In this document: in pieces, positions 1 to 64,000 of the stretch
Position numbering within the stretch: position 1 is the first letter of the stretch
How the letters are laid out: every line of letters begins with the position of its first letter
Assembly: GCF_000271665.2 (NCBI RefSeq)
Contig: NZ_CP010978.1
Coordinates: 3,812,501-3,876,500 of the forward strand
Direction: 5' to 3'
DNA length: 64,000 nucleotides
Origin: Pelosinus fermentans JBW45
Lineage (GTDB): Bacteria; Bacillota; Negativicutes; DSM-13327
Translations under genes and position numbers: made by a program
Notes under the pieces: generated by a model
The model's input: the letters and a program-made list of their open reading frames with translations, nothing else
What the model was told of the DNA's origin: nothing
The model's database searches: none

Positions 1-3000
1 TATTGCTGATTTAGTGGTACTATCGGAATCTCCTGAAACCTTTACACCAATATTAGGAGTGAGTCCAGCATCTTTTTTCTCGGCGCCTTTTCTTGTATCA
101 AGGTTAACCCCTGAACTACTCGCGCTGTACTCCGCCTTATTTTGAATATCGGAGTAAGTAAGTGTACCTGTAGAAAGTTTGTTTTTATCTGGAATCGCGT
201 CACTGGCAATGACCGCACCTTTCAGGTCGGTGTTCTTACCAACGTGGATATCGAAACCGCCTTCGCCGGCATGGATACCTGCTTGTTCTGTAACGCTGGC
301 ATAGGTGGAATCTGTTTTTCCCTTGCTTACAGAACCTGTTATACCACCTTTAGGTCCTGTGCTAATTCCAAATCCACTGCTTTGATTCTTCGAGGTATAG
401 TCGTCTGTATCCTGCTTGCTGACGATGTTTAAATTTCCATCAACATTAGCGACTACTGTATCACCCTTTACTTGGGATCCAATGATATTCGTGTCTGCGC
501 CTGATTTAATTTTCAAGGTATCATTGGCATCAATAACACTTCCCGTATTGGTGGTAGCATTTTCGTTTTCTTTGCCGCTCCCTTTACTTACATTACCAAA
601 GAAGCCGCTTCCTATTGTTCCACCAAATGCCCAAGAAGATGAGCTCGTATTCGTAGTTGTCTGCTGTTTGTTTTCTGCCGCACCAATATTAATGTTTTCT
701 GCAGCATCTAATGTGATATTCTTTGCGTTGATATTCGTTCCTTTAAGGTTGACATCATCTTCTGTAGCTTTTATGGTGACATCTCCACCGGCATTCATAT
801 TAGAGGTATTAACGGTTTCTGTATGCACTGTTTGCTCAGAAGTCATTTTAGTGCTGCCAATACTGATACTGACTGAAACATCTTTTTTTAGATTTTCTTT
901 TGATACACCTTTACTAAGTTGATCATTAATTTTATCTAGATCCTTGATCGCTTTATAATCATAAAGGGCTTGCAGACGTTCATCTTCCACTTGTCCTGAA
1001 CGCTCGATATTGTTATAAGCACTTGTAGCAGTATTAACAATACCGCCGCCCAATGACACACTAAGACCACTTTGCTTAAATTCATACTTGGTTTGACTGT
1101 CATAGGTGTCTACAGTGTTATCAATGGTAACCTCTTTGCCAGTGATGCTTAAGTCATTACCGCTGACAAAAGTCGTCCCTTCGCTATTTACTTTTTCTCC
1201 TGCTGTAATAGAAACATTACCATCAATGGATCCTATGGTACTGCCAACTTCACCAAGGGTTTGCTCCTTGGTTGTCGTCTTCGTACTTTGGCTGCCAATG
1301 GTGAAACCTAGGCCACCACCACTGAAGAGACCGGATTTCTTGGTATAGGAGTAGTGTTCATCTGCGCCAGTTTCTGCGGCACTTGTAATAGTAACATCAT
1401 TTTGAGCAGTAAAGGTAACATCATTTGTACCGACTACATTACTGCCTTTTACGGTCAGGTCATTACCAGATATAACAGCTACTGTGTCGCCGGAGATAGT
1501 ACTGCCTACGACTTCATTAATTAAGGCATGATTCATTGTATCAGTAGTTTTGCTAGATAAGAAACCACTCTTTTTTTTGTGAGTAACAACAAGGGATTCA
1601 TGCTTCTCGGTCACATCCTGAATGGTTATATCTTTATCAGCAGTAATTTCTACTTTGCCATTGTCACTGGCAATATGACTGCCTTCGATATTGATATTTC
1701 CTTCAGTGGAATTAATTTCTGTACTGCCTGGAAGATGCCCTGCGGTAATCGTGACTTTATTATCACCTTGCAAAGTAGTACCAATAACCGTTTCGTCATC
1801 TGTTTTAGTTTTTTTCCAGCCGTGCCTAATATCTATGGTTTGGTCCGAAATAGTTTCGTCTTTAACTGCAGAAATATTGATATTCCCAACGGCAGCTATA
1901 TCCAAGGCATTACCTGCAGCAACTTGTGCACCTTGCAGGTTTGTGTCTCCTGTAGATATGATGCTTACATTATTTCCTGCAGTAATGTTACTAGCAACGT
2001 TAGTAACATCACTAGTAGTACTTTTAAATTTAGCGCTACTTCCATATCCATGAAATCCATTACTCTTTACGGGCATTGCAGAAATATCCGTATTTGAGAT
2101 TCCAATTGCTTCTAATGCCGATGTTCTATTTAGAATCGAAGAACCATGTACTTGAAGACTGGAAGTATCTTGCACAGAGGTCACTGTAAGATTTTGGTTT
2201 GCAGCGATATCAATATTTTGAACGGCATTTATTTGAGTGCCTCGCAAATTAATATCATTCGCTTTCAGAGTAATATCACTGCCAGACTCAATATTACTTG
2301 CGACGTTCGTTGTTTTATCATAGGAAATATTTGTATTATTGAAATTCCGAGGACTTGTCGTTGCAGCAGAGCCATTCTCCCGATTTTCTACGCTGCTGAT
2401 CTCTAGGGTATTCCCTGCCGATATTGCTACAGCCTGTCCTGCTTTAACTTGCGCCCCCTGCAATGTGATATCTTTTTGGGCAGTAATTGTAAGATTATCC
2501 CCAGCCTTTATACTACTGCTGATACTTGTTGTTGTTTCAGAAGAAACTTTCACATTACCTAAAACGGTTTTCAATTGCTGCTGATGCTCTACGCTTGTTA
2601 TTTCTATATTTCTTCCTGCATTCAAATCAATTTCTTTACTTGCCGACACTTGTGCTCCACTGATTAAAATATCCCTGCCAGCTTGCACTGTAAGACCATC
2701 TTTTGCTGCAATGGTTCCGATTTGGTTCACCAGGGTTGTTTGAATAGGCCCAACATTCACTGCAGAAACAAGTGTCTCATTTATAATGTCTCGTTTAGCG
2801 GAAAGATCTAATTGCCCACCGGTAATCATACCACTTTGATTTATAATATCTTGTGTGGCAGTCAGTTTTGTCATGCTGCCGCCATCAATGACGCCGCCAC
2901 GGTTGATAATATTGGAGGCAGTGATAGCACTTTGCGTATCAGCATGAATGGTACCGCTGTTCGTAAGATTGCCTGTTGCTGTAATGTTAATTGTATCTCC

Positions 3001-6000
3001 CGTAATCAGTGCGCCTGTTGGTTTTAAATCACTATCGCGAACTTGAGAAAGATAAACAACTGGCACTAAAACTTTCTGGCCATCTACTTCCCGTTCTTCT
3101 AACCATATGATATCCGAGGTTAATTGCTTCATTTGTTCTGAAGTCAGAGCAACACCAACATGAAGATTAAATTCTTGTGCATAGGTAACGCCATTATTCA
3201 TGAGCGTTTTAAACTCTTCTTCACTCGAAACTGATGAATCTAAGCTACTGCGGCCAGTAAGATTGGTGATTTGTTCACGAACTAATTTTTGCTCATAAAA
3301 ACCATCTCCAAGGCGTTTTTGCGTTTTTTCCGGATCAGAAGTGATTTTTTGCAGCATATAGTCGCTAGAAGCGAAATTCTTATAACTCGTAAAATGAGTA
3401 TTCGTCTCCACCAGGTATTTGTGTTCTGGCTCAGTGTGAATCGTAAATAGCCCACTCGTCGGCACGATAAATTCATTGCTACTAGGGCTGCCTTTGCCAA
3501 TGTTCATTATTTGGGGATCGGACGGCAAACTTTTTCCTGTGCCGTCAACGTTAAGACTGGAATTTTGTTCTTGTACTACTGTACCAACTGGGATGCCACT
3601 ATTTCCTCCTGGCGTTACTGAAGGATTCTTGGTTTCCGTTGGAACATCTATATTTCCTCCTGCTGTAATGCCACTAGCAGTATTACTTACAGAAATGCCT
3701 AAACTATTTCCCGGCATCACCGTGTTAGTATTGTTACTTATAGAAGTACCTATATTTTTCCCCGTGGCAATGCCGCTAGTCGTACTACTTACTGAAGCCC
3801 CTGAATTACTTCCTGGAGTTACCGTGTTTGACTTGTTACTTACTGGATTGCCTATATTTCCTCCCACTGTAATGCCACTAGACGTATTACCAACTGGGAT
3901 CTCAATATTCCCTGTTGGTGCTACTGTCGTAGCCATATCTCCAACAGGAGCACCGCTAGGCTGGATCGTCTGATTTGTAATCGTTTGTGCCTGAATTGTT
4001 ACTCCTTGGCCGCCACCATATAAAGAGGTATAGCCAGGTAGTTGTTCAGTAGTTTCATTATGACTCGGAATTGTCTCATATTCATAATAATCTATTGTAT
4101 CCCAAGAATAATCATTCTCATATCCCCCACTATGACCACTCCTTCTGTAAAAATGCTTACGATAGACTGCTTTACTATCATAAGTAGTTACTCGAGAGCT
4201 TCCCACTGCTGTATTATTAATCGAACCTGCAACTGTATTCAAAATTCCATTTGCTAATATCCAACTTACCTCGTTATTCACGCTATTAGCTCTTAAGGTC
4301 ATATTTCCCCCTGACATAATTTTGCCCAAGGGTGAGTCTTTAACTACTCTAGTTTCCGCTACAGTTACAGTATCGGTTTGGTCTTTATTTACATATGTTA
4401 CTCTTACAACATCCCCGCCCGCCCAAGGTACTTCATAATAATAGATGGGTAAAAGGCTCTTTTCCTTGTGCCATGTAAATCCCTCATCACGGTCATACGA
4501 TTCATAGTAACCACCGGAAATATCATTTCCAGATTTAGCAACCGGGACAGCTGCTGTTTCATGAGTTGTGTTCGTTGAAACCACTGTCTGCTCTGTAACA
4601 AATTCTCTTTTTTTATTTGTTATCTCATCTGCATAGATACTAATATCCTTCTCCGCTTCAATATTGGCTGATTGGTTCAGTACATTACCAGTACGATTAA
4701 TGTACTCCCCAATACTATTTTTGTCTTTACTACCTGCTATTGCAATATCACCCATACTGTAAATACTGGCATCGTCCTTATTCTCAACTGCAGTACGAGC
4801 ATAGAGGCTAGCATTTCCTGTAGTTGCAATTACAGCAGAAGAACCTTCATTGGTTATTTTATCTGCTGTGACGATTAGGTTATGACCGAATATTGCTCCT
4901 GTATTTTGTATGTTATCTCCAGAAATATTGACTGCATCACCTTCGATGGTGCCTTTATTTATGATGCTGCCTGTTGCATTGGCTGTAAGTGTATTGCCGC
5001 TGGTTAAGATACTTTCTGTATCATTTAGGATACTGCTGCCAGATACATTTACATTTTCCACTGCCCCAATTGTTCCCTGATTGGTAATCATACCAGTGGT
5101 AGTCATCCTCAGATTTCGATTCGCTTTAAGTTCATTGCCTTTCTCATTCGCATAATCACTGTTTAAGCTAATATTTAAATCCTGACCAGCAATAATTTGA
5201 CCAATACCTTGTATACTTTGAGCCGTAATATTGCTGTCTTTATCTGCCCCAAGCTTACCGCCATTATTATTTACAGCTTTAGCCTGTAACACTAAGTCAC
5301 TGCCTGCACCAATAGTACCACGGTTATTATTTAAATCGGCAGCACTTTGGCTAAGTTCAATATTTTTCTTGGCAATGATCTTACCATCTATATTATTAAT
5401 CCCCTTTGCCACAGAGATAGCTAGATTACCTTCCGCCAACACTTGTCCTGTCTGATTATTAAAACTCTCTGCTTCTAACCTTACATTGCCATTACCACCC
5501 ATAAGTCCGGATTGATTAACAATCCCCTCAGTAACAACAACTTTCATATCACTATTATCCACATTCACAATTCGCCCATTTGCATTGTTTAATGACTGTG
5601 CTGTTAGATTTAATCCTTTATTCGCCTCAATGTTCCCTTCCTGGTTATTAACCAAACCTTGTGCAGTGATTTGAATTGTATCATCAATGCTAGAAATGAA
5701 TCCTTTGCTATTATTAAATGTAGATGCAGATGTAATATCTAAGCGCTTTTGTGCTGCAATTATACCATTCTCATTATGAATACTCTTTGTTTTAAGATTT
5801 ATTTTACTGTTACTTGCTACTTTACCATTATCATTTTTAAAATCATCTTCAGTGTGTATCCATAATGTCCCAGTGCCAGCATGTTCTAGTTTTCCCTGGC
5901 TATTAATCAGGGAATTGGCTTTGATTTGAATGGATTCCCCATTGGTGAATATTTCACCGCCAGTATTGTCTATGCTGTTGTTAGCCGTGAGATTCGTGGT

Positions 6001-9000
6001 CCCTAGCCCAATTTGCGTCAGGTTGCCACCTTGGTTACTAATTCCATCTGCCGTAAGAGTTAGCTGACCAGCCTTGATTTCTCCTTTTACCTGGTTTGCA
6101 TCTTGGTCGTTGCGAATGGTTCCGCTGGCAATTGCCGTCAGCGTACCAGCGGTCTGCAAGGAAGCACCCGTATTGTTAATATCTCCGGCTACGGCAGTGA
6201 GTTCTGCACTGCTGCCAGCATAGGTCGTGCTGCCAGAAAGATCGATTGCACCCGCTTTCACCTTGAGATTACCAGCTGCCAGATTTCTGCCATGAGTCGT
6301 CACTTTATCTGTAGCCATAATCGTCAGGTCGCCACTGCTGCCCACCGTTCCATTGGTTTGAATCCCAGCACCGAGAATGCCCGCAGAAGTTACGGTCTCA
6401 GCCGTCATACTGGTATTCTTTCCGGAAAGGATGGCACCGGAATTTTGCAGGGTGCCAACGGTTGTAAGGGTGGTATTGCCTCCAGCATATAGTTCACTGT
6501 AGTTAGTAAGGCCATCTTGGGCATTTACCTGGATACTCCCATTTGCCGAAGTGCTGCCTGACAGGAGTACTTTTCCTGCACTAGTCAGCGTTAGGTCACC
6601 GCCACTGGCAATTGTCCCATCATCTTTCACATCACCAGCTGCAAGGTTGCTGTCTATGCCACTTGCTGCGGCAATGGTCAGATTACTTTGGGCTGTAATT
6701 TTACCGCTCTGGTTGCTTAGATGTTTAGCAGTTATCTCTACCTTACCGTTGCCACCGATAAGACCTGACTGATTCTGTATATCTTGGCTGGTAGTAACTT
6801 TCATATTGCTCGTCCCGAGACTCACAATACGCCCTTTCTGGTTATTCAGAGATTGAACCGTAAGGATTAAACCTTTACTGGCTTCGATTGACCCTTGTTC
6901 ATTATTTACAGTCCCCTGGGCACTAAGAAGGGTATCACCGCTGCTAGTGATTAAGCCTTGGCGGTTATCAATTGCACTTTGAGAAGTAATGTCAATGTTT
7001 TTAGCAGAGATTATCCCCCTGGTATTGTCTATTTCTTGGGATGTGAGATACAACTGTCCATTGGTAGCCAGCTTGCCATCATCATTTTTATAATTTTCTT
7101 CAGTTTCTACCGACAGCAAACCTGTGCCAGCATGCTCTAGTTTTCCCTGGCTATTAATCAGAGAATTGGCTTTGATTTGAATGGCATCCCCATTGGTGAA
7201 TACTTCACCGCCAGTATTGTCTATGCTGTTATTAGCCGTAAGATTCGTAAGCCCTGACCCAATTTGTACCAAGCTCCCCCCTTGGTTACTAATCCCATCT
7301 GCCGTAAGAGTTAGCTGACCAGCCTTGATTTCTCCTTTTACCTGGTTTGCATCTTGGTCGTTGCGAATGGTTCCGCTGGCAATTGCCGTCAGCGTACCAG
7401 CGGTCTGCAAGGAAGCACCCGTATTGTTAATATCTCCGGCTACGGCAGTGAGTTCTGCACTGCTGCCAGCATAGGTCGTGCTGCCAGAAAGATCGATTGC
7501 ACCCGCTTTCACCTTGAGATTACCAGCTGCCAGATTTCTGCCATGAGTCGTCACTTTATCTGTAGCCATAATCGTCAGGTCGCCACTGCTGCCCACCGTT
7601 CCATTGGTTTGAATCCCAGCACCGAGAATGCCCGCAGAAGTTACGGTCTCAGCCGTCATACTGGTATTCTGTCCGGAAAGGATGGCACCAGCGTTTTGCA
7701 GGGTGCCGGAGGTCGTAAGGGTGGTATTGCCTCCAGCATATAGTTCACTGTAGTTACTAAGGCCATCTTGGGCATTTACCTGGATACTCCCATTTGCCGA
7801 AGTGCTGCCTGACATGAGTACTTTTCCTGCACTAGTCAGCGTTAGGTCACCGCCACTGGCAATTGTCCCATCATCTTTCACATCACCAGCTGCAAGGTTG
7901 CTGTCTATACCATTTGCTGCGGCAATGGTCAGATTACTTTGGGCTGTAATTTTACCGCTCTGGTTGCTTAGATGTTTGGCAGTTATCTCTACCTTGCCAT
8001 TGCCACCGATAAGACCTGATTGGTTCTGTATTTCCTGACTGGTAGTTACTTTCATATTGCTCGTCCCTAGACTCACAATGCGCCCTTTCTGGTTATTCAG
8101 AGATTGAGCGGTAACGATTAAACCTTTACTGGCTTCGATTGACCCTTGTTCGTTATTTACAGCACCCTGGGCACTAAGGAGGGTGTCGCCGCTGCTAGTG
8201 ATTAAGCCTTGACGGTTATCAATTGCGTCTCGGGAAGTAATATCCATATTTTTTGCAGATAGGATTCCTCTAGTGTTGTCAACTTTCTGCGCGATAAGGT
8301 GCAGCTGCCCATTAGTAGCCAGCTTACCATCATCATTAGTTACATTGGTAATAGTTTCTACTACTAAATTTCCTGTGCCAGCATGCTCTAGTTTTCCCTG
8401 GCTATTAATCAGGGAATTGGCTTTGATTTGAATGGCTTCCCCATTGGTGAATACTTCACCGCCAGTATTGTCTATGCTGGTGTTAGCCGTGAGTGTCGTA
8501 ATCCCTGACCCAATTTGAGCCAGGCTGCCACCTTGGTTACTAATTGCATCTGCCGTAAGAGTTAGCTGACCAGCCTTGATTTCTCCTTTTACCTGGTTTG
8601 CATCTTGGTCATTACGAATGGTCCCACTAGAAATGGCTGTTAGTGTACCAGCCGTCTGCAAGGAAGCACCCATATTGTCAATATCTCCAGCTGCAGCAGT
8701 TAGTTCTGCACTACTGCCAGCGTAGGTCGTACTGCCAGAAAGATCAATTGAACCTGCTTTCACCTTGAGATTACCAGCTGCCAGATTTTTGCCATGAGTC
8801 GTCACTTTATCTGTAGCCATAATCGTCAGGTCGCCACTGCTGCCCACCGTTCCATTGGTTTGAATCCCAGCACCGAGAATACCCGCAGAAGTTACGGTCT
8901 CAGCCGTCATACTGGTATTCTGTCCGGAAAGGATGGCACCGGAATTTTGCAGGGTGCCAACGGTTGTAAGGGTGGTATTGCCTGCAGCATATAGTTCACT

Positions 9001-12000
9001 GTAATTAGTAAGGCCATCTTGGGCATTTACCTGGATACTACCATTTGCTGAAGTGCTGCCTGACAGGAGTACCTTCCCTGCGCTAGTCAGCGTTAGATCA
9101 CCGCCACTGGCAATTGTCCCATCGTTTTTCACATCGGCGGCTGCAAGGTTACTGTCTATCCCATTTGCTGCGGCAATGGTCAAATCGCCCTGCGCCGTAA
9201 TTTGACCACCTTGATTGCTTAAATCTTGTGCAGTAATATCAACTTTCCCATTGCTGCTGATATTTCCAGACTGATTTTGAATACCTTGGCTGATTTTCAC
9301 CTGCATTCTACTAGCATCCAAATTGGCAATTAGCCCGCTTTGGTTATTTAAGCTTTGAACGTTGATACCCATACCTTTCTTGGCTTCTATGGTACCTTGC
9401 TCATTGTTCATGTTACCTTGGGCAGCAATATGTACTGTATCACTACCTTTAATCGTTCCTTGGCTGTTTATAATATCTGCCTGAGTGATAATATTGACTT
9501 GTTTTTGGCCAATGATCTCGCCTTTTGTATTGTCAAGATTTTTGGCATCTACTCGTAGTTTCCCATTTGTCGCCAGTGTGCCTTTATCATTTTGTATATT
9601 ACCTATCGTTTGCACTGACAGTGCACCTGTTCCTGCATGTTGGATCTGTCCTTGACTATTCGTTAGGGAATCGGCTTTTATTTGCAATAAATCAGCGTTG
9701 GTGGCTATTATACCATTTCTATTATCAATATTTTCCAAAGCGCTAAGAATAGTTACTTCTTTCCCTAATTGAGACATGGTACCATTACGATTGCTAATCC
9801 CTTTCCCTACAAGGCTTAAGTTTTCAGTATAAATGGTACCATTGTCATTATAAATAATTCCCTTGGCAGTCGCCGCTAAATTTTTGCCGATTTGTAATGT
9901 GGCTCTGTTATGATCTATGTCCCCTGTCGTAGCGGTCAGAATTCCATTGCCGCCTGCAATCGTTTTGCTACCTGCCAAAGTAAGGGCACTCCCCGTTATC
10001 GTTAAATCTTTTGCTGCTACATTTTGCCCTTGAGTAGTTATGGTGCCACCAGCGTGAATCGTCAAGTCACCATCCTTACCCAGTTTTCCATCTTGTTGTA
10101 TCCCAGCACCGATTGTGCCACTCGATTTAATGCTCTGGGCAGTTATATTCATATTCTGGGCAGTAATCAAATTAGCGGAGTTTTCTAGTACGCTTTGCGT
10201 CCAAATATCGGTTTTACCTTGTCCATACAAGCTACTGTAATTGCTGAGACCATCTCGTGCGTGTATTTGGATGTCGCCGTTAGCTGAGGTAGTACCTGAC
10301 AGAAGCATTTTCCCCGTACTGGTAAGTAGTAAGTCACCACCACTAACGATAGATCCTGTATCATGTACATCGCTACTTTTTAAGTTACTATCAATTCCAT
10401 TAGTTGCCGTAATTGTAAGATTATCTTGAGCGGTAATTCTTCCAGCTTGATTGCTTAGGGTTTGGGTAGTCATATTGACCTTTTTTTGCCCTATGATCTG
10501 GCCGTTTGCATTATTAAGATTTTGTGCTGAAAGCTGCAATTGTCCGTTTGTTGCCATTTTACCAGCATCGTTCTGTATATCTCCTGCCATTTCTAATGAC
10601 AGTTCGCCTGTTCCTGCGTGCTGAATCTGCCCTTGACTATTTTGTAGAGAATTAGATTTTATCTGCAGTGAATCACCGTTGGTGGCTATTATGCCAGCCG
10701 TGTTATCCACACCTTCTGCAGCTTTAATGGTTGTTGTCTCTTTCCCTAGTTGCGTTATGGCACCGGAACGGTTACTAAGCGAATGGGCTATAAGGCTTAG
10801 TTTTTTAGCTTCAACATTAGCAGTATCATTATGAATGGCTCCTTGAGCAGTGACACTCAAATCTCCATTCACTTGTAATGATCCCTTGGTATGGTCCATA
10901 TCACCTATGACAGCCGTCAAATTGGCGTTACCATTGGCAAGTGTCTTACTGTTTGCAAGGCTAAGAGTACTGCCTGTTATGTTTAAGTCACCTGCGGCTA
11001 AATTTTGGCCATTCATTGCTATGGTCCCTGCAGCATTGACTGTAAGGTTACCCGCAGTACCCACGGTACCATCATTTTTTATCCCAGCACCAACGATACC
11101 AATTGATTGTACGTTTTGCGCTGTAATGTTGGTACTCTGTCTAGCGGTCAAGATACCGGAATTATGTAAAGTACCGGACGTAGTAATATCGACATTTCCT
11201 TGCGCATATAATGCCTTCTGATTGGTAACATCCTCAGCAGCCGCTACCTGTATGTTGCCTGTTGCTGAAGTATTGGCAAGCAATAATTTACCAGCGCTGG
11301 TGATGGTTATATCCCCAGCTTGGGCTGCTATGGTACCTGTACTATTGACTCCTAATCCTTTTTCCGTGCCCACCATGTAGATTTTCTGGGCGTACATTCC
11401 ACCTAGTTGTCCTACGTCTATGGCTACCTGGGGACTAGCAACATCACTGTCAAAGGTTTTGGTATCCATTGTTTTATAGTCTACTTTATTGCTCCCAGTA
11501 ACCACGTTGAGATTCTTTGCCCATACTTGTGCATTTATGGCTACGCTGCGACTAATCAAATCCACCTGATCTACATTAGCAGCATTCATTCCTGTCCCTT
11601 GAATGGAAATCTGCCCGCCACTTACACGAAAGGCATCAAGGCTTCCGCTGCCACCAAAAACAGGAGTACCGGTAGTCAATACAGCGCGATTTGTATTGAT
11701 AAAACCAAAACCGTCACCATAGATGCCATTGGGATTGGCAATGATGATATCCGCTTTTTGTCCAGCTACTTCGGTATAGCCGCGTAAGTAGCTAGGATCT
11801 TTGCTGGTGACTTCATTTAGAATAATTCGAGCAGATGGACCATGTCCAATAAAAGGATTACCCGTAATATACCCGGCTAACTGGGTTTGGGTAATGATTC
11901 CTGAATTATTGAGTATTAAGCCTCGCGAATCAACATTAAATTGTTGATACTGATTGCGAGATATCCCTGCAGCAGAGGGCTGGGTTATCTGCACTATGGG

Positions 12001-12186
12001 TAATCCATTGGCAGAAGTCTCCACAAGAGGTCTATTTCCTCCTGCTGCTTTTGAATCAGCAACCACTTCCGCCGCTGCGGTCATAGGCTGAGTTGCCATT
12101 AGTAGGAGCATAGTCCAAGCTACTAGCTTCTTACGCCAAATAGACTGGTTAATTAATGAAAAATAGGCTGATTTGGATGATATCAT
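1..12186 (-). CDS. cdiA: Giant CdiA/FhaB-type two-partner secretion exoprotein (3' end outside window)
   Basis: The frame is open from ATG 12186 (AAGGAGG seven bases upstream) to the left edge, 4,062 codons with no stop found. Residues 1-40 form a long signal peptide ending in an Ala-rich cleavage region. Residues about 60-300 are the TPS secretion domain, with NPNGI at 151-155. A long beta-helical FHA-1 region (about 300-2,500) contains the 1,251-bp repeats. Near residues 2,500-3,050 is a Tyr-rich and low-complexity section followed by the block conserved in CdiA/FHA proteins (KYLVETNTHFTSYKNF from 2923, then DGFYEQKLVREQ and LTSDIIWLEE). From about 3,050 come FHA-2 haemagglutinin repeats, and the last visible residues (DKNKLSTGTLTYSDIQNKAE region, then TPNIGVKVSGD) match the segment before the pretoxin domain of CdiA. 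The toxin tip and any immunity gene would lie beyond position 1. Role: surface filament for contact-dependent inhibition or adhesion, exported by the adjacent CdiB. A pure adhesin without toxin is the alternative. Confidence 0.9.
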   Translation of the reverse strand, partial: MISSKSAYFSLINQSIWRKKLVAWTMLLLMATQPMTAAAEVVADSKAAGGNRPLVETSANGLPIVQITQPSAAGISRNQYQQFNVDSRGLILNNSGIITQTQLAGYITGNPFIGHGPSARIILNEVTSKDPSYLRGYTEVAGQKADIIIANPNGIYGDGFGFINTNRAVLTTGTPVFGGSGSLDAFRVSGGQISIQGTGMNAANVDQVDLISRSVAINAQVWAKNLNVVTGSNKVDYKTMDTKTFDSDVASPQVAIDVGQLGGMYAQKIYMVGTEKGLGVNSTGTIAAQAGDITITSAGKLLLANTSATGNIQVAAAEDVTNQKALYAQGNVDITTSGTLHNSGILTARQSTNITAQNVQSIGIVGAGIKNDGTVGTAGNLTVNAAGTIAMNGQNLAAGDLNITGSTLSLANSKTLANGNANLTAVIGDMDHTKGSLQVNGDLSVTAQGAIHNDTANVEAKKLSLIAHSLSNRSGAITQLGKETTTIKAAEGVDNTAGIIATNGDSLQIKSNSLQNSQGQIQHAGTGELSLEMAGDIQNDAGKMATNGQLQLSAQNLNNANGQIIGQKKVNMTTQTLSNQAGRITAQDNLTITATNGIDSNLKSSDVHDTGSIVSGGDLLLTSTGKMLLSGTTSANGDIQIHARDGLSNYSSLYGQGKTDIWTQSVLENSANLITAQNMNITAQSIKSSGTIGAGIQQDGKLGKDGDLTIHAGGTITTQGQNVAAKDLTITGSALTLAGSKTIAGGNGILTATTGDIDHNRATLQIGKNLAATAKGIIYNDNGTIYTENLSLVGKGISNRNGTMSQLGKEVTILSALENIDNRNGIIATNADLLQIKADSLTNSQGQIQHAGTGALSVQTIGNIQNDKGTLATNGKLRVDAKNLDNTKGEIIGQKQVNIITQADIINSQGTIKGSDTVHIAAQGNMNNEQGTIEAKKGMGINVQSLNNQSGLIANLDASRMQVKISQGIQNQSGNISSNGKVDITAQDLSNQGGQITAQGDLTIAAANGIDSNLAAADVKNDGTIASGGDLTLTSAGKVLLSGSTSANGSIQVNAQDGLTNYSELYAAGNTTLTTVGTLQNSGAILSGQNTSMTAETVTSAGILGAGIQTNGTVGSSGDLTIMATDKVTTHGKNLAAGNLKVKAGSIDLSGSTTYAGSSAELTAAAGDIDNMGASLQTAGTLTAISSGTIRNDQDANQVKGEIKAGQLTLTADAISNQGGSLAQIGSGITTLTANTSIDNTGGEVFTNGEAIQIKANSLINSQGKLEHAGTGNLVVETITNVTNDDGKLATNGQLHLIAQKVDNTRGILSAKNMDITSRDAIDNRQGLITSSGDTLLSAQGAVNNEQGSIEASKGLIVTAQSLNNQKGRIVSLGTSNMKVTTSQEIQNQSGLIGGNGKVEITAKHLSNQSGKITAQSNLTIAAANGIDSNLAAGDVKDDGTIASGGDLTLTSAGKVLMSGSTSANGSIQVNAQDGLSNYSELYAGGNTTLTTSGTLQNAGAILSGQNTSMTAETVTSAGILGAGIQTNGTVGSSGDLTIMATDKVTTHGRNLAAGNLKVKAGAIDLSGSTTYAGSSAELTAVAGDINNTGASLQTAGTLTAIASGTIRNDQDANQVKGEIKAGQLTLTADGISNQGGSLVQIGSGLTNLTANNSIDNTGGEVFTNGDAIQIKANSLINSQGKLEHAGTGLLSVETEENYKNDDGKLATNGQLYLTSQEIDNTRGIISAKNIDITSQSAIDNRQGLITSSGDTLLSAQGTVNNEQGSIEASKGLILTVQSLNNQKGRIVSLGTSNMKVTTSQDIQNQSGLIGGNGKVEITAKHLSNQSGKITAQSNLTIAAASGIDSNLAAGDVKDDGTIASGGDLTLTSAGKVLLSGSTSANGSIQVNAQDGLTNYSELYAGGNTTLTTVGTLQNSGAILSGKNTSMTAETVTSAGILGAGIQTNGTVGSSGDLTIMATDKVTTHGRNLAAGNLKVKAGAIDLSGSTTYAGSSAELTAVAGDINNTGASLQTAGTLTAIASGTIRNDQDANQVKGEIKAGQLTLTADGISNQGGNLTQIGLGTTNLTANNSIDNTGGEIFTNGESIQIKANSLINSQGKLEHAGTGTLWIHTEDDFKNDNGKVASNSKINLKTKSIHNENGIIAAQKRLDITSASTFNNSKGFISSIDDTIQITAQGLVNNQEGNIEANKGLNLTAQSLNNANGRIVNVDNSDMKVVVTEGIVNQSGLMGGNGNVRLEAESFNNQTGQVLAEGNLAISVAKGINNIDGKIIAKKNIELSQSAADLNNNRGTIGAGSDLVLQAKAVNNNGGKLGADKDSNITAQSIQGIGQIIAGQDLNISLNSDYANEKGNELKANRNLRMTTTGMITNQGTIGAVENVNVSGSSILNDTESILTSGNTLTANATGSIINKGTIEGDAVNISGDNIQNTGAIFGHNLIVTADKITNEGSSAVIATTGNASLYARTAVENKDDASIYSMGDIAIAGSKDKNSIGEYINRTGNVLNQSANIEAEKDISIYADEITNKKREFVTEQTVVSTNTTHETAAVPVAKSGNDISGGYYESYDRDEGFTWHKEKSLLPIYYYEVPWAGGDVVRVTYVNKDQTDTVTVAETRVVKDSPLGKIMSGGNMTLRANSVNNEVSWILANGILNTVAGSINNTAVGSSRVTTYDSKAVYRKHFYRRSGHSGGYENDYSWDTIDYYEYETIPSHNETTEQLPGYTSLYGGGQGVTIQAQTITNQTIQPSGAPVGDMATTVAPTGNIEIPVGNTSSGITVGGNIGNPVSNKSNTVTPGSNSGASVSSTTSGIATGKNIGTSISNNTNTVMPGNSLGISVSNTASGITAGGNIDVPTETKNPSVTPGGNSGIPVGTVVQEQNSSLNVDGTGKSLPSDPQIMNIGKGSPSSNEFIVPTSGLFTIHTEPEHKYLVETNTHFTSYKNFASSDYMLQKITSDPEKTQKRLGDGFYEQKLVREQITNLTGRSSLDSSVSSEEEFKTLMNNGVTYAQEFNLHVGVALTSEQMKQLTSDIIWLEEREVDGQKVLVPVVYLSQVRDSDLKPTGALITGDTINITATGNLTNSGTIHADTQSAITASNIINRGGVIDGGSMTKLTATQDIINQSGMITGGQLDLSAKRDIINETLVSAVNVGPIQTTLVNQIGTIAAKDGLTVQAGRDILISGAQVSASKEIDLNAGRNIEITSVEHQQQLKTVLGNVKVSSETTTSISSSIKAGDNLTITAQKDITLQGAQVKAGQAVAISAGNTLEISSVENRENGSAATTSPRNFNNTNISYDKTTNVASNIESGSDITLKANDINLRGTQINAVQNIDIAANQNLTVTSVQDTSSLQVHGSSILNRTSALEAIGISNTDISAMPVKSNGFHGYGSSAKFKSTTSDVTNVASNITAGNNVSIISTGDTNLQGAQVAAGNALDIAAVGNINISAVKDETISDQTIDIRHGWKKTKTDDETVIGTTLQGDNKVTITAGHLPGSTEINSTEGNINIEGSHIASDNGKVEITADKDITIQDVTEKHESLVVTHKKKSGFLSSKTTDTMNHALINEVVGSTISGDTVAVISGNDLTVKGSNVVGTNDVTFTAQNDVTITSAAETGADEHYSYTKKSGLFSGGGLGFTIGSQSTKTTTKEQTLGEVGSTIGSIDGNVSITAGEKVNSEGTTFVSGNDLSITGKEVTIDNTVDTYDSQTKYEFKQSGLSVSLGGGIVNTATSAYNNIERSGQVEDERLQALYDYKAIKDLDKINDQLSKGVSKENLKKDVSVSISIGSTKMTSEQTVHTETVNTSNMNAGGDVTIKATEDDVNLKGTNINAKNITLDAAENINIGAAENKQQTTTNTSSSSWAFGGTIGSGFFGNVSKGSGKENENATTNTGSVIDANDTLKIKSGADTNIIGSQVKGDTVVANVDGNLNIVSKQDTDDYTSKNQSSGFGISTGPKGGITGSVSKGKTDSTYASVTEQAGIHAGEGGFDIHVGKNTDLKGAVIASDAIPDKNKLSTGTLTYSDIQNKAEYSASSSGVNLDTRKGAEKKDAGLTPNIGVKVSGDSDSTTKSAI
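3577..3882 (-). repeat. Three tandem 34-aa (102-bp) units in the exoprotein linker
   Basis: Three consecutive in-frame units of 34 residues occupy 3781-3882, 3679-3780 and 3577-3678. Each has the pattern SGI-x-x-G-x-NI near its start and a later T-V-x-PG block rich in Ser, Asn and Gly. They lie just before the conserved EFIVPTSGLFTIH section and after a Tyr-rich stretch, so they probably form a flexible linker between the FHA-1 filament and the following domain. Copy number could vary between strains. Confidence 0.75.
5870..9625 (-). repeat. cdiA: Three 1,251-bp-class tandem repeats inside the exoprotein gene
   Basis: Units start (in plus coordinates) at 5870, 7121 and 8372, marked by the recurring CAGCATG-TCTAGTTTTCCCTGG region; the period is 1,251 bp (417 codons). 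The segments near 6040-6440 and 7291-7691 are nearly identical and the 8540-8960 copy has only scattered substitutions. Two more diverged units follow toward the N-terminus: from 9626 (about 981 bp) and from 10607. All units stay in frame and encode FHA-type beta-helix rungs. The near identity suggests recent duplication or gene conversion, and assembly collapse is possible here. Confidence 0.85.
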
Positions 12187-12245
12187 GGTAGAACCTCCTT
12201 AAGTATCACAAAAAAATACTATGGATTTATTTTTCAGATCTACTA

Positions 12246-13985
12246 TTAAATCTGATAACTAAGCTGAAATCCTAGAGAATAAGGACTGGTTTGGTACCCT
12301 TCTGGTTTATAAAGAGGCCAACTAGTAAAGATATCATAATAAATACCGCCTTCGCTTCCACGTATACCAAGGGCTGCGCCAGCCAATTTCTTTCCTAGAA
12401 GCCACTGGGTTCCAGAGCCGCTTACTTGTCCATAGTCAAGTCCTATATAGGCTTCTTTTCCTTGGGCTACGGGCATGCTCCATTCATTGCGTATGTAAAA
12501 TCCTTTTTCGGCGAGTAAGGTTTGTTCTCCATCAAAGCCCCGGACGGTGTAGCGGTTACCAATGCTGAAATAATCCGCCGTATACAGTAAGTCTTTGGTG
12601 TATTGTCCGCTAAAGGTAAAGGAATACTTCCCTTCTACGCTGCCAATTTTCATGGGAGTGGAAATTGTCGTATCTAAGGTCCAGAGTTTATAACGGGTTG
12701 TTAGGTCATTTGCTCCTCCTGTTTCTGGCTGAGCATTAAACCACGGTACGCCCTGTCGATGATCCAGCTTTACATCCAGTACTGTTTTTCCAAAGTACTG
12801 CCGGTGGCTAATGCCAATTTCATTAGCGGTAACATTCTTGCGCTGAGAATCGATTTCCGTATCGGCAATAAAACTTTTGCTATGTTTTTTTATGATGCCA
12901 AATTCCAAACTGGTCTTACTTTGTTGGTCACGATGGATAAGCCGCTGCACGCGAAATTCTGTATTGTCACTCTTTCCCGAAGAGAGAAAGGTCTCGTTGG
13001 CTCCTCTTATAGTTTGATGGTAGTTGTAGGAACTGCCGGATAAAGTAAAGGTCCAGTACCCATAGGGCACTGAAAATTGATAACTGTTTCCCCTTGTACC
13101 ATATTGGTCCCCTTCTTGCTGGGCATCTTTATTGAAGGATATGTAGAAAAGATCATTGAGTCCAAATAGGTTGTCAAAAGATAAGGATGTGGATGCTTGG
13201 ATTTTCCCAGTGGATTTGCTGCCAGAATCATCTAAGGAAAGGGTCATACGAAAAGGATTACTGGATTTCATGGTAATGTTGACATCACTTTCACCGGGGT
13301 TTTCTCCTGGAGAGATCTGCATATCGGCATCTTGTGAGGGTACTCGTTTGATTTGTTCTAATCCTTGCTCTAGATCACGAAGATTGAGAATGTTTCCTGG
13401 ACGAGTGGGAAAGGCTGTATACCAATTGGCACGGGTATCAGGATTCGTAAAGTGAATATTTCTTATAATGCCAGGAACCAGCATCAGTTTTAAGGTACCA
13501 CTTGAAAGATCTTGCTCGGGTATGCCAATGCGTGTCGTGGTATATCCGCGGGCAATTAAGGCATTGGTCAGGCGCTTGACGATGAGATTGATTCCGTCTT
13601 TGCCAATTTTCTGACCTTGATAGGGAAGCAGCATATCCTCTAGCCAAGAAAACTTTTCAACTCTATCCCCTTCTAGTTTTAGGGTATGAATCAAAAAACT
13701 GAGTTCTTCCACTGGCAGCGTTGTTTCTTGTGTCGACTTTACTTCAGGTTGCAAAAACGTGTCTTTGGATTGTTCTCGACTCCGCCTCTCTTGTGCTTCT
13801 TGCTGACTGCGGCGGCGAAGTTCTTCTTGCTGCATGCGGTTGCTTGCCTCTTGCTCTGCAGGGGTGATGGCCTGTACATTACTGAGTCCATAAAATGTTA
13901 GAATAAAAGTTACAATGATAGCATTTAGCAGATTCCACCTGCCACCAGTTGATAATCTCTTCGTAAAGAACTGTAAATCGTGCAT
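12246..13985 (-). CDS. cdiB: Outer-membrane two-partner secretion transporter (CdiB/FhaC/ShlB family)
   Basis: This 579-aa protein exports the downstream exoprotein across the outer membrane. The first 39 residues form an extended signal peptide ending in NVQA. Residues about 40-75 are a charged Gln/Arg/Glu-rich segment typical of the plug helix and linker. Residues about 94-170 form a POTRA domain, and the rest is a 16-strand-type beta-barrel with the family motif TVRGFDGE near residue 480 (the L6 loop). ATG 13985 has TAGGAGG upstream. It ends 59 bp before the exoprotein start on the same strand, giving the B-A order of enterobacterial cdiBAI loci and implying one operon. Its presence is strong evidence for an outer membrane. 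Confidence 0.93.
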   Translation of the reverse strand: MHDLQFFTKRLSTGGRWNLLNAIIVTFILTFYGLSNVQAITPAEQEASNRMQQEELRRRSQQEAQERRSREQSKDTFLQPEVKSTQETTLPVEELSFLIHTLKLEGDRVEKFSWLEDMLLPYQGQKIGKDGINLIVKRLTNALIARGYTTTRIGIPEQDLSSGTLKLMLVPGIIRNIHFTNPDTRANWYTAFPTRPGNILNLRDLEQGLEQIKRVPSQDADMQISPGENPGESDVNITMKSSNPFRMTLSLDDSGSKSTGKIQASTSLSFDNLFGLNDLFYISFNKDAQQEGDQYGTRGNSYQFSVPYGYWTFTLSGSSYNYHQTIRGANETFLSSGKSDNTEFRVQRLIHRDQQSKTSLEFGIIKKHSKSFIADTEIDSQRKNVTANEIGISHRQYFGKTVLDVKLDHRQGVPWFNAQPETGGANDLTTRYKLWTLDTTISTPMKIGSVEGKYSFTFSGQYTKDLLYTADYFSIGNRYTVRGFDGEQTLLAEKGFYIRNEWSMPVAQGKEAYIGLDYGQVSGSGTQWLLGKKLAGAALGIRGSEGGIYYDIFTSWPLYKPEGYQTSPYSLGFQLSYQI

Positions 13986-14221
13986 GAAGTATTCCTCCTA
14001 TTGTGACTGAAAGGATTTGCATAGATTTAGAATGATTGCAAATTCCATTACAATAAATAACGATTAAATATGGATAATTGTCCTAGAAATTAGGTCTTAT
14101 TATAGATCATTTCAACTTTTACCGCCTATATCAAAAGGTATAGATGTCAAAGAAATTTCAAAGTTTCCTTATGTATGAATGTTGCATTTTATAGGTTTTT
14201 GTAGAAGTTTGTCGCAAAATA

Positions 14222-14257
14222 AAAATCCCATGACTTTTTACCTAGTCATGGGATTTT
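14222..14257 (-). terminator. Rho-independent terminator of the mutase operon
   Basis: A perfect 14-bp stem with an 8-nt loop, built on ATCCCATGACT, is followed on the minus strand by TTTTTATTTT. It lies 20 bp after the meaB stop and separates that operon from cdiB. The rest of 13986-14276 holds an inverted CTATA-ctttt-TATAG element near 14128-14146 and AT-rich sequence that presumably contains the cdiB promoter; no convincing -35/-10 pair could be fixed. Confidence 0.85.
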
Positions 14258-14276
14258 ACTTTTGTTTTAAAAAGGC

Positions 14277-15419
14277 TCAATGTCCTTCAAAGATCTCAAT
14301 TAAGCTCTTCACTGCCATGGTGGCGGAAATGCGCCCTTCTATCACATCTTGTTCAATTATTGGCTTTTTTTGAATTACTTCGGGATGATTCATAAATAAG
14401 GTTTGTAAATATTCTTGCACCATGGATTGTACCCAGCTTAACATTTGCGTCCGACGTCGTCTTTCAAAGATTCCAGATGCTGCAGTTACTTTCTGGAACT
14501 TTTCAATCATCCGCCAAACCTCTTCCACTCCCTCACCAGTATATGCGGAACAAGTATGTCCTTTCGTAACCCATCCTTCTGTAGCGGGACGCAAAAAATG
14601 CAAGATGCGGTCATAATCTACTTTCGCCATCAAAGCCTTCTGCTTGTTATCACCGTCTGCCTTATTGATTACAATGGCATCCGCTAATTCAATGACTCCT
14701 TTTTTCATACCTTGCAGTTCATCTCCTGCTCCAGTGATCATCAGCAAGAGGAAAAAATCAACCATAGAGCGAACTGTTACTTCGCTTTGCCCTACACCAA
14801 CGGTTTCAATTAACAGTACATCATAGCCACCAGCTTCACATAGCAGAATCGTTTCCCGGCTTTTACGAGTTACCCCTCCCAATGTTCCGCTTGAAGGAGA
14901 AGGTCTGATAAAAGCTCTTGGGTCACGAGAGAGTTGTTCCATGCGAGTCTTATCTCCTAAAATACTGCCCTTCGTTACCGTACTGCTAGGATCAACTGCC
15001 AGCACTGCCACTTTATGCCCTTTATTACACAATTGACACCCCAGAGCCTCAATAAAAGTACTTTTGCCGGCTCCCGGGACACCAGTAATCCCTACGCGGA
15101 CAGATTTGCCTGTATGAGGCAGCAACTGTTTTAATATTTCCTGGGCCAGCTCCATGTGAGCTGGCAAATTACTTTCAATGAGTGTGATCGCTCTGGACAG
15201 CATAACCCGATTGCCACTCAATACACCTTGAACATATTCATCTACGGAAGGCTGGCGACGAACGGTTCGAGGCTGAAAAGACATATCTGTTTTTTCCTGG
15301 TTCTGCATACCATCATGCCGACTCTGAATTCCGCCCATAACTTCTGTAGTAAAGGCCTCTCCTGCATTGGCTGGAATCCATTCCGGCTTCCACCGATCCT
15401 TCTTCTCTTCATGATTCAT
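14277..15419 (-). CDS. meaB: Methylmalonyl-CoA mutase-associated GTPase MeaB/ArgK
   Basis: This is a 380-aa G3E-type P-loop GTPase that protects and reloads adenosylcobalamin in methylmalonyl-CoA mutase. The Walker A sequence GVPGAGKS is at residues 113-120, followed by the DPSS and IETVGVGQSE switch segments and the NKAD guanine-specificity motif. The C-terminal helical arm is the dimerisation element of the family. About 55 extra residues precede the usual family start; a start at the internal methionine near residue 46 is possible. It begins one base after the mutB stop, so it is translationally coupled to its client enzyme. Confidence 0.93.
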   Translation of the reverse strand: MNHEEKKDRWKPEWIPANAGEAFTTEVMGGIQSRHDGMQNQEKTDMSFQPRTVRRQPSVDEYVQGVLSGNRVMLSRAITLIESNLPAHMELAQEILKQLLPHTGKSVRVGITGVPGAGKSTFIEALGCQLCNKGHKVAVLAVDPSSTVTKGSILGDKTRMEQLSRDPRAFIRPSPSSGTLGGVTRKSRETILLCEAGGYDVLLIETVGVGQSEVTVRSMVDFFLLLMITGAGDELQGMKKGVIELADAIVINKADGDNKQKALMAKVDYDRILHFLRPATEGWVTKGHTCSAYTGEGVEEVWRMIEKFQKVTAASGIFERRRRTQMLSWVQSMVQEYLQTLFMNHPEVIQKKPIIEQDVIEGRISATMAVKSLIEIFEGH

Positions 15420-15420
15420 C

Positions 15421-17607
15421 TCATTTCACTTCCTGTGAATAACGTCCTAACTCTTTTAATATTTTCTCTGCTGCTACCGGAATAATGGTTCCTGGTCCAA
15501 AAATGGCTGCGGCTCCATTTTCTCGCAAGAACTCATAATCTTGGGCCGGGATAACCCCACCGATGACAACCATAATATCTTCTCGTCCAAGTTTCTTTAG
15601 TTCTTCAATGAGCTGTGGCAGCAACGTTTTATGTCCAGCTGCCAATGAACTCATACCTACTACGTGAACATCATTATCGACGGCTTGCTGTGCGGTTTCT
15701 TCTGCGGTTTGGAACAAAGGTCCGATATCTACGTCAAATCCCATATCGGCAAAGGCAGTTGATATTACTTTTGCTCCTCGATCATGGCCATCCTGCCCCA
15801 TTTTGGCAATCATAATTCTTGGGCGGCGACCTTCCGTTTTTTCAAACTCATCAGCCATGGCCCTTACTTTATTGATCGTTTCTTCTTCGGCAAACTCACT
15901 GCTATATACCCCGGAAATCGAGCGGATAATCGCCTTATGCCGTCCGGCAACGTGCTCAATGGCATCGGAAATCTCACCTAAACTCGCTCTGGCTCTTGTT
16001 GCTTCAATGGCCAGTGCCAATACATTTCCTTCTCCTGTTTCCATGGATTTTGTAATGGCCTCCAAGGAGCGTCTAACTCTATCATTATCCCGATTGCTGC
16101 GTAGCTTTTCCAAACGCTGAATTTGAGACAGACGAACGGCTGTATTATCTACGGACAAAATATCAAGAGGATCTTCTTTTTCCAGCCGATACCGATTGAC
16201 TCCTACAATCGTTTCCCTGCCTGAGTCAATATGTGCCTGACGTCTTGCCGCTGCTTCTTCAATTCTCATTTTAGGAAGCCCTGTGTCAATCGCCTTGGAC
16301 ATGCCTCCTAATCGTTCTACTTCCTGAATATGACTCCATGCTCTTTTAACCAATTCATTCGTCAAAGCTTCTACATAATAAGAGCCGCCCCATGGATCGA
16401 GAACTTTACAAACCATGGTTTCATCCTGAATATAAAGCTGCGTATTACGAGCTATTCGGGCAGAGAAGTCTGTAGGCAAAGCAATGGCCTCATCCAGTGC
16501 ATTGGTATGCAGTGACTGTGTATGACCAAGGGCAGCTCCCATAGCTTCCATGCAAGTGCGTCCTACATTGTTAAAAGGATCCTGCTCGGTCAGGCTCCAA
16601 CCTGAAGTTTGGGAGTGAGTCCTAAGGGCCATGGATTTTGGGTTTTTAGGATTAAATTGTTTAATAATCTTAGCCCATAGCAAACGTCCTGCCCGCATTT
16701 TGGCTACTTCCATAAAATAATTCTTACCAATCGCCCAGAAAAAAGATAGCCGCGGAGCAAAAGCATCCACATCCATGCCTGCCTTAATTCCTGTTTTAAT
16801 ATACTCCAAACCATCGGCTAAGGTATAACCAAGTTCAATATCCGCAGTAGCTCCTGCTTCTTGCATATGGTAGCCGGAAATACTAATACTATTAAACTTT
16901 GGCATAAACTGTGAAGTATAAGAGAATATATCTGCAATGATGCGCATGGATGGCTCAGGTGGATAGATATAGGTATTACGCACCATGAATTCTTTCAAGA
17001 TATCATTTTGAATGGTACCTGTTAGTAACTCCTGTTTTACCCCTTGCTCTTCTGCTGCCACAATATAAAAAGCCAATATCGGCAGCACAGCCCCATTCAT
17101 TGTCATGGATACTGACATCTTATCCAAAGGGATACCTGAGAATAAAATTTCCATATCTAAGATGGAATCAACAGCAACACCGGCCTTTCCTACATCCCCC
17201 ACAACACGGGGATGATCAGAATCATAACCTCTATGGGTCGCCAAATCAAAAGCAATGGACAGACCTTTTTGCCCGGCAGCCAGGTTCCGCCGATAAAAGG
17301 CATTACTTTCCTCAGCAGTGGAAAATCCTGCATATTGACGCACGGTCCATGGTCTTAGCACATACATATTAGCATAGGGCCCCCGCAAGAAGGGCGCGAT
17401 TCCAGCTACATAAGGCAAATGATCGATTCCCTCGAGATCAGCTTTGGTATATAAAGGTTTCAGATTGATTTGCTCCATCGTCTTAAATTCTAATTCATCG
17501 AGCAACTTACCGCTGTTACGTTCCACTTCTTTCTGCCAGGCAGATATATCGGAAGAGTCAAAGTCTTTTCGGCAAGAGATTTTAGTAAAATCTGGTTTTA
17601 TTAACAT
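15421..17607 (-). CDS. mutB: Methylmalonyl-CoA mutase, large (catalytic, B12-binding) subunit
   Basis: The 728-aa protein interconverts succinyl-CoA and methylmalonyl-CoA, the carbon rearrangement of propionate fermentation. The N-terminal TIM barrel carries the substrate-channel sequence [20 protein letters not shown], and the C-terminal Rossmann domain carries DGHDRG, the D-x-H-x-x-G motif whose His is the lower cobalt ligand, followed by GMSSLAAGH. The ATG overlaps the mutA stop by one base (TAATG). The length is normal for the alpha subunit. No epimerase or methylmalonyl-CoA decarboxylase gene is in the window. Confidence 0.96.
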
Positions 17608-19784
17608 TACACAATACCTCTATCTTTCTGAAGTTTGGCAAGCATTTTATAACAATTGGCTCTAACATGGATAAAATCGTCGACCCCAGCTTCTTTGTAC
17701 ACCAGTTGCAAATCTTCTGAAGGTAAACCTGCTAAAAATAATGTGATCTGAGGATTGCCGTCCTTAATAAGTTTAGCCAAAGGTGGTACCAATTCCGGAT
17801 AGGTGGCATCTGTTGAGCAAATGACAGCAATTGTTGCCCCGGACTTCAAAGCAGCCTTAGCCGCTTCTTCTACCGTAGCAAAACCATTGTTTTTCAACAT
17901 GGTAAAAGCGCCTACCTCTAAAAAGCCGCTGACAAAATCGGCTCGCGCCTTATGCTGAGGAATTTCTCCCATATTAACAAGGAATACCTCTACATTCTTG
18001 CCTGTTCTTTCGATATAGGATTCTGTACGCTGGCGTAATTGCCTAAATTGTTCGTCAGCTGAATGAACCTTCATAGGGTTAATTGATGTTACACTCTGAT
18101 TTTTACGAATCGCATTCGTAATATCCCCCAATGTAGCTCCGCTAAGAATAGCAGTAATGGCTGCCTCTAAAAGAGATTTTTCTGCTGTCCCCTTCAATGA
18201 TAACTGCTCCACTTCTGCTAATCTGCTTTTATATTCTACATCGTCAATATCTTGGCGATAGTCATTAATTTGGTTCTTACGCTGCTCTTTGAAAATATTA
18301 GCAGCAAAAACAGGAACCTCCAATGGTTTTTCCAGCAGATTGGGATACATATTGGTTCCTAAAATGACATCTTTACGCTTGGCCAGACCATCTGCCTTGC
18401 TTTTCGCTGTAGCTTCTACCCGCTCCTGAGGCAAGTTTTGCTGCAAGGATTCCATAATACCCCCGACTGCTTCTACCTCTTGAAACAAGGTCCAGGTCTT
18501 TTCGGCTACTGCACTCGTTAAGTTTTCTATATACCAAGATCCGCCCGCCGGATCAACAGGCTGCGTCAAATTGCATTCCTGCTGCAGCATGATTTGTGTA
18601 TTGCGGGCAATACGATGAGAAAAATCATCTGCTGGTCGTATGGCCTCGTCAAAATAACCTACATGCAAACTATCCACACCGCCTACAATAGCAGAAAAGG
18701 CTTCTGTGGTTGTCCTAAGCATATTTACATAAGGATCATAGACACTTTTTGTAAAAGCAGAAGTTCGTGCATGAATATACATTTTTTGCGCCTCTTGGGT
18801 TCCGCCGAAAGCCTCAACAATCTGCGCCCACAACATACGTCCAGCTCTGAGTTTAGCAATTTCCATAAAGAAATTAGTACCTACCGAGAAGGAAAAAGCG
18901 ATCTGTTTAGCAGCGACATCAATAGCAACGCCTCGCTGCTGCATTTTTTGCAAATATTCCACACCAGTGGCTAATACAAAAGCTAACTCTTGTACTGCAT
19001 TTGCACCACTATTATGATACGGCTGTCCTTGTACCAGTATCGTTCTTAATTGTTTTGTATTATCGTGAGCCCAGTTAGCCGTCGCTGCCATTTCATCATA
19101 GTAGGCATCTAAAGGATAGGATAATTCACCCACTGTAGCCAAATATCCGATTGGATCTACACCAATGCAGCCTTTTAACTGATGATAATCTCGACCATTG
19201 GCTTTCATTAAGGCGACAAATAAACTGAGCAGCTGCATACCAGAAGTACCCGCAAAGATCAATAATGGAGTTTTTTCTAAATCAAAACCATGAAAAGCCT
19301 GCTGTACATCATCTAAGGTTGATAAAGATATGCCTTTGCCTAGATACGTATCATCGGCTTTGTCACCATCGATGCCATTCAAGGTTGCTTTGTCGGCGAC
19401 TACATGAATGGTTGTTCCACCCTTATTTAACTCCTGCTGCAGAGCTTCATGCATTTTCACAGCAAAAGGTTCGGCACACTCTTGGCTGATCTCCCATGGT
19501 TTGTCTAAATATCCCATAGCGTTGGATCCTCGTACAAAAGGAAAGCTGCCAGGCAAGGATTCACAATGAGTTAATCCTTCCAAATCTTCCATCCGATACA
19601 TTGGCTGTAAATTAATACCTTCATAGGTTTTGGTGATTAGCTTTTTCTCCCAATTGGCTCCTTTTAGTGCTTTTTCTGACTCAGCCCGCCATTCTTCATA
19701 GGTGGGATAGGGAAATTCCGCAAAGAACCGTGTTGGCGGCTCTTCATGATCTGTTTCTTTCTTCTCTACATTCTGATTTGACAT
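17607..19784 (-). CDS. mutA: Methylmalonyl-CoA mutase, small subunit
   Basis: This is the structural partner of MutB (about 725 aa). It has the TIM-barrel fold and a degenerate cobalamin domain: where MutB has DGHDRG this protein reads [12 protein letters not shown], without the D-x-H-x-x-G cobalt ligand, as expected for the beta subunit. The frame is open up to 19874, but that would overlap the preceding gene by 38 bp. The preferred start is ATG 19784 (GGTGA upstream); ATG 19799 is an alternative. The sequence [12 protein letters not shown] marks the conserved N-terminus. It is co-transcribed with the DnaA-N-like gene, mutB and meaB behind the cobalamin riboswitch. Confidence 0.94.
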
Positions 19785-19836
19785 ACTTTCACCATCCATT
19801 TCATCATCATTCTCTAGCTTTTCATTCAATAATCCA

Positions 19837-20115
19837 TTAAGGCTGACTGATAATCTGTACTCGATCCACACCAAAGCTGGAACGAATCAGCGGCACGAAC
19901 CTGCTCTCAATTATCGATCGATACATTTCCTTCTTCGTAATAAGCAGTAACATACCATTGGCTTTCCTTACACGAATCAAGGAATTAATATATTTTTCAA
20001 ATTCTGCAGGCAGCATCTGCTCTTTTAATGCATACAATCCTGCCAATAACTCCGGGGATTCTTGTTCTATTCGTTCTACCAAAGGCGTAAATGGTTCCCA
20101 TTTCAGCATATCCAC
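19837..20115 (-). CDS. Stand-alone DnaA N-terminal-domain-like small protein
   Basis: This 92-aa protein is the first gene after the cobalamin riboswitch. Its pattern follows the N-terminal domain of the replication initiator DnaA: an amphipathic helix (ALKEQMLPAEFEKYINSLIR), a short strand pair (MLLLITKK), and a helix ending RSIIESRFVPLIRSSF, the counterpart of the FxxEWIESRYLPLI helix in DnaA, then a final strand (VQIIS). No AAA+ or DNA-binding domain follows. The GTG start at 20115 has AGAGG eight bases upstream; ATG 20109 is an alternative. DnaA-N is a protein-interaction domain, so a role as an adaptor for the mutase or its GTPase is conceivable but untested. The similarity was judged by eye. 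Confidence 0.6.
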   Translation of the reverse strand: MDMLKWEPFTPLVERIEQESPELLAGLYALKEQMLPAEFEKYINSLIRVRKANGMLLLITKKEMYRSIIESRFVPLIRSSFGVDRVQIISQP

Positions 20116-20201
20116 CTATGTACCTCTACTTTCTTTTTCAGATTTTGTGGCTAAAAGCTCACTGATAGCAACGTATTTTATCACCCCTTTTCAAAATAAA
20201 A

Positions 20202-20227
20202 AAGCTCCCAGCATAGGCCGAGAGCTT
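20202..20227 (-). terminator. Riboswitch expression-platform terminator of the mut operon
   Basis: An 11-bp stem (AAGCTCTCGGC with GCTGGGAGCTT) and a 4-nt loop are followed by TTTTTTATTTTG on the minus strand. It sits between the cobalamin aptamer and the first gene, so B12 binding probably favours premature termination. Confidence 0.8.
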
Positions 20228-20309
20228 AAACGCAAGTATAGAAATAGTATTAATAAAGCCTGGCTATTCATAAAACAGCCAGGACGAAAAAAACGCGAAT
20301 CTTGCGCGT

Positions 20310-20525
20310 AAATCCCCTCCCCATCTCTCGCAGGTCAATCGGTGATTGCTATATAGGCAGTTCTCCTGACTTTGGATCATTGCTTACCCATACCTTCCCA
20401 GAATAATTACTCCAGTGGCATAAAAATGGGTTTGCTCCTCATTACAGTGGCGGGACCGCGCCGGAATTGAACCGGACTTCCCTATTAAGCCCCAAAGGGC
20501 ACCTATACCATCCATATGAAATTTT
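20310..20525 (-). promoter_or_regulatory. Cobalamin riboswitch upstream of the mutase operon
   Basis: Read on the minus strand, this holds the cobalamin aptamer landmarks in order: GGTGCCC, the GGGAAG-tCCGG arm, the GTCCCGCCACTGTAATGAG core, and the B12 box region AGTCAGGAGAACTGCC, ending in CCTGCGAGAGATGGGGAGGGG. Together with the downstream terminator it should repress transcription when cobalamin is plentiful. Confidence 0.95.
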
Positions 20526-20543
20526 AGATACGTTACATTATTC

Positions 20544-20572
20544 ACTTTATAATATCTTTATAGAATTGTCAA
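20544..20572 (-). promoter_or_regulatory. Promoter of the B12-controlled mut operon
   Basis: TTGACA (20567-20572) and TAAAGT (20544-20549) are separated by 17 bp just upstream of the riboswitch. The second cobalamin riboswitch in the window has the identical -35, spacing and -10. Confidence 0.7.
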
Positions 20573-20584
20573 GTTTTATGTGCT

Positions 20585-20802
20585 ATGCTGATCGGATGTT
20601 GTTGCCCAAGCAGCTCCCTAAGCCAAAAATCAGAACATAGTCCAAGGCATATGAATGAAATTGATCCATATACCCACCTTCATAAGCTTTTTACTATCCC
20701 CAGTACTTCGCAATATGCTGCCAAAATTGGTCATAAGAGATTCTTAAGCATACTTAGACTCCTGCCTGAGACGAGTGGTAGAAAAGGTACATTACATTGG
20801 GC
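20585..20802. other. Intergenic stretch without recognised gene
   Basis: Between the mut-operon promoter and the 3' end of the small membrane-protein gene no convincing coding sequence, repeat or RNA motif was found. A short plus-strand open frame here has no ribosome binding site and a composition unlike the neighbouring genes. Confidence 0.5.
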
Positions 20803-20991
20803 TTAATCCTGCCTGCTTTTAAAGAAAGAATTGATTTTTTTAAAAAGCTTAAGAACTGGATTGATTAGAAGCGGTATAAAGGCTAATGCAATCGGAACAT
20901 AGTTTGCTAATGTTCTAACCAAGGTGCCAGAGTGAGCATGTGCTATTGCCGGTATAACAAGCATTACTATCATCAGTCGAATTACTCTCAT
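20803..20991 (-). CDS. Small secreted or membrane protein, 62 aa
   Basis: Function not recognised. The ATG at 20991 has a perfect AAGGAGG seven bases upstream. The protein begins with a signal-like hydrophobic helix (RLMIVMLVIPAIAHAHS), continues with a second hydrophobic segment (YVPIALAFIPLLINPVL) and ends in a basic Lys/Ser-rich tail. It is the only gene downstream of a promoter whose spacer is a CsoR/RcnR-like palindrome, so a link to copper, nickel or cobalt handling is inferred from regulation only. It follows a B12-controlled metal/peptide transporter operon on the same strand, separated by a strong terminator. Confidence 0.6.
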   Translation of the reverse strand: MRVIRLMIVMLVIPAIAHAHSGTLVRTLANYVPIALAFIPLLINPVLKLFKKINSFFKSRQD

Positions 20992-21103
20992 CTTCCTACC
21001 TCCTTCTAGCTATGAATACCAATATGAAAACTGCCGAATGTACCTTTTCCCAAAAACATATCTTTCAATAAAATAGTTAATTTGGGTACGATCTTTTTTC
21101 TTT

Positions 21104-21132
21104 ATTTTATCCCCCCAGGGGGGATATTGCAA
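21104..21132 (-). promoter_or_regulatory. Promoter with CsoR/RcnR-like operator in its spacer
   Basis: On the minus strand TTGCAA (21127-21132) and TAAAAT (21104-21109) are exactly 17 bp apart. The intervening sequence is the near-perfect palindrome ATCCCCCC-T-GGGGGGAT (21109-21125). A G/C tract flanked by AT is the known operator form of CsoR/RcnR/FrmR-family metal or aldehyde sensors. The only downstream gene is the 62-aa protein at 20803-20991, with a leader of about 100 nt. No CsoR-family gene is in the window. Confidence 0.6.
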
Positions 21133-21157
21133 GATTTTTGTTAAAACATATAAAACG

Positions 21158-21257
21158 AATTGAACCACAAAGACGCAATGGACACAAAGTTTTTTTTGTT
21201 TTTTTGTGCACTCCTTTGTGTGCCGCGGCAGCGGCATTGTGCCTTTGTGGTTCAATT
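21158..21257. repeat. Dispersed palindromic repeat, subtype A (complete copy)
   Basis: Outer arms AATTGAACCACAAAG and CTTTGTGGTTCAATT pair over 15 bp. Inside lie the GACGCAA-GGACACAAAG arm and CTTTGTGTGCCGCGGCAGCGGC. The same sequence recurs at 59198-59265 and as halves at 34794, 52861, 57911 and 61482. Confidence 0.85.
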
Positions 21258-21262
21258 CTAGC

Positions 21263-21324
21263 GTATAAACGTTAAAAAGGTCTGCAAAACTTCTCGTTTT
21301 TGCAGACCTTCTTAACGTTTATAC
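21263..21324 (-). terminator. Long-stem terminator of the B12-controlled transporter operon
   Basis: Two 27-nt arms pair with a single mismatch around an 8-nt loop, directly after the acetyltransferase stop. The inner part (AAGGTCTGCAAAA arms, then CCTTTTT) is a standard intrinsic terminator on the minus strand; the outer arms are GTATAAACGTTAA. Confidence 0.8.
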
Positions 21325-21329
21325 ACTAT

Positions 21330-21848
21330 TTACTTAGATGCAGCTGATTTTTCCATATGCACAATTTGAGCATCTCCCTGTTCTTCAACTACGATGCGAA
21401 ACCCCTGCTTCTCCCAGAAATGAAAGCCGCCTGGCAAGAATCGGTGTGTGTGCAGATATATGTTTTCATACTCTTTTTCACAACAAAAGGCTTCGACTTC
21501 TTTTAGCAGTCTCGATCCAATACCTTGTCTTCTCAATGTTTTTTCAATATAACAGCGTCCAATTTCCGCTGTAGTCTTCCCGGGATAGCGTCCTTTCAGA
21601 ACGGCGATCCGGTCATTATACTCACAAATCGCAATCGTCCCGATAACAGCGCCCTCAGGAGAGAAGGCGGCCCACATTTGATTGCGGGCAGGCTCAATAT
21701 ATAACTTTGCCAATCCCCAGACATCATCGGTAATAGCACTTTGGCCATTATGAGAAAAGAGGTCTTGCAGCTGTCCTAACAAGAAATTTTGCACACTGGC
21801 AATATCATTATTGTCGATCTTGCGAATCACTATATTACGGGCCTCCAT
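21330..21848 (-). CDS. GNAT-family N-acetyltransferase
   Basis: A 172-aa acyltransferase using acetyl-CoA. The family motif A is visible as RRQGIGSRLLKEVEAF, with the pyrophosphate-binding Q/RxxGxG/A pattern, followed by the beta-bulge strand IYLHTHRFL and the C-terminal GFHFWEKQGFR typical of amino-acid or small-molecule GNATs. The frame is open further upstream, but ATG 21848 has AAGGAAGG five bases before it and lies 24 bp after the ATPase stop, so it is taken as the start. It is the last gene of the cobalamin-riboswitch operon. Its substrate is unknown; modification of the transported ligand is one possibility. Confidence 0.85.
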   Translation of the reverse strand: MEARNIVIRKIDNNDIASVQNFLLGQLQDLFSHNGQSAITDDVWGLAKLYIEPARNQMWAAFSPEGAVIGTIAICEYNDRIAVLKGRYPGKTTAEIGRCYIEKTLRRQGIGSRLLKEVEAFCCEKEYENIYLHTHRFLPGGFHFWEKQGFRIVVEEQGDAQIVHMEKSAASK

Positions 21849-21871
21849 CGTAACCTTCCTTTCATGTCCGG

Positions 21872-22852
21872 CTAAATGCCGTTTTTCCCTGATTGCGGCT
21901 TTAATAAATGGCAGGCAGCACTGTGCCCTGGCCAAAGCTCCTCGAGCACCGGTTTTTCTCTTCTACATAGTTCCATGCTTTCCGGGCACCTGCTCTGAAA
22001 CGAGCACCCTGGCGACAAGTCAAGAGGGCTTGGTATCTCGCCCTCCAGCGACCGGACCATTGTGCCCCCTTTTTTCTTCACCGGAAAAACCGCCTGCAGC
22101 AACGCCTTCGTATAAGGATGCTTCGCTTCACTCAGTACGTCGCCTGCAAGCACCTCTACTATATTACCGAGATACATTACAGCAATACGATGGCTTATTT
22201 GCGATACGAGTGCTAAATCATGACAGATAAAAATCATAGACAGATTCTTTTCCCGCTGTATTCTGACCAGAAGCTCTATAATCTTTTTCTGCACCGATAC
22301 ATCCAGTGCACTGGTCGCCTCATCACAAACGAGAATTTCCGGTTCAAGCGCCAGCGCCCGGGCAATCCCGATGCGCTGACGCTGTCCCCCACTCATGTTG
22401 CCGGGATAGCGGTCGGCAAACTCTTCCGGCAGCTCAACCATACACAAAAGTTCTTCAGCCTTTTTTCCCGCCTCCCGGTCTTTTATCAGCTTAAAGTTGC
22501 GCAACGGCTCGCAAAGGATATCTTTTATCTTCATCTTTGGATTAAAGGCCTGGGAGGGGTCCTGAAACACCATCTGAATATGCCGCCGGCTTTGCCGCAT
22601 ACGCTCTCCCGTAAGCCGGGTCAGATCCTCTCCCCGATAGCAGATAGCTCCACTTGTCGGCGCATGAAGCTGCATGATCAGCTTTACCAGCGTACTTTTA
22701 CCGCAGCCGCTTTCGCCAACAACGCCGAGCGTTTCCCCCTGATAAAGCGATAACGAAACATCATCACAGGCTGTCAGCATGCGCCCTTCAGCTACCGGAA
22801 AACGCTTTATGACATGCTCGACTGTTAAAATCGTCTCCTTGTCAGCTGACAT
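21872..22852 (-). CDS. ABC transporter ATP-binding protein (NikE/DppF type)
   Basis: The second ATPase of a nickel/peptide-type importer. It has Walker A GESGCGKST, signature MSGGQRQRIG, Walker B ILVCDEATSALD, and the C-terminal oligopeptide/dipeptide extension with the Cys-containing sequence CSFQSRCPESMELC. ATG 22852 is preferred because GGAGGGAAG precedes it; it overlaps the upstream ATPase by 11 bp. An upstream ATG at 22882 exists without a good ribosome binding site. It should pair with the 22842-23630 product to power the two permeases. Confidence 0.9.
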   Translation of the reverse strand: MSADKETILTVEHVIKRFPVAEGRMLTACDDVSLSLYQGETLGVVGESGCGKSTLVKLIMQLHAPTSGAICYRGEDLTRLTGERMRQSRRHIQMVFQDPSQAFNPKMKIKDILCEPLRNFKLIKDREAGKKAEELLCMVELPEEFADRYPGNMSGGQRQRIGIARALALEPEILVCDEATSALDVSVQKKIIELLVRIQREKNLSMIFICHDLALVSQISHRIAVMYLGNIVEVLAGDVLSEAKHPYTKALLQAVFPVKKKGGTMVRSLEGEIPSPLDLSPGCSFQSRCPESMELCRREKPVLEELWPGHSAACHLLKPQSGKNGI

Positions 22853-23630
22853 AGCTCTTCCCTCCAACCTGCGGTACCGCATCTAACAGCTCTTTTGTAT
22901 ACACCGACTGTGGCCGGGCGATAATGTCATCCGTTCTACCGGATTCTACGATCTCTCCTGCTTGCATGACAATCAGCTTATCCGACATATACGCTGCCAC
23001 ACCAATATTATGTGTAACAATAATGATTGCCGTTTTGTCTTGTTGGCAAATCTCCATCATTTCTTTTACCACCTGTGCCTGCGTTGTCACATCCAGAGCA
23101 GATGTAGGCTCATCCGCCAGCAGAAGCCGCGGTTTAAAAACCATCGCCATTGCAACGCCGACACGCTGGCGCATACCGCCGCTCAGTTCAAACGGATAGC
23201 TTTTCATAATGTTTTCCTGATTAGGCAAGTGCATTTTCCTGAGCATATCTTCTGCTTCCTTGGCTGCTTCCTTTTTTGTCAGCGGCGAGTGTTCACGTAT
23301 ATACTCTATGAACTGGCTGCCGATACGGGCGATAGGATCCAGTATGCTGCCGCTGTCCTGAAAGACCATAGTTGCCCTTGTTCCACAGAGGCGGCACCAC
23401 TCAGCAGTAGTATTCTCCAATAGATTTTTTCCTTCAAAGAGAATTTTCCCGCCGCTTACACGCCCATCATGTGGCAGGCAGCCAAGAATCGCGCGGATAA
23501 CCGTTGTCTTGCCGCTGCCGCTTTCGCCTACAATTGCAAGAACCTCGCCTTCATCAAGCGATAAATTCACATTTCGGACGATTTCACGTTCCCCATAGGA
23601 TACTGAAAGCTCCGATACTTCTAGCAACAT
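22842..23630 (-). CDS. ABC transporter ATP-binding protein (NikD/DppD type)
   Basis: A 262-aa ATPase with Walker A GESGSGKTT, signature LSGGMRQRVG and Walker B LLLADEPTSALDVTT. ATG 23630 has GGAG seven bases upstream, just after the binding-protein gene. It is the first of the two different ATPases of the importer. Its shorter C-terminus compared with DppD resembles NikD. Confidence 0.9.
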   Translation of the reverse strand: MLLEVSELSVSYGEREIVRNVNLSLDEGEVLAIVGESGSGKTTVIRAILGCLPHDGRVSGGKILFEGKNLLENTTAEWCRLCGTRATMVFQDSGSILDPIARIGSQFIEYIREHSPLTKKEAAKEAEDMLRKMHLPNQENIMKSYPFELSGGMRQRVGVAMAMVFKPRLLLADEPTSALDVTTQAQVVKEMMEICQQDKTAIIIVTHNIGVAAYMSDKLIVMQAGEIVESGRTDDIIARPQSVYTKELLDAVPQVGGKSYVS

Positions 23631-23652
23631 TTCAGTTCTCCTTCGTGTGATA

Positions 23653-25224
23653 TTATTTTTTAGCGGGTTTAATCTTATTGGTCAGCCAATAGTAATCGGA
23701 CGGATACATCTGGGCGCCTTCAATCGAGGTTGAACTGATGATGTTTGTTTCCGGATAGCCCAGAAACAAAGCGGCCCCGTCGTTCATAATGATCTGCTGA
23801 CAATCGATGATTAGCTGACGGCGTTGTTGACGGTCAAAGGTTGTGGAAAGTTCGGCGAACTTTGTATCCAGTGCTGGATTGCTGTAACCGGAGCCGTTCT
23901 GTGGATTATCGCCGTTTCTATTCGTTTTCCAGTACCAATTTAAGAAGATCTCCGGATCGCCGGTATTGGCCGTCGTAATGTTTGAAATCAAAAGCCCATA
24001 TTCGCCATTAATCCCCATTTTATCGATTAAGTTATAGTCTACCGACTTGATTTTCACATCAAAACCAACCTTCTTTGCATCAGACTGCACAGCCTCAGCA
24101 TAGATGGGCAGTTCAGCACGGCTGTTGTATACCACAAAATCTACCGTAAGTTTCTTTCCATCCTTTTCCAAGATACCATCGCCGTCAGTATCCTTCCAGC
24201 CCGCTTCGGCCAACAGCTGTTTCGAACGCTCGATATTATAGCTGTTCGGATCCTTGAGCTGATCAAAAGCGTAATCCATCGACGGCGGAACTGGTGCTTT
24301 TCCTTCAATAAAGGTCCCCTTTAGAATAACTTCATTGTACACTTTTCTATCGCAGGCACTGATAAATGCCGCACGAACCTTCGGATCACCCAAAACACCT
24401 TGTTGATTAATCCGGGCCAATACGGTACGCAGCGATGCAATTCTGTCAACATGGAATTTCGCTTTATCATTAAAAAGGCCAATGTCACCTGCCGCAATAT
24501 TGACCGCCATGTCGACCTCGCCGGATTGCAAAGCCATTGCCCGTGTGTTCGGATCGTCTATGGATGGGATTTCAACAGTCTCATAAGGTACTACGCCATC
24601 CCAGTAATAGGGATTTTTCACCATCACTGCTTTATCCTTGACAAAAGTCTTACACATATACGGACCGGTGCCAATAGGTCCTTCCTTGGCAAAATTACGT
24701 GCCGGCTCAGCCGATACATCCACAATTAAAAAAAGCGGATCAGCTAAAAATCCCGGCATATTGGGCTCCGGTTTTTCTGTAAGAATCGTAAGGGTTTGAC
24801 CCTCGGCCTTTATTTCTTTATACTTAAAAAACGTTACCGCCCGTTTATTCTTGGCAAAGGATCTTTCCAGCGATGCCTTAACAGCAGCCGCATCCAGCGG
24901 TTTGCCATTCGAGAATTTCACACCGTCTCTGATTTTAAATGTCCAGGTCATGTGGTCGGCACTGATCTGCCAGCTTTCAGCCAGCCACGGCTGTACATTC
25001 ATCTTTTCATCAAATTTCGCCAAACTCTCCCCGATGCCATAACGCATGACAACCCAGGCAAAATAATTTTCCGTTGGCTCCAGGGAATCGGCAAAGTTAG
25101 TTACACCAACTTTCAGAGTCTTTGTGTCGGCTTCCTTTTTACCGCTGCCGCTGCACCCCGCTATAAAGACCGCGGCTAAGCACACTACCATAAGTACTAA
25201 GGTTAACTTTCCTATTCTTTTCAA
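23653..25224 (-). CDS. Extracytoplasmic solute-binding lipoprotein, family 5 (NikA/OppA type)
   Basis: A 523-aa lipoprotein whose signal peptide ends in the lipobox IAGC (Cys24). The mature protein has the family 5 hallmarks: the SLAKFDEKMNVQPWLAESW entry, WTFKIRDGVKFSNGKPLDA, and IGTGPYM followed by NPYYWDG. The TTG start at 25224 has AAAGGATG upstream. Family 5 proteins bind peptides, nickel chelates, haem or other ligands; sequence reading alone does not settle which. B12-riboswitch control of the operon favours a cobalt, nickel or corrinoid-related ligand. Confidence 0.9.
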   Translation of the reverse strand: MKRIGKLTLVLMVVCLAAVFIAGCSGSGKKEADTKTLKVGVTNFADSLEPTENYFAWVVMRYGIGESLAKFDEKMNVQPWLAESWQISADHMTWTFKIRDGVKFSNGKPLDAAAVKASLERSFAKNKRAVTFFKYKEIKAEGQTLTILTEKPEPNMPGFLADPLFLIVDVSAEPARNFAKEGPIGTGPYMCKTFVKDKAVMVKNPYYWDGVVPYETVEIPSIDDPNTRAMALQSGEVDMAVNIAAGDIGLFNDKAKFHVDRIASLRTVLARINQQGVLGDPKVRAAFISACDRKVYNEVILKGTFIEGKAPVPPSMDYAFDQLKDPNSYNIERSKQLLAEAGWKDTDGDGILEKDGKKLTVDFVVYNSRAELPIYAEAVQSDAKKVGFDVKIKSVDYNLIDKMGINGEYGLLISNITTANTGDPEIFLNWYWKTNRNGDNPQNGSGYSNPALDTKFAELSTTFDRQQRRQLIIDCQQIIMNDGAALFLGYPETNIISSTSIEGAQMYPSDYYWLTNKIKPAKK

Positions 25225-25255
25225 GAAATCTCATCCTTTCCCATCTGTGTTTGAT

Positions 25256-26077
25256 TCAATTTGCCCGCTGCGGGTCCATGATATCGCGCAGGCTGTCTCC
25301 CCATAGATTAAAAATTGTTACTACAATCAGGATTGCAGCCCCCGGATAAAGCATCAGCCAGGGAGCTGTCTGGATATGCTGTCTTCCTTCATTGAGCATA
25401 AGACCCCATTCTGGCGTCGGCGGCTGCGCGCCAAAACCCAAAAAGGACAAGCCGGCCAATTCCATGATCATTGTACCGATGTCCATCGCGGCTGTCACAA
25501 CAATTGTCGGCAGGATATTAGGTAAAATATGGCGCCATAGAATATGGAGCGGTCTTGACCCGTTTGTTACAGCCGCGGCAATAAAATCACGCTGGCGCAG
25601 CTTCAGCGTAAGGCTGCGCCCCAAACGGGCGTACTTAGTCCAGCTGACCGCCGCCAATGCCAATATTGCATTAACGATATTGCCGCCCAGCATGCCGGCA
25701 ATGGCAATAGCCAGCACAATCCCTGGAAAAGCCAGCATCATATCGACAATGCGCATAAGTACAGTATCCACCTTTCCACCCATGTAACCCGCCAACACAC
25801 CGATAAAAGTTCCCACCACCGTTATAACGGCAACTAGCGAAAGCGTCATCATCAGCGAAGTTCGCGCCCCATAAATAATTCGAGATAGACAATCTCGCCC
25901 TAGCTTGTCCGTCCCAAACAAGTGATCGTCAGATGGTGCCTGCAGGGACTGCCGCATCACCGCATCATACGGATCATAAGGAGCCAACCAAGGTGCAAAA
26001 ATTGCAAAGCCGAGAATTAAAAGAACAAAAAATGTATAAAGCCAGAATAAGAATTTATCCTTTGTCAAACTTCCCAC
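25256..26077 (-). CDS. ABC transporter permease (NikC/DppC type)
   Basis: A 273-aa inner-membrane protein with about six hydrophobic segments. The FGTDKLGRDCLSRIIYGAR sequence is characteristic of DppC/NikC permeases, and the EAA-loop region RDFIAAAVTNGSRPLHILWR contacts the ATPases. The GTG start at 26077 immediately follows the NikB-type stop, with GGGGG upstream. Confidence 0.92.
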   Translation of the reverse strand: MGSLTKDKFLFWLYTFFVLLILGFAIFAPWLAPYDPYDAVMRQSLQAPSDDHLFGTDKLGRDCLSRIIYGARTSLMMTLSLVAVITVVGTFIGVLAGYMGGKVDTVLMRIVDMMLAFPGIVLAIAIAGMLGGNIVNAILALAAVSWTKYARLGRSLTLKLRQRDFIAAAVTNGSRPLHILWRHILPNILPTIVVTAAMDIGTMIMELAGLSFLGFGAQPPTPEWGLMLNEGRQHIQTAPWLMLYPGAAILIVVTIFNLWGDSLRDIMDPQRAN

Positions 26078-27019
26078 TCAGCATCCCCCTTTCTTCAGCC
26101 GCGGGTCAAGATACGTGTAGGAAATATCGACCAGCAAATTGATCCCCATATACAAAACAGCAATCCAGAGAACAAAGCCCTGTACCAGAGGATAATCACG
26201 CATCTCAATGGCATGTACGGCCATTTTGCCAAGTCCGGGCCAGGAAAAGACCATCTCAATGACAGCCACGCCACCCAGAAGCCAGCCAATTTGCAGGCCT
26301 AAAAGCGTAATAAGCGGCAGACATGCGTTTGGCAGCACATGCCTCCAGAGAATTTTGTGCATGGGAAATCCCCGTATCCGTGCCCCAGTGATATATTCCT
26401 GTCCCAGTTCCTCTAAAACCGCTGTACGCACCTGCCGTGTATATTTAGCCGCCATCGCAATGGCCAGCGTCAACGTAGGAAGCACCATCCTGTCGAATGA
26501 TACCTCTCCACCCGCTATCGGGAACAATCTCAGCTTCAGCCCCAAAACATATAACAAAATGAGTCCTACCCAAAAACTCGGCATGGATACGCCCAAAAAT
26601 GAAATGCCGCGAATAAGATAATCCAGCGGGCGGTTTCGATATACCGCCGACAATATCCCGCACGGAAGCGAGATCAGAAGCATCGTCACCGTCGCCGAGG
26701 CAGCAAGCACCATAGTTCCCGGAAGGCTTTGCCAGAGGCGGTCAGCTACCGGCATTTTTGCCGAATACGACATGCCCATATCTCCCTGTAATACACCTGC
26801 AAACCAGCGAAAATACTGTACATGAAACGGTTTGTCCAGCCCCAGCTGCGCCCGCGTCTCGGCAATTGTTTCCTCTGATACAATGGTGTCAGCTACCTCC
26901 AGCAGCATCTCTACAGGATCACCCGGTGACAGATACATCAGCGAAAATGTCAGCAGACTCACACCGAAAAGAGTAATAAGCATCTGCATTAAGCGATGTA
27001 CAAGCTCTTTTCCCTTCAA
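26078..27019 (-). CDS. ABC transporter permease (NikB/DppB type)
   Basis: A 313-aa permease and first gene of the transporter operon. N-terminal helix 1 is followed by the LSPGDPVEMLL segment and the periplasmic region typical of DppB/NikB; the EAA loop reads EYITGARIRGFPMHKILWR. The start is TTG 27019 with GGAGAGGGTGA upstream, close behind the riboswitch terminator. Confidence 0.92.
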   Translation of the reverse strand: MKGKELVHRLMQMLITLFGVSLLTFSLMYLSPGDPVEMLLEVADTIVSEETIAETRAQLGLDKPFHVQYFRWFAGVLQGDMGMSYSAKMPVADRLWQSLPGTMVLAASATVTMLLISLPCGILSAVYRNRPLDYLIRGISFLGVSMPSFWVGLILLYVLGLKLRLFPIAGGEVSFDRMVLPTLTLAIAMAAKYTRQVRTAVLEELGQEYITGARIRGFPMHKILWRHVLPNACLPLITLLGLQIGWLLGGVAVIEMVFSWPGLGKMAVHAIEMRDYPLVQGFVLWIAVLYMGINLLVDISYTYLDPRLKKGGC

Positions 27020-27040
27020 ATCACCCTCTCCTCTCTATAA

Positions 27041-27071
27041 AATAAAAAAACTCTCGGTATAAACCGAGAGT
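27041..27071 (-). terminator. Riboswitch expression-platform terminator of the transporter operon
   Basis: A perfect 9-bp stem, ACTCTCGGT with ACCGAGAGT, and a 4-nt loop are followed on the minus strand by TTTTTTTATTTT. It sits between the second cobalamin aptamer and the first permease gene. Confidence 0.88.
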
Positions 27072-27104
27072 AAAACGCAAGCAGAAAACAATACGAAAAT
27101 TCGC

Positions 27105-27310
27105 ATAAATCCCATCCCCATCTCTCGCAGGTCATATCGGTGATTTGTTATATAGGCAGTTCTCCTGACTCTGGATCATCGCTCTCCCAAACCTTCCCAA
27201 GATACTATCTCAGTGGCACAACATGGGTTTACTCCTCATTACAGTGGCGGGACCGTGTCGGCATTGAACCGAACTTCCCTATTAAGCCCCGAAGGGCACC
27301 TATACCAGCA
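27105..27310 (-). promoter_or_regulatory. Cobalamin riboswitch upstream of the ABC transporter operon
   Basis: It has the same landmarks as the riboswitch at 20310-20525: GGTGCCC, GGGAAGT, the GTCCCGCCACTGTAATGAG core, AGTCAGGAGAACTGCC and the CCTGCGAGAGATGGGGATGGG end. The two aptamers are close to identical through the core and differ mainly in peripheral helices. Confidence 0.95.
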
Positions 27311-27341
27311 ATATATAATTGTAATAGCCATTCTCATCGAT

Positions 27342-27370
27342 ACTTTACAATAGAATCCGCTTTTTGTCAA
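27342..27370 (-). promoter_or_regulatory. Promoter of the B12-controlled transporter operon
   Basis: TTGACA (27365-27370) and TAAAGT (27342-27347) are separated by 17 bp, about 30 bp before the aptamer. The hexamers and spacing equal those of the mut-operon promoter. Confidence 0.75.
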
Positions 27371-27461
27371 CTATTGGTTTTTTTTGCAACATATAGATAA
27401 ATGGAGGAAATCCTTTTAAATCTTTTATCATTAAGCAAGATGTAATTCGATCCTGTATGAA

Positions 27462-27722
27462 TTAAATGGCTAATTTCCCTTTTTCATCTTCAATAATTAA
27501 TTCTCCACCATGTTTTAGCATCTTTTCACGCACATATTGAAAAACTTGGATACCATCATGATCCAAATGTCCGATATTATTAATATTAACCACAATACGC
27601 CGATACCCATACTGCAAATGCTTCAGCATGTTTTGCTCCAGAAAATTAAGATGTTCTACAAATACGTCACCGCTTACATTCATATATACTTGTCGGTTAT
27701 CAGTTGTTACCCATACAGACAT
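27462..27722 (-). CDS. Short STAS-like domain protein
   Basis: An 86-aa protein with the alternating strand-helix pattern of STAS domains (anti-sigma antagonists): strand QVYMNVSGDVF, strand RRIVVNINNIGHLDHDG, then helix IQVFQYVREKMLKHGGEL and strand IIEDEKG. Where anti-sigma antagonists have the phosphorylated Ser in a D-S-S/T-G motif, this protein reads LDHDG, so classical phospho-switching looks lost. ATG 27722 has AAAGGAGG upstream. It is divergent from feoA and shares the regulatory gap with the Fur-type box. No partner kinase is nearby. Confidence 0.6.
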   Translation of the reverse strand: MSVWVTTDNRQVYMNVSGDVFVEHLNFLEQNMLKHLQYGYRRIVVNINNIGHLDHDGIQVFQYVREKMLKHGGELIIEDEKGKLAI

Positions 27723-27807
27723 CCATCTTCCTCCTTTAGAACCTTAACTTAACAAATTGATTATCATATCTTTTCATGATCTAAAGATTCTATTTTTATT
27801 CTAATAT

Positions 27808-27822
27808 TGATAATCATTATCA
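27808..27822. promoter_or_regulatory. Fur-type box
   Basis: TGATAATCATTATCA is a perfect 7-1-7 palindrome matching the classical Fur operator. It lies between the STAS-like gene (minus) and feoA (plus), 192 bp before feoA, so it may control either direction. Confidence 0.8.
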
Positions 27823-27931
27823 TTTTATCAATATTAGAAACATCTGTCAAATATTTTACTTGTAAATAAGTCGATGTGAGTAACCAAATCTTTTGCTGCT
27901 CATATAATGAATTAAATTCCCTTACTTATAT

Positions 27932-27981
27932 GTTAGCCGTGGCTAACCATATTTTTTCCTACAAATGTTAGCCATGGCTAA
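27932..27981. promoter_or_regulatory. Two GTTAGCC-type palindromic operators in front of feoA
   Basis: GTTAGCCGTGGCTAAC (27932-27947) and TTAGCCATGGCTAA (27968-27981) are perfect inverted repeats whose centres are 35 bp apart. The second ends 32 bp before feoA. The form matches DtxR/MntR-family operators (TTAG...CTAA), and an MntR-like gene follows the feo genes. These are probably sites for that regulator. Confidence 0.65.
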
Positions 27982-28013
27982 TATTAAACCATTTTGCCAA
28001 AGGAGGATTTATA

Positions 28014-28259
28014 ATGAATACTGCATTAACAACAATTCCATTATCAACACTGGGCATAGGATCTGTATGCCAGATCGTATCCCTTAATTTACAAGGCTTG
28101 CTGCGCCGCCGCATTCTAGACTTAGGTATGGTACCAGGAACGCCTGTTCAATGTATTCGCAAGAGCCCAACAGGTGACCCTGTAGCCTATATGGTACGTG
28201 ATACTCTCATTGCTTTACGCAGTGAAGACGCCAGTCAAATTCATGTTAATCCGATGTAA
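28014..28259 (+). CDS. feoA: Ferrous iron transport protein FeoA
   Basis: An 81-aa SH3-like protein that assists FeoB in ferrous iron uptake at the cytoplasmic face. It has the FeoA signature RRRILDLGMVPGTPVQ and the closing IALRSEDASQIHV strand. ATG 28014 has AAAGGAGG upstream. It is the first gene of a feoA-feoB(N)-feoB(C) cluster and lies behind the iron-type operators. Confidence 0.95.
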   Translation: MNTALTTIPLSTLGIGSVCQIVSLNLQGLLRRRILDLGMVPGTPVQCIRKSPTGDPVAYMVRDTLIALRSEDASQIHVNPM

Positions 28260-28305
28260 TCTGGGCTATAACTATAGCCAACAAATTTAGGGGGGGAGAA
28301 TGGGA

Positions 28306-29085
28306 ATGAGCAATTCTACGATTGAAAAACATCATAAACTTCTGAGTGAGCATTTTGGAGTTACAACGACTCCTGGGCAATTTACGGTAGCTTTAGCTGG
28401 TAATCCAAACGTGGGAAAAAGTACTGTTTTTAATGCACTAACTGGCTTACATCAGCACACAGGAAATTGGCCTGGGAAAACGGTTGATAATGCCCAAGGA
28501 AGTTTTACGTATTTAGATCGCTCTTTTTTAATGATCGACTTACCTGGTACTTATTCGATCTTAGCCCATACAGTAGAAGAGCAAGTTGCCAGAGACTTCA
28601 TTTGTTTTGGCAAACCGGATGCAACACTAGTAGTATTAGATGCTACTTGCCTTGAACGCAATCTTAATTTGGCGTTGCAAGTCATGGAAATCACACCAAA
28701 GATTATTGTTTGCGTCAATCTGATTGATGAAGCAGAAAAGAAAAATATTAAGATCGATATCTCTGCTTTACAAAAAGATTTAGGTGTACCAGTTGTTGCC
28801 ACTGCTGCCCGTAATGGAAAAGGCCTCGACATCCTGCGTCAAAAGCTATATGAAATGTCTACAGGACTTTGCACCGTAGCCCCCAGGCAAATTAACTATT
28901 CTTCTGAAGTGGAAAATGCCATTCAACAACTTCTACCAAAAGTCTCAAGGTTAATCGGATCGAATCTCAACCCTCGTTGGGTCGCACTGCGATTATTAGA
29001 TGGAGATGAAGCGTTTATCAATAGCATCAGTCAATATCTTGATTTTGATCTGCATTCGACACGCTTACAGGAGGTTGCTGTATGA
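28306..29085 (+). CDS. feoB: FeoB GTPase part (separate N-terminal subunit)
   Basis: This 259-aa protein is the cytosolic G domain and helical GDI domain of FeoB without any membrane segment. Motifs (numbered from ATG 28300): G1 GNPNVGKST (34-42), G2 Thr in HTGNWPGKT, G3 DLPG (80-83), G4 NLIDE and G5 ATAARNGKG. ATG 28306 has GGAG eight bases upstream; ATG 28300 is too close to it. It ends in ATGA, overlapping the next gene by four bases. A normal FeoB continues directly into its membrane domain, so this is a split gene. Confidence 0.92.
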   Translation: MSNSTIEKHHKLLSEHFGVTTTPGQFTVALAGNPNVGKSTVFNALTGLHQHTGNWPGKTVDNAQGSFTYLDRSFLMIDLPGTYSILAHTVEEQVARDFICFGKPDATLVVLDATCLERNLNLALQVMEITPKIIVCVNLIDEAEKKNIKIDISALQKDLGVPVVATAARNGKGLDILRQKLYEMSTGLCTVAPRQINYSSEVENAIQQLLPKVSRLIGSNLNPRWVALRLLDGDEAFINSISQYLDFDLHSTRLQEVAV

Positions 29086-30485
29086 GTGCTGCAGTAAAAC
29101 CTATGATCACCCTAGAGGAAATATGCGCTGAGGCGGAAAAAATCCGCCTTAGTAATCCCAACTTAGGTGATAAAATTGTATCTGATATTTATCACAACGC
29201 CGAAATGATAGCAGGACCAGCCGTAAGTAAAAATTCCACTGATTCACGCAGTTGGGATCATAAGTTAGACGATATCTTAACCTCCCGATTATTTGGTTAT
29301 CCTATTATGTTTGCTTTACTTAGCATCATCTTCTGGATTACGATTGCAGGGGCAAACGTTCCTTCGCAAATGATTGCCGACACGCTTTTTGCATTTCAGG
29401 ATCAGCTTTTAATCTGGTTTGAATTAGCAGGAGCCCCCTCTTGGTTAACTGGTATAGTAGTCTTAGGTATGTTTCGAGGTCTCGCCTGGGTTATCGCGGT
29501 TATGCTGCCACCTATGGCAATTTTCTTTCCCTTGTTCACACTGCTAGAAGATTTAGGATATTTACCAAGAGTTGCCTTTAATCTCGATAATATGTTTAAG
29601 AAATGCCGTGCTTGCGGCAAACAAATTCTCACTATGTGCATGGGGTTTGGCTGTAATGCTGCTGGCGTCGTTTCCTGCCGTATCATTGATTCTCCTCGTG
29701 AACGATTAATTGCTGTGCTGACTAACAACTTTGTACCATGCAACGGACGATTTCCTACCTTGATTGCGATCGCCACTATTTTTATGGGCGGCATGGTAGT
29801 ATCAGAATTACAAACTGCAGTAGCTTCACTAGTAGTAACGAGTTTAGTTGTGTTAGGAATTTTTATAACTTTTGCTGTATCTTGGGCTTTATCGCACACA
29901 CTGCTAAAGGGAGAAGCTTCTTCTATGGTCTTAGAGCTGCCTCCTTACCGCAAACCCCAATTAGGCGCTATTTTTTACCGTTCTCTCATTGACCGCACGA
30001 TCTTCGTCCTTAAACGGGCCATTATCATGGCAGCACCAGCCGGTGCCATTACCTGGCTGCTTGCCAATATTTACATAGGCGAAATAAGTATCATTGGCCA
30101 TTTAGCAGCTTGGCTGCAGCCTTTTGCTTACGCCATTGGTCTAGACGGTTTTATTCTTTTAGCCTTTATCCTAGGTCTGCCTGCTAATGAAATCGTTATG
30201 CCAATTCTTCTCATGTGCTATTTATCAACTGGTCAAATGATGGAGTTTGGTACCTTAGAGGAATTACGGGATATTCTCATCAATAATAACTGGACTTGGT
30301 TAACTGCTGTCTGCACAATGCTCTTTTGCCTGCTTCACTGGCCTTGCACCACAACCTTGCTATCCGCTTATAAAGAAACAGGCAGTAAGAAGTGGACCTT
30401 TTTGACTTTTCTGATTCCTACTATCATTGCGTTCACGGTATGCTTTTTAGTAGCTCAGTCAGCACGATTGCTCAACTTAGTATAG
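29082..30485 (+). CDS. feoB: FeoB membrane (Gate) part as a separate gene
   Basis: This 467-aa membrane protein corresponds to the permease half of FeoB, with two Gate domains. The conserved Gate sequence is visible as MCMGFGCNAAGVVSCRII followed by DSPRERLIAVLTNNFVPCNG; the late second Gate segment contains LGLPANEIVMPILLM. The region CRACGKQ adds a C-x-x-C pair. It starts inside the stop of the GTPase gene (ATGA), implying coupled translation and a two-subunit transporter. About 60 cytoplasmic residues precede the first helix. Confidence 0.92.
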   Translation: MSAAVKPMITLEEICAEAEKIRLSNPNLGDKIVSDIYHNAEMIAGPAVSKNSTDSRSWDHKLDDILTSRLFGYPIMFALLSIIFWITIAGANVPSQMIADTLFAFQDQLLIWFELAGAPSWLTGIVVLGMFRGLAWVIAVMLPPMAIFFPLFTLLEDLGYLPRVAFNLDNMFKKCRACGKQILTMCMGFGCNAAGVVSCRIIDSPRERLIAVLTNNFVPCNGRFPTLIAIATIFMGGMVVSELQTAVASLVVTSLVVLGIFITFAVSWALSHTLLKGEASSMVLELPPYRKPQLGAIFYRSLIDRTIFVLKRAIIMAAPAGAITWLLANIYIGEISIIGHLAAWLQPFAYAIGLDGFILLAFILGLPANEIVMPILLMCYLSTGQMMEFGTLEELRDILINNNWTWLTAVCTMLFCLLHWPCTTTLLSAYKETGSKKWTFLTFLIPTIIAFTVCFLVAQSARLLNLV

Positions 30486-30510
30486 AGAATGCATGGTCAT
30501 TACAGACAGA

Positions 30511-30556
30511 AAGCAGGCTGCTGTGAACTAAATTTAGCAGCCTGCTTTAGTTTTAG
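30511..30556 (+). terminator. Terminator of the feo operon
   Basis: A 12-bp stem, AAGCAGGCTGCT with AGCAGCCTGCTT, closes a 13-nt loop and is followed by TTAGTTTTAG, 25 bp after the feoB stop. Confidence 0.75.
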
Positions 30557-30649
30557 TAACCACAAAACATATATTTTTTTCAAGAGAAATAAGGAGCCTA
30601 CTCATTATTTCATCTTGCTGACACTGCATATCGACAACGGTTTTGTCGA

Positions 30650-31078
30650 TCATTCTTCTTCCTTCTCTTCTTGATTCATCAAGTGCTCTAAAAAAATATT
30701 ATAACATTCAGTATGATTTTGCATAAATTTTACGAGCAATTGAATCGATTTGATCGTTTGTTTAGAAAGATAATGCTCCATAGCCTCTGCTTCTGCTGCT
30801 ATATCACAATCAGCACAAATCAAAGTGAGAAATTCCTGCAATATCTTATTTCTCTCGACTAAGAAGTTTCCCGTTTTTTTTCCTTTATCAGTCAGATCAA
30901 TAATACCGTAGCGTTGATAATTTATATATTGTCCAGCTTTTAATTTGCGTAACGCTTTACTTACAGAGGGCAGCGATACATTCAATTTTCGGCTTATATC
31001 GGTAACCCGCACAATATCATTATATAAAGAAAAGCGATATAATTCTTCTAAATAATCTTCCAAACTGGGTGATAGCAT
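30650..31078 (-). CDS. DtxR/MntR-family metal-dependent transcriptional regulator
   Basis: A 142-aa protein, the exact length of Bacillus MntR. An N-terminal winged helix (RVTDISRKLNVSLPSVSKAL) is followed by a helical dimerisation domain. Ligand positions known from MntR can be traced: D8 and E11 are present, as are the E98, E101 and H102 counterparts, but the His77 position is Asn (LVERNKILQEFL). ATG 31078 has GGGAGG upstream. It is convergent with feoB and may bind the GTTAGCC palindromes before feoA. The metal could be Fe(II) or Mn(II); the substituted site leaves this open. Confidence 0.88.
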   Translation of the reverse strand: MLSPSLEDYLEELYRFSLYNDIVRVTDISRKLNVSLPSVSKALRKLKAGQYINYQRYGIIDLTDKGKKTGNFLVERNKILQEFLTLICADCDIAAEAEAMEHYLSKQTIKSIQLLVKFMQNHTECYNIFLEHLMNQEEKEEE

Positions 31079-31251
31079 AACAGCCGCCTCCCGTACGTTA
31101 GAAACCCACTATTTACTTTTATGATAATATCGTAAAAAATATACCATCTCTAAAATTATTTTTATTTTTCTTCAAATTATGACATAATTCGCCCTTTTCA
31201 TGTGGTATCATTTTGTTTTAATACAACAATTATTCTTATTTTCTTAAATTA

Positions 31252-31326
31252 TATATTGGCAAACTTACTGAAAGGTAAGGACGCAAAGCTATAGGGTCTA
31301 AGGATTTTACAATCTATGATCGCCAC
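31252..31326 (+). promoter_or_regulatory. Cyclic-di-GMP-I (GEMM) riboswitch
   Basis: The sequence contains the aptamer core: GGCAAAC, GAAAGGTAAGGACGCAAAGC and GGGTCTAAGG, closed by GATCGCCA pairing back with TTGGC. It precedes a terminator and the HD-GYP gene on the same strand. The rest of the gap from 31079 is AT-rich and presumably contains both promoters. Confidence 0.93.
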
Positions 31327-31344
31327 GCTGCATATGATGAAAAG

Positions 31345-31378
31345 CTTAACTGCCTCATATCTGCGGTTAAGTTTTTTT
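31345..31378 (+). terminator. Expression-platform terminator of the c-di-GMP riboswitch
   Basis: The CTTAACTGC and GCGGTTAAG arms form a 9-bp stem followed by TTTTTTT. The nearby CATATGA and TCATAT segments could form the competing helix. Confidence 0.85.
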
Positions 31379-31454
31379 GTGTGATTTCTCTCCCTCGTAT
31401 ATACTAGGTAAAGCATGTATTGCTGATTTTTTTGAAAATAAAGGAGCTCTCATT

Positions 31455-32522
31455 TTGCGACAGATTAGGTTAACGGAAGTACACCCAGGTATGATATTAG
31501 CACGAAACCTTTACAGCAGAAAAGGACATATCTTGCTTGCTTCAGGAGTCAGGCTAACGGAAGTCTATCTTCACAAGTTACGAAGGTTGAAAGTAAAAAC
31601 GCTCTTTATTCACGACGAAAGATATGCAGATATCGCGATTCCAGAATATTTATCTATAGAAACTCAGCAACGAGCCTTCTCTATATTAAGTTCCACAATG
31701 GAAAAAATTCATAATAAAGAAGCCTTTGCCATAGACTCCATCAGTTCTATTGCCTCTGATATCGTTGAAGAATTAATTATTCAACCCTCCATAAGCATCC
31801 AATTAACTGGAATTGCAACTCATGATGACTATACCTTAGATCATTCCTTAAATTGTGCTATTTATGCTGCTTTATTGGCTCATTCTTGTAGTTTTTCCAT
31901 TCCCCAAATCAAAGAAATCACCTGTGGTGCTCTACTTCACGATGTCGGTAAAATGAAAGTCGATAAAAAAATCATCAATAAACCGGATCGCTTGACGGAA
32001 AAAGAATTTGGCATCATTAAGGAACATCCACAGTCTGGATTTAACTTATTGTTGAACAAGCGCTGGGAACTGTCAAGCCTTGTTGCTCATATGGCATGGC
32101 AGCATCATGAAAAAATAGATGGTACAGGGTATCCGCGAGGACTTCAGGGCGAAGAAATTCTAAATTATGCTCGGTTATTGGCAATTACCGACGTGTATGA
32201 AGCGATTACAGGGTGCCGTCCATACCGTAAAGCTATGAAATTGGAAGAGGCATATGATATTATTCATTCTGGTTTAGGAACTGCTTTTGACGAGCATTTC
32301 GGCAAAATATTCTTATCTAAGATGGCCTTGTATTTTCCAGGAATGGAGGTCCTGCTAAATACAGGTGAAAAGGCTATTGTAGTCTCTTTATTGGAAAATA
32401 CCCCTCGGCAGCCGATGATCCGTCTTATTGCCTACCCTGATGGAACCGCCTATTCTCCACCTATAGAAATTAACCTAGCAGAAAATCCCCATCTTTCCAT
32501 TGTAAGTGCATCCCATATCTAA
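31455..32522 (+). CDS. HD-GYP domain cyclic-di-GMP phosphodiesterase
   Basis: This protein (355 aa) should hydrolyse c-di-GMP. An N-terminal DUF3391-like segment (RLTEVHPGMILARNLYSRKG) precedes the HD-GYP domain, with LLHDVGK (HD at 162-163), HPQSG, QHHEKIDGTGYP (GYP at 225-227) and the following R-x-x-A-I-T-D-V-Y-E pattern: all key metal ligands are present. The TTG at 31455 is chosen because AAAGGAG lies eight bases upstream; an earlier in-frame TTG at 31377 falls in the terminator. The start also aligns with the paralogue at 48024. No receiver or membrane domain, so it is probably soluble and controlled by its own riboswitch. Confidence 0.92.
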   Translation: MRQIRLTEVHPGMILARNLYSRKGHILLASGVRLTEVYLHKLRRLKVKTLFIHDERYADIAIPEYLSIETQQRAFSILSSTMEKIHNKEAFAIDSISSIASDIVEELIIQPSISIQLTGIATHDDYTLDHSLNCAIYAALLAHSCSFSIPQIKEITCGALLHDVGKMKVDKKIINKPDRLTEKEFGIIKEHPQSGFNLLLNKRWELSSLVAHMAWQHHEKIDGTGYPRGLQGEEILNYARLLAITDVYEAITGCRPYRKAMKLEEAYDIIHSGLGTAFDEHFGKIFLSKMALYFPGMEVLLNTGEKAIVVSLLENTPRQPMIRLIAYPDGTAYSPPIEINLAENPHLSIVSASHI

Positions 32523-32579
32523 CGATATAAATAGAGGGAATCCTTGTGTCCATCAAGGATTCCCTCTATTTATATCGTT
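32521..32579. terminator. Bidirectional terminator with a perfect 26-bp stem
   Basis: A perfect 26-bp inverted repeat around a 7-nt loop starts inside the HD-GYP stop codon and ends 11 bp before the ptb stop. T-runs follow on the plus strand. It serves both convergent genes. Confidence 0.85.
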
Positions 32580-32589
32580 TTTTCACATT

Positions 32590-33492
32590 CTACCCTAACG
32601 GCTTGACCAGACAAGCTAAGGCAATGGAATTCATCTTTCCCTCTGGTGTCTCAGATCGTGAAGTCATGACAATGGGGTGTGTTGCCCCTAGGACAATACC
32701 TGCCATTTTACTTTTAGCAAAATAAATCAGAGACTTTCCTAATGCATTACCAGTCTCAATATTAGGTACCATGATTAGATCAACATTACCTGCTATTTTA
32801 CTGTCAATCCCTTTGTGCTGGGCTGCTTTCTGACTTACTGCCACATCAAGGGCAATCGGTCCTTCTATCAGACTAGCAGGTAAATCCCCATTGCTTCTCA
32901 TCTCTACTAAAATCTTAGCATCTAACGTGGCAGGCATTTTTTCATTGACTACTTCATTGGCCGTCAGCAATGCTACATTAGGAACCATGATTCCCATTCC
33001 ATGCAGTGCCAATATTGCATTCACCAAGATCTGCTTCTTTTCAAATAAGGTAGGAGCAATATTCATACCTCCATCAGTAATAAATAAAAGCTTTTTCTGA
33101 CCGGGAACCTCAAAAGCACCTAAATGACTTAATAGCCTTCCAGTACGCAGTCCTTCCCCTTTATGCAATACTGCTCGCAGAAAATCACTACTATTTACTA
33201 ATCCCTTCATCAGTACTTGAGCTTGACCGTTCTTTACTAAGGAAACAGCTTGCACTACTGCCTTCCCACTGTTTGCCTCATGCAGAATTGGCGTGTCGGC
33301 AGATAAGCCAACCTCTTCCATTAAAGGCGCAATGAGAGCAGCATCTCCTACTAAAACAGCCTCAGCGATCCCCGCCTCTTGGGCCAGTTTGACAGCCGCC
33401 AAGACTCCTTTGTCCTGTGCTACAGCAACACTAATCCTTATTAGGGAACGAGTTTTAAGTTCAGCTATGATTTCATGATAATTAGAATACAA
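32590..33492 (-). CDS. ptb: Phosphate butyryltransferase
   Basis: A 300-aa enzyme converting butyryl-CoA and phosphate to butyryl phosphate and CoA. Family features are QVLMKGLVNSSDFLRAVL, FITDGGMNIAPT and the end LGATHPIVMTSRSETPEGKM, shared by Ptb and phosphate acetyltransferases; the length and these motifs favour Ptb. The start is TTG 33492, with TAGGAGG seven bases upstream; the frame upstream merely translates the ribosome binding site. It follows buk by 48 bp. Confidence 0.9.
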   Translation of the reverse strand: MYSNYHEIIAELKTRSLIRISVAVAQDKGVLAAVKLAQEAGIAEAVLVGDAALIAPLMEEVGLSADTPILHEANSGKAVVQAVSLVKNGQAQVLMKGLVNSSDFLRAVLHKGEGLRTGRLLSHLGAFEVPGQKKLLFITDGGMNIAPTLFEKKQILVNAILALHGMGIMVPNVALLTANEVVNEKMPATLDAKILVEMRSNGDLPASLIEGPIALDVAVSQKAAQHKGIDSKIAGNVDLIMVPNIETGNALGKSLIYFAKSKMAGIVLGATHPIVMTSRSETPEGKMNSIALACLVKPLG

Positions 33493-33540
33493 AGGACAAC
33501 CTCCTAAAAGATCTGCCAATATCAGAACTATTTATTCCTT

Positions 33541-34629
33541 TTATACTGAATACATCTGTACTTCTTCTTCGCCTCGAATTACTCTTAAAGTCCCAAATGC
33601 CAATGCTTCTAATTCTTCTTCCCCTGGTATTACAATTACAGGAGCAATAAACTGCACTCGGCTTATAATAGCGTTAACAATGGGTTCTGAATGAGCAATT
33701 CCCCCAGTGAGAATAATACACTCCACTTGACCTGATAATACAGTAGCCATACCCCCAATTTCTTTTGCTATTTGGTAGGAAAGAGCTTCCAACACCAAGC
33801 TAGCCTCCCTATTTCCATGAGCGGCCATAGAAAAAGCTTCCCGAATATCGGCAGTACCAAGATACGCATACATTCCACCTTTATAATTGAGCATCTCTTT
33901 TAATTCATCAAAGGTGTAGGTACCAGAAAAAGCAAGCCTTAAAAACTGTCCTACCGGCAGCCCGCCACAACGATCGGGGGAAAAAGGTCCTTCCTCTTTC
34001 GGATTATTAACATCAATCATTCTTCCCAGTTTGTGAGGTGTTACAGAAATTCCTGTTCCCAAATGAGCCACAATCAGATTCATCTCTTCATATTTTTTGC
34101 CTAATTGTTTAGCTACTTTACGAGCTACGGCTTTCGTATTTAAAGCATGAGACAGGCTAATTCTTGGTAAATCAGGTAAACCGGATATCCTTGCCACAGG
34201 TTCCATCTCATCCACAGAAACTGGATCTACAATATAGGAAGGAATTTTTAAAAATTCGGCTAACCCATAAGCCATTACAGCACCTAAATTAGAAGCATGT
34301 TCACCTCTTTTAGCTTCTCTTAAATCATTCACCATCTCTTGGGTAATTTCATAGGTTCCACCTTTAAGAGGCTTTAATATCCCCCCCCGCGCTGCAACCG
34401 CATTAAATGTAGAAAGATCAATCTTTTCTACTGCTAATTGTTGTAAAATAATTCGTAAACGATACTCATACTGATCTAACAATTTCACAAATGGGCTGGT
34501 ATCATCAGCAAAATGTTCCACAGTCCTTTTGATAAGCAGCGTTTCTCCATCATATACAGCAAATTTTGTAGAAGTTGCTCCAGGGTTAATCACTAAGATT
34601 CTCTCTTTTAACAGGCAATTATCAACCAT
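33541..34629 (-). CDS. buk: Butyrate kinase
   Basis: A 362-aa ASKHA-fold kinase making butyrate and ATP from butyryl phosphate. Visible motifs are ILVINPGATSTKFAVY (phosphate 1), AHLGTGISVTPH, DVNNPKEEGPFSPDRCGGLP and ILTGGIAHS. ATG 34629 has GGAGGGG upstream, better than the in-frame codon at 34665. Gene order is buk then ptb, the reverse of the clostridial ptb-buk operon. A branched-chain acyl kinase remains possible. Confidence 0.92.
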   Translation of the reverse strand: MVDNCLLKERILVINPGATSTKFAVYDGETLLIKRTVEHFADDTSPFVKLLDQYEYRLRIILQQLAVEKIDLSTFNAVAARGGILKPLKGGTYEITQEMVNDLREAKRGEHASNLGAVMAYGLAEFLKIPSYIVDPVSVDEMEPVARISGLPDLPRISLSHALNTKAVARKVAKQLGKKYEEMNLIVAHLGTGISVTPHKLGRMIDVNNPKEEGPFSPDRCGGLPVGQFLRLAFSGTYTFDELKEMLNYKGGMYAYLGTADIREAFSMAAHGNREASLVLEALSYQIAKEIGGMATVLSGQVECIILTGGIAHSEPIVNAIISRVQFIAPVIVIPGEEELEALAFGTLRVIRGEEEVQMYSV

Positions 34630-34785
34630 AATTCCCCTCCAGATACTATATAAATATCTCAACATTCAGACTTCTTTCTCACTATTTATTTCCTTATTCT
34701 TTCAGAATATCCTGCTTACTAACTATATTCTCTATATATACTTTTTAGAAAACAGGAAAACGCTACGTGCCATTTTACAAAATAT

Positions 34786-34850
34786 AAAACAATCGAACCA
34801 CAAAGACGCAAAGGACGCATCAACGGCATTGCGTCTTTATCAAATTCTAG
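34786..34850. repeat. Dispersed palindromic repeat, subtype A (degenerate copy)
   Basis: ATAAAACAATCGAACCACAAA and GACGCAAAGGACGCA are followed by a short return arm TGCGTCTTTATCAAATTC. The preceding GGAAAACGCTACGTGCC also recurs near 49325, suggesting the mobile unit is longer than the hairpin. Confidence 0.7.
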
Positions 34851-34868
34851 TATATGATGCCAAAATAA

Positions 34869-34896
34869 AGAGCAGACAGGTACACCTGTCTACTCT
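34869..34896 (-). terminator. Terminator of lysA
   Basis: AGAGTAGACAGGT and ACCTGTCTGCTCT pair almost perfectly around two bases and run into TTTATTTT on the minus strand, 12 bp after the lysA stop. Confidence 0.8.
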
Positions 34897-34908
34897 AAAC
34901 ATCATTCT

Positions 34909-36192
34909 TTATTTTTTGGTTGCCGCAGCCAAATTCATTTCACATTTTTCAAAATCCAAAGTCGTAAAGTAATCTTCAATTGTTTCTGCACGACGGATCA
35001 TCTTAACTGCTCCATCAGCTGTTAACAGCAATTCAGCAGAACGTAATTTACCATTATAATTAAAACCCATTGCATGTCCGTGAGCACCTGCATCATGCAT
35101 CACAACAATGTCACCAATGTCAATACGCGGCAAGTTGCGGTCAATGGCAAATTTATCATTATTCTCACATAAAGAACCTGTCACATCATACACATGATCA
35201 AGAGGCAGAGCTTCTTTTCCTGCAACCGTAATATGATGATAGGAACCATACAAGCCAGGGCGCATCAAGTTTGCCATACATGCATCAAGTCCTACATAAT
35301 TTTTATAAATCTCTTTTTTATGAAGCACAGTAGAAACCAGATATCCATAAGGGCCTGTAACCATTCTGCCACATTCCATAGTGATTTTTAAAGGATGCAG
35401 TCCATTAGCCACAATCTTTTCTTCATAAACTTTACGAACACCTTGACTGACAGCATCTAGATCTACAGCCTGCTGTTCAGGACGATAAGGAATGCCAATC
35501 CCACCACCCAAATCAATCATCTCAATGCGAATCCCTAGTTTTTGATATACTTCAACTACCAAATCAAACATCATTGCTGCCGTAGCCACAAAACTGTCAG
35601 GATTTAACTCGTTGGAAATTACCATGGTATGCAAAGCAAAGCGTTTTACCCCTTTACTTTGGATGATTTTATATGCCTCAAAAATTTGTTTTCTGGTTAA
35701 GCCATATTTGGCTTCTTCCGGATAACCGATAATATCGTTGCCGCCTTCCAGCAAAGGACCTGGATTATAGCGAAAAGAAATTAATTCAGGTAAGCCTACA
35801 TGTTTTTCTAAATATTCAATATGGCTAATATCATCAAGATTAATAATAGCTCCTAAGTCTTTGGCTGCCTGATACTCTTCGGCAGGAGTATCATTAGACG
35901 AAAAAATAATGTCTTCTCCCACAATTTTAGATTGCTTGGATAAAATGAGTTCGGGTAAAGAACTGCAATCAGCACCAACGCCTTCTTCCTGCAGTATTTT
36001 TAAGATATGTGGATTAGGAGTAGCCTTTACAGCAAAATACTCTTTAAATCCTGGTGCCCAGGAAAAAGCCGCTAGTAATTTGCGGACATTATTCCGAATC
36101 GCCTGTTCATCATAAATATGAAAAGGAGTCGGATAATGCGCAATGATTTCCTCAAGCTCAAGCTTAGTAAATGGTAATGTTTTTTCTGCCAT
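34909..36192 (-). CDS. lysA: Diaminopimelate decarboxylase
   Basis: A 427-aa PLP enzyme for the last step of lysine synthesis. The fold III barrel shows the PLP lysine in YFAVKATPNP (Lys56), the glycine-rich phosphate loop DLGGGIGIPY, ECGRMVTGPYG and a later DVTGSLCENND containing the active-site Cys. Its assignment to lysine synthesis is supported by the lysine riboswitch directly upstream. Related ornithine/lysine decarboxylases of this fold are the main alternative, made unlikely by that context. Confidence 0.92.
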   Translation of the reverse strand: MAEKTLPFTKLELEEIIAHYPTPFHIYDEQAIRNNVRKLLAAFSWAPGFKEYFAVKATPNPHILKILQEEGVGADCSSLPELILSKQSKIVGEDIIFSSNDTPAEEYQAAKDLGAIINLDDISHIEYLEKHVGLPELISFRYNPGPLLEGGNDIIGYPEEAKYGLTRKQIFEAYKIIQSKGVKRFALHTMVISNELNPDSFVATAAMMFDLVVEVYQKLGIRIEMIDLGGGIGIPYRPEQQAVDLDAVSQGVRKVYEEKIVANGLHPLKITMECGRMVTGPYGYLVSTVLHKKEIYKNYVGLDACMANLMRPGLYGSYHHITVAGKEALPLDHVYDVTGSLCENNDKFAIDRNLPRIDIGDIVVMHDAGAHGHAMGFNYNGKLRSAELLLTADGAVKMIRRAETIEDYFTTLDFEKCEMNLAAATKK

Positions 36193-36281
36193 AGTAATAT
36201 TTTACCTCCTGAATTGTTATTATAGATTCTAAAATTTCTCCTCATTCGTGTTATGAAGCAAGCCTCTATTAAAAAGTAAAA

Positions 36282-36313
36282 GCGGCCTGCGGAAAACTAT
36301 TCCGCAAACCGCC
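36282..36313 (-). terminator. Expression-platform terminator of the lysine riboswitch
   Basis: GCGGTTTGCGGAA and TTCCGCAGGCCGC pair around a 6-nt loop and are followed on the minus strand by TTTTACTTTTT. Confidence 0.88.
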
Positions 36314-36329
36314 ATAAGAATTTAAATTA

Positions 36330-36485
36330 TCTCACAACCAGCAATGCAGATAGCACTCCATCCAAACTTGGATGACAGTCTTGCACTTATTCAATACAAA
36401 ACCAATAAACGGGTCTTGCCAAACCCTTCTACTTCGGCGGATATTCCTTTTTGCATCTTTCATCGCTGGCAACTCTAGATACATA
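36330..36485 (-). promoter_or_regulatory. Lysine riboswitch (L box) upstream of lysA
   Basis: On the minus strand the L-box landmarks appear in order: AGAGTTGCCAGCGATG, AAGATGC, GCCGAAG, GACTGTCATCC and GGATGGAGTGCTATC, closing with GCATTGCTGG. Followed by a terminator and lysA. Confidence 0.93.
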
Positions 36486-36538
36486 TTCTTAATATACCGC
36501 GCCTCTATCTTATCTCTATTTATCTTGTTATTTTTATA

Positions 36539-36568
36539 AGTATAGACTAATCTAGTTTGTCATGTCAA
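36539..36568 (-). promoter_or_regulatory. Promoter of lysA
   Basis: TTGACA (36563-36568) and TATACT (36539-36544) are 18 bp apart, about 55 bp before the L box. Confidence 0.65.
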
Positions 36569-36595
36569 CTCTTATTCTATTCTTTTATTCATTTT

Positions 36596-37981
36596 CTACC
36601 TTGGTTTGACTAAAATAGCTGGATTCATATATAAGTCATATTGTTCGGCACTGACTTCTCCAGTAGCCAAAGCAGATTCTTTTAATGTAATACCTTCTTT
36701 TGCAGCTCTTTTTGCAATCTGTGCTGCTTTATCATAGCCAATAAGGGGCACTAAACCAGTAATGAGAATTAATGATTGGTGCAAATAAAAATCAATAACA
36801 TCCTCCTTCGGCTGTATGCCAATCGCACAATTTTCGTTAAAGGAATGTATCCCATCAGCTAATAAGTTAATCGATTGCAATAAATTATACACAAGTACAG
36901 GCATAAATACATTCAATTGAAAATTTCCCTGACTAGCAGCAAAAGAAATCGTTGTATCATTGCCAAACACTTGCGCCACAACCATGGTCAAAGCCTCTGA
37001 TTGGGTAGGGTTTACTTTCGCTGGCATGATAGAGCTGCCCGGTTCATTCTCAGGTATTTTAATCTCGCCTATACCGCAGCGTGGACCACTTGCCAGCCAG
37101 CGAACATCATTGGCAATTTTCATTAAGTCTGCAGCTAAGGCTTTGATAATGCCATGAACTGCCACGACTTCATCCTTACTCGTCAAAGCATGAAACTTAT
37201 TTGGTGCAGTATGAAACTGCTTTTCTGTTAGCTTAGTAATTTCTGCAGCAATTAACTCACCAAACCCGACTGGAGAATTAATACCTGTACCGACAGCAGT
37301 CCCTCCCATTGCTAAATCGCGCATGAAATTAATACCGATGGTTAGCATTTCTTCATTTCTTTCCAGCATCCGTACCCAGCCGCTTATCTCTTGCCCAAAA
37401 GTAAGGGGAGTCGCATCCATCAGATGGGTTCGACCAATTTTAATGATATGATTATACTCCTCTGACTTTTGCTGTAAAGTTTGTTTCAACGCTGCAATTG
37501 CCGGCAGCAATTTATCAATGACTAAACTAACACCAGCAACGTGAATAGCGGTAGGGAAAATATCATTAGAACTTTGGGATTTATTTACGTGATCATTGGG
37601 ATGAACAACTACTGTTTTCCCATTTTCCGTTAATAATTGATTTGCTCGATGAGCAATTACTTCATTCACATTCATATTAAACTGTGTACCACTGCCTGTC
37701 TGCCACACAGACAAAGGGAAATTTCCATCCAATTTTCCTGCCAGCACTTCATCGCACGCCGCTACAATAGCATGAGTTCGCTCCTCATCCAGTATATTCA
37801 GCCTATGATTTACGATAGCAGCTGCTTTCTTCAAAGTAGCAAATACACCAACTAATTCATAAGGAATCTTTTCTATGCCGATACGAAAATTTTCAAAACT
37901 ACGCTGGGTTTGTGCTCCCCACAATTTATCCTTTGGTACATGTATTTCCCCCATTGAATCCTTCTCAATACGATATTCCAT
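36596..37981 (-). CDS. fumC: Fumarate hydratase, class II
   Basis: A 461-aa oxygen-stable fumarase. Signature GSSIMPAKVNPTQ carries the catalytic loop Ser; SVWQTGSGTQFNMNVNEV and GRTHLMDATPLTFGQE are fumarase-specific rather than aspartase-like. ATG 37981 has GGAGGGG upstream. It belongs to the succinate branch that feeds methylmalonyl-CoA mutase. It appears to be a single-gene unit. Confidence 0.95.
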   Translation of the reverse strand: MEYRIEKDSMGEIHVPKDKLWGAQTQRSFENFRIGIEKIPYELVGVFATLKKAAAIVNHRLNILDEERTHAIVAACDEVLAGKLDGNFPLSVWQTGSGTQFNMNVNEVIAHRANQLLTENGKTVVVHPNDHVNKSQSSNDIFPTAIHVAGVSLVIDKLLPAIAALKQTLQQKSEEYNHIIKIGRTHLMDATPLTFGQEISGWVRMLERNEEMLTIGINFMRDLAMGGTAVGTGINSPVGFGELIAAEITKLTEKQFHTAPNKFHALTSKDEVVAVHGIIKALAADLMKIANDVRWLASGPRCGIGEIKIPENEPGSSIMPAKVNPTQSEALTMVVAQVFGNDTTISFAASQGNFQLNVFMPVLVYNLLQSINLLADGIHSFNENCAIGIQPKEDVIDFYLHQSLILITGLVPLIGYDKAAQIAKRAAKEGITLKESALATGEVSAEQYDLYMNPAILVKPR

Positions 37982-38167
37982 ACAAAACCCCTCCTCATTA
38001 TCGATTAAATCTGCTTTTGCTGTAGTTGAGACTAATACGTAAGAGATAATAAACCATTACTCTATCTCTTCCCCATTAGTAGCAACAATCCTGCTGCTAT
38101 ACTAGCTTTTAAAAAGAAAACATTTTGAACCGTGAAGATACGAAGAATATAAAAAACACAAAGATTT

Positions 38168-38240
38168 TTTAACCGCAGAGGCGCAGAGAACACAGAGAAA
38201 TAAAAACTCTCTCTGTGTTCTCTGCGCCTCTGCGGTTAAA
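38168..38240. repeat. Dispersed palindromic repeat, subtype B (perfect copy)
   Basis: Two 31-nt arms built on AACCGCAGAGGCGCAGAGAA pair without mismatch around an 11-nt loop, 13 bp after the larA-like stop. Nine T follow on the plus strand. Upstream, 38126-38164 holds a degraded second element (GAACCGTGAAGATACGAAG). Confidence 0.9.
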
Positions 38241-38253
38241 TTTTTTTTTCGTA

Positions 38254-39549
38254 TCAAACACTTTCGACTGGTACTGTGTTGGCTCCATGAGCCATGACGG
38301 TGATCGTGTATTCTTTCTTGTCTATTATTTTTTCAGCCATGATGATTGCCTCATCCAAACTGGCAGCAGTCAGCATGCCTGCTTTTTCAAAAAAGCCCTT
38401 ATTCTGGGGCAATGAAACAACAATATGAGGAACTTCCTTTGCCATATATCCCAGTTTTAATGCAATGAAGCCTGGAACGGTAAAACCTTTTCGTAAAGCC
38501 AATTCTCGCTCATAGAGAGAATCATAGTTAAACCAACCACTAAAATCAGGCGGCTCCATAATATCACGGCATTCCAGCAGTAAAATCACTACACCTGTGG
38601 ATTTTACCGCCATGAAGGAGTTTCCAATGGTTTTCGACCCCTGATACAGATTGATGTCTTTCGGGAATCCTCCAGCAGAAGCAATGACCAAGTCAGTTTT
38701 TCCGCTTATGGGAACACCAAATATCTCATTAGCCGTTTTGCAACCTTGGAGCCAAGCTTCATACCAATGACCGGCAACAAAAGAGGCAAACTGACCTTCT
38801 GGTGTAAACACTGCATTTAATAAAAAGGCTGGTTTAAGTAATTCTGCCATTTCCAGCATATCTGCATGCATAGGGTTATTTTCCAATTTGCCAACAGTAC
38901 ATTCTGGACTTACCCCCTCTCCAACTACTGCATGAAGACATAAACTATGATTTTCCTGAATCGTGCTATAAGAGGAGATCCCTGGCATGATGGCTTTACG
39001 TCCACCACCAAAGCCAGCCATTAGATGATGAACAATGCCACCCGTTAAAATGACTTTATCGGCGTTTACTACGTGCTTATTCAAGTGGACATCTTTTCCC
39101 CGTGAAGTTTGACCCACATAAACAAATTCATCCGTTTCTGGGGCATGACTTTGTAGGATCGCTATACGTTTCACAATTTCCTGACCAAAAGTCAGTATAT
39201 TTTCCTCATGAGTATGATGGCGATGGGCGCCAAGTGCAACAATAAGGGAAATATCTTCATCAGGTATACCAACTTTATTCAATTCATTCAGCAACGTAGG
39301 TAAAAACAAGTCATGACGCACCCATTGACGAGTTATATCACTAGCAACGATGACCACTTTATCACCTTGCTGTATTACATTCTTTAGAGGTGGAGTACCA
39401 ATTGGATTGTTCAGTACCTCACGAACAGCAGCTTCAACATCTAAAACTGCTTTCGCTGGTTTACCTTCCACAACATTTACAACGCGTTCTTCCGGCAAAG
39501 CTACTTTAATTTCACTATCACCAAAACCAAATGAAAATTCTTTTAACAT
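38254..39549 (-). CDS. LarA-family (nickel pincer) 2-hydroxyacid racemase
   Basis: A 431-aa protein of the lactate racemase catalytic family. Family residues are visible: GAHRHHT with the general-base His region, GGIVHHLMAGFGGGRKAIMPG, where the Lys of GGRK carries the pincer nucleotide in LarA, and NHSLC with the nickel-ligand His. ATG 39549 has GGAGAG upstream, 13 bp after the transporter gene. LarA homologues also racemise or epimerise malate, phenyllactate, gluconate and others. The neighbouring sugar-acid/hydroxyacid-type carrier suggests a substrate other than lactate. The cofactor genes larB, larC and larE are not in the window. Confidence 0.85.
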   Translation of the reverse strand: MLKEFSFGFGDSEIKVALPEERVVNVVEGKPAKAVLDVEAAVREVLNNPIGTPPLKNVIQQGDKVVIVASDITRQWVRHDLFLPTLLNELNKVGIPDEDISLIVALGAHRHHTHEENILTFGQEIVKRIAILQSHAPETDEFVYVGQTSRGKDVHLNKHVVNADKVILTGGIVHHLMAGFGGGRKAIMPGISSYSTIQENHSLCLHAVVGEGVSPECTVGKLENNPMHADMLEMAELLKPAFLLNAVFTPEGQFASFVAGHWYEAWLQGCKTANEIFGVPISGKTDLVIASAGGFPKDINLYQGSKTIGNSFMAVKSTGVVILLLECRDIMEPPDFSGWFNYDSLYERELALRKGFTVPGFIALKLGYMAKEVPHIVVSLPQNKGFFEKAGMLTAASLDEAIIMAEKIIDKKEYTITVMAHGANTVPVESV

Positions 39550-39561
39550 CTAGCATCTCTC

Positions 39562-40848
39562 CTATGCAATTTTTTCAAGATTATTATTTTCCTTTAGTAC
39601 TAAAGGTCTATCAGGCTTGACAGCTAACCATGCAACAATGCCAATCACGGCTGAAGCTGCAGTTGTGAGAATGGCTGCCTGCCAGCCATAATTCGTTGCA
39701 ACCCATGCTGTAGCAACTGGAGCAGCAATGCCGCCCATATTCCCCCAGAAATTCATCCAGCCAGTTATCGATCCAGCAAATTTACCTCCAATATCAAGAC
39801 AAGCTGCCCATGAAGCATTAAAAGTAAGCCCAAGAGATCCCAAGGATATCGTTAGCCATAATACATTCAGCCAAGGCACAGTTGCCACTGCTCCCAGGTA
39901 AAGAGTTATGCAACAGATAATTAATCCTAGAATACCAAATAAAGTGCGGGATTTATGCCTTGATACACCGGAAGCGACTAATTTATCACTGATATAGCCG
40001 CATGTAGCCGTTACTATACATAATGCCGCCCAAGGAAAAGAAGCAGCGATTCCCATTTTCTGTAAAGAAAAATTTTGAGCCTCTATTAAGTATAATGGCA
40101 ACCAAGCTAAAAATACATACATAATATAATCGGTTATAAAATATTGAATACCAATGGCCCAAAACTGAGAAGATCCCAAAAAAGCACGCCAAGGTGCCAG
40201 CTCTTTTTTATCACTATCTACCATCAGACCTTCTTCTATGTAATCTGCCTCTGCAGCATTGGTAAACTTACTATCATGGGGAGTATCCTTAGCTAAATAA
40301 TACCAAAGTGCTGCCAATAGTAAACCCACTCCACCAAAAATAATAAATACGGAACGCCAGCCAAAATTCATCATTAATAGGATCGTAAGCGTTGGACCAA
40401 CAACCGGTCCAAAAAATACACCGCTTAACATGAACGAAGAAGCACGTCCCTTTTCATTATTATTAAACCAACGATAAATAAATCTTCCAAAAGCAGGTGC
40501 CATAGGACCTTCGCCTATGCCAAACAGACTTCTCGCCAGAACAAATGAGGTAAAGTTACTACATGCCCCTGTTAATACTGTAAAGGCGGACCACCAAGTA
40601 GCTGCTATCGCCAGCACCCTGCGATGCCCCCAAAATTCAGACATGATTCCACCTGGTATTTGCATCAAAGCATAACCAACAAAAAAAGCCGTCTGTATAA
40701 ATCCCATATCCATTTTGGTAAATCCTAATTCTTGCATAATAGTGGGAGTGGCTACTGATAAATTGACTCGATCCATGTAAGAAATAAAACTAATAAAAAA
40801 CATAAGTCCTGCTAATTTCCATCGAAAACTTGTTTTTGTCTGCCCCAT
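39562..40848 (-). CDS. MFS transporter, anion:cation symporter (ACS) family
   Basis: A 428-aa membrane protein with about 12 helices. N-terminal FISYMDRVNLSVATP and the helix 2-3 loop GIMSEFWGHRRVL are hallmarks of ACS carriers for hexuronates, galactonate, glucarate or similar organic acids; GIGEGPMAPAFGR is also typical. It is first in a two-gene unit with the LarA-like racemase, so it likely imports the hydroxyacid which that enzyme converts. Confidence 0.9.
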   Translation of the reverse strand: MGQTKTSFRWKLAGLMFFISFISYMDRVNLSVATPTIMQELGFTKMDMGFIQTAFFVGYALMQIPGGIMSEFWGHRRVLAIAATWWSAFTVLTGACSNFTSFVLARSLFGIGEGPMAPAFGRFIYRWFNNNEKGRASSFMLSGVFFGPVVGPTLTILLMMNFGWRSVFIIFGGVGLLLAALWYYLAKDTPHDSKFTNAAEADYIEEGLMVDSDKKELAPWRAFLGSSQFWAIGIQYFITDYIMYVFLAWLPLYLIEAQNFSLQKMGIAASFPWAALCIVTATCGYISDKLVASGVSRHKSRTLFGILGLIICCITLYLGAVATVPWLNVLWLTISLGSLGLTFNASWAACLDIGGKFAGSITGWMNFWGNMGGIAAPVATAWVATNYGWQAAILTTAASAVIGIVAWLAVKPDRPLVLKENNNLEKIA

Positions 40849-40972
40849 ACGATAATCCTCCTCAATTATGAATATAAGTATTTTTACAATGGACTTCCAT
40901 TCATATTAACACATTATACTTTTGTTAAGTTTACATGTCAATTGACGAGAGATACAATTTTCTCAATTCTCC

Positions 40973-41002
40973 TTGACACCAAGTAGAAACTCATGCTACT
41001 AT
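40973..41002 (+). promoter_or_regulatory. Promoter of the SAM-riboswitch operon
   Basis: TTGACA (40973-40978) and TACTAT (40997-41002) are 18 bp apart, about 20 bp before the aptamer. Confidence 0.65.
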
Positions 41003-41022
41003 TACTTTCATCAACTACATAC

Positions 41023-41125
41023 ATTCATCAAGAGTTAGCCGAGGGTATTGGCCCGATGAAGCTACGGCAACCACCGCGCAATGCGAACGGTGCCAATTCC
41101 AACAGGAATTTCCTGGGAGATGAAG
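41023..41125 (+). promoter_or_regulatory. SAM riboswitch (S box)
   Basis: The S-box order is clear: TTCATCAAGAG, CCGAGGGTATTGGCCCGATGA, GCTACGGCAACC, the CGGTGCCAATTCC segment, and a closing GGGAGATGAA that pairs with TTCATC. It precedes a terminator and the aminotransferase-metQ genes. Confidence 0.93.
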
Positions 41126-41142
41126 ATCATTTTTGAAAATGG

Positions 41143-41175
41143 AATCTTCTTCATCTTATGAAGAAGATTTTTTTA
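41143..41175 (+). terminator. Expression-platform terminator of the SAM riboswitch
   Basis: A perfect 12-bp stem, AATCTTCTTCAT with ATGAAGAAGATT, and a 3-nt loop are followed by TTTTT. Confidence 0.9.
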
Positions 41176-41200
41176 TTGTATATGCAAAGGAGTCAATACT

Positions 41201-42391
41201 ATGAATCAAAATTCACAACAAGCTCAAACTCTGCGTAAATATGCCTCAGAAAAAGCTGGTCGTTTTACAGAATCAGTTATTAGAGAAATGTCTCGTATTG
41301 CTGCCGCTCATAAAGCCATTAATCTTGCACAAGGCTTTCCTGATTTTCCGGCATCGGATGAAATAAAAGAGGCCGCTGTTAGAGCAGTTTTAGAAGATCA
41401 CAATCAATATGCAATTACCTGGGGGACTAAGTCACTTAGAGATGCTATTACTTTGAAAAACAAAAGAGACTATAACATTGATATTGACCCGGAAACTCAA
41501 ATCACCGTATGCTGCGGTTCAACAGAAGGCATGGTAGCAACCCTCTTGGCCACTATTAATCCTGGGGATGAAGTCATTATATTTCAGCCTTTTTACGAAA
41601 ACTACGGTCCTGATGCCGTATTATGTGGCGCTACCCCCAAATACGTCCAACTGCATCCACCAGAATTTAGCTTTAATAAGGAAGAATTAACAGCGGCATT
41701 TTCAGACCGTACCAGAGCCATTATTATTAATACTCCAAATAACCCTACTGGTAAGGTTTTTAACCGTGAAGAGCTGGATCTCATTGCCAAACTATGTATT
41801 CAATATGATGTCTTGGCAATTACAGACGAAATCTATGAACACATCATCTATGATGAAATAAAACATATACCTCTGGCTACCTTGCCTGGCATGGCAGAAC
41901 GAACCATAACCATCAATAGCATTTCAAAAACCTATAGCGTAACAGGCTGGCGCATTGGTTATGTGATTGCTTCCGGCGAAATCAGCCGTTCCATACGTAA
42001 AATGCATGACTTCTTGACGGTAGGAGCAGCCGCTCCCCTGCAAGTAGCCGCCGCCCAGGCCCTAAATTTTCCTACCACTTATTATGAAAAGTTAGGGGAT
42101 TTTTACAGTAAGCGTCGCGATTTTATGTTAAAGGAATTGGCTGCTATCGGTTTTAATTGCATTCGCCCAGCCGGAGCCTATTATATTATGGCAGACATAG
42201 CACCTTTTGGCTGGAAGAATGATGTAGACTTTGCCCGTCATTTAGCTGAAAAAGTAGGGGTTGCAGTCGTACCGGGATCTAGTTTTTATCAGGACGATGC
42301 CAATGACAAACATCGTTTTATCCGTTTTTGTTTCTGCAAACAATTTGCAACATTAGAAGCAGCAATCGAAAGACTGCAAAAATTGAAATAA
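41201..42391 (+). CDS. PLP-dependent aminotransferase, class I/II (methionine-linked)
   Basis: A 396-aa fold I aminotransferase. INLAQGFPDFPA, NTPNNPTGKVF, the AITDEIYEHIIYD aspartate that contacts the PLP nitrogen, and SISKTYSVTGWRIGY with the Schiff-base Lys are present. The SAM riboswitch and the downstream metQ suggest that it acts on methionine or its keto acid 4-methylthio-2-oxobutyrate, as in methionine salvage or catabolism. Kynurenine or glutamine aminotransferases are close relatives, so substrate is inferred from context. AAAGGAG precedes ATG 41201. Confidence 0.88.
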   Translation: MNQNSQQAQTLRKYASEKAGRFTESVIREMSRIAAAHKAINLAQGFPDFPASDEIKEAAVRAVLEDHNQYAITWGTKSLRDAITLKNKRDYNIDIDPETQITVCCGSTEGMVATLLATINPGDEVIIFQPFYENYGPDAVLCGATPKYVQLHPPEFSFNKEELTAAFSDRTRAIIINTPNNPTGKVFNREELDLIAKLCIQYDVLAITDEIYEHIIYDEIKHIPLATLPGMAERTITINSISKTYSVTGWRIGYVIASGEISRSIRKMHDFLTVGAAAPLQVAAAQALNFPTTYYEKLGDFYSKRRDFMLKELAAIGFNCIRPAGAYYIMADIAPFGWKNDVDFARHLAEKVGVAVVPGSSFYQDDANDKHRFIRFCFCKQFATLEAAIERLQKLK

Positions 42392-42417
42392 ATCATATAT
42401 TTTTAGGAGGCATATAA

Positions 42418-43236
42418 ATGAAAAAATCCATAAAATCCATTTCCCTTTTCCTATCCCTTGTCTTTATTCTAGGTTTAGCAACTGGCTGCGGTCAACAAAG
42501 TACTGCAAAAGTAGAACAGAAAACACTTAAAGTTGGTGTTACAGCCGGCCCTCATGCTGAAGTAATGGACGTAGTAAAGAAAATTGCCGAAAAGGATGGC
42601 TTAAAAATCGAAGTCGTTGAATTTAATGACTATATTCAACCGAATGTAGCATTAAACCAAGGTGATATTGATGTCAATAGTTTTCAACATAAACCTTACC
42701 TTGACAATATTATTAAAGACCGCAATTATGATATCGTCTCAGTGGGCAACACAGTCATTTTTCCAATGGGTATTTATTCAAGCAAGCTGAAAAATATAGC
42801 GGATTTACAAGCAGGAGCCATCGTTGCCATTCCTAACGATCCAACCAATGGAGGACGAGCTTTATTATTGCTAGAGAAAATTGGTCTTATTAAATTAAAA
42901 CCGGGAATCGGACTGAAAGCGGCTGTTACTGATATTACTGAAAATCCTAAAAAAATAGTAATTAAAGAGTTAGATGCAGCACAAATCCCCCGTTCCCTAG
43001 CTGATATGGATGTTGCCGCCATTAACACCAATTACGCAATTACCGCCGGATTAGTACCGACTAAAGATGCAATTGCCATTGAAGATATCAACTCCCCTTA
43101 TGCTAATATTATTGCTGTCCGTTCTAAAGATAAAGAAAATCCAGCTGTACAAAAATTCATTAAAGCCTATCATTCTGATGAAGTAAAATCCTTCATTAAT
43201 GAACACTTTAAAGGTTCTGTAGCAGCAGCTTGGTAA
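42418..43236 (+). CDS. metQ: Methionine-binding lipoprotein MetQ (NlpA family)
   Basis: A 272-aa lipoprotein, lipobox LATGC with Cys24, that delivers methionine to a MetNI importer. The family core is seen as KVGVTAGPHAEVMD, GDIDVNSFQHKPYL and IPNDPTNGGRALLLL. ATG 42418 has TAGGAGG upstream. It shares the SAM-riboswitch transcript with the aminotransferase 26 bp upstream. No metN or metI follows; transport presumably relies on components encoded elsewhere. Confidence 0.92.
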   Translation: MKKSIKSISLFLSLVFILGLATGCGQQSTAKVEQKTLKVGVTAGPHAEVMDVVKKIAEKDGLKIEVVEFNDYIQPNVALNQGDIDVNSFQHKPYLDNIIKDRNYDIVSVGNTVIFPMGIYSSKLKNIADLQAGAIVAIPNDPTNGGRALLLLEKIGLIKLKPGIGLKAAVTDITENPKKIVIKELDAAQIPRSLADMDVAAINTNYAITAGLVPTKDAIAIEDINSPYANIIAVRSKDKENPAVQKFIKAYHSDEVKSFINEHFKGSVAAAW

Positions 43237-43269
43237 GAAATCCTGACGCATCTTAAAAAATAAAACGTT

Positions 43270-43358
43270 TGAACCGCGAAGACGCGAAGGCTATGAAGCA
43301 CACGAAGAGACCTGAAATCTCCTTCGTGTGCTTCGTATTTCTTCGCGTTTCGATTCAT
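43270..43358. repeat. Dispersed palindromic repeat, variant copy
   Basis: GAACCGCGAAGACGCGAAGG and GAAGCACACGAAG are mirrored by CTTCGTGTGCTTC and CTTCGCGTTTCGATTC. It has the same architecture as subtypes A and B but a third sequence flavour (CGCGAAG). It lies between convergent metQ and the MATE gene and could terminate both. Confidence 0.75.
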
Positions 43359-43377
43359 TTTTTACAGAAACAGAACA

Positions 43378-44736
43378 CTATACATTTTGTATATCCCCAT
43401 ATTTACGCTGCACTCTCATGAGTCTTGCCGATAAACAAGTTGCACCAAAGGCTAGACCTACAATCAAACCGATCCAATAACCAAAGGCTCCCAACCCGGA
43501 ATGATGGGATAATACATACCCTAGGGGCAATCCAAGAACCCAGTAAGAAATCATTGCTAAAATAAATGTAACCCGAACATCTTTATAGCCCCGCAAGCAG
43601 CCTTGGACCGGTGTTGCGATAGCATCTGACAATTGGAAGAAGATCGCATATAATAAGAATTGCTCTGCAAGATGCCTAATATCCATATCCGGTGTATATA
43701 AACTGGATATCTGCTCGTTACCAAAATATAATACGATGGCAGCCATGACTGCCATAAGCAATGCAATTCCAATACCCAGATAGCCATATTGTTTAGCATC
43801 TTGATACCGCTTAGCACCTGCTTCAAAGCCTACTACAATTGTTAAAGCCATAGAAATACTCAGTGGCATCATATAAATTAGGGCCGCCACATTAATGGCT
43901 ACTTGATAGGCTGCAATTGTAACTTCACTAAATTCACTCATTAGCAAAGTAATCACTGCAAATATACTCGTTTCACAAAAAATCGCGATACCAATTGGTA
44001 TACCAATCTTTAACTGCTCTTTCCAGGCTGCTAAAGAAAAGCGATACCAAGAGCTAAATATCTGATGGGATTTAAAAGGTTCTCTGCTTTGAATAACACA
44101 CACGCTAATAATGGCAATGAACCAATAGGTAATAGCAGAAGCCCATCCTGCTCCAACACCACCCATCTGGGGAAAGCCGAAATTACCAAAAACCAATACA
44201 TAATTAAGCAGTACATTGATCGGTAATGCTACCATAGAAATTAGCATCGTTACCCGTGTATAACCTAAGGTATCAATAAAACAGCGGAGAACTGTGGAAA
44301 TAAACAATGGAATAATCCCAAAAGAAATTGCTGCTAGAAAATCATGAGCAATTTGATAGGATAAAGCATTGAGTTCCATTTTATTCAATATAGGATGTAT
44401 CACGTAAAAGCCGCAAATAATAACTACAATGGATATTGCTATGGCTAAATATACAGCTTGAATGACCGCAAAGGGCACCTTTTCTTTTTTTTGCGCTCCC
44501 AAAAAGTGGGCAACAATAGGAACTATAGCAAAAAGAATCCCATTTAGCCCTGTAAAAACAGGCATCCATATACTAGATCCAATGGCAACACCAACTAGGT
44601 CATTGGGACTGACACGTCCCGACATCATCGTATCAAAAAACGTCATAGCGCACATACATACTTGTGTTACTAAAATCGGTAATAAAATAATTAAGAATTG
44701 ATTTACTTTTTCCCGTAAGGAATCTGTTTGTTCCAT
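43378..44736 (-). CDS. MATE-family multidrug/metabolite exporter
   Basis: A 452-aa protein with about 12 hydrophobic helices in two pseudo-symmetric halves. N-terminal LPILVTQVCMCAMTFFDTMMSGR and the second-half PLSISMALTIVVGFEAGAKR carry the MATE signature regions. It most resembles NorM-type sodium or proton antiporters; substrate cannot be read from sequence. The Shine-Dalgarno is weak (GGTGTGAGAG). Confidence 0.9.
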   Translation of the reverse strand: MEQTDSLREKVNQFLIILLPILVTQVCMCAMTFFDTMMSGRVSPNDLVGVAIGSSIWMPVFTGLNGILFAIVPIVAHFLGAQKKEKVPFAVIQAVYLAIAISIVVIICGFYVIHPILNKMELNALSYQIAHDFLAAISFGIIPLFISTVLRCFIDTLGYTRVTMLISMVALPINVLLNYVLVFGNFGFPQMGGVGAGWASAITYWFIAIISVCVIQSREPFKSHQIFSSWYRFSLAAWKEQLKIGIPIGIAIFCETSIFAVITLLMSEFSEVTIAAYQVAINVAALIYMMPLSISMALTIVVGFEAGAKRYQDAKQYGYLGIGIALLMAVMAAIVLYFGNEQISSLYTPDMDIRHLAEQFLLYAIFFQLSDAIATPVQGCLRGYKDVRVTFILAMISYWVLGLPLGYVLSHHSGLGAFGYWIGLIVGLAFGATCLSARLMRVQRKYGDIQNV

Positions 44737-44835
44737 CTCTCACACCTATTTATTCTAGAATCTTATAACTTAAGATTCTGACTCTACTATATTTTTTCCC
44801 TAATCAAAAGCACATCATTGAGCTACTAAAAGATA

Positions 44836-44882
44836 AATAAGTGAGACAGGAGTTTCTTTTATTTCTCCTGCCTCACTTATTT
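44836..44882 (-). terminator. Terminator overlapping the stop of the PgaD-like gene
   Basis: ATAAGTGAGGCAGGAG and CTCCTGTCTCACTTAT pair almost perfectly around a 12-nt loop. The hairpin includes the TAA stop codon at 44877-44879. Confidence 0.75.
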
Positions 44883-45230
44883 TTGTAATCTTACAAATAA
44901 ACTACTTTGTACAGGGCGGGATAAACGCCAATGATTCCATTCTGACCAGGAGAGCATTGCGAAAAGGGTAACCATACCAAAGCATACGATATATTCCATT
45001 ACAGTAAAAATTGTATTAATTACAGATAAAGACAAGGAATTCTCCATCATCAGTTGATGCCCCTTCCACCATGCTGCCGCCGTAATAAAAGGCTGCAAAA
45101 CATATAATAAGAAGGCCCAGGCTGCAATGCATAATATCGATTTCACACCACCAAATAATGCTCTCCTGCCAATTGCCATTTCCTTATTTTTACGACTTCT
45201 TCTTGACTGGGTAACAGCTATATCCCTCAT
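44877..45230 (-). CDS. Small membrane protein, possibly PgaD-like
   Basis: A 117-aa protein with a basic N-terminus (SRRSRKNKEMAIGRR) and two long hydrophobic segments, AAWAFLLYVLQPFITAAAWW and TVMEYIVCFGMVTLFAML, ended by SEWNHWRLSRP. The arrangement (W...LYxLxPxxT...W, then W..WN..R after helix 2) resembles PgaD, the inner-membrane partner of the poly-N-acetylglucosamine synthase PgaC. No pgaABC genes are near. ATG 45230 has GAGGGAAAG upstream; ATG 45251 lacks one. Family call made by eye. Confidence 0.5.
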   Translation of the reverse strand: MRDIAVTQSRRSRKNKEMAIGRRALFGGVKSILCIAAWAFLLYVLQPFITAAAWWKGHQLMMENSLSLSVINTIFTVMEYIVCFGMVTLFAMLSWSEWNHWRLSRPVQSSLFVRLQK

Positions 45231-45261
45231 GCTTTCCCTCTTCCTTGGCATTTAGTACAAA

Positions 45262-45459
45262 CTATCGAATCACTTCTTGAACTCTGCCTACCGTGCCATT
45301 TTCCAATCGAACTTTAATGCCCCGATGATGAATCGCACTATTAGTAAGCAGATCTTTTACCACACCTTCTGTCAGTTGTCCAGTACCTTGATGTTGTTTT
45401 TGTACAACTTTTACTCGACTGCCTGCTTTTATATTTTTACGCTCTGTTCCACTTAGCAT
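45262..45459 (-). CDS. YwbE family protein
   Basis: A 65-aa conserved small protein of the YwbE family (DUF2196), function unknown. The pattern RKNIKAGSRVKVVQKQHQGT, GVVKDLLTNSAIHHRGIKV, RLENGTVGRVQEVI is diagnostic and suggests a compact beta-barrel. ATG 45459 has AGGAGGAAG upstream. It is 31 bp before the PgaD-like gene on the same strand. Confidence 0.9.
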   Translation of the reverse strand: MLSGTERKNIKAGSRVKVVQKQHQGTGQLTEGVVKDLLTNSAIHHRGIKVRLENGTVGRVQEVIR

Positions 45460-45514
45460 AGCTTCCTCCTATCACTTTGAATCCTGCTCATAAAGGAAAT
45501 GAACGGGGTTTATT

Positions 45515-45715
45515 TTAATACCACTCACAGAATTCTTCTTGATCCAAATAAATCCAATCATGCCCAACCTTTTGAAACACTTTTAAACAACGATCATTAT
45601 CTGAAATCATAATCGTAATCCCATCAGTAGCCAACGGATTTTTTTCAACATTTTTTTCCACTTGCGCTAAGAGTTTTTTTAATTGATCACGATATAACGT
45701 AAAGGATCTTGTCAT
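45515..45715 (-). CDS. Hypothetical 66-aa protein
   Basis: Not recognised. Acidic, soluble-looking small protein: an N-terminal helix (YRDQLKKLLAQVEKNVEKN), a hydrophobic strand (GITIMISD), then LKVFQKVGHDWIYLDQEEF rich in aromatics. ATG 45715 has GAGAGGAAG upstream. It lies between YwbE and the sulfatase on the same strand with gaps of 55 and 80 bp. Confidence 0.55.
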   Translation of the reverse strand: MTRSFTLYRDQLKKLLAQVEKNVEKNPLATDGITIMISDNDRCLKVFQKVGHDWIYLDQEEFCEWY

Positions 45716-45795
45716 TCATATTCTTCCTCTCTGCAATTGATCATTCTTTGGTTTAACTATATTTATTCCACATTATCCTTGCTAAGTCCTGTATG

Positions 45796-47775
45796 TTATT
45801 CTATGAATTTCATATTCTTTCCATTTTTTATACGCCACCAAGACATCGCCCTTCTCGCATCAATATCCCGTTGAATGAAATTCTCCTCCAAAGCAGACGT
45901 CATTTTTATTCCATCCATACTTTCTTTGCTATCGCTGCCAATTTTTCCTATAGAATCATGAGTAACCCAAAAACCGTAATTAAAACCTACTCCATTCCCC
46001 AGTGTCATACTTTCCCCTAGTGAATAGTAAACAAACCCGGGAGGAGACAGTAATTCTAGGATCGTAGGTGACACATTAATATGACTGCCTGCCACTTCTT
46101 TAGAAAACACATTCTTATCAATTCCTTTTCCATAGACAATGAAGGGAATCCCATAACGTTCATATAAGCTAGGATTCAATTGGATATTGAGTCGGTCTGC
46201 ATGATCACCGACAATAATAAATAGGCTATCGGGGTATTGCTGGCGCATATCCCTAATAAACTCAGCCATAACCTTATCAGCATACCAAAAATGTCCTAGC
46301 TTTTTTATAAGCTCCTGATCTTCTTTTACATTATCAGGTAATCCACTAATTACACTGTCCCTATCAAATCCCTCTTTCTCTAAATCCACTGTATAAGGAG
46401 CATGATTGGAAATATTCATGATCACATCAAAAGTCGGCGTGGGATTATCTACACCAGAGGCAACCGCTTGGAATAAATATTTATCGTCACAGCCCCAAAC
46501 ATTGCCAGACTGGCTCGCTATATCCCCCATGCCATAAAACTCCTCAAATCCTTGAGCTAAGGTAAAGTCCTTTACTCGCTCCCAAGACGTGGGTCCCGCA
46601 TACCAGAACCGAGGCTTATAGCCAAGTTTTTTCATTTGAGGAGCAAGAGATGTGGAATAAGGTTCCTTGTAAGACTCAGGCAAATAAGTAAGATACAGAT
46701 TCGCCTCTGCCAGACCTGTAACAATTCCCATGATTCCTGAAATGGTGCTCATGCCATTGGGCAGAAAAGCAGGCACATAGGCCGCATCCTCTTGAGCTAT
46801 AATATTTCGCATACCATTAGCGATATTCAGATCTTTATATTGAGGCAGCAGCGGCCAATTGGCATAGCTTTCCCCTATGATTAAAAATACATGCTGCGGT
46901 TTCTTAATCTTTCCTCCCTGAGCTTCTTTTTTCAAGAAATCGTCTACCTTTTGGGAGTCTACTGGATGACCAGCCACATACGTTCCATACTCTACCATCC
47001 TCTGTGGGTCCATATCTAACCCTGTTGATGCCATTATCCGCTCATGGAGTGTATAAGCCCGATATAAGGCTTGAACATCATCTAAAATGGCTTCATTTAA
47101 AAATTCATCCTTAGTGACGCCTGAATTTTCCCAGTCAATGTTATAGGCATAGGTCATGCTGCCGCCAAAGCGAATAAAGATAACGAGATAATATGCGATA
47201 ATTAAGAGCGCAGTACGAAAAGCAATATTGCCGTACCACTTTGAAAAACACGGCAGATGGTATGTCTTTGTTCCCAGCCATACTTTCAATAAGCGGCATA
47301 ATACCAGTGCTGTCACTCCAGTCAATAGCAAACGTACAGGCAATTTATATTGCTCTACCAAAGTATAAAACAGTGCATGAACATCATCATTAAAAGTATT
47401 AAACAACAATTGATTAAACCCCATATGAAATTGTTCATAGTAAGGAATCCTAGCATAAAATAATAAGCTAAGAAGGCTAATATAAGTACAGCCTAAAATA
47501 TAACGTAGATTGATTCCTATGGCTCCTTTATTAAACATATTGAGTAAGGTACAAATTATAAAAGAAGCTGCAACCACTAAACCCGTGCTCTTTAAGCTAA
47601 TCCGTATCCCATAATAAAGCGCCATAGCAATATCCTGAAAGGTTGCAGCCTCGCTAATATAAGAATTTAATATAATAATAAAGCCAATACGAAATAAGCA
47701 AAATATTCCCAATACAAACACAAATAGCTTTATATCCTGCTGAATATTTTTAAATAAATCTTCCCACCTTGACAC
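45796..47775 (-). CDS. LtaS-like membrane sulfatase (phosphoglycerol/phosphoethanolamine transferase family)
   Basis: A 659-aa protein with five hydrophobic segments in the first 200 residues and an extracytoplasmic sulfatase domain from about 285 to 610. The metal-site motifs are visible: FLIIGESYANWP (Glu ligand), the PNGMSTISGIMG nucleophile region, NISNHAPYT and IIVGDHADR (Asp-His ligands). In monoderms this fold polymerises lipoteichoic acid; in a diderm it more likely transfers glycerol phosphate or ethanolamine phosphate to a membrane glycan or lipid. The start is GTG 47775 behind GAGGGG. Confidence 0.85.
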   Translation of the reverse strand: MSRWEDLFKNIQQDIKLFVFVLGIFCLFRIGFIIILNSYISEAATFQDIAMALYYGIRISLKSTGLVVAASFIICTLLNMFNKGAIGINLRYILGCTYISLLSLLFYARIPYYEQFHMGFNQLLFNTFNDDVHALFYTLVEQYKLPVRLLLTGVTALVLCRLLKVWLGTKTYHLPCFSKWYGNIAFRTALLIIAYYLVIFIRFGGSMTYAYNIDWENSGVTKDEFLNEAILDDVQALYRAYTLHERIMASTGLDMDPQRMVEYGTYVAGHPVDSQKVDDFLKKEAQGGKIKKPQHVFLIIGESYANWPLLPQYKDLNIANGMRNIIAQEDAAYVPAFLPNGMSTISGIMGIVTGLAEANLYLTYLPESYKEPYSTSLAPQMKKLGYKPRFWYAGPTSWERVKDFTLAQGFEEFYGMGDIASQSGNVWGCDDKYLFQAVASGVDNPTPTFDVIMNISNHAPYTVDLEKEGFDRDSVISGLPDNVKEDQELIKKLGHFWYADKVMAEFIRDMRQQYPDSLFIIVGDHADRLNIQLNPSLYERYGIPFIVYGKGIDKNVFSKEVAGSHINVSPTILELLSPPGFVYYSLGESMTLGNGVGFNYGFWVTHDSIGKIGSDSKESMDGIKMTSALEENFIQRDIDARRAMSWWRIKNGKNMKFIE

Positions 47776-48023
47776 TAAAAAAACATCCCCTCATAAGCAT
47801 ATTCCTCCTTTATTTCTACTTTTTTCATCATTATCCTGCATTTTTCTACTTTCTCATCCATTATAGAGTATCTTTAGACATTAAAGTTTGCTTGATTTCA
47901 GAATTTTTTCTCGCCAATTCTTATATTTTGTTATATGATTTTAGATAGAATTAGTTTCGCTCTAGAAAAAAGAACTACAAAGCAGACACTCTTACTGATT
48001 TTTTAACTTAGGAGGATATAAAT

Positions 48024-49160
48024 ATGTTAAAGGTCAAAATAAATGAACTTAAAAAGGGAGATGTCATCGCCGAGCATATCTTAAATCCCGAAGGACAAGT
48101 CCTACTAGCAGCTGGCACCAGTCTCACTGATAAAACCATCAGTTTATTAAAACTATGGGAGATACAAGAAATCAGAGTGCGAGAAGAAAAAGATACAGAT
48201 GATGACATTCGCCTATCCTTACAATTTGATGAAATCGTCTCCAAAAATTCTCAGCTTTTTGATAAAATTAAAAAAATAGCTGATAGTGATTCTCTTCCTG
48301 TAGAAGAACTGCCTACCATCTTTAATAAAAAATCCACTCAACAGTATCATGATATTTCTGATAAATTCTCAAAAATACTATTTGAGTTGCCACAAACAAA
48401 AGATATTATGCCTCTTACCGTCATGGCAAATATCATCTGCCACTATGCAGCAACGACCGTAGGAGTGCTTGCTTATACACTGAAAAGAGAAATCACTCCT
48501 TCCAGGCAGGAGAATTTGGCAAATCATAGCATATCGGTGGCCATTATTTCTGCCAAAATCGCTAAACTATTAGGGCATCCTGACGAAGTAATACATACCA
48601 TTGCCTTAGGAGCATTACTCCATGACATCGGCAAAATAAAGCTGCCAGAAACTGTCTTTTATAAGAGTGACTGTCAGTCAGCGGAAGAAGAATTACAATA
48701 TCAAAGTCATGTACAAGCTGGCTATGAAATCATTAAAAGTTTGAGATTGCCTAGAGAAGCCAATCTGATTTTGCTGCAGCACCATGAATATCAAGACGGC
48801 AGCGGGTTTCCTCTGCATTTAGCCACTACTAAGATTCATTCATACGCCCAAATTGTTGCATTTGCCAACTTTTTTGATTCTCTGCTTCATGAAAAGAATA
48901 CACCTCCTAATTTCTTTGCGATTCGCAAAAGGTTAACCCAAGATGGTGCCACTAAGTTTGACACTGCTATCATTGACACTTTTGACCATTATTTAGAAAG
49001 CTTTGTATTCAATGTGAATGTAGAACTAAACGATGGCCGTACAGCAGAAGTCGTTTATAATCATCCTTTTTATATGTCTCTTGTTGTACGTACTGCTAAT
49101 GGTGAATTTATTGACCTCAGCAAAAATAAAGATCTCTTTATTGCAAAATTGGTAGTATAA
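48024..49160 (+). CDS. HD-GYP-like domain protein with altered GYP motif
   Basis: A 378-aa paralogue of the protein at 31455. N-terminal KVKINELKKGDVIAEHILNP leads into an HD domain with LLHDIGK (HD at 200-201) and LQHHEYQDGSGFP, where GYP is replaced by GFP (261-263). The metal ligands appear intact but the segment after HDIGK is shortened. It may be an active phosphodiesterase with relaxed specificity or a c-di-GMP receptor. ATG 48024 has TAGGAGG upstream. Unlike the first copy it has no GEMM riboswitch; 47776-48023 shows nothing recognisable. Confidence 0.85.
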   Translation: MLKVKINELKKGDVIAEHILNPEGQVLLAAGTSLTDKTISLLKLWEIQEIRVREEKDTDDDIRLSLQFDEIVSKNSQLFDKIKKIADSDSLPVEELPTIFNKKSTQQYHDISDKFSKILFELPQTKDIMPLTVMANIICHYAATTVGVLAYTLKREITPSRQENLANHSISVAIISAKIAKLLGHPDEVIHTIALGALLHDIGKIKLPETVFYKSDCQSAEEELQYQSHVQAGYEIIKSLRLPREANLILLQHHEYQDGSGFPLHLATTKIHSYAQIVAFANFFDSLLHEKNTPPNFFAIRKRLTQDGATKFDTAIIDTFDHYLESFVFNVNVELNDGRTAEVVYNHPFYMSLVVRTANGEFIDLSKNKDLFIAKLVV

Positions 49161-49200
49161 GAAAAACTCTTCACGCCCTTTAAAACATAGAAAATAAACC

Positions 49201-49292
49201 GAACCGCAGAGGCGCAGAGAACACTGAGAAAAATAGATAAGGTTTAAAACCTCTGTGCTCTCTGCGAACTCTGTGTCCTCTGCGTTCAACGT
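49201..49292. repeat. Dispersed palindromic repeat, subtype B (imperfect copy)
   Basis: GAACCGCAGAGGCGCAGAG and AACACTGAGA are mirrored by CTCTGTGCTCTCTGCG and CTCTGTGTCCTCTGCGTTC. The upstream CTTTAAAACATAGAAAATAA is the conserved leader also found at other copies. A second leader-only fragment follows at about 49322-49372. Confidence 0.8.
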
Positions 49293-49390
49293 TCCCCTAA
49301 ACTTATAAATTCTTATCTTATAAGAAAAACGCTACGCGTCCTTTAAAAAACCGATAAAACGCTGGTTCACAAATTCTATAGTAGGAATAC

Positions 49391-49441
49391 CAGTAAAGAG
49401 GACAGGATTGTTAACGTTTAACAATCCTGTCCTCTTTACTG
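49391..49441. terminator. Bidirectional terminator with a perfect 24-bp stem
   Basis: A perfect 24-bp inverted repeat with a 3-nt loop, containing AAAGAGGACAGGATTGTTAA, ends ten bases before the glyoxalase gene stop and lies between convergent genes. Confidence 0.8.
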
Positions 49442-49450
49442 ATCATGTAT

Positions 49451-49813
49451 TTATCGCTCTGGCATAATCTCCAGCCAGTAGCCGTCTGGATCTTGAATGA
49501 AATAAAGATTCATCGCCTTATTTTCATAACAGATACAATTCATTTCTTTATGTAAAGCATGTGCCTTTTCCATATCATCTGTGATAAAGGCCAGATGAAA
49601 CTCATTTTCACCTAAATCATAAGCAGTTTTTCGGTCTTTCATCCATGTTAATTCCAGTTTATGAGGAGTCTGTCTATCTCCCAGGTAAACCAAGGTAAAT
49701 CCATCCATATCCTTCCTGGATGTCTCAACCAACCCAAGAGCCTTACTGTAAAAATTCATGCTTCGCTCTAGATCCAAAACATTAATATTATTATGTGCTA
49801 ATTTAAAATTCAC
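49451..49813 (-). CDS. gloA: Lactoylglutathione lyase-like glyoxalase I (VOC superfamily)
   Basis: A 120-aa single-module VOC metalloenzyme. HNNINVLDLERSMNFYSKAL with the first His ligand, the HKLELT strand, NEFHLAFITDDME with the second His, and FIQDPDGYWLEIM with the last Glu give the four metal ligands and the GloA pattern. It detoxifies methylglyoxal; the thiol may not be glutathione in this organism. Good AAAGGAGG upstream of ATG 49813. Confidence 0.88.
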   Translation of the reverse strand: MNFKLAHNNINVLDLERSMNFYSKALGLVETSRKDMDGFTLVYLGDRQTPHKLELTWMKDRKTAYDLGENEFHLAFITDDMEKAHALHKEMNCICYENKAMNLYFIQDPDGYWLEIMPER

Positions 49814-49853
49814 AATTCTACCTCCTTTGTTGTTATCTACATTATATAAGAAA

Positions 49854-49893
49854 AGAGTGAGTAATTGTCAAGGTATTACACAATTACCACTCT
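49854..49893 (-). terminator. Terminator of the DEAD-box helicase gene
   Basis: AGAGTGGTAATTGT and ACAATTACTCACTCT pair with one bulge and run into TTTTC on the minus strand, 14 bp after the helicase stop. Confidence 0.7.
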
Positions 49894-49906
49894 TTTTCGA
49901 TTACCT

Positions 49907-51250
49907 TTATCTATTTTTTCTTTTTTCTCTTCCTGGCTGAACCTGCTGTTCACCTTTTTCATTCTCTTTTGGCTTGCGGCGGCTTCTTGAATTTGCTCCG
50001 CTGTGGTTTCCCGTTTTTTTCTTATCCGTTTTTCCAAAAACGAAGGCTCTTTTTTTCTCTTTTTTTTCTACTCCTGCTTTTCCCTCTTCACCTTTTGCAT
50101 TAAACAGTCTTCTTTTATCGGTACTAACCACTTTTTGATCATTGACTTTATGCTTTTCGATTGCTGCGCGAATACCTTGCTCGATCAATCTTACATAAGG
50201 CTGCTCGTGAGGATCAATCAGTGTAATGGCCATACCAGCTTGCCCTGCACGCCCTGTACGTCCGATACGATGAATGTAGCTGTCTACATCATGAGGTATA
50301 TCGTAATTAAATATATGAGTAACACCTTCTACATCCAGACCTCTGGCAGCAATATCAGTAGCCACTAGAATTTGTATTTTAGCTTCACGAAAACGCTTCA
50401 TAACCTGTTCCCGTTTCGGCTGGGACAATTCTCCATGAAGTTCATCTGTTTCATAACCCTTTTGACTAAGAGCCATATTTACGGCTATTGCACGCTTTTT
50501 GGTATGACAAAAAACAATTGCTAAATAGGGTCGATATTCATCAATCATACTACTTAGCTTGGCAATTTTTTCGGACTCAGGTACTTCTACCATAATCTGT
50601 TTGATTTCATCTAATGTAATATTTTTTGTTTGTATGCGTATATCTAATGGTTTTCGCATGTAACGGTCGGCTAATCCGCGAATTTTAGAAGGCATCGTTG
50701 CTGAAAACAGCATAGTTTGGCGTTTATTCGAAGTTTGTCGAACTAATTCCTCCACATCCTCCAAAAAACCCATATGCAGCATTTGATCCGCTTCATCCAA
50801 AACGAGTTTCGTAACATTTTCAAGCTGAATCGTTTCTCGCCGCAGATGATCCATTAATCGCCCTGGAGTACCAATGACGATTTGGGCGCCGCCTTTTAAC
50901 TTCTTAATTTGTCGATCCACATCTTGTCCACCATATACAGATAACACCTGTATTCCTAATTGATCAGCTAACTTTGCCACTTCTCGGGTAATCTGGAGGG
51001 CTAATTCCCGGGTTGGTGTAATAATTAATGCTTGTACGATGGGTTTGCTGATTTCAATTTTTTCTAAAATCGGCAGTATAAAGGCTAATGTTTTGCCTGT
51101 TCCTGTCTGAGACTGCCCAACAACATCCTTGCCGGACATGATCGCAGGAATAGCCTGAACTTGTATTTCTGTGGGCTTTGTAATACCATTCTCAGCTAGA
51201 ATCGCACCTATTTCCCGTCGAATACCTAGGGCTGTAAAATCCTTTTGCAT
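49907..51250 (-). CDS. DEAD-box ATP-dependent RNA helicase
   Basis: A 447-aa cold-shock/ribosome-biogenesis type helicase. In order: Q motif TKPTEIQVQAIP, motif I SQTGTGKT, PTRELALQ, GTPGRLMDH, DEAD in VLDEADQML, SAT, then the second domain with ATDIAARGLDVEG and HRIGRTGRAG. The last 75 residues are Lys/Arg/Gly-rich (KKEKKRAFVFGKTDKKK), a common RNA-binding tail, as in CshA/RhlE-type proteins. ATG 51250 has AAGAGGTG upstream. Confidence 0.95.
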   Translation of the reverse strand: MQKDFTALGIRREIGAILAENGITKPTEIQVQAIPAIMSGKDVVGQSQTGTGKTLAFILPILEKIEISKPIVQALIITPTRELALQITREVAKLADQLGIQVLSVYGGQDVDRQIKKLKGGAQIVIGTPGRLMDHLRRETIQLENVTKLVLDEADQMLHMGFLEDVEELVRQTSNKRQTMLFSATMPSKIRGLADRYMRKPLDIRIQTKNITLDEIKQIMVEVPESEKIAKLSSMIDEYRPYLAIVFCHTKKRAIAVNMALSQKGYETDELHGELSQPKREQVMKRFREAKIQILVATDIAARGLDVEGVTHIFNYDIPHDVDSYIHRIGRTGRAGQAGMAITLIDPHEQPYVRLIEQGIRAAIEKHKVNDQKVVSTDKRRLFNAKGEEGKAGVEKKEKKRAFVFGKTDKKKTGNHSGANSRSRRKPKENEKGEQQVQPGREKRKNR

Positions 51251-51406
51251 ATAAACACCTCTTCTTATCCGTATAGACGATATGTTTCACTAAACAGCAG
51301 ATCTGATTTCAAAAATATACGATACAATGTATTTAGAAACATGAATATTAATTGTTCACAAAAAATCCTCGCTATATTTCCTGGAAATATTACAATACCT
51401 TTTTAG

Positions 51407-51443
51407 AAAAAGAGTGTTAGTCTCATGGCCTAACACTCTTTTT
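51407..51443 (-). terminator. Terminator of the first purine permease gene
   Basis: A perfect 14-bp stem, AAAAAGAGTGTTAG with CTAACACTCTTTTT, and a 9-nt loop, directly after the stop codon on the minus strand. Confidence 0.85.
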
Positions 51444-51444
51444 C

Positions 51445-52743
51445 CTAATGGCTAAAAAAGCCTAACTGTATAAAGAACAATATAGCGAATACATATAAGA
51501 TCGGGTGAACGGTTCTGCCTTTACCTCTTAGCACCTTTAAAATAGGATATACAATAAAGCCAACACCAATCCCTGTAGCAATACTATATGTCAAAGGCAT
51601 GGCAATTACAATCAAAAAGGCGGGAAAAGCTTCCTCCAGATCATTCCAATCAATACTGCGCAAACCGCTCATCATAAAGAAACCGACAATAATCAAAGCA
51701 GGCGCAGTAACAGCAGGAATGCTAGCCAACATTTTGGCAATAGGAGCAAAAAACAAAGTAATTAATAACAAGATGGCAGTAATTACAGCCGTCAGACCGG
51801 TTCGTCCGCCTACAGCAACTCCTGAACTTGACTCAACATATGCGGAAGTAGGACTTGTACCAAGAGCAGCACCAACGGTAGTGCCAACAGCATCTGCCAG
51901 CAATGCTCCCCGCACGCGAGGAAACTTGCCATCCTTTAGTAATCCTGCTTGCTCTGCCACACCAAGCATCGTTCCTGTAGTATCAAATAAGGTAATTAGT
52001 AAAAAGGTAAATACGACTGCATAGAGTCCTTGTTCAAAAACTCCAGATACATTCATTTGCCAGGCAGTATTCTCTAAACCATGGGGCAGCATAAATAAAC
52101 TTTCTGGCAGTACCAACATTCCTCTATAATAGGCGATAACGGAAGTAATCAGCATGCCGGCAAATAAGGCTCCCTGCACACGATAGACCATTAATACCAA
52201 GGAGATCACAAGACCGATAATTGTCATTAAGGTAATCGGTTCTGCCAAATTTCCTAGAGTAACTAATGTCGCGGGCGATGCAATGACAATTTTCGCATTT
52301 TGTAATCCAATGAAAGATATAAATAAGCCAATTCCTGCAGTAATCGCATGTTTTAAACTTGTCGGAATCGAGTCAATCAAAATATAACGAAATTTTGTTA
52401 AGGAAAGAAGCAAAAAGATAATCCCGGTTAGAAATACTGCTCCTAATGCGACCTGCCATGAATGTCCCCCTGCTAATACAACACTGTAAGAAAAGTATGC
52501 ATTCATTCCCATTCCTGGTGCTATAGCAATAGGATAGTTGGCGAATATCCCCATAATTAAAGTAGCCAATGCACTTGCTAAAATGGTAGCCATAAAAACA
52601 CCATCAAAATCCATACCAGCAATATGTAAAACTGCAGGATTGACAATAACGATATATACCATTGTCAAAAAAGTCGTAATACCTGCCATTATCTCTGTAG
52701 ATACCGTTGTCCCTCGCTCTTCTAATTTAAACCATGAATCCAC
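51445..52743 (-). CDS. Purine (adenine/guanine/hypoxanthine) permease, AzgA type, copy 1
   Basis: A 432-aa carrier of the NAT/NCS2-related AzgA group with about 13 helices. Markers are [20 protein letters not shown], the substrate-site segments [14 protein letters not shown] and [21 protein letters not shown], and [19 protein letters not shown] 52743 has GAGGTG upstream. It is paralogous along its whole length to the protein at 54944-56242, with the SDR and Crp/Fnr genes between. No purine riboswitch was found upstream. Confidence 0.92.
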
Positions 52744-53047
52744 GTATGAAACACCTCTATTCTATCTTCTTGCTTTCATTATCTTCTCCAAAAGACCAAA
52801 ATTTATTTTATCACATTGACGTACCCTTGTATACAAAGAATTTTTGTGAATAAGAAAATGCTGACGCCCCTAAAGAAAATAAAACTAATTGCGCCTTTGT
52901 GGTTCATAACATATTATATTTTTCGCACTTAAAAACTCCTACTTGCTAGACTATAAAAAAAGATAACCATTTAGACGCTTATATCTAAGTGGTTACCTTA
53001 CAAACAAACGGATCTGATGACTACAGTCATCGTGACCCTAGTCTTTT
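52744..53047. other. Intergenic region with a decayed palindromic repeat
   Basis: It holds the permease promoter region, a half copy of the dispersed repeat at 52861-52912 (leader TAAAGAAAATAAAACTAATT then GCGCCTTTGTGGTTCATAAC), a TATTTTTCGCACTT tail shared with the copy near 59280, and the SDR terminator at 52954-52997. Confidence 0.7.
52954..52997 (-). terminator. Terminator of the SDR gene
   Basis: GGTAACCACTTAGA and TCTAAATGGTTATC pair with one mismatch around an 8-nt loop and are followed by TTTTTTT on the minus strand. Confidence 0.75.
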
Positions 53048-53827
53048 TTATTTTTTCTCTTTATGTACAATACCGCCTGTTGCCTGATGGGTAGGAGTGA
53101 CGGTTACCTCGCATATTTGTACATGAGCTGGTGCACTGGCTGCATAAACAACAATATCAGCAATATCTTCTGCTACTAATGGCTCAATACCATCATATAC
53201 ATTATCTGCTTGCTGCTGGTTGCCATGGAAACGAATTACACTAAAATTAGTTTCTACCATACCTGGCTGAATATTAGTTACTCGTATTGGAGTATCTACG
53301 ACATCCATTCTAAGTCCATCACTAATGAACTTAACCGCTGCTTTCGTAGCACAATATACCGTTCCCCCAGGATAAGCTATAATCCCTGCAGTAGAACCAA
53401 TATTAATAACATGACCATTTAAATTATGTTTTAACATCTCAGGAACAATCTTTCTGGTAAGATACAATAATCCTTTTACATTTGTATCAATCATAGCTTC
53501 CCAATCTGCTGGATCTCCTGCGTGAAGTTTGTCCAAGCCTCGGGCTAAACCAGCATTATTGACGAGTATATCAATTTTCTGCCAATCCAAAGGTAATGTA
53601 TCGATGAGTTCATTGACAGCCTTTTTATCTTGCACATCCAATTGCAGCGCCAATACTTCTGTTTGATACTTCTCTTTTATTTCATTAGCTACTTCTTGGA
53701 CCTTTTCTACAGTTCTTGCAGATATAATTAGTTTTGCCCCTGCTTTTGCAAATAACTCAGCGCAAGCTTTGCCGATACCACCGCTGGCACCACTAATAAA
53801 GACAATTTTATTTTTCAATGTTTTCAT
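53048..53827 (-). CDS. Short-chain dehydrogenase/reductase (YdfG-like)
   Basis: A 259-aa classical SDR. NAD(P)-binding SGASGGIGKA near the N-terminus, with Arg in the following SARTVEKV favouring NADP; NNAG, the catalytic Ser in NIGSTAGI, and YCATKAAVK with the Tyr-x-x-x-Lys pair. The closest functional description is the YdfG-type 3-hydroxy acid or serine dehydrogenase group, but substrate is not certain. It is divergent from the Crp/Fnr-type regulator, which may control it. Confidence 0.9.
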   Translation of the reverse strand: MKTLKNKIVFISGASGGIGKACAELFAKAGAKLIISARTVEKVQEVANEIKEKYQTEVLALQLDVQDKKAVNELIDTLPLDWQKIDILVNNAGLARGLDKLHAGDPADWEAMIDTNVKGLLYLTRKIVPEMLKHNLNGHVINIGSTAGIIAYPGGTVYCATKAAVKFISDGLRMDVVDTPIRVTNIQPGMVETNFSVIRFHGNQQQADNVYDGIEPLVAEDIADIVVYAASAPAHVQICEVTVTPTHQATGGIVHKEKK

Positions 53828-54027
53828 TCGACAAATCTCCTTCTACCTATATATCATTACCTCTACCTTGTTGGTTATCTTTCTACATAATTACTTAATT
53901 TCCTGCCATACCCCAAAAAGTGAAATAAAGATCAAACGTGATACAATCGATTCTGAAAATAAACTTTTTACTATGAATCATTCACGTTATAATATAAGTA
54001 AAAAGATTAAATAATTGAGGTATGACT

Positions 54028-54735
54028 ATGGATACATGTACAAATTCTCAAGAACATATCTGCGCGAGTATTGTTCCTATTTTCAAGATGCTGCATCTTA
54101 CGGAATTACAAAAAATTAATACCTTGATCAAGAAGAAAAGCTATGAAAAGGGTAAAATTCTTTTTACGAAGGGAGATCTTGCTAAGCATCTTTATATTGT
54201 GCGCTTTGGTCGGGTAAAAGTCTATGAAATGTCAGAAGATGGGCGACAGCAAATCGTGCGTCTATTAGAACCTGGTGATTTTTTTGGTGAACTCGCTTTA
54301 TTTATGGACGAACAACACTATTTTCTAAATGCAGAAACATTAGATGATACTGGAATTTGTCTTCTGTCTCGTGATGATTTAAAAATGATTATGCACCAAA
54401 ATCCAGAGATTTCAACCCGTATTATGCAAGCATTGACCGAAAGACTCGTTTATGCAGAAAAATTCATCAGCAATCTTACCTTACAAACCATCGAACAGCG
54501 CCTGATTACTTGGCTGCTCATTATGGGAGAAAAAGAAGGGGTTGTCACACCTCAAGGTATCCGACTCACCATTAACTTGCCAAGACATGAACTGGCTAAC
54601 TTATTCGGCACTACAAGAGAAACATTAAGCCGTAAGTTATCCAAACTACAAACAGAAGGTTTCATAACAATCATCAGCCCCAAACAACTGCTAATTCTCG
54701 ATAAACTAAGGCATCATTCTACACTGGATAATTAA
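54028..54735 (+). CDS. Crp/Fnr-family transcriptional regulator
   Basis: A 235-aa regulator. N-terminal cNMP-type beta-barrel (FTKGDLAKHLYIVRFGRVKV, GDFFGELALF) and C-terminal winged helix with HELANLFGTTRETLSRKLSK. Two N-terminal Cys (positions 4 and 12) plus one in GICLLS are present, but not the spacing of the FNR iron-sulfur site. The residues expected to bind cAMP phosphate in CRP are not all present. ATG 54028 is preferred over 54022 because GAGG then lies seven bases upstream. It is divergent from the SDR gene. Confidence 0.9.
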   Translation: MDTCTNSQEHICASIVPIFKMLHLTELQKINTLIKKKSYEKGKILFTKGDLAKHLYIVRFGRVKVYEMSEDGRQQIVRLLEPGDFFGELALFMDEQHYFLNAETLDDTGICLLSRDDLKMIMHQNPEISTRIMQALTERLVYAEKFISNLTLQTIEQRLITWLLIMGEKEGVVTPQGIRLTINLPRHELANLFGTTRETLSRKLSKLQTEGFITIISPKQLLILDKLRHHSTLDN

Positions 54736-54782
54736 CACTTGTCATTTACTACACCCTTTAAAACATATAAAACGAAGGAATG

Positions 54783-54855
54783 AACCGCAGAGGCGCAGAG
54801 AACACAGAGAAAAGATAAAAAGTACTCCCTCTGTGTTCTCTGCGCCTCTGTGGTT
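54783..54855. repeat. Dispersed palindromic repeat, subtype B (near-perfect copy)
   Basis: AACCGCAGAGGCGCAGAGAA with CACAGAG is mirrored by CTCTGTGTTCTCTGCGCC and TCTGTGGTT, one mismatch in 27 bp. The leader CCCTTTAAAACATATAAAAC precedes it, as at other copies. Confidence 0.9.
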
Positions 54856-54900
54856 AAATTTATTTCTTTGCAGTTTACTTTTTAAGCTATTAATAAAAAC

Positions 54901-54938
54901 AGCCAAGCTATCAATAATGCATCGGAGATAGCTTGGCT
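54901..54938 (-). terminator. Terminator of the second purine permease gene
   Basis: A perfect 12-bp stem AGCCAAGCTATC with GATAGCTTGGCT around 14 nt, followed by GTTTTTATT on the minus strand. Confidence 0.8.
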
Positions 54939-54943
54939 ATTTT

Positions 54944-56242
54944 TTAATGATTTAAAAGTCCAATTTGTATAAAGAACAGTACCATGAATAAATATAAAAT
55001 GGGATGAACCTCACGTCCCTTACCTCTCATTAATTTCAATAGAGGATATACAATAAAGCCAATACCAATACCGGTGGCGATACTATAGGTTAATGGCATG
55101 GACGCCACAACGAGAAAAGCTGGAAAAGCTTCTTCAATGTTTTGCCAATCAATATCACGTAAGCCATTCATCATAAAGAAACCAACAATAATAAGAGCTG
55201 GCGCCGTAACAGCTGGAACGCTCGACAACATTTTAGCAACAGGCGAGAAAAATAATGTTACTAAGAACAAACCCGCTACAACAACAGCGGTTAAACCACT
55301 GCGCCCTCCTACTGCTACACCTGCGCTCGACTCAATACAGGTAGCAGTGGGACTTGTTCCTAGCACAGCACCAGCAACTGTCCCTGCAGCATCAGCCAAA
55401 AAAGCACCTCTCGCATTTGGAAACTTTCCATTTACAAGAAGCCCGGCTTGCTCCGCCATCCCCAGTAGTGTACCCGTTGTATCAAATAAAGTAATCAAAA
55501 AGAAAGTGAAAATTACAGAATAAAGACCAGAATCTAAGACTCCCTGTACATCCAATTTCAGTAATGTATGCTCTAGGCCGCTAGGCATCACCACAAACTG
55601 AAACGGCAAGGACATAAAACCCATGAAATAAGCAGCGGCTGCTGTTACTAACATGCCAATAAACAACGCTGCCTTTACGCGATAAGTAAGTAATACTAAA
55701 GATACAACCAAGCCAATAACCGTCAATAAAGCAATAGGCTCAGACAGTTTGCCAAGAGTGACTAAAGTAGCAGGAGAATCAACAACAATTTTTGCACTTT
55801 GCAAACCAATAAAACAGACAAAAAAACCAATACCTGCGGTAATAGCGTGTTTTAAACTTGCGGGAATGGCATCAATCAAAATGGAGCGAAATTTGGTAAG
55901 AGATACTAATAAAAACATAATTCCCGATATAAAAACAGCCCCAAGTGCCACTTCCCAGGAATATCCCCCACCCTTTACTACACTAAAGGCAAAATAAGCA
56001 TTCAGCCCAAGTCCAGGCCCAATCACAATGGGGTAATTAGCAAATAACCCCATAATCAACGTACCAATTACACTACTTAAAATAACTGCCATAAAAACAC
56101 CATTAAAGTCCATACCAGTCAAACTTAAAACGGAAGGAATAACAATAACCGAATATGCTAATGTTAAAAAAGTTGTTATTCCTGCCAAAACTTCCGTGGA
56201 TATACTTGTCCCTCGTTCTCGCAGTTTAAATAATGATTCCAT
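54944..56242 (-). CDS. Purine permease, AzgA type, copy 2
   Basis: A 432-aa paralogue of the protein at 51445, equal in length and collinear. GPGLGLNAYFAFSVV and TSPTATCIESSAGVAVGGRSG replace the corresponding [10 protein letters not shown] and [11 protein letters not shown] segments; the changes at the substrate site (for example AYVESS to TCIESS) could alter purine preference. ATG 56242 has AGAGGTG upstream. Confidence 0.92.
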   Translation of the reverse strand: MESLFKLRERGTSISTEVLAGITTFLTLAYSVIVIPSVLSLTGMDFNGVFMAVILSSVIGTLIMGLFANYPIVIGPGLGLNAYFAFSVVKGGGYSWEVALGAVFISGIMFLLVSLTKFRSILIDAIPASLKHAITAGIGFFVCFIGLQSAKIVVDSPATLVTLGKLSEPIALLTVIGLVVSLVLLTYRVKAALFIGMLVTAAAAYFMGFMSLPFQFVVMPSGLEHTLLKLDVQGVLDSGLYSVIFTFFLITLFDTTGTLLGMAEQAGLLVNGKFPNARGAFLADAAGTVAGAVLGTSPTATCIESSAGVAVGGRSGLTAVVVAGLFLVTLFFSPVAKMLSSVPAVTAPALIIVGFFMMNGLRDIDWQNIEEAFPAFLVVASMPLTYSIATGIGIGFIVYPLLKLMRGKGREVHPILYLFMVLFFIQIGLLNH

Positions 56243-56678
56243 TTACAACACCTCTAAATTATATCTACGTAAGGCGACATTATAACATAGATTACCGTAT
56301 TATGTATACACCGAAATTAGCATTTATTCTCCTTATTGTTACGTATTCTCGTGAATTCTACCAATAGTAATCTCTTTGCCAAAACAAAGGCGTTATTTCA
56401 GTGATGATAGCCTTTATCAGCAGGACATTTGCATTTGTTGAAGAATATAGATTTTTAGAGTTTTTATTCCCTGACCTAGCTGCTCTTAGAATCTCCCTTT
56501 AAAATGGGTATTCTCTTAGAGCACTAGTACAACAAATACTGGTAATCAGCTTTTGGTATTTCATATTATGTATATTTTGTATTGATAAAACTCACATCTT
56601 ATGAATATGATTAGATATACGAGTGTTTGCTTCATCATTACTAATATGACATATTAAATATGGATATAGGAGGCTATT
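56243..56678. other. Gene-free region with an imperfect hairpin
   Basis: No coding sequence or known riboswitch was recognised. The most structured part is 56482-56522, where GCTCTTAGAATCTCCC and GGGTATTCTCTTAGAGC form an imperfect hairpin without a T-run, 160 bp before the phosphofructokinase. The rest is AT-rich and presumably contains promoters for the divergent permease and pfk genes. Confidence 0.5.
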
Positions 56679-57911
56679 ATGAGACTGATTGGCAAGGCAC
56701 TAATTGCACAAGGAGGAGGTCCTACTGCCGTTATTAATCAAAGCATGGCAGGAGTGATCGACGAGGCGCGAAAACATGATCAAATTACTAAAATCTATGG
56801 TGCTCTTAGAGGCGTAGAAGGCATCATCAATGAAGAGTTTATTGATTTAACCCAAGAAACTTCTCATAACCTAGAGCAAGTGGCGCACACACCATCATCT
56901 GCCTTATTTTCGACTCGCGTTAAGCCTGATGAAAATTATTGTAAATCAATTTTCAAAGTATTAAAAGCTCACGATATCCGTTACTTCTTTTACATTGGCG
57001 GCAATGATTCTGCCGATACCGTACATATTGTAAGTGAACAGGCTAAATTAGACAATTATGAGTTCCGCGCCATTCATATTCCTAAAACCATTGATAACGA
57101 TTTATTGGTCAATGACCATACACCAGGCTATAGCTCAGCTGCCCGTTTTGTTATGCAGGCATTTTCAGGAATTAATCTTGACATGAGAGCATTATCGGGA
57201 GTGTATATCGGTATCGTAATGGGAAGAAATTCCGGATTTTTAACGGCATCAGCTGCTGCTGCCCAAAATTTTCCTGATGATGGCCCTCATTTAATTTATT
57301 TACCAGAACGCCCGTTTATTATTGAACATTTCGTTGCAGATGTGCAAAAAGTATATCTGCAACATGGTTATTGTGTAGTATCCGTATCAGAAGGTATCAA
57401 AGATCCATCTGGCTCCCCCATTATAGTAAGTCTATTAAGAGATATCGAAAAAGATGCTCATGGTAATGTAACGATGTCTGGCACGGGAGCCTTAGGAGAC
57501 TTGCTCACACAGGCAGTAAAAGAAAAGCTAAAGATATCCAGAGTGCGCAGTGATACCTTTGGCTACATTCAACGTTGTTTCCTTGGCTGTGTTTCTGATG
57601 TAGATCAGAAAGAAGCAAGAGAAGCTGGTGAAAATGCAGTACAATTTGCTTTATCGAATAGCTGCGATGGTTCTGTGACGATTCATCGAGTCGGAGATTA
57701 TGTTGTAGAATATAGAATGACTCCTCTTGCAGAGCTGGCAGGTAAAACCAAACATATGCCGGACGATTTTATCAATGCTGCAGGAAATCATGTAACTAAC
57801 GCCTTCAAGGATTATCTTCGACCACTCCTAGGCTCCAATCTTCCCTCAACTAATCGATTAAAAGCCCCCAAAGTGCCTAAGATTTTAAAAGAAAATACTT
57901 TAAAAACATAA
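56679..57911 (+). CDS. 6-phosphofructokinase, probably pyrophosphate-dependent
   Basis: A 410-aa phosphofructokinase of the longer PPi-type group. The phosphoryl-donor site reads AQGGGPTAVIN and FYIGGNDSADT; the catalytic loop reads IPKTIDNDL, where Lys in PKTxDND is typical of PPi enzymes and ATP enzymes usually have Gly-Thr. GIVMGRNSGFLTA follows. It phosphorylates fructose 6-phosphate reversibly. ATG 56679 has AGGAGG upstream. The stop codon lies within the conserved leader of a palindromic repeat, so the last residues (LKT) are repeat-encoded. Confidence 0.87.
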   Translation: MRLIGKALIAQGGGPTAVINQSMAGVIDEARKHDQITKIYGALRGVEGIINEEFIDLTQETSHNLEQVAHTPSSALFSTRVKPDENYCKSIFKVLKAHDIRYFFYIGGNDSADTVHIVSEQAKLDNYEFRAIHIPKTIDNDLLVNDHTPGYSSAARFVMQAFSGINLDMRALSGVYIGIVMGRNSGFLTASAAAAQNFPDDGPHLIYLPERPFIIEHFVADVQKVYLQHGYCVVSVSEGIKDPSGSPIIVSLLRDIEKDAHGNVTMSGTGALGDLLTQAVKEKLKISRVRSDTFGYIQRCFLGCVSDVDQKEAREAGENAVQFALSNSCDGSVTIHRVGDYVVEYRMTPLAELAGKTKHMPDDFINAAGNHVTNAFKDYLRPLLGSNLPSTNRLKAPKVPKILKENTLKT

Positions 57912-57949
57912 AACGGATCGAACCACAAAGACGCAAAGGACACAAAGGG
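57911..57949 (+). repeat. Dispersed palindromic repeat, subtype A (left half only)
   Basis: AAACGGATCGAACCACAAAG and ACGCAAAGGACACAAAGG occur without the returning arm. The leader TTTAAAAACATAAAAC overlaps the pfk stop codon. Confidence 0.75.
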
Positions 57950-57979
57950 GTTATTTCTTTTTCCACCTATAAAATAAGG

Positions 57980-58020
57980 ATCTCCATTCATCTAATTTCT
58001 AGAAGAATGGAGATTTTTTT
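57980..58020 (+). terminator. Terminator of the phosphofructokinase gene
   Basis: ATCTCCATTC and GAATGGAGAT form a 10-bp stem followed by TTTTTT. Confidence 0.85.
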
Positions 58021-58108
58021 GTGACATTTTATAGAAGAATTTTTCTCTAAACTTAAGAATAACTTATCGCTTCATTTAGTTCTTGCAATTTCGTTTCTTG
58101 TTCTGCCG

Positions 58109-59074
58109 TCAAAGGTTTGGAAAAAAAACCGGATTTAATAAAACACTGCGATTATGACTATATTGAAATTCCAGGTTCATAATCACAGTAGAAATACGTT
58201 CCATTTCTGTTGATATAGTTGGATCACTTGTTCTTGTGTTTTTAATTTGTTTCCACATACTATCCAAAAGCTGCATCCCTGACTGTAGACCATACAGATA
58301 AAATGGCTTTTTGAAAACAAAATTCATAAAGAAATTTTCAATTAAGATGTCAGGTGTACAATAATTGACTGGTTCCATAACATCATCTTTTTGATCTAAA
58401 GAATCATAATTAGCATAAATAATTTCATTTAATTTCTGGCTAAAAGTATCATCTTGCGGCAAATGAAGAATTTTCTCAATTGTTTCTTTTAATCGTTGAA
58501 TACGTTCATCAATTGTTATCATTCTATACTGCAGTAAATCGATAAAATGATGCTCCAACTCAAAATAATAGCGCAAAGGATGATAAGAAAATCGCTGTTC
58601 AGGATATACATGAACAACTTCCTGATTTGCATGCACGATGATGGGTTCCTTTAGGGAGCGAATGATTTCTAAAGGCCTAACTCGACTAGCTAATTTGACT
58701 ACCGCAGGACAGCTAAAGCTTAAAGTCAACTCTCTCCCGCGAGAAGTATTCATCGGATAGCGTGGAAAAGTCTGACAGACTGTATCCAAATGGCTATGCC
58801 CAGCCTCTTCTTGTAATCGGCAAAGATGATTCTCCTCCAAAAACCAGCATCCACCCTTGGACTTTTTACGAATGTAAGCATATTCACCTAACTTCTGCTT
58901 CCCAGCAATAGGAATAAAAATCTTTGAAAATTCCTCTTCCTTCCCATTTTTCAAAAATAGCTGATAATTCCGATTATAACTTTCCTCGTCCATGGTTACC
59001 TGCCAATCATTCTGGCAGCATTGCCCACACATTTCACAAGAAAACTCATTTATAATATCCATATAGATATACAT
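58109..59074 (-). CDS. FliB-like flagellin lysine N-methylase family protein
   Basis: A 321-aa Cys-rich protein. CEMCGQCCQNDWQVTMDE (Cys13, 16, 19, 20), GGCWFLEENHLCRLQEEAG and DTVCQTFPRYPM reproduce the cysteine pattern of FliB, which methylates flagellin lysines, and of the wider CxxCxxCC family. Cys-rich clusters suggest a metal or Fe-S site. FliB is usually longer (about 400 aa). The frame ends just after an 8-base homopolymer (58121-58128); one extra base would extend the protein by a plausible 20-residue hydrophilic tail ending near 58060, so the present C-terminus may be a frameshifted state. Start at 59074 or the internal ATG at 59062. No flagellin gene is in the window. Confidence 0.75.
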   Translation of the reverse strand: MYIYMDIINEFSCEMCGQCCQNDWQVTMDEESYNRNYQLFLKNGKEEEFSKIFIPIAGKQKLGEYAYIRKKSKGGCWFLEENHLCRLQEEAGHSHLDTVCQTFPRYPMNTSRGRELTLSFSCPAVVKLASRVRPLEIIRSLKEPIIVHANQEVVHVYPEQRFSYHPLRYYFELEHHFIDLLQYRMITIDERIQRLKETIEKILHLPQDDTFSQKLNEIIYANYDSLDQKDDVMEPVNYCTPDILIENFFMNFVFKKPFYLYGLQSGMQLLDSMWKQIKNTRTSDPTISTEMERISTVIMNLEFQYSHNRSVLLNPVFFPNL

Positions 59075-59197
59075 CCTACAGCTCCATCCTACGATTATGA
59101 TTATGAGTGTATTTCTTCTTGATACTCCAACAAATTCCTGCTATGTCTGCTGAATAATCATAAGAAAAATATCTCGCATTCTTTTAAAACATAAAAA

Positions 59198-59265
59198 GGA
59201 ACCACAAAGACGCAAAGGGCACTCCTTTGTGTGCCGCGTCAGCGGCATTGTGCCTTTGCGGTTCA
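59198..59265. repeat. Dispersed palindromic repeat, subtype A (complete copy)
   Basis: GGAACCACAAAGACGCAAAG and the centre CACTCCTTTGTGTGCCGCGT are followed by CAGCGGCATTGTGCC and TTTGCGGTTC. It is close to the 21158-21257 copy, including the GCCGCGxCAGCGGC middle. Confidence 0.85.
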
Positions 59266-59312
59266 TAACATCCTATATTCTTCCACCTACAAAACTTATA
59301 AATTCTATAGAA

Positions 59313-59359
59313 AAGGGCCGTCAGTTGCAACAAGTTATGTGCTGTAACTGATGACCCTT
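59313..59359 (-). terminator. Terminator of the acetate transporter gene
   Basis: AAGGGTCATCAGTTACA and the returning arm TTGCAACTGACGGCCCTT pair with wobbles and are followed by TTCTATAG on the minus strand. The rest of 59075-59381 is the repeat copy and its flanks. Confidence 0.7.
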
Positions 59360-59381
59360 AATAATAAATATATAGGATTAC

Positions 59382-59987
59382 TTATTTAAAAATCCCAAAA
59401 GGTTTACCTGTAGGTAAAAAAGCTCTGCCAAAATGATGATTTAATACGACTGCAGCGGAACCATAGAAAGAAAACAAGGATATCGCAAGCTCCGTATAAC
59501 CAGCCACAGCATGCGCCCAATGAGCAGCGCCAAAGGCATCTAATGCTAACATTGCTAATAAAACATCAATTAATACAAAGATAATAAATAATACCTTATT
59601 GGTTTCCATCGAACCAATCGTCATAAACAGGGAAAAAATTAAATAACCAATAAATCCAAAACCAAGCTGTCCCATATCAATGCCATTCATGAGAGCTTGT
59701 CCGAAAACGCCTAGCTTTATTAACCAGCACGCTGCAACGGAAAACCAGAAGAAAGCATACCCAGCAAAAGCAGTTGCTCCAAAAATATTATTGTGCTTAA
59801 AATCCAGAGAAGCTGCCATTAATTGTGCAAAAGCCCCCAGAAATATAGCCCATGGAATCACGAAAGATAAACCGGTTGTAATTCCAAGTTTCTGGGTTGA
59901 CGCGACAAAAGTCACCATTGCCAAACCAAATAATCCCAAACTAGATGGGTCTGCTACTACGATTTTTACATGTTGCGTGTTATTCAT
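59382..59987 (-). CDS. Acetate/succinate uptake transporter (GPR1/FUN34/YaaH family)
   Basis: A 201-aa six-helix protein of the AceTr family. The family N-terminal motif appears as ADPSSLGLFGLAMVTF (usually NPAPLGLAGFG), with FAQLMAASLDFKHNNIFGAT and the F-AAG-type segment VAGYTELAISLFSFYGSA. It moves acetate, and in some bacteria succinate, with protons. ATG 59987 has AAGGAGG five bases upstream. The asparagine in the signature is replaced by Asp. Confidence 0.9.
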   Translation of the reverse strand: MNNTQHVKIVVADPSSLGLFGLAMVTFVASTQKLGITTGLSFVIPWAIFLGAFAQLMAASLDFKHNNIFGATAFAGYAFFWFSVAACWLIKLGVFGQALMNGIDMGQLGFGFIGYLIFSLFMTIGSMETNKVLFIIFVLIDVLLAMLALDAFGAAHWAHAVAGYTELAISLFSFYGSAAVVLNHHFGRAFLPTGKPFGIFK

Positions 59988-60219
59988 AAAAACCTCCTTC
60001 AATTTATACTATGCTAAGTTACCACATAACCAAAATTGGTGTCAATATGCTAAAATAAAATTACATATATTTTTGATACTATTAAGGAAAGAAAATTCGA
60101 ATTGGCAAAATAAGTACTTTATGCTGCTATAAAGTATGTCCTTCTTAAAAAGTTATTTGTATCTTTAGGAAGAATAGTATATTATATTAACAGTATTAAG
60201 TGAAGTGGGGAGGATGAAA

Positions 60220-61455
60220 ATGGCTCTAATTGTAAAAAAATTCGGCGGAAGCTCTGTTGCTACCCCTGAAAAAATTATGGCAGTAGCCCAAAGAGTTCTA
60301 CGCGAAAAAGGTTCTGAAGATAAAATGGTTGTAGTAGTATCGGCAATGGGAGATACTACAGATAATTTAATTACCCTAGCCAATACCTTAGTTGGACAAC
60401 CATATACATACGCTCGCGAAATGGATATGTTATTATCCACTGGCGAGCAGGTAACCATTGCTTTATTGGCAATGACCTTCAATAAATTGGGGCATCCAGC
60501 CATATCATTGACAGGCCCCCAAGCCGGCATTAAAACGAATAGTGCTTATACAAAAGGTAAAATTAACAATGTCAATCCAGTAAGGGTATTAGAGCAATTA
60601 GACAAAGGAAATATTGTTGTTGTCGCCGGTTTTCAAGGGTCGAATGCTGAAGGAGATATTCTGACCTTAGGACGGGGTGGTTCCGATACTTCCGCTGTTG
60701 CTTTAGCAGGAGCGCTAAAGGCTGATGTTTGTGAAATTTTCACTGATGTTGACGGTATCTATTCTGCTGATCCAAGGGTTGTACAAGATGCTCGTCGTAT
60801 GAAAGAAATAACCTGTGATGAGATGCTGGAAATGGCTAGGCTAGGAGCAGGAGTAATGCAGCCTCGCTCTGTAGAAATGGGTAAATATTATGGTATCCCG
60901 ATTCATGTACGCTCAACTTTCACCCAAGATTTGGGTACTTTTATCAGGGAGGTATGTACAATGGAAGAAAAAGAATTTATCATTAAAGGGGTCGCTCATG
61001 ACACCAATGTCGCCAAAATTGGAATATTGGGTGTACCAAATCGTCCAGGTATTGCTTTTAAAATCTTTTCAACCCTAGCAAAAGCAAATATTGATGTGGA
61101 TATGATTGTGCAAAGTATACGTAATACGGACAAAGATATTATCGATATGATCTTCACCATTGCACAACCTGATTTGCCTCAAACGAAGAAAATAGTCGAA
61201 GAGTTAGGCAAAGAAATGCAGGTTCTTGGAATTCTCATTGATGATAAGGTCGCCAAGGTATCAATCGTCGGCGCAGGAATGCTCGGCAGCCCCGGCATTG
61301 CTGCCAATATGTTCGGCGCTTTATCTGATGCTGAAGTAAATATCGAGGTCATTAGCACCTCAGAAATCAGCATCTCCTGCATCATTCAAGCTGATCGCGT
61401 AAAAGAAGCCGTAAACGCAATTCATGCCCGTTTCTTTCCTAACAATCCTGAATAA
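60220..61455 (+). CDS. lysC: Aspartate kinase
   Basis: A 411-aa kinase for the first step of aspartate-family amino acid synthesis. KKFGGSSVATPEKI, AGFQGSNAEGDILTLGRGGSD and TDVDGIYSADPRVV form the kinase domain; the C-terminal third contains two ACT domains (IGILGVPNRPGIAFKIF and VSIVGAGMLGSPGIAANMF) for feedback inhibition. ATG 60220 has GGGGAGG six bases upstream. No riboswitch was found before it, unlike lysA. A hairpin with TACTTTAT and ATAAAGTA arms lies at about 60114-60135. Confidence 0.93.
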   Translation: MALIVKKFGGSSVATPEKIMAVAQRVLREKGSEDKMVVVVSAMGDTTDNLITLANTLVGQPYTYAREMDMLLSTGEQVTIALLAMTFNKLGHPAISLTGPQAGIKTNSAYTKGKINNVNPVRVLEQLDKGNIVVVAGFQGSNAEGDILTLGRGGSDTSAVALAGALKADVCEIFTDVDGIYSADPRVVQDARRMKEITCDEMLEMARLGAGVMQPRSVEMGKYYGIPIHVRSTFTQDLGTFIREVCTMEEKEFIIKGVAHDTNVAKIGILGVPNRPGIAFKIFSTLAKANIDVDMIVQSIRNTDKDIIDMIFTIAQPDLPQTKKIVEELGKEMQVLGILIDDKVAKVSIVGAGMLGSPGIAANMFGALSDAEVNIEVISTSEISISCIIQADRVKEAVNAIHARFFPNNPE

Positions 61456-61481
61456 TACAAGAAAAATACTAACAAAATGAA

Positions 61482-61614
61482 TCGAACCACAAAGACGCAA
61501 AGGACACAAAGGGTTTTATTTTCGTGTTAAAATAAATTAACCGCAGAGGCGCAGGGAATACAGAGAAGGTAGGATTGAAAAATCCCTCTCTGTGTTCTCT
61601 GCGCCTCTGCGTTC
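61482..61614. repeat. Adjacent subtype A half copy and subtype B copy of the palindromic repeat
   Basis: A subtype A left arm (ATCGAACCACAAAGACGCAA then AGGACACAAAGGG, 61482-61513) is followed directly by a subtype B hairpin (AACCGCAGAGGCGCAG mirrored by CTCTGCGCCTCTGCGTT, 61538-61614). The tandem arrangement sits between convergent lysC and the chemoreceptor gene. Confidence 0.85.
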
Positions 61615-61640
61615 CGTCGCTCTTTTCTTTTCCTTCCAAT

Positions 61641-63806
61641 TTATACTTTAAACTGCATCACCAGGTTTTCTAGTTTGTATGACATCTCCTGCAATTTTTC
61701 CGTAGAAGAGGTAATATCTTGAGCGGAAGCAGCCTGCTGTTCGCATACTGCGGCAATTTCCTGAGCACCACTAGTATTATGAGCTGCCAAGGTACTAATA
61801 TTAGCAACAGCCTGCATTGCCTCCCGACATAGATGAACTTGATTCTCTGTTTCTACAATAATGGTATTCGCCTGTTCTTGCACATGACCGATCCCTGCAA
61901 CAATTTTTTCAAATGCAGCGCCGCTGGTTTGAGCAATTTCAACCCCCTGCTCTACATTAGCAAAACTTTGCTGCATCGCAGTGAAGGCGCCACTACTTTC
62001 TGACTGAATTCGATTAATAATTGCTGATATATTTTTGGTAGCTTTTGCAGATTGCTCGGCTAACTTACGTACCTCGTCTGCCACTACCGCAAAGCCTCGA
62101 CCTGCTTCTCCTGCCCGGGCAGCTTCAATCGCCGCATTCAAAGCCAGTAAGTTCGTCTGTTTTGCGATTTCGGTAATTACACCGGTAATTGTGCCAATTT
62201 CTTTCGTACTTTCTCCCAGTACCTCAACTGTTTTAGCTGTATCGGCAACAAGGCTTTTGATATTTTGCATCTTAACTACCGTCTCATTGATGACCTGCTG
62301 CCCTTGAGCAGACGCTGTTGAGCATTCATTAGTAGAAGCTGCCGTCTGCTGAATACTTTCTGAGACATTCACACTAATATTCACTAGTTTTTGCAACAGT
62401 TCCTCAGTCGTCTTCGTATCTTTGCCCTGATGTCCAATTTTTTCAGCAATATCCGCGACAGACTGGGACACCTGAATACTTCCGACGCGTGATTGCTCCG
62501 AAGTAGCAGCAACCGTATTGGTGGACTCTAATACAAGAGCAGAGGATTGTTTTACAGACTGTACAATATTTCGCAAACTAAGAGTCATACTATTAAAAGC
62601 CATCGCAACATGCCCTAATTCATCGTGTCGATAATGCCCCATCGTGTGGGTTAAATCCCCCTGGGCTACAATATCTGCCCCTTCCGCTAATTCTTGCAAG
62701 GGAGCAAGGGACCGACGAATCACAAACAAACCACTAATCAGTAAAATCATAATCATCAAAAAGATAATCTTGGTGCTATTTTCTACCATATCAAATGCCG
62801 ACTGCAGTGCCTCTTTTTTGGGATAGGTGGAAATAGCAATCCAATCCGTATTCGCAATGGGGCGATAGGAAATAAAATAGTCTTGATTCCGAAATATTCC
62901 CATAGTATTACCGGACTGCTTTTCCACAGCCTCTTTATAATACTCTTCATCTAATTGTTTGGACTCTGTAACCGCCGATGAATCACTTTGATAAAAGATT
63001 GGTACTCGATTCTTATTCAGAATTGTAATGGAATAGCCTGGATTTTGCGATAATATCTGCTCCACCAGATTATTTACATTCTGCATAGATAAATTAGCTC
63101 CCAGTATCCCCTGCACTTTATTATCTGCTCCTACAATAGGAACTGACGCAATAATCGTCATTTCATTGGTTACCTTACTATGTACTGGGTCTGAAAAATT
63201 TACAGTTCCTTGCAATGCCTTCTGAAAATAATCCCGATCCATAATATTTACTAATGCTTTATTATCCGTACGAAAAATTTGATTTCCATCGGTACGAGCC
63301 ACAAAAAGAGCCTCATTACCACCATAATAAGGCTTAACCTGGGTAAGATAATTCTCCAATCCTTCTTTTTGCATTCCGCGAATGCTGCTCGTGGAACTGG
63401 TTACCATTAAAAAATTCTTTTTAGATTGAATATTGGCACCAATATCGCTAGCGATTCGGTCAACAACTTTATTATTTTTATCAATTGCAGCCTGAGTTAG
63501 GCTTTCCATTGTCTGATTCGTGAAATACCAGCCAATGATACTTAAGGGCATAACACAGATAAGAGCCATGGTAATGGTTGCCTGGGTTGCAAGAGATGAC
63601 CAAGATATTTTGAAGGTAAAATTACGCAAAAGATCCAGCTTGAAAAGCCTTAAAAAATGTATCCTATAATTACTCTTTCCGGAGAATTTAGGTAGCTTTT
63701 TTCTGTACTGCTTCAATTCTCTTAAGCATATAATCGGATTACTTTTGAAATTAGGCATAAACCTAATTTTTATATTCTTTATAAAACTCACCAGTTTTTT
63801 TAGCAT
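61641..63806 (-). CDS. Methyl-accepting chemotaxis protein with dCache-type sensor
   Basis: A 721-aa chemoreceptor. About 75 mainly basic cytoplasmic residues precede the first membrane helix ([20 protein letters not shown]), which is unusual; the periplasmic part shows the dCache pattern ([47 protein letters not shown]). A second helix ([17 protein letters not shown]) is followed by HAMP ([20 protein letters not shown]) and a signalling domain with the conserved tip [23 protein letters not shown] 63806 has GGGGGAAA upstream. Ligand unknown; no CheR-tether pentapeptide at the C-terminus. Confidence 0.94.
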
Positions 63807-63878
63807 GCTGCTTTCCCCCAAACATTATTACTATACATGTAATAAATGTTATGCTCATACAATAACTTCTTACCAATT

Positions 63879-63919
63879 AAACAGAAAAGGTCATGATATG
63901 TACATGACCTTTTCTGTTT
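63879..63919 (-). terminator. Terminator after the gene entering from the right edge
   Basis: A perfect 17-bp stem, AAACAGAAAAGGTCATG with its complement, and a 7-nt loop, 20 bp after the partial gene stop and upstream of the chemoreceptor. Confidence 0.8.
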
Positions 63920-63939
63920 ATTCATATTTATCCGCCAGC

Positions 63940-64000
63940 TTATTTTTTTAATTTTGTAACAGGTACAAATCCATTTTTCTCAGCATATGTTTCTTGGAAC
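63940..64000 (-). CDS. C-terminal end of an unidentified protein (start outside window)
   Basis: On the minus strand an open frame enters from the right edge and stops with TAA at 63942-63940, giving about 19 residues (QETYAEKNGFVPVTKLKK at the end). A strong terminator follows. The fragment is too short for a family call. Confidence 0.5.
   Translation of the reverse strand, partial: FQETYAEKNGFVPVTKLKK

Follow-up and report, generated by a model that had tools for sequence, protein, structure and literature searches.

The cobalamin riboswitch-controlled methylmalonyl-CoA mutase operon of Pelosinus fermentans JBW45 is led by a small gene, referred to here as gene Q, whose 92-residue product belongs to a family with the stand-alone KH-like fold of DnaA domain I, as judged from sequence profiles and a predicted structure. 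It is a separate family, so far almost confined to Negativicutes, and is present beside DnaA. Its strongest link looks to be with the wider corrinoid regulon, not with replication and not with one enzyme. This reading follows from the recurrent linkage of Q to corrinoid loci; against it, many copies lie elsewhere, for example beside tyrS, and mutAB–meaB occurs without Q in many genomes. We put at about even the chances that Q is a repurposed domain I fold that assists, as a small accessory protein, in acquiring or using corrinoid and is probably made at low corrinoid. We advance more tentatively the broader proposal that a replication-initiator domain has become a separate small protein that helps to acquire corrinoid or to load corrinoid enzymes across Negativicutes, in several B12 operons.

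The window is the whole stretch of DNA that was analysed, 64,000 nucleotides in length. The operon lies on its minus strand, with the following features:

20544–20572, minus strand: candidate sigma-70-like promoter, TTGACA-17-TAAAGT (consensus scan, 10/12 matches), weak because the scan finds 4 such sites against 2.9 expected from shuffles
20339–20521, minus strand: cobalamin riboswitch aptamer (RF00174; 110 bits, E = 1.1e-26)
20202–20309, minus strand: three tandem terminator-like hairpins (20309–20293, 20283–20259 and 20227–20202), between the aptamer and gene Q
19837–20115, minus strand: gene Q, encoding the 92-residue stand-alone DnaA-domain-I-like protein; GTG start, with an alternative ATG at 20109
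17607–19799, minus strand: mutA, methylmalonyl-CoA mutase small subunit; start uncertain, with the ATG at 19799 assumed
15421–17607, minus strand: mutB, methylmalonyl-CoA mutase large subunit with B12-binding domain (NF006944, 1308 bits; B12-binding domain, E = 1.2e-21)
14277–15419, minus strand: meaB, mutase-associated GTPase (PF03308, E = 3.6e-109)

Gene Q therefore lies downstream of a cobalamin riboswitch and ahead of mutA–mutB–meaB, in the place between riboswitch and mutA that a sequence-only reading of this DNA had given it. An AGAGG motif is found about 7 nt 5′ of the GTG start, and about 50 nt separate the end of gene Q from the start of the mutA match; gene Q is probably co-transcribed with mutA–mutB–meaB. 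MutA matches MM_CoA_mutase (E = 8.7e-160) and the small-subunit model TIGR00642 (E = 1.8e-134, under the curated cut-off of that model). Five terminator-like hairpins were found in the scanned region, compared with 0.8 in shuffles, and the three tandem ones between the aptamer and gene Q are likely to form the expression platform, which by its appearance would terminate transcription.

The dN/dS of gene Q is 0.06–0.26 (NG86, ten Pelosinus pairs), indicating that the gene is real and under purifying selection. The order riboswitch–Q–mutA is kept in all six Q-bearing Pelosinus genomes (G000, G001, G002, G004, G005 and G007). It was verified through mutB and meaB in five Pelosinus loci (the window, L068 from G002, L069 from G005, L100 and L101), while in the sixth (L102) mutA alone is seen 3′ of Q. 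The first Pelosinus loci were 1.5 kb long and stopped short of mutB, and what was listed there as mutB is a cross-hit on mutA. Thus gene Q is present in the mut operons of close relatives, yet tblastn did not find it in two of the eight Pelosinus genomes.

The sequence-only reading had also proposed that the protein resembles DnaA domain I, and this was borne out both by profiles and by the predicted fold. Alone, the protein scores 18.8 bits (E = 0.0013) against Pfam DnaA_N (PF11638), short of the gathering score of 24.6. The resemblance holds despite this score, because DnaA_N is matched by 29 of 37 family members at E ≤ 1 (best 3.8e-7) and because the AlphaFold2 model fits DnaA domain I best. 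Two other members pass the gathering score, at 30.3 and 29.8 bits. The top match of the family profile in the PDB is 4tps, B. subtilis DnaA domain I (E = 2.3e-4), and profile–profile comparison with the domain I of Negativicutes DnaA (hhalign) gives a probability of 91%; a search of PDB sequences with the single protein gave nothing useful. The helix sequence ESRFVPLI, singled out earlier as DnaA-like, corresponds in the alignment to ESRYLPII in the DnaA of the same genome. As had been stated, the 92-residue frame has no AAA+ or DNA-binding domain, and a Pfam search found no further Pfam domain. Fusions of Q to other domains were absent from the five loci inspected.

The AlphaFold2 model, which was built from eight sequences, has a pLDDT of 90.9. 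Foldseek placed two 4tps chains and 2jmp on top (best E = 1.8e-3), and VIA-align gave Z scores of 9.5 for 4tps_B, 8.7 for 2wp0_D and 7.1 for 2e0g, followed by ribosomal KH-like folds at 6–7. The model shares the helix-helix-strand-strand-helix-strand core of DnaA domain I (PF11638; PDB 4TPS, 2WP0, 2E0G and 2JMP), from which it differs by an extra predicted N-terminal helix containing the signature F-x-P-L-x-x-R, and by a genomic context that is mostly not one of replication. The N-terminal domain of DciA/DUF721 (7YKM, 8A3V) has a similar KH-like fold; however, this match (Z = 6.3 for 8A3V) falls short of that to DnaA domain I and is on a par with those to unrelated KH folds, and the families listed for the 37 members do not include DUF721.

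We found homologues by tblastn with Q in 48 of 120 relatives' genomes (E ≤ 0.1), the weakest rows being DnaA itself or broken frames. The family profile matched 120 of 300 Negativicutes genomes, or 48 of 97 genera (E ≤ 0.001), a few rows being second hits on DnaA. Together with the low dN/dS, this number of homologues shows that gene Q is not a chance open reading frame. Candidates outside Negativicutes, in a 249-genome sample of the phylum, were rejected: the long frames that match the domain I part alone are DnaA. One Desulfotomaculaceae MAG contig encodes a Q-like frame, taking the contig assignment as it stands in the MAG, and a contig scan with a nine-row Q alignment gave seven loci. Among the papers searched, none pairs "DnaA N-terminal domain" with "cobalamin", and the listings from other literature searches named no such protein.

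In 8 of 36 genomes (35 genera), Q follows a same-strand cobalamin riboswitch at a distance of no more than 750 nt, where the riboswitch counts under an even spread would predict 0.044. The eight are Pelosinus, G094, G048, G040 and four genera of family f11 (G068, G199, G259 and G247), and they represent families f1, f26, f24, f22 and f11. The gene 3′ of the riboswitch-linked Q is mutA in f1, f26 and f24, NifH/NifDK-like in f22, and in f11 either a degenerate MutA-like protein (two genera) or CbiK (two genera). The Poisson probability of 3e-16 overstates the case and is not relied on, since the 750-nt limit was chosen after the distances (246–720 nt) had been seen, the 36 genomes were hand-picked from the 48 Q-bearing genera and include all known linked cases, the genera are related, with f11 supplying four of the eight, and an even spread sets the expectation too low because cobalamin riboswitches, at 1 to 38 per genome, are often clustered. 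With the expectation raised a hundredfold, the eight observed are still about twice the number expected. To locate riboswitches we used a regular expression of two motifs, which gave the same counts as Rfam on 28 loci; this check is partly circular because the motifs were written from positive loci among those 28.

Neighbourhoods were examined in 40 wider loci, then in 20 and a further 20. Selected neighbours were annotated by clustering and Pfam/NCBIfam, and reference proteins were used in tblastn to label all loci. Because these references were picked with the first neighbourhoods already in view, the label counts describe the loci and do not amount to a blind test. The gene order in f28 is Q–riboswitch–mutA–mutB–meaB–Q2, and in f15 (g77) and f11 (g92) it is mutA–mutB–meaB–Q. 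In f25, Q lies upstream of genes for CbiK, TP_methylase, CobB and BtuR, of which CobB and BtuR were assigned by cluster membership with annotated f35 proteins; in f35 it lies upstream of ExbB–ExbD–TonB, followed by TP_methylase–CobB–BtuR. Other neighbours include genes for SecA, amino-acid ABC proteins, an alpha/beta hydrolase, a sensor kinase and a TonB receptor. On a tree of 86 Q rows, which is derived from a short alignment, the mut label needs ten changes, each of which may be a gain or a loss, with at least seven forced by well-supported branches. Seventeen rows, in f15, are beside tyrS, and 39 have no reference gene within 1.5 kb, a figure that takes in the f35 rows because the reference set had none of their neighbours.

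The connection to cobalamin-dependent metabolism suggested by the sequence-only reading stands as far as linkage to the corrinoid regulon goes, with mut linkage recurring in f26, f24, f28, f15 and f11; a mutase-only role is not supported, and we consider it unlikely that Q is a dedicated accessory factor of the mutase, for its assembly, cofactor loading or protection, with the other copies being paralogues or displaced genes. Such a factor would fit the presence of Q at either end of mut operons in those families and in f1, the two f11 genera in which it adjoins a degenerate MutA-like protein, and the short distance to mutA in Pelosinus. However, in 20 of 20 Negativicutes mut loci outside the linked set (L176–L195), from genomes in which Q is absent or located elsewhere, riboswitch–mutA–mutB–meaB is intact with no Q in the fetched stretch. 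Q is therefore not a required mutase subunit and is not always encoded with mutAB: the riboswitch-led mut operon is the common state, with Q as an optional neighbour, and many copies of Q are found apart from mut, among them those by CbiK, NifH/NifDK-like and ExbBD–TonB–CobB–BtuR genes. The Pelosinus locus shares its operon type and riboswitch class with known MutAB–MeaB operons (e.g. Veillonella parvula mutA, PMC9600662), but GTPase, adenosyltransferase and mutase domains are all missing from Q itself. The same variety of neighbours, the large tyrS-linked group and the weak points of the enrichment test could instead mean that Q is an unrelated housekeeping protein at operon ends, linked incidentally to corrinoid operons because these are numerous. 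We regard this as very unlikely, given the eight genomes observed where 0.044 are expected and the recurrence on separate branches.

The likeness to DnaA raises a further option, that Q imitates domain I and so ties replication initiation to corrinoid supply. DnaA domain I is a hub for DnaB, DiaA, HobA and SirA, and its dimerisation and partner residues have been listed in a review (PMC5448010). Using a mapping of Q columns to E. coli DnaA numbering made in this analysis, we found that most of the dimerisation and DnaB/DiaA/SirA-binding residues are replaced in Q. The dimerisation tryptophan (W6) is Trp in 29 of 29 DnaA rows and in none of 86 Q rows; no Q row has Trp, Phe or Trp at the positions of W25, F46 and W50, respectively, and the partner residue F46/F49 is Phe in 0/86. 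Q also has no counterpart of the linker of DnaA, and among its annotated neighbours the sole DNA replication or repair gene is recJ (L043). A link between replication initiation and cobalamin metabolism, as proposed earlier, is thus not supported, and we judge it highly improbable. A connection through the B12-dependent ribonucleotide reductase NrdJ was considered and set aside, TIGR02504 not being found in any of the eight Pelosinus genomes. The idea that Q supplies domain I in trans to a truncated DnaA was also rejected, since N-terminal sequence precedes AAA+ in all DnaA proteins inspected; Pfam did not detect DnaA_N in the DnaA proteins of G103, G071, G168, G111 and G083, where the N-terminal sequence is present and in several cases divergent. 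The residues that Q does conserve are its own: R13 is invariant, residue 64 is Arg in 81 and Lys in 5 of 86 rows, F79 is Phe in 85, and residue 85 is Arg or Lys in 74. The basic R13, R64 and R85, a median pI of 8.1, the KH-like fold and the ribosomal KH proteins in the second tier of fold matches would suit an RNA or single-stranded DNA binder acting on corrinoid-regulon transcripts; but net charge is near neutral in most members and E. coli DnaA domain I itself binds single-stranded DNA only weakly (PMC5448010), and this role appears quite unlikely.

Within the reading of Q as a corrinoid-linked accessory protein, the most likely function would be that of a small protein–protein adaptor or a chaperone that helps to acquire corrinoid or to load corrinoid enzymes. 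Its clients may be apo-MutAB/MeaB in Pelosinus, and elsewhere CbiK, NifH/NifDK-like proteins or the uptake machinery. A GFP reporter under the V. parvula mutA riboswitch is repressed by corrinoid when tested in B. subtilis (PMC9600662), which by analogy suggests that Q is probably made at corrinoid scarcity; with its tandem terminators, the Pelosinus riboswitch would allow Q, mutA, mutB and meaB all to be expressed under such scarcity. It is also conceivable that Q is an enzyme, a regulator or a nucleic-acid binder. If the accessory role is correct, Negativicutes, among them propionate-forming bacteria of gut and sediment, have a protein component in their B12 metabolism that has gone unrecognised, and a domain from replication has been put to use outside it. 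Gene Q also poses a concrete partner question within a riboswitch-controlled operon.

Several further observations were made on these loci. The loci L176–L195 place a B12-dependent enzyme behind the type of switch that represses on corrinoid in Veillonella. The MutA-like proteins that adjoin Q and a cobalamin riboswitch in two f11 genera (L087:8062–9798, plus strand, 579 residues; L095:8180–10075, plus strand, 632 residues) match only about positions 57–290 of the 512-position mutase profile, part of its first half. A 155-residue frame between meaB and Q (L081:7043–7510, plus strand) clusters with mutases by BLAST, and matches no Pfam family at E ≤ 1e-5. L040, L050 and L052 contain NifH and NifDK-like genes with CbiK or a TonB receptor near cobalamin riboswitches; the NifH-like protein of L040 is close to the nifH and CfbC models, and under both cut-offs.

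The window also contains a second cobalamin riboswitch (27138–27318, minus strand), ahead of a five-gene ABC transporter of the peptide/nickel type (21872–27019, minus strand). Its binding protein is SBP_bac_5, and the other genes were judged from their translations. The cobalamin riboswitch of S. ovata nikA is among those tested previously (PMC9600662), making it plausible by analogy that this transporter is a corrinoid- or cobalt-related importer. The other riboswitches in the window are a lysine riboswitch (36343–36515, minus strand), a SAM riboswitch (41022–41126, plus strand) and a c-di-GMP-I riboswitch (31248–31335, plus strand).
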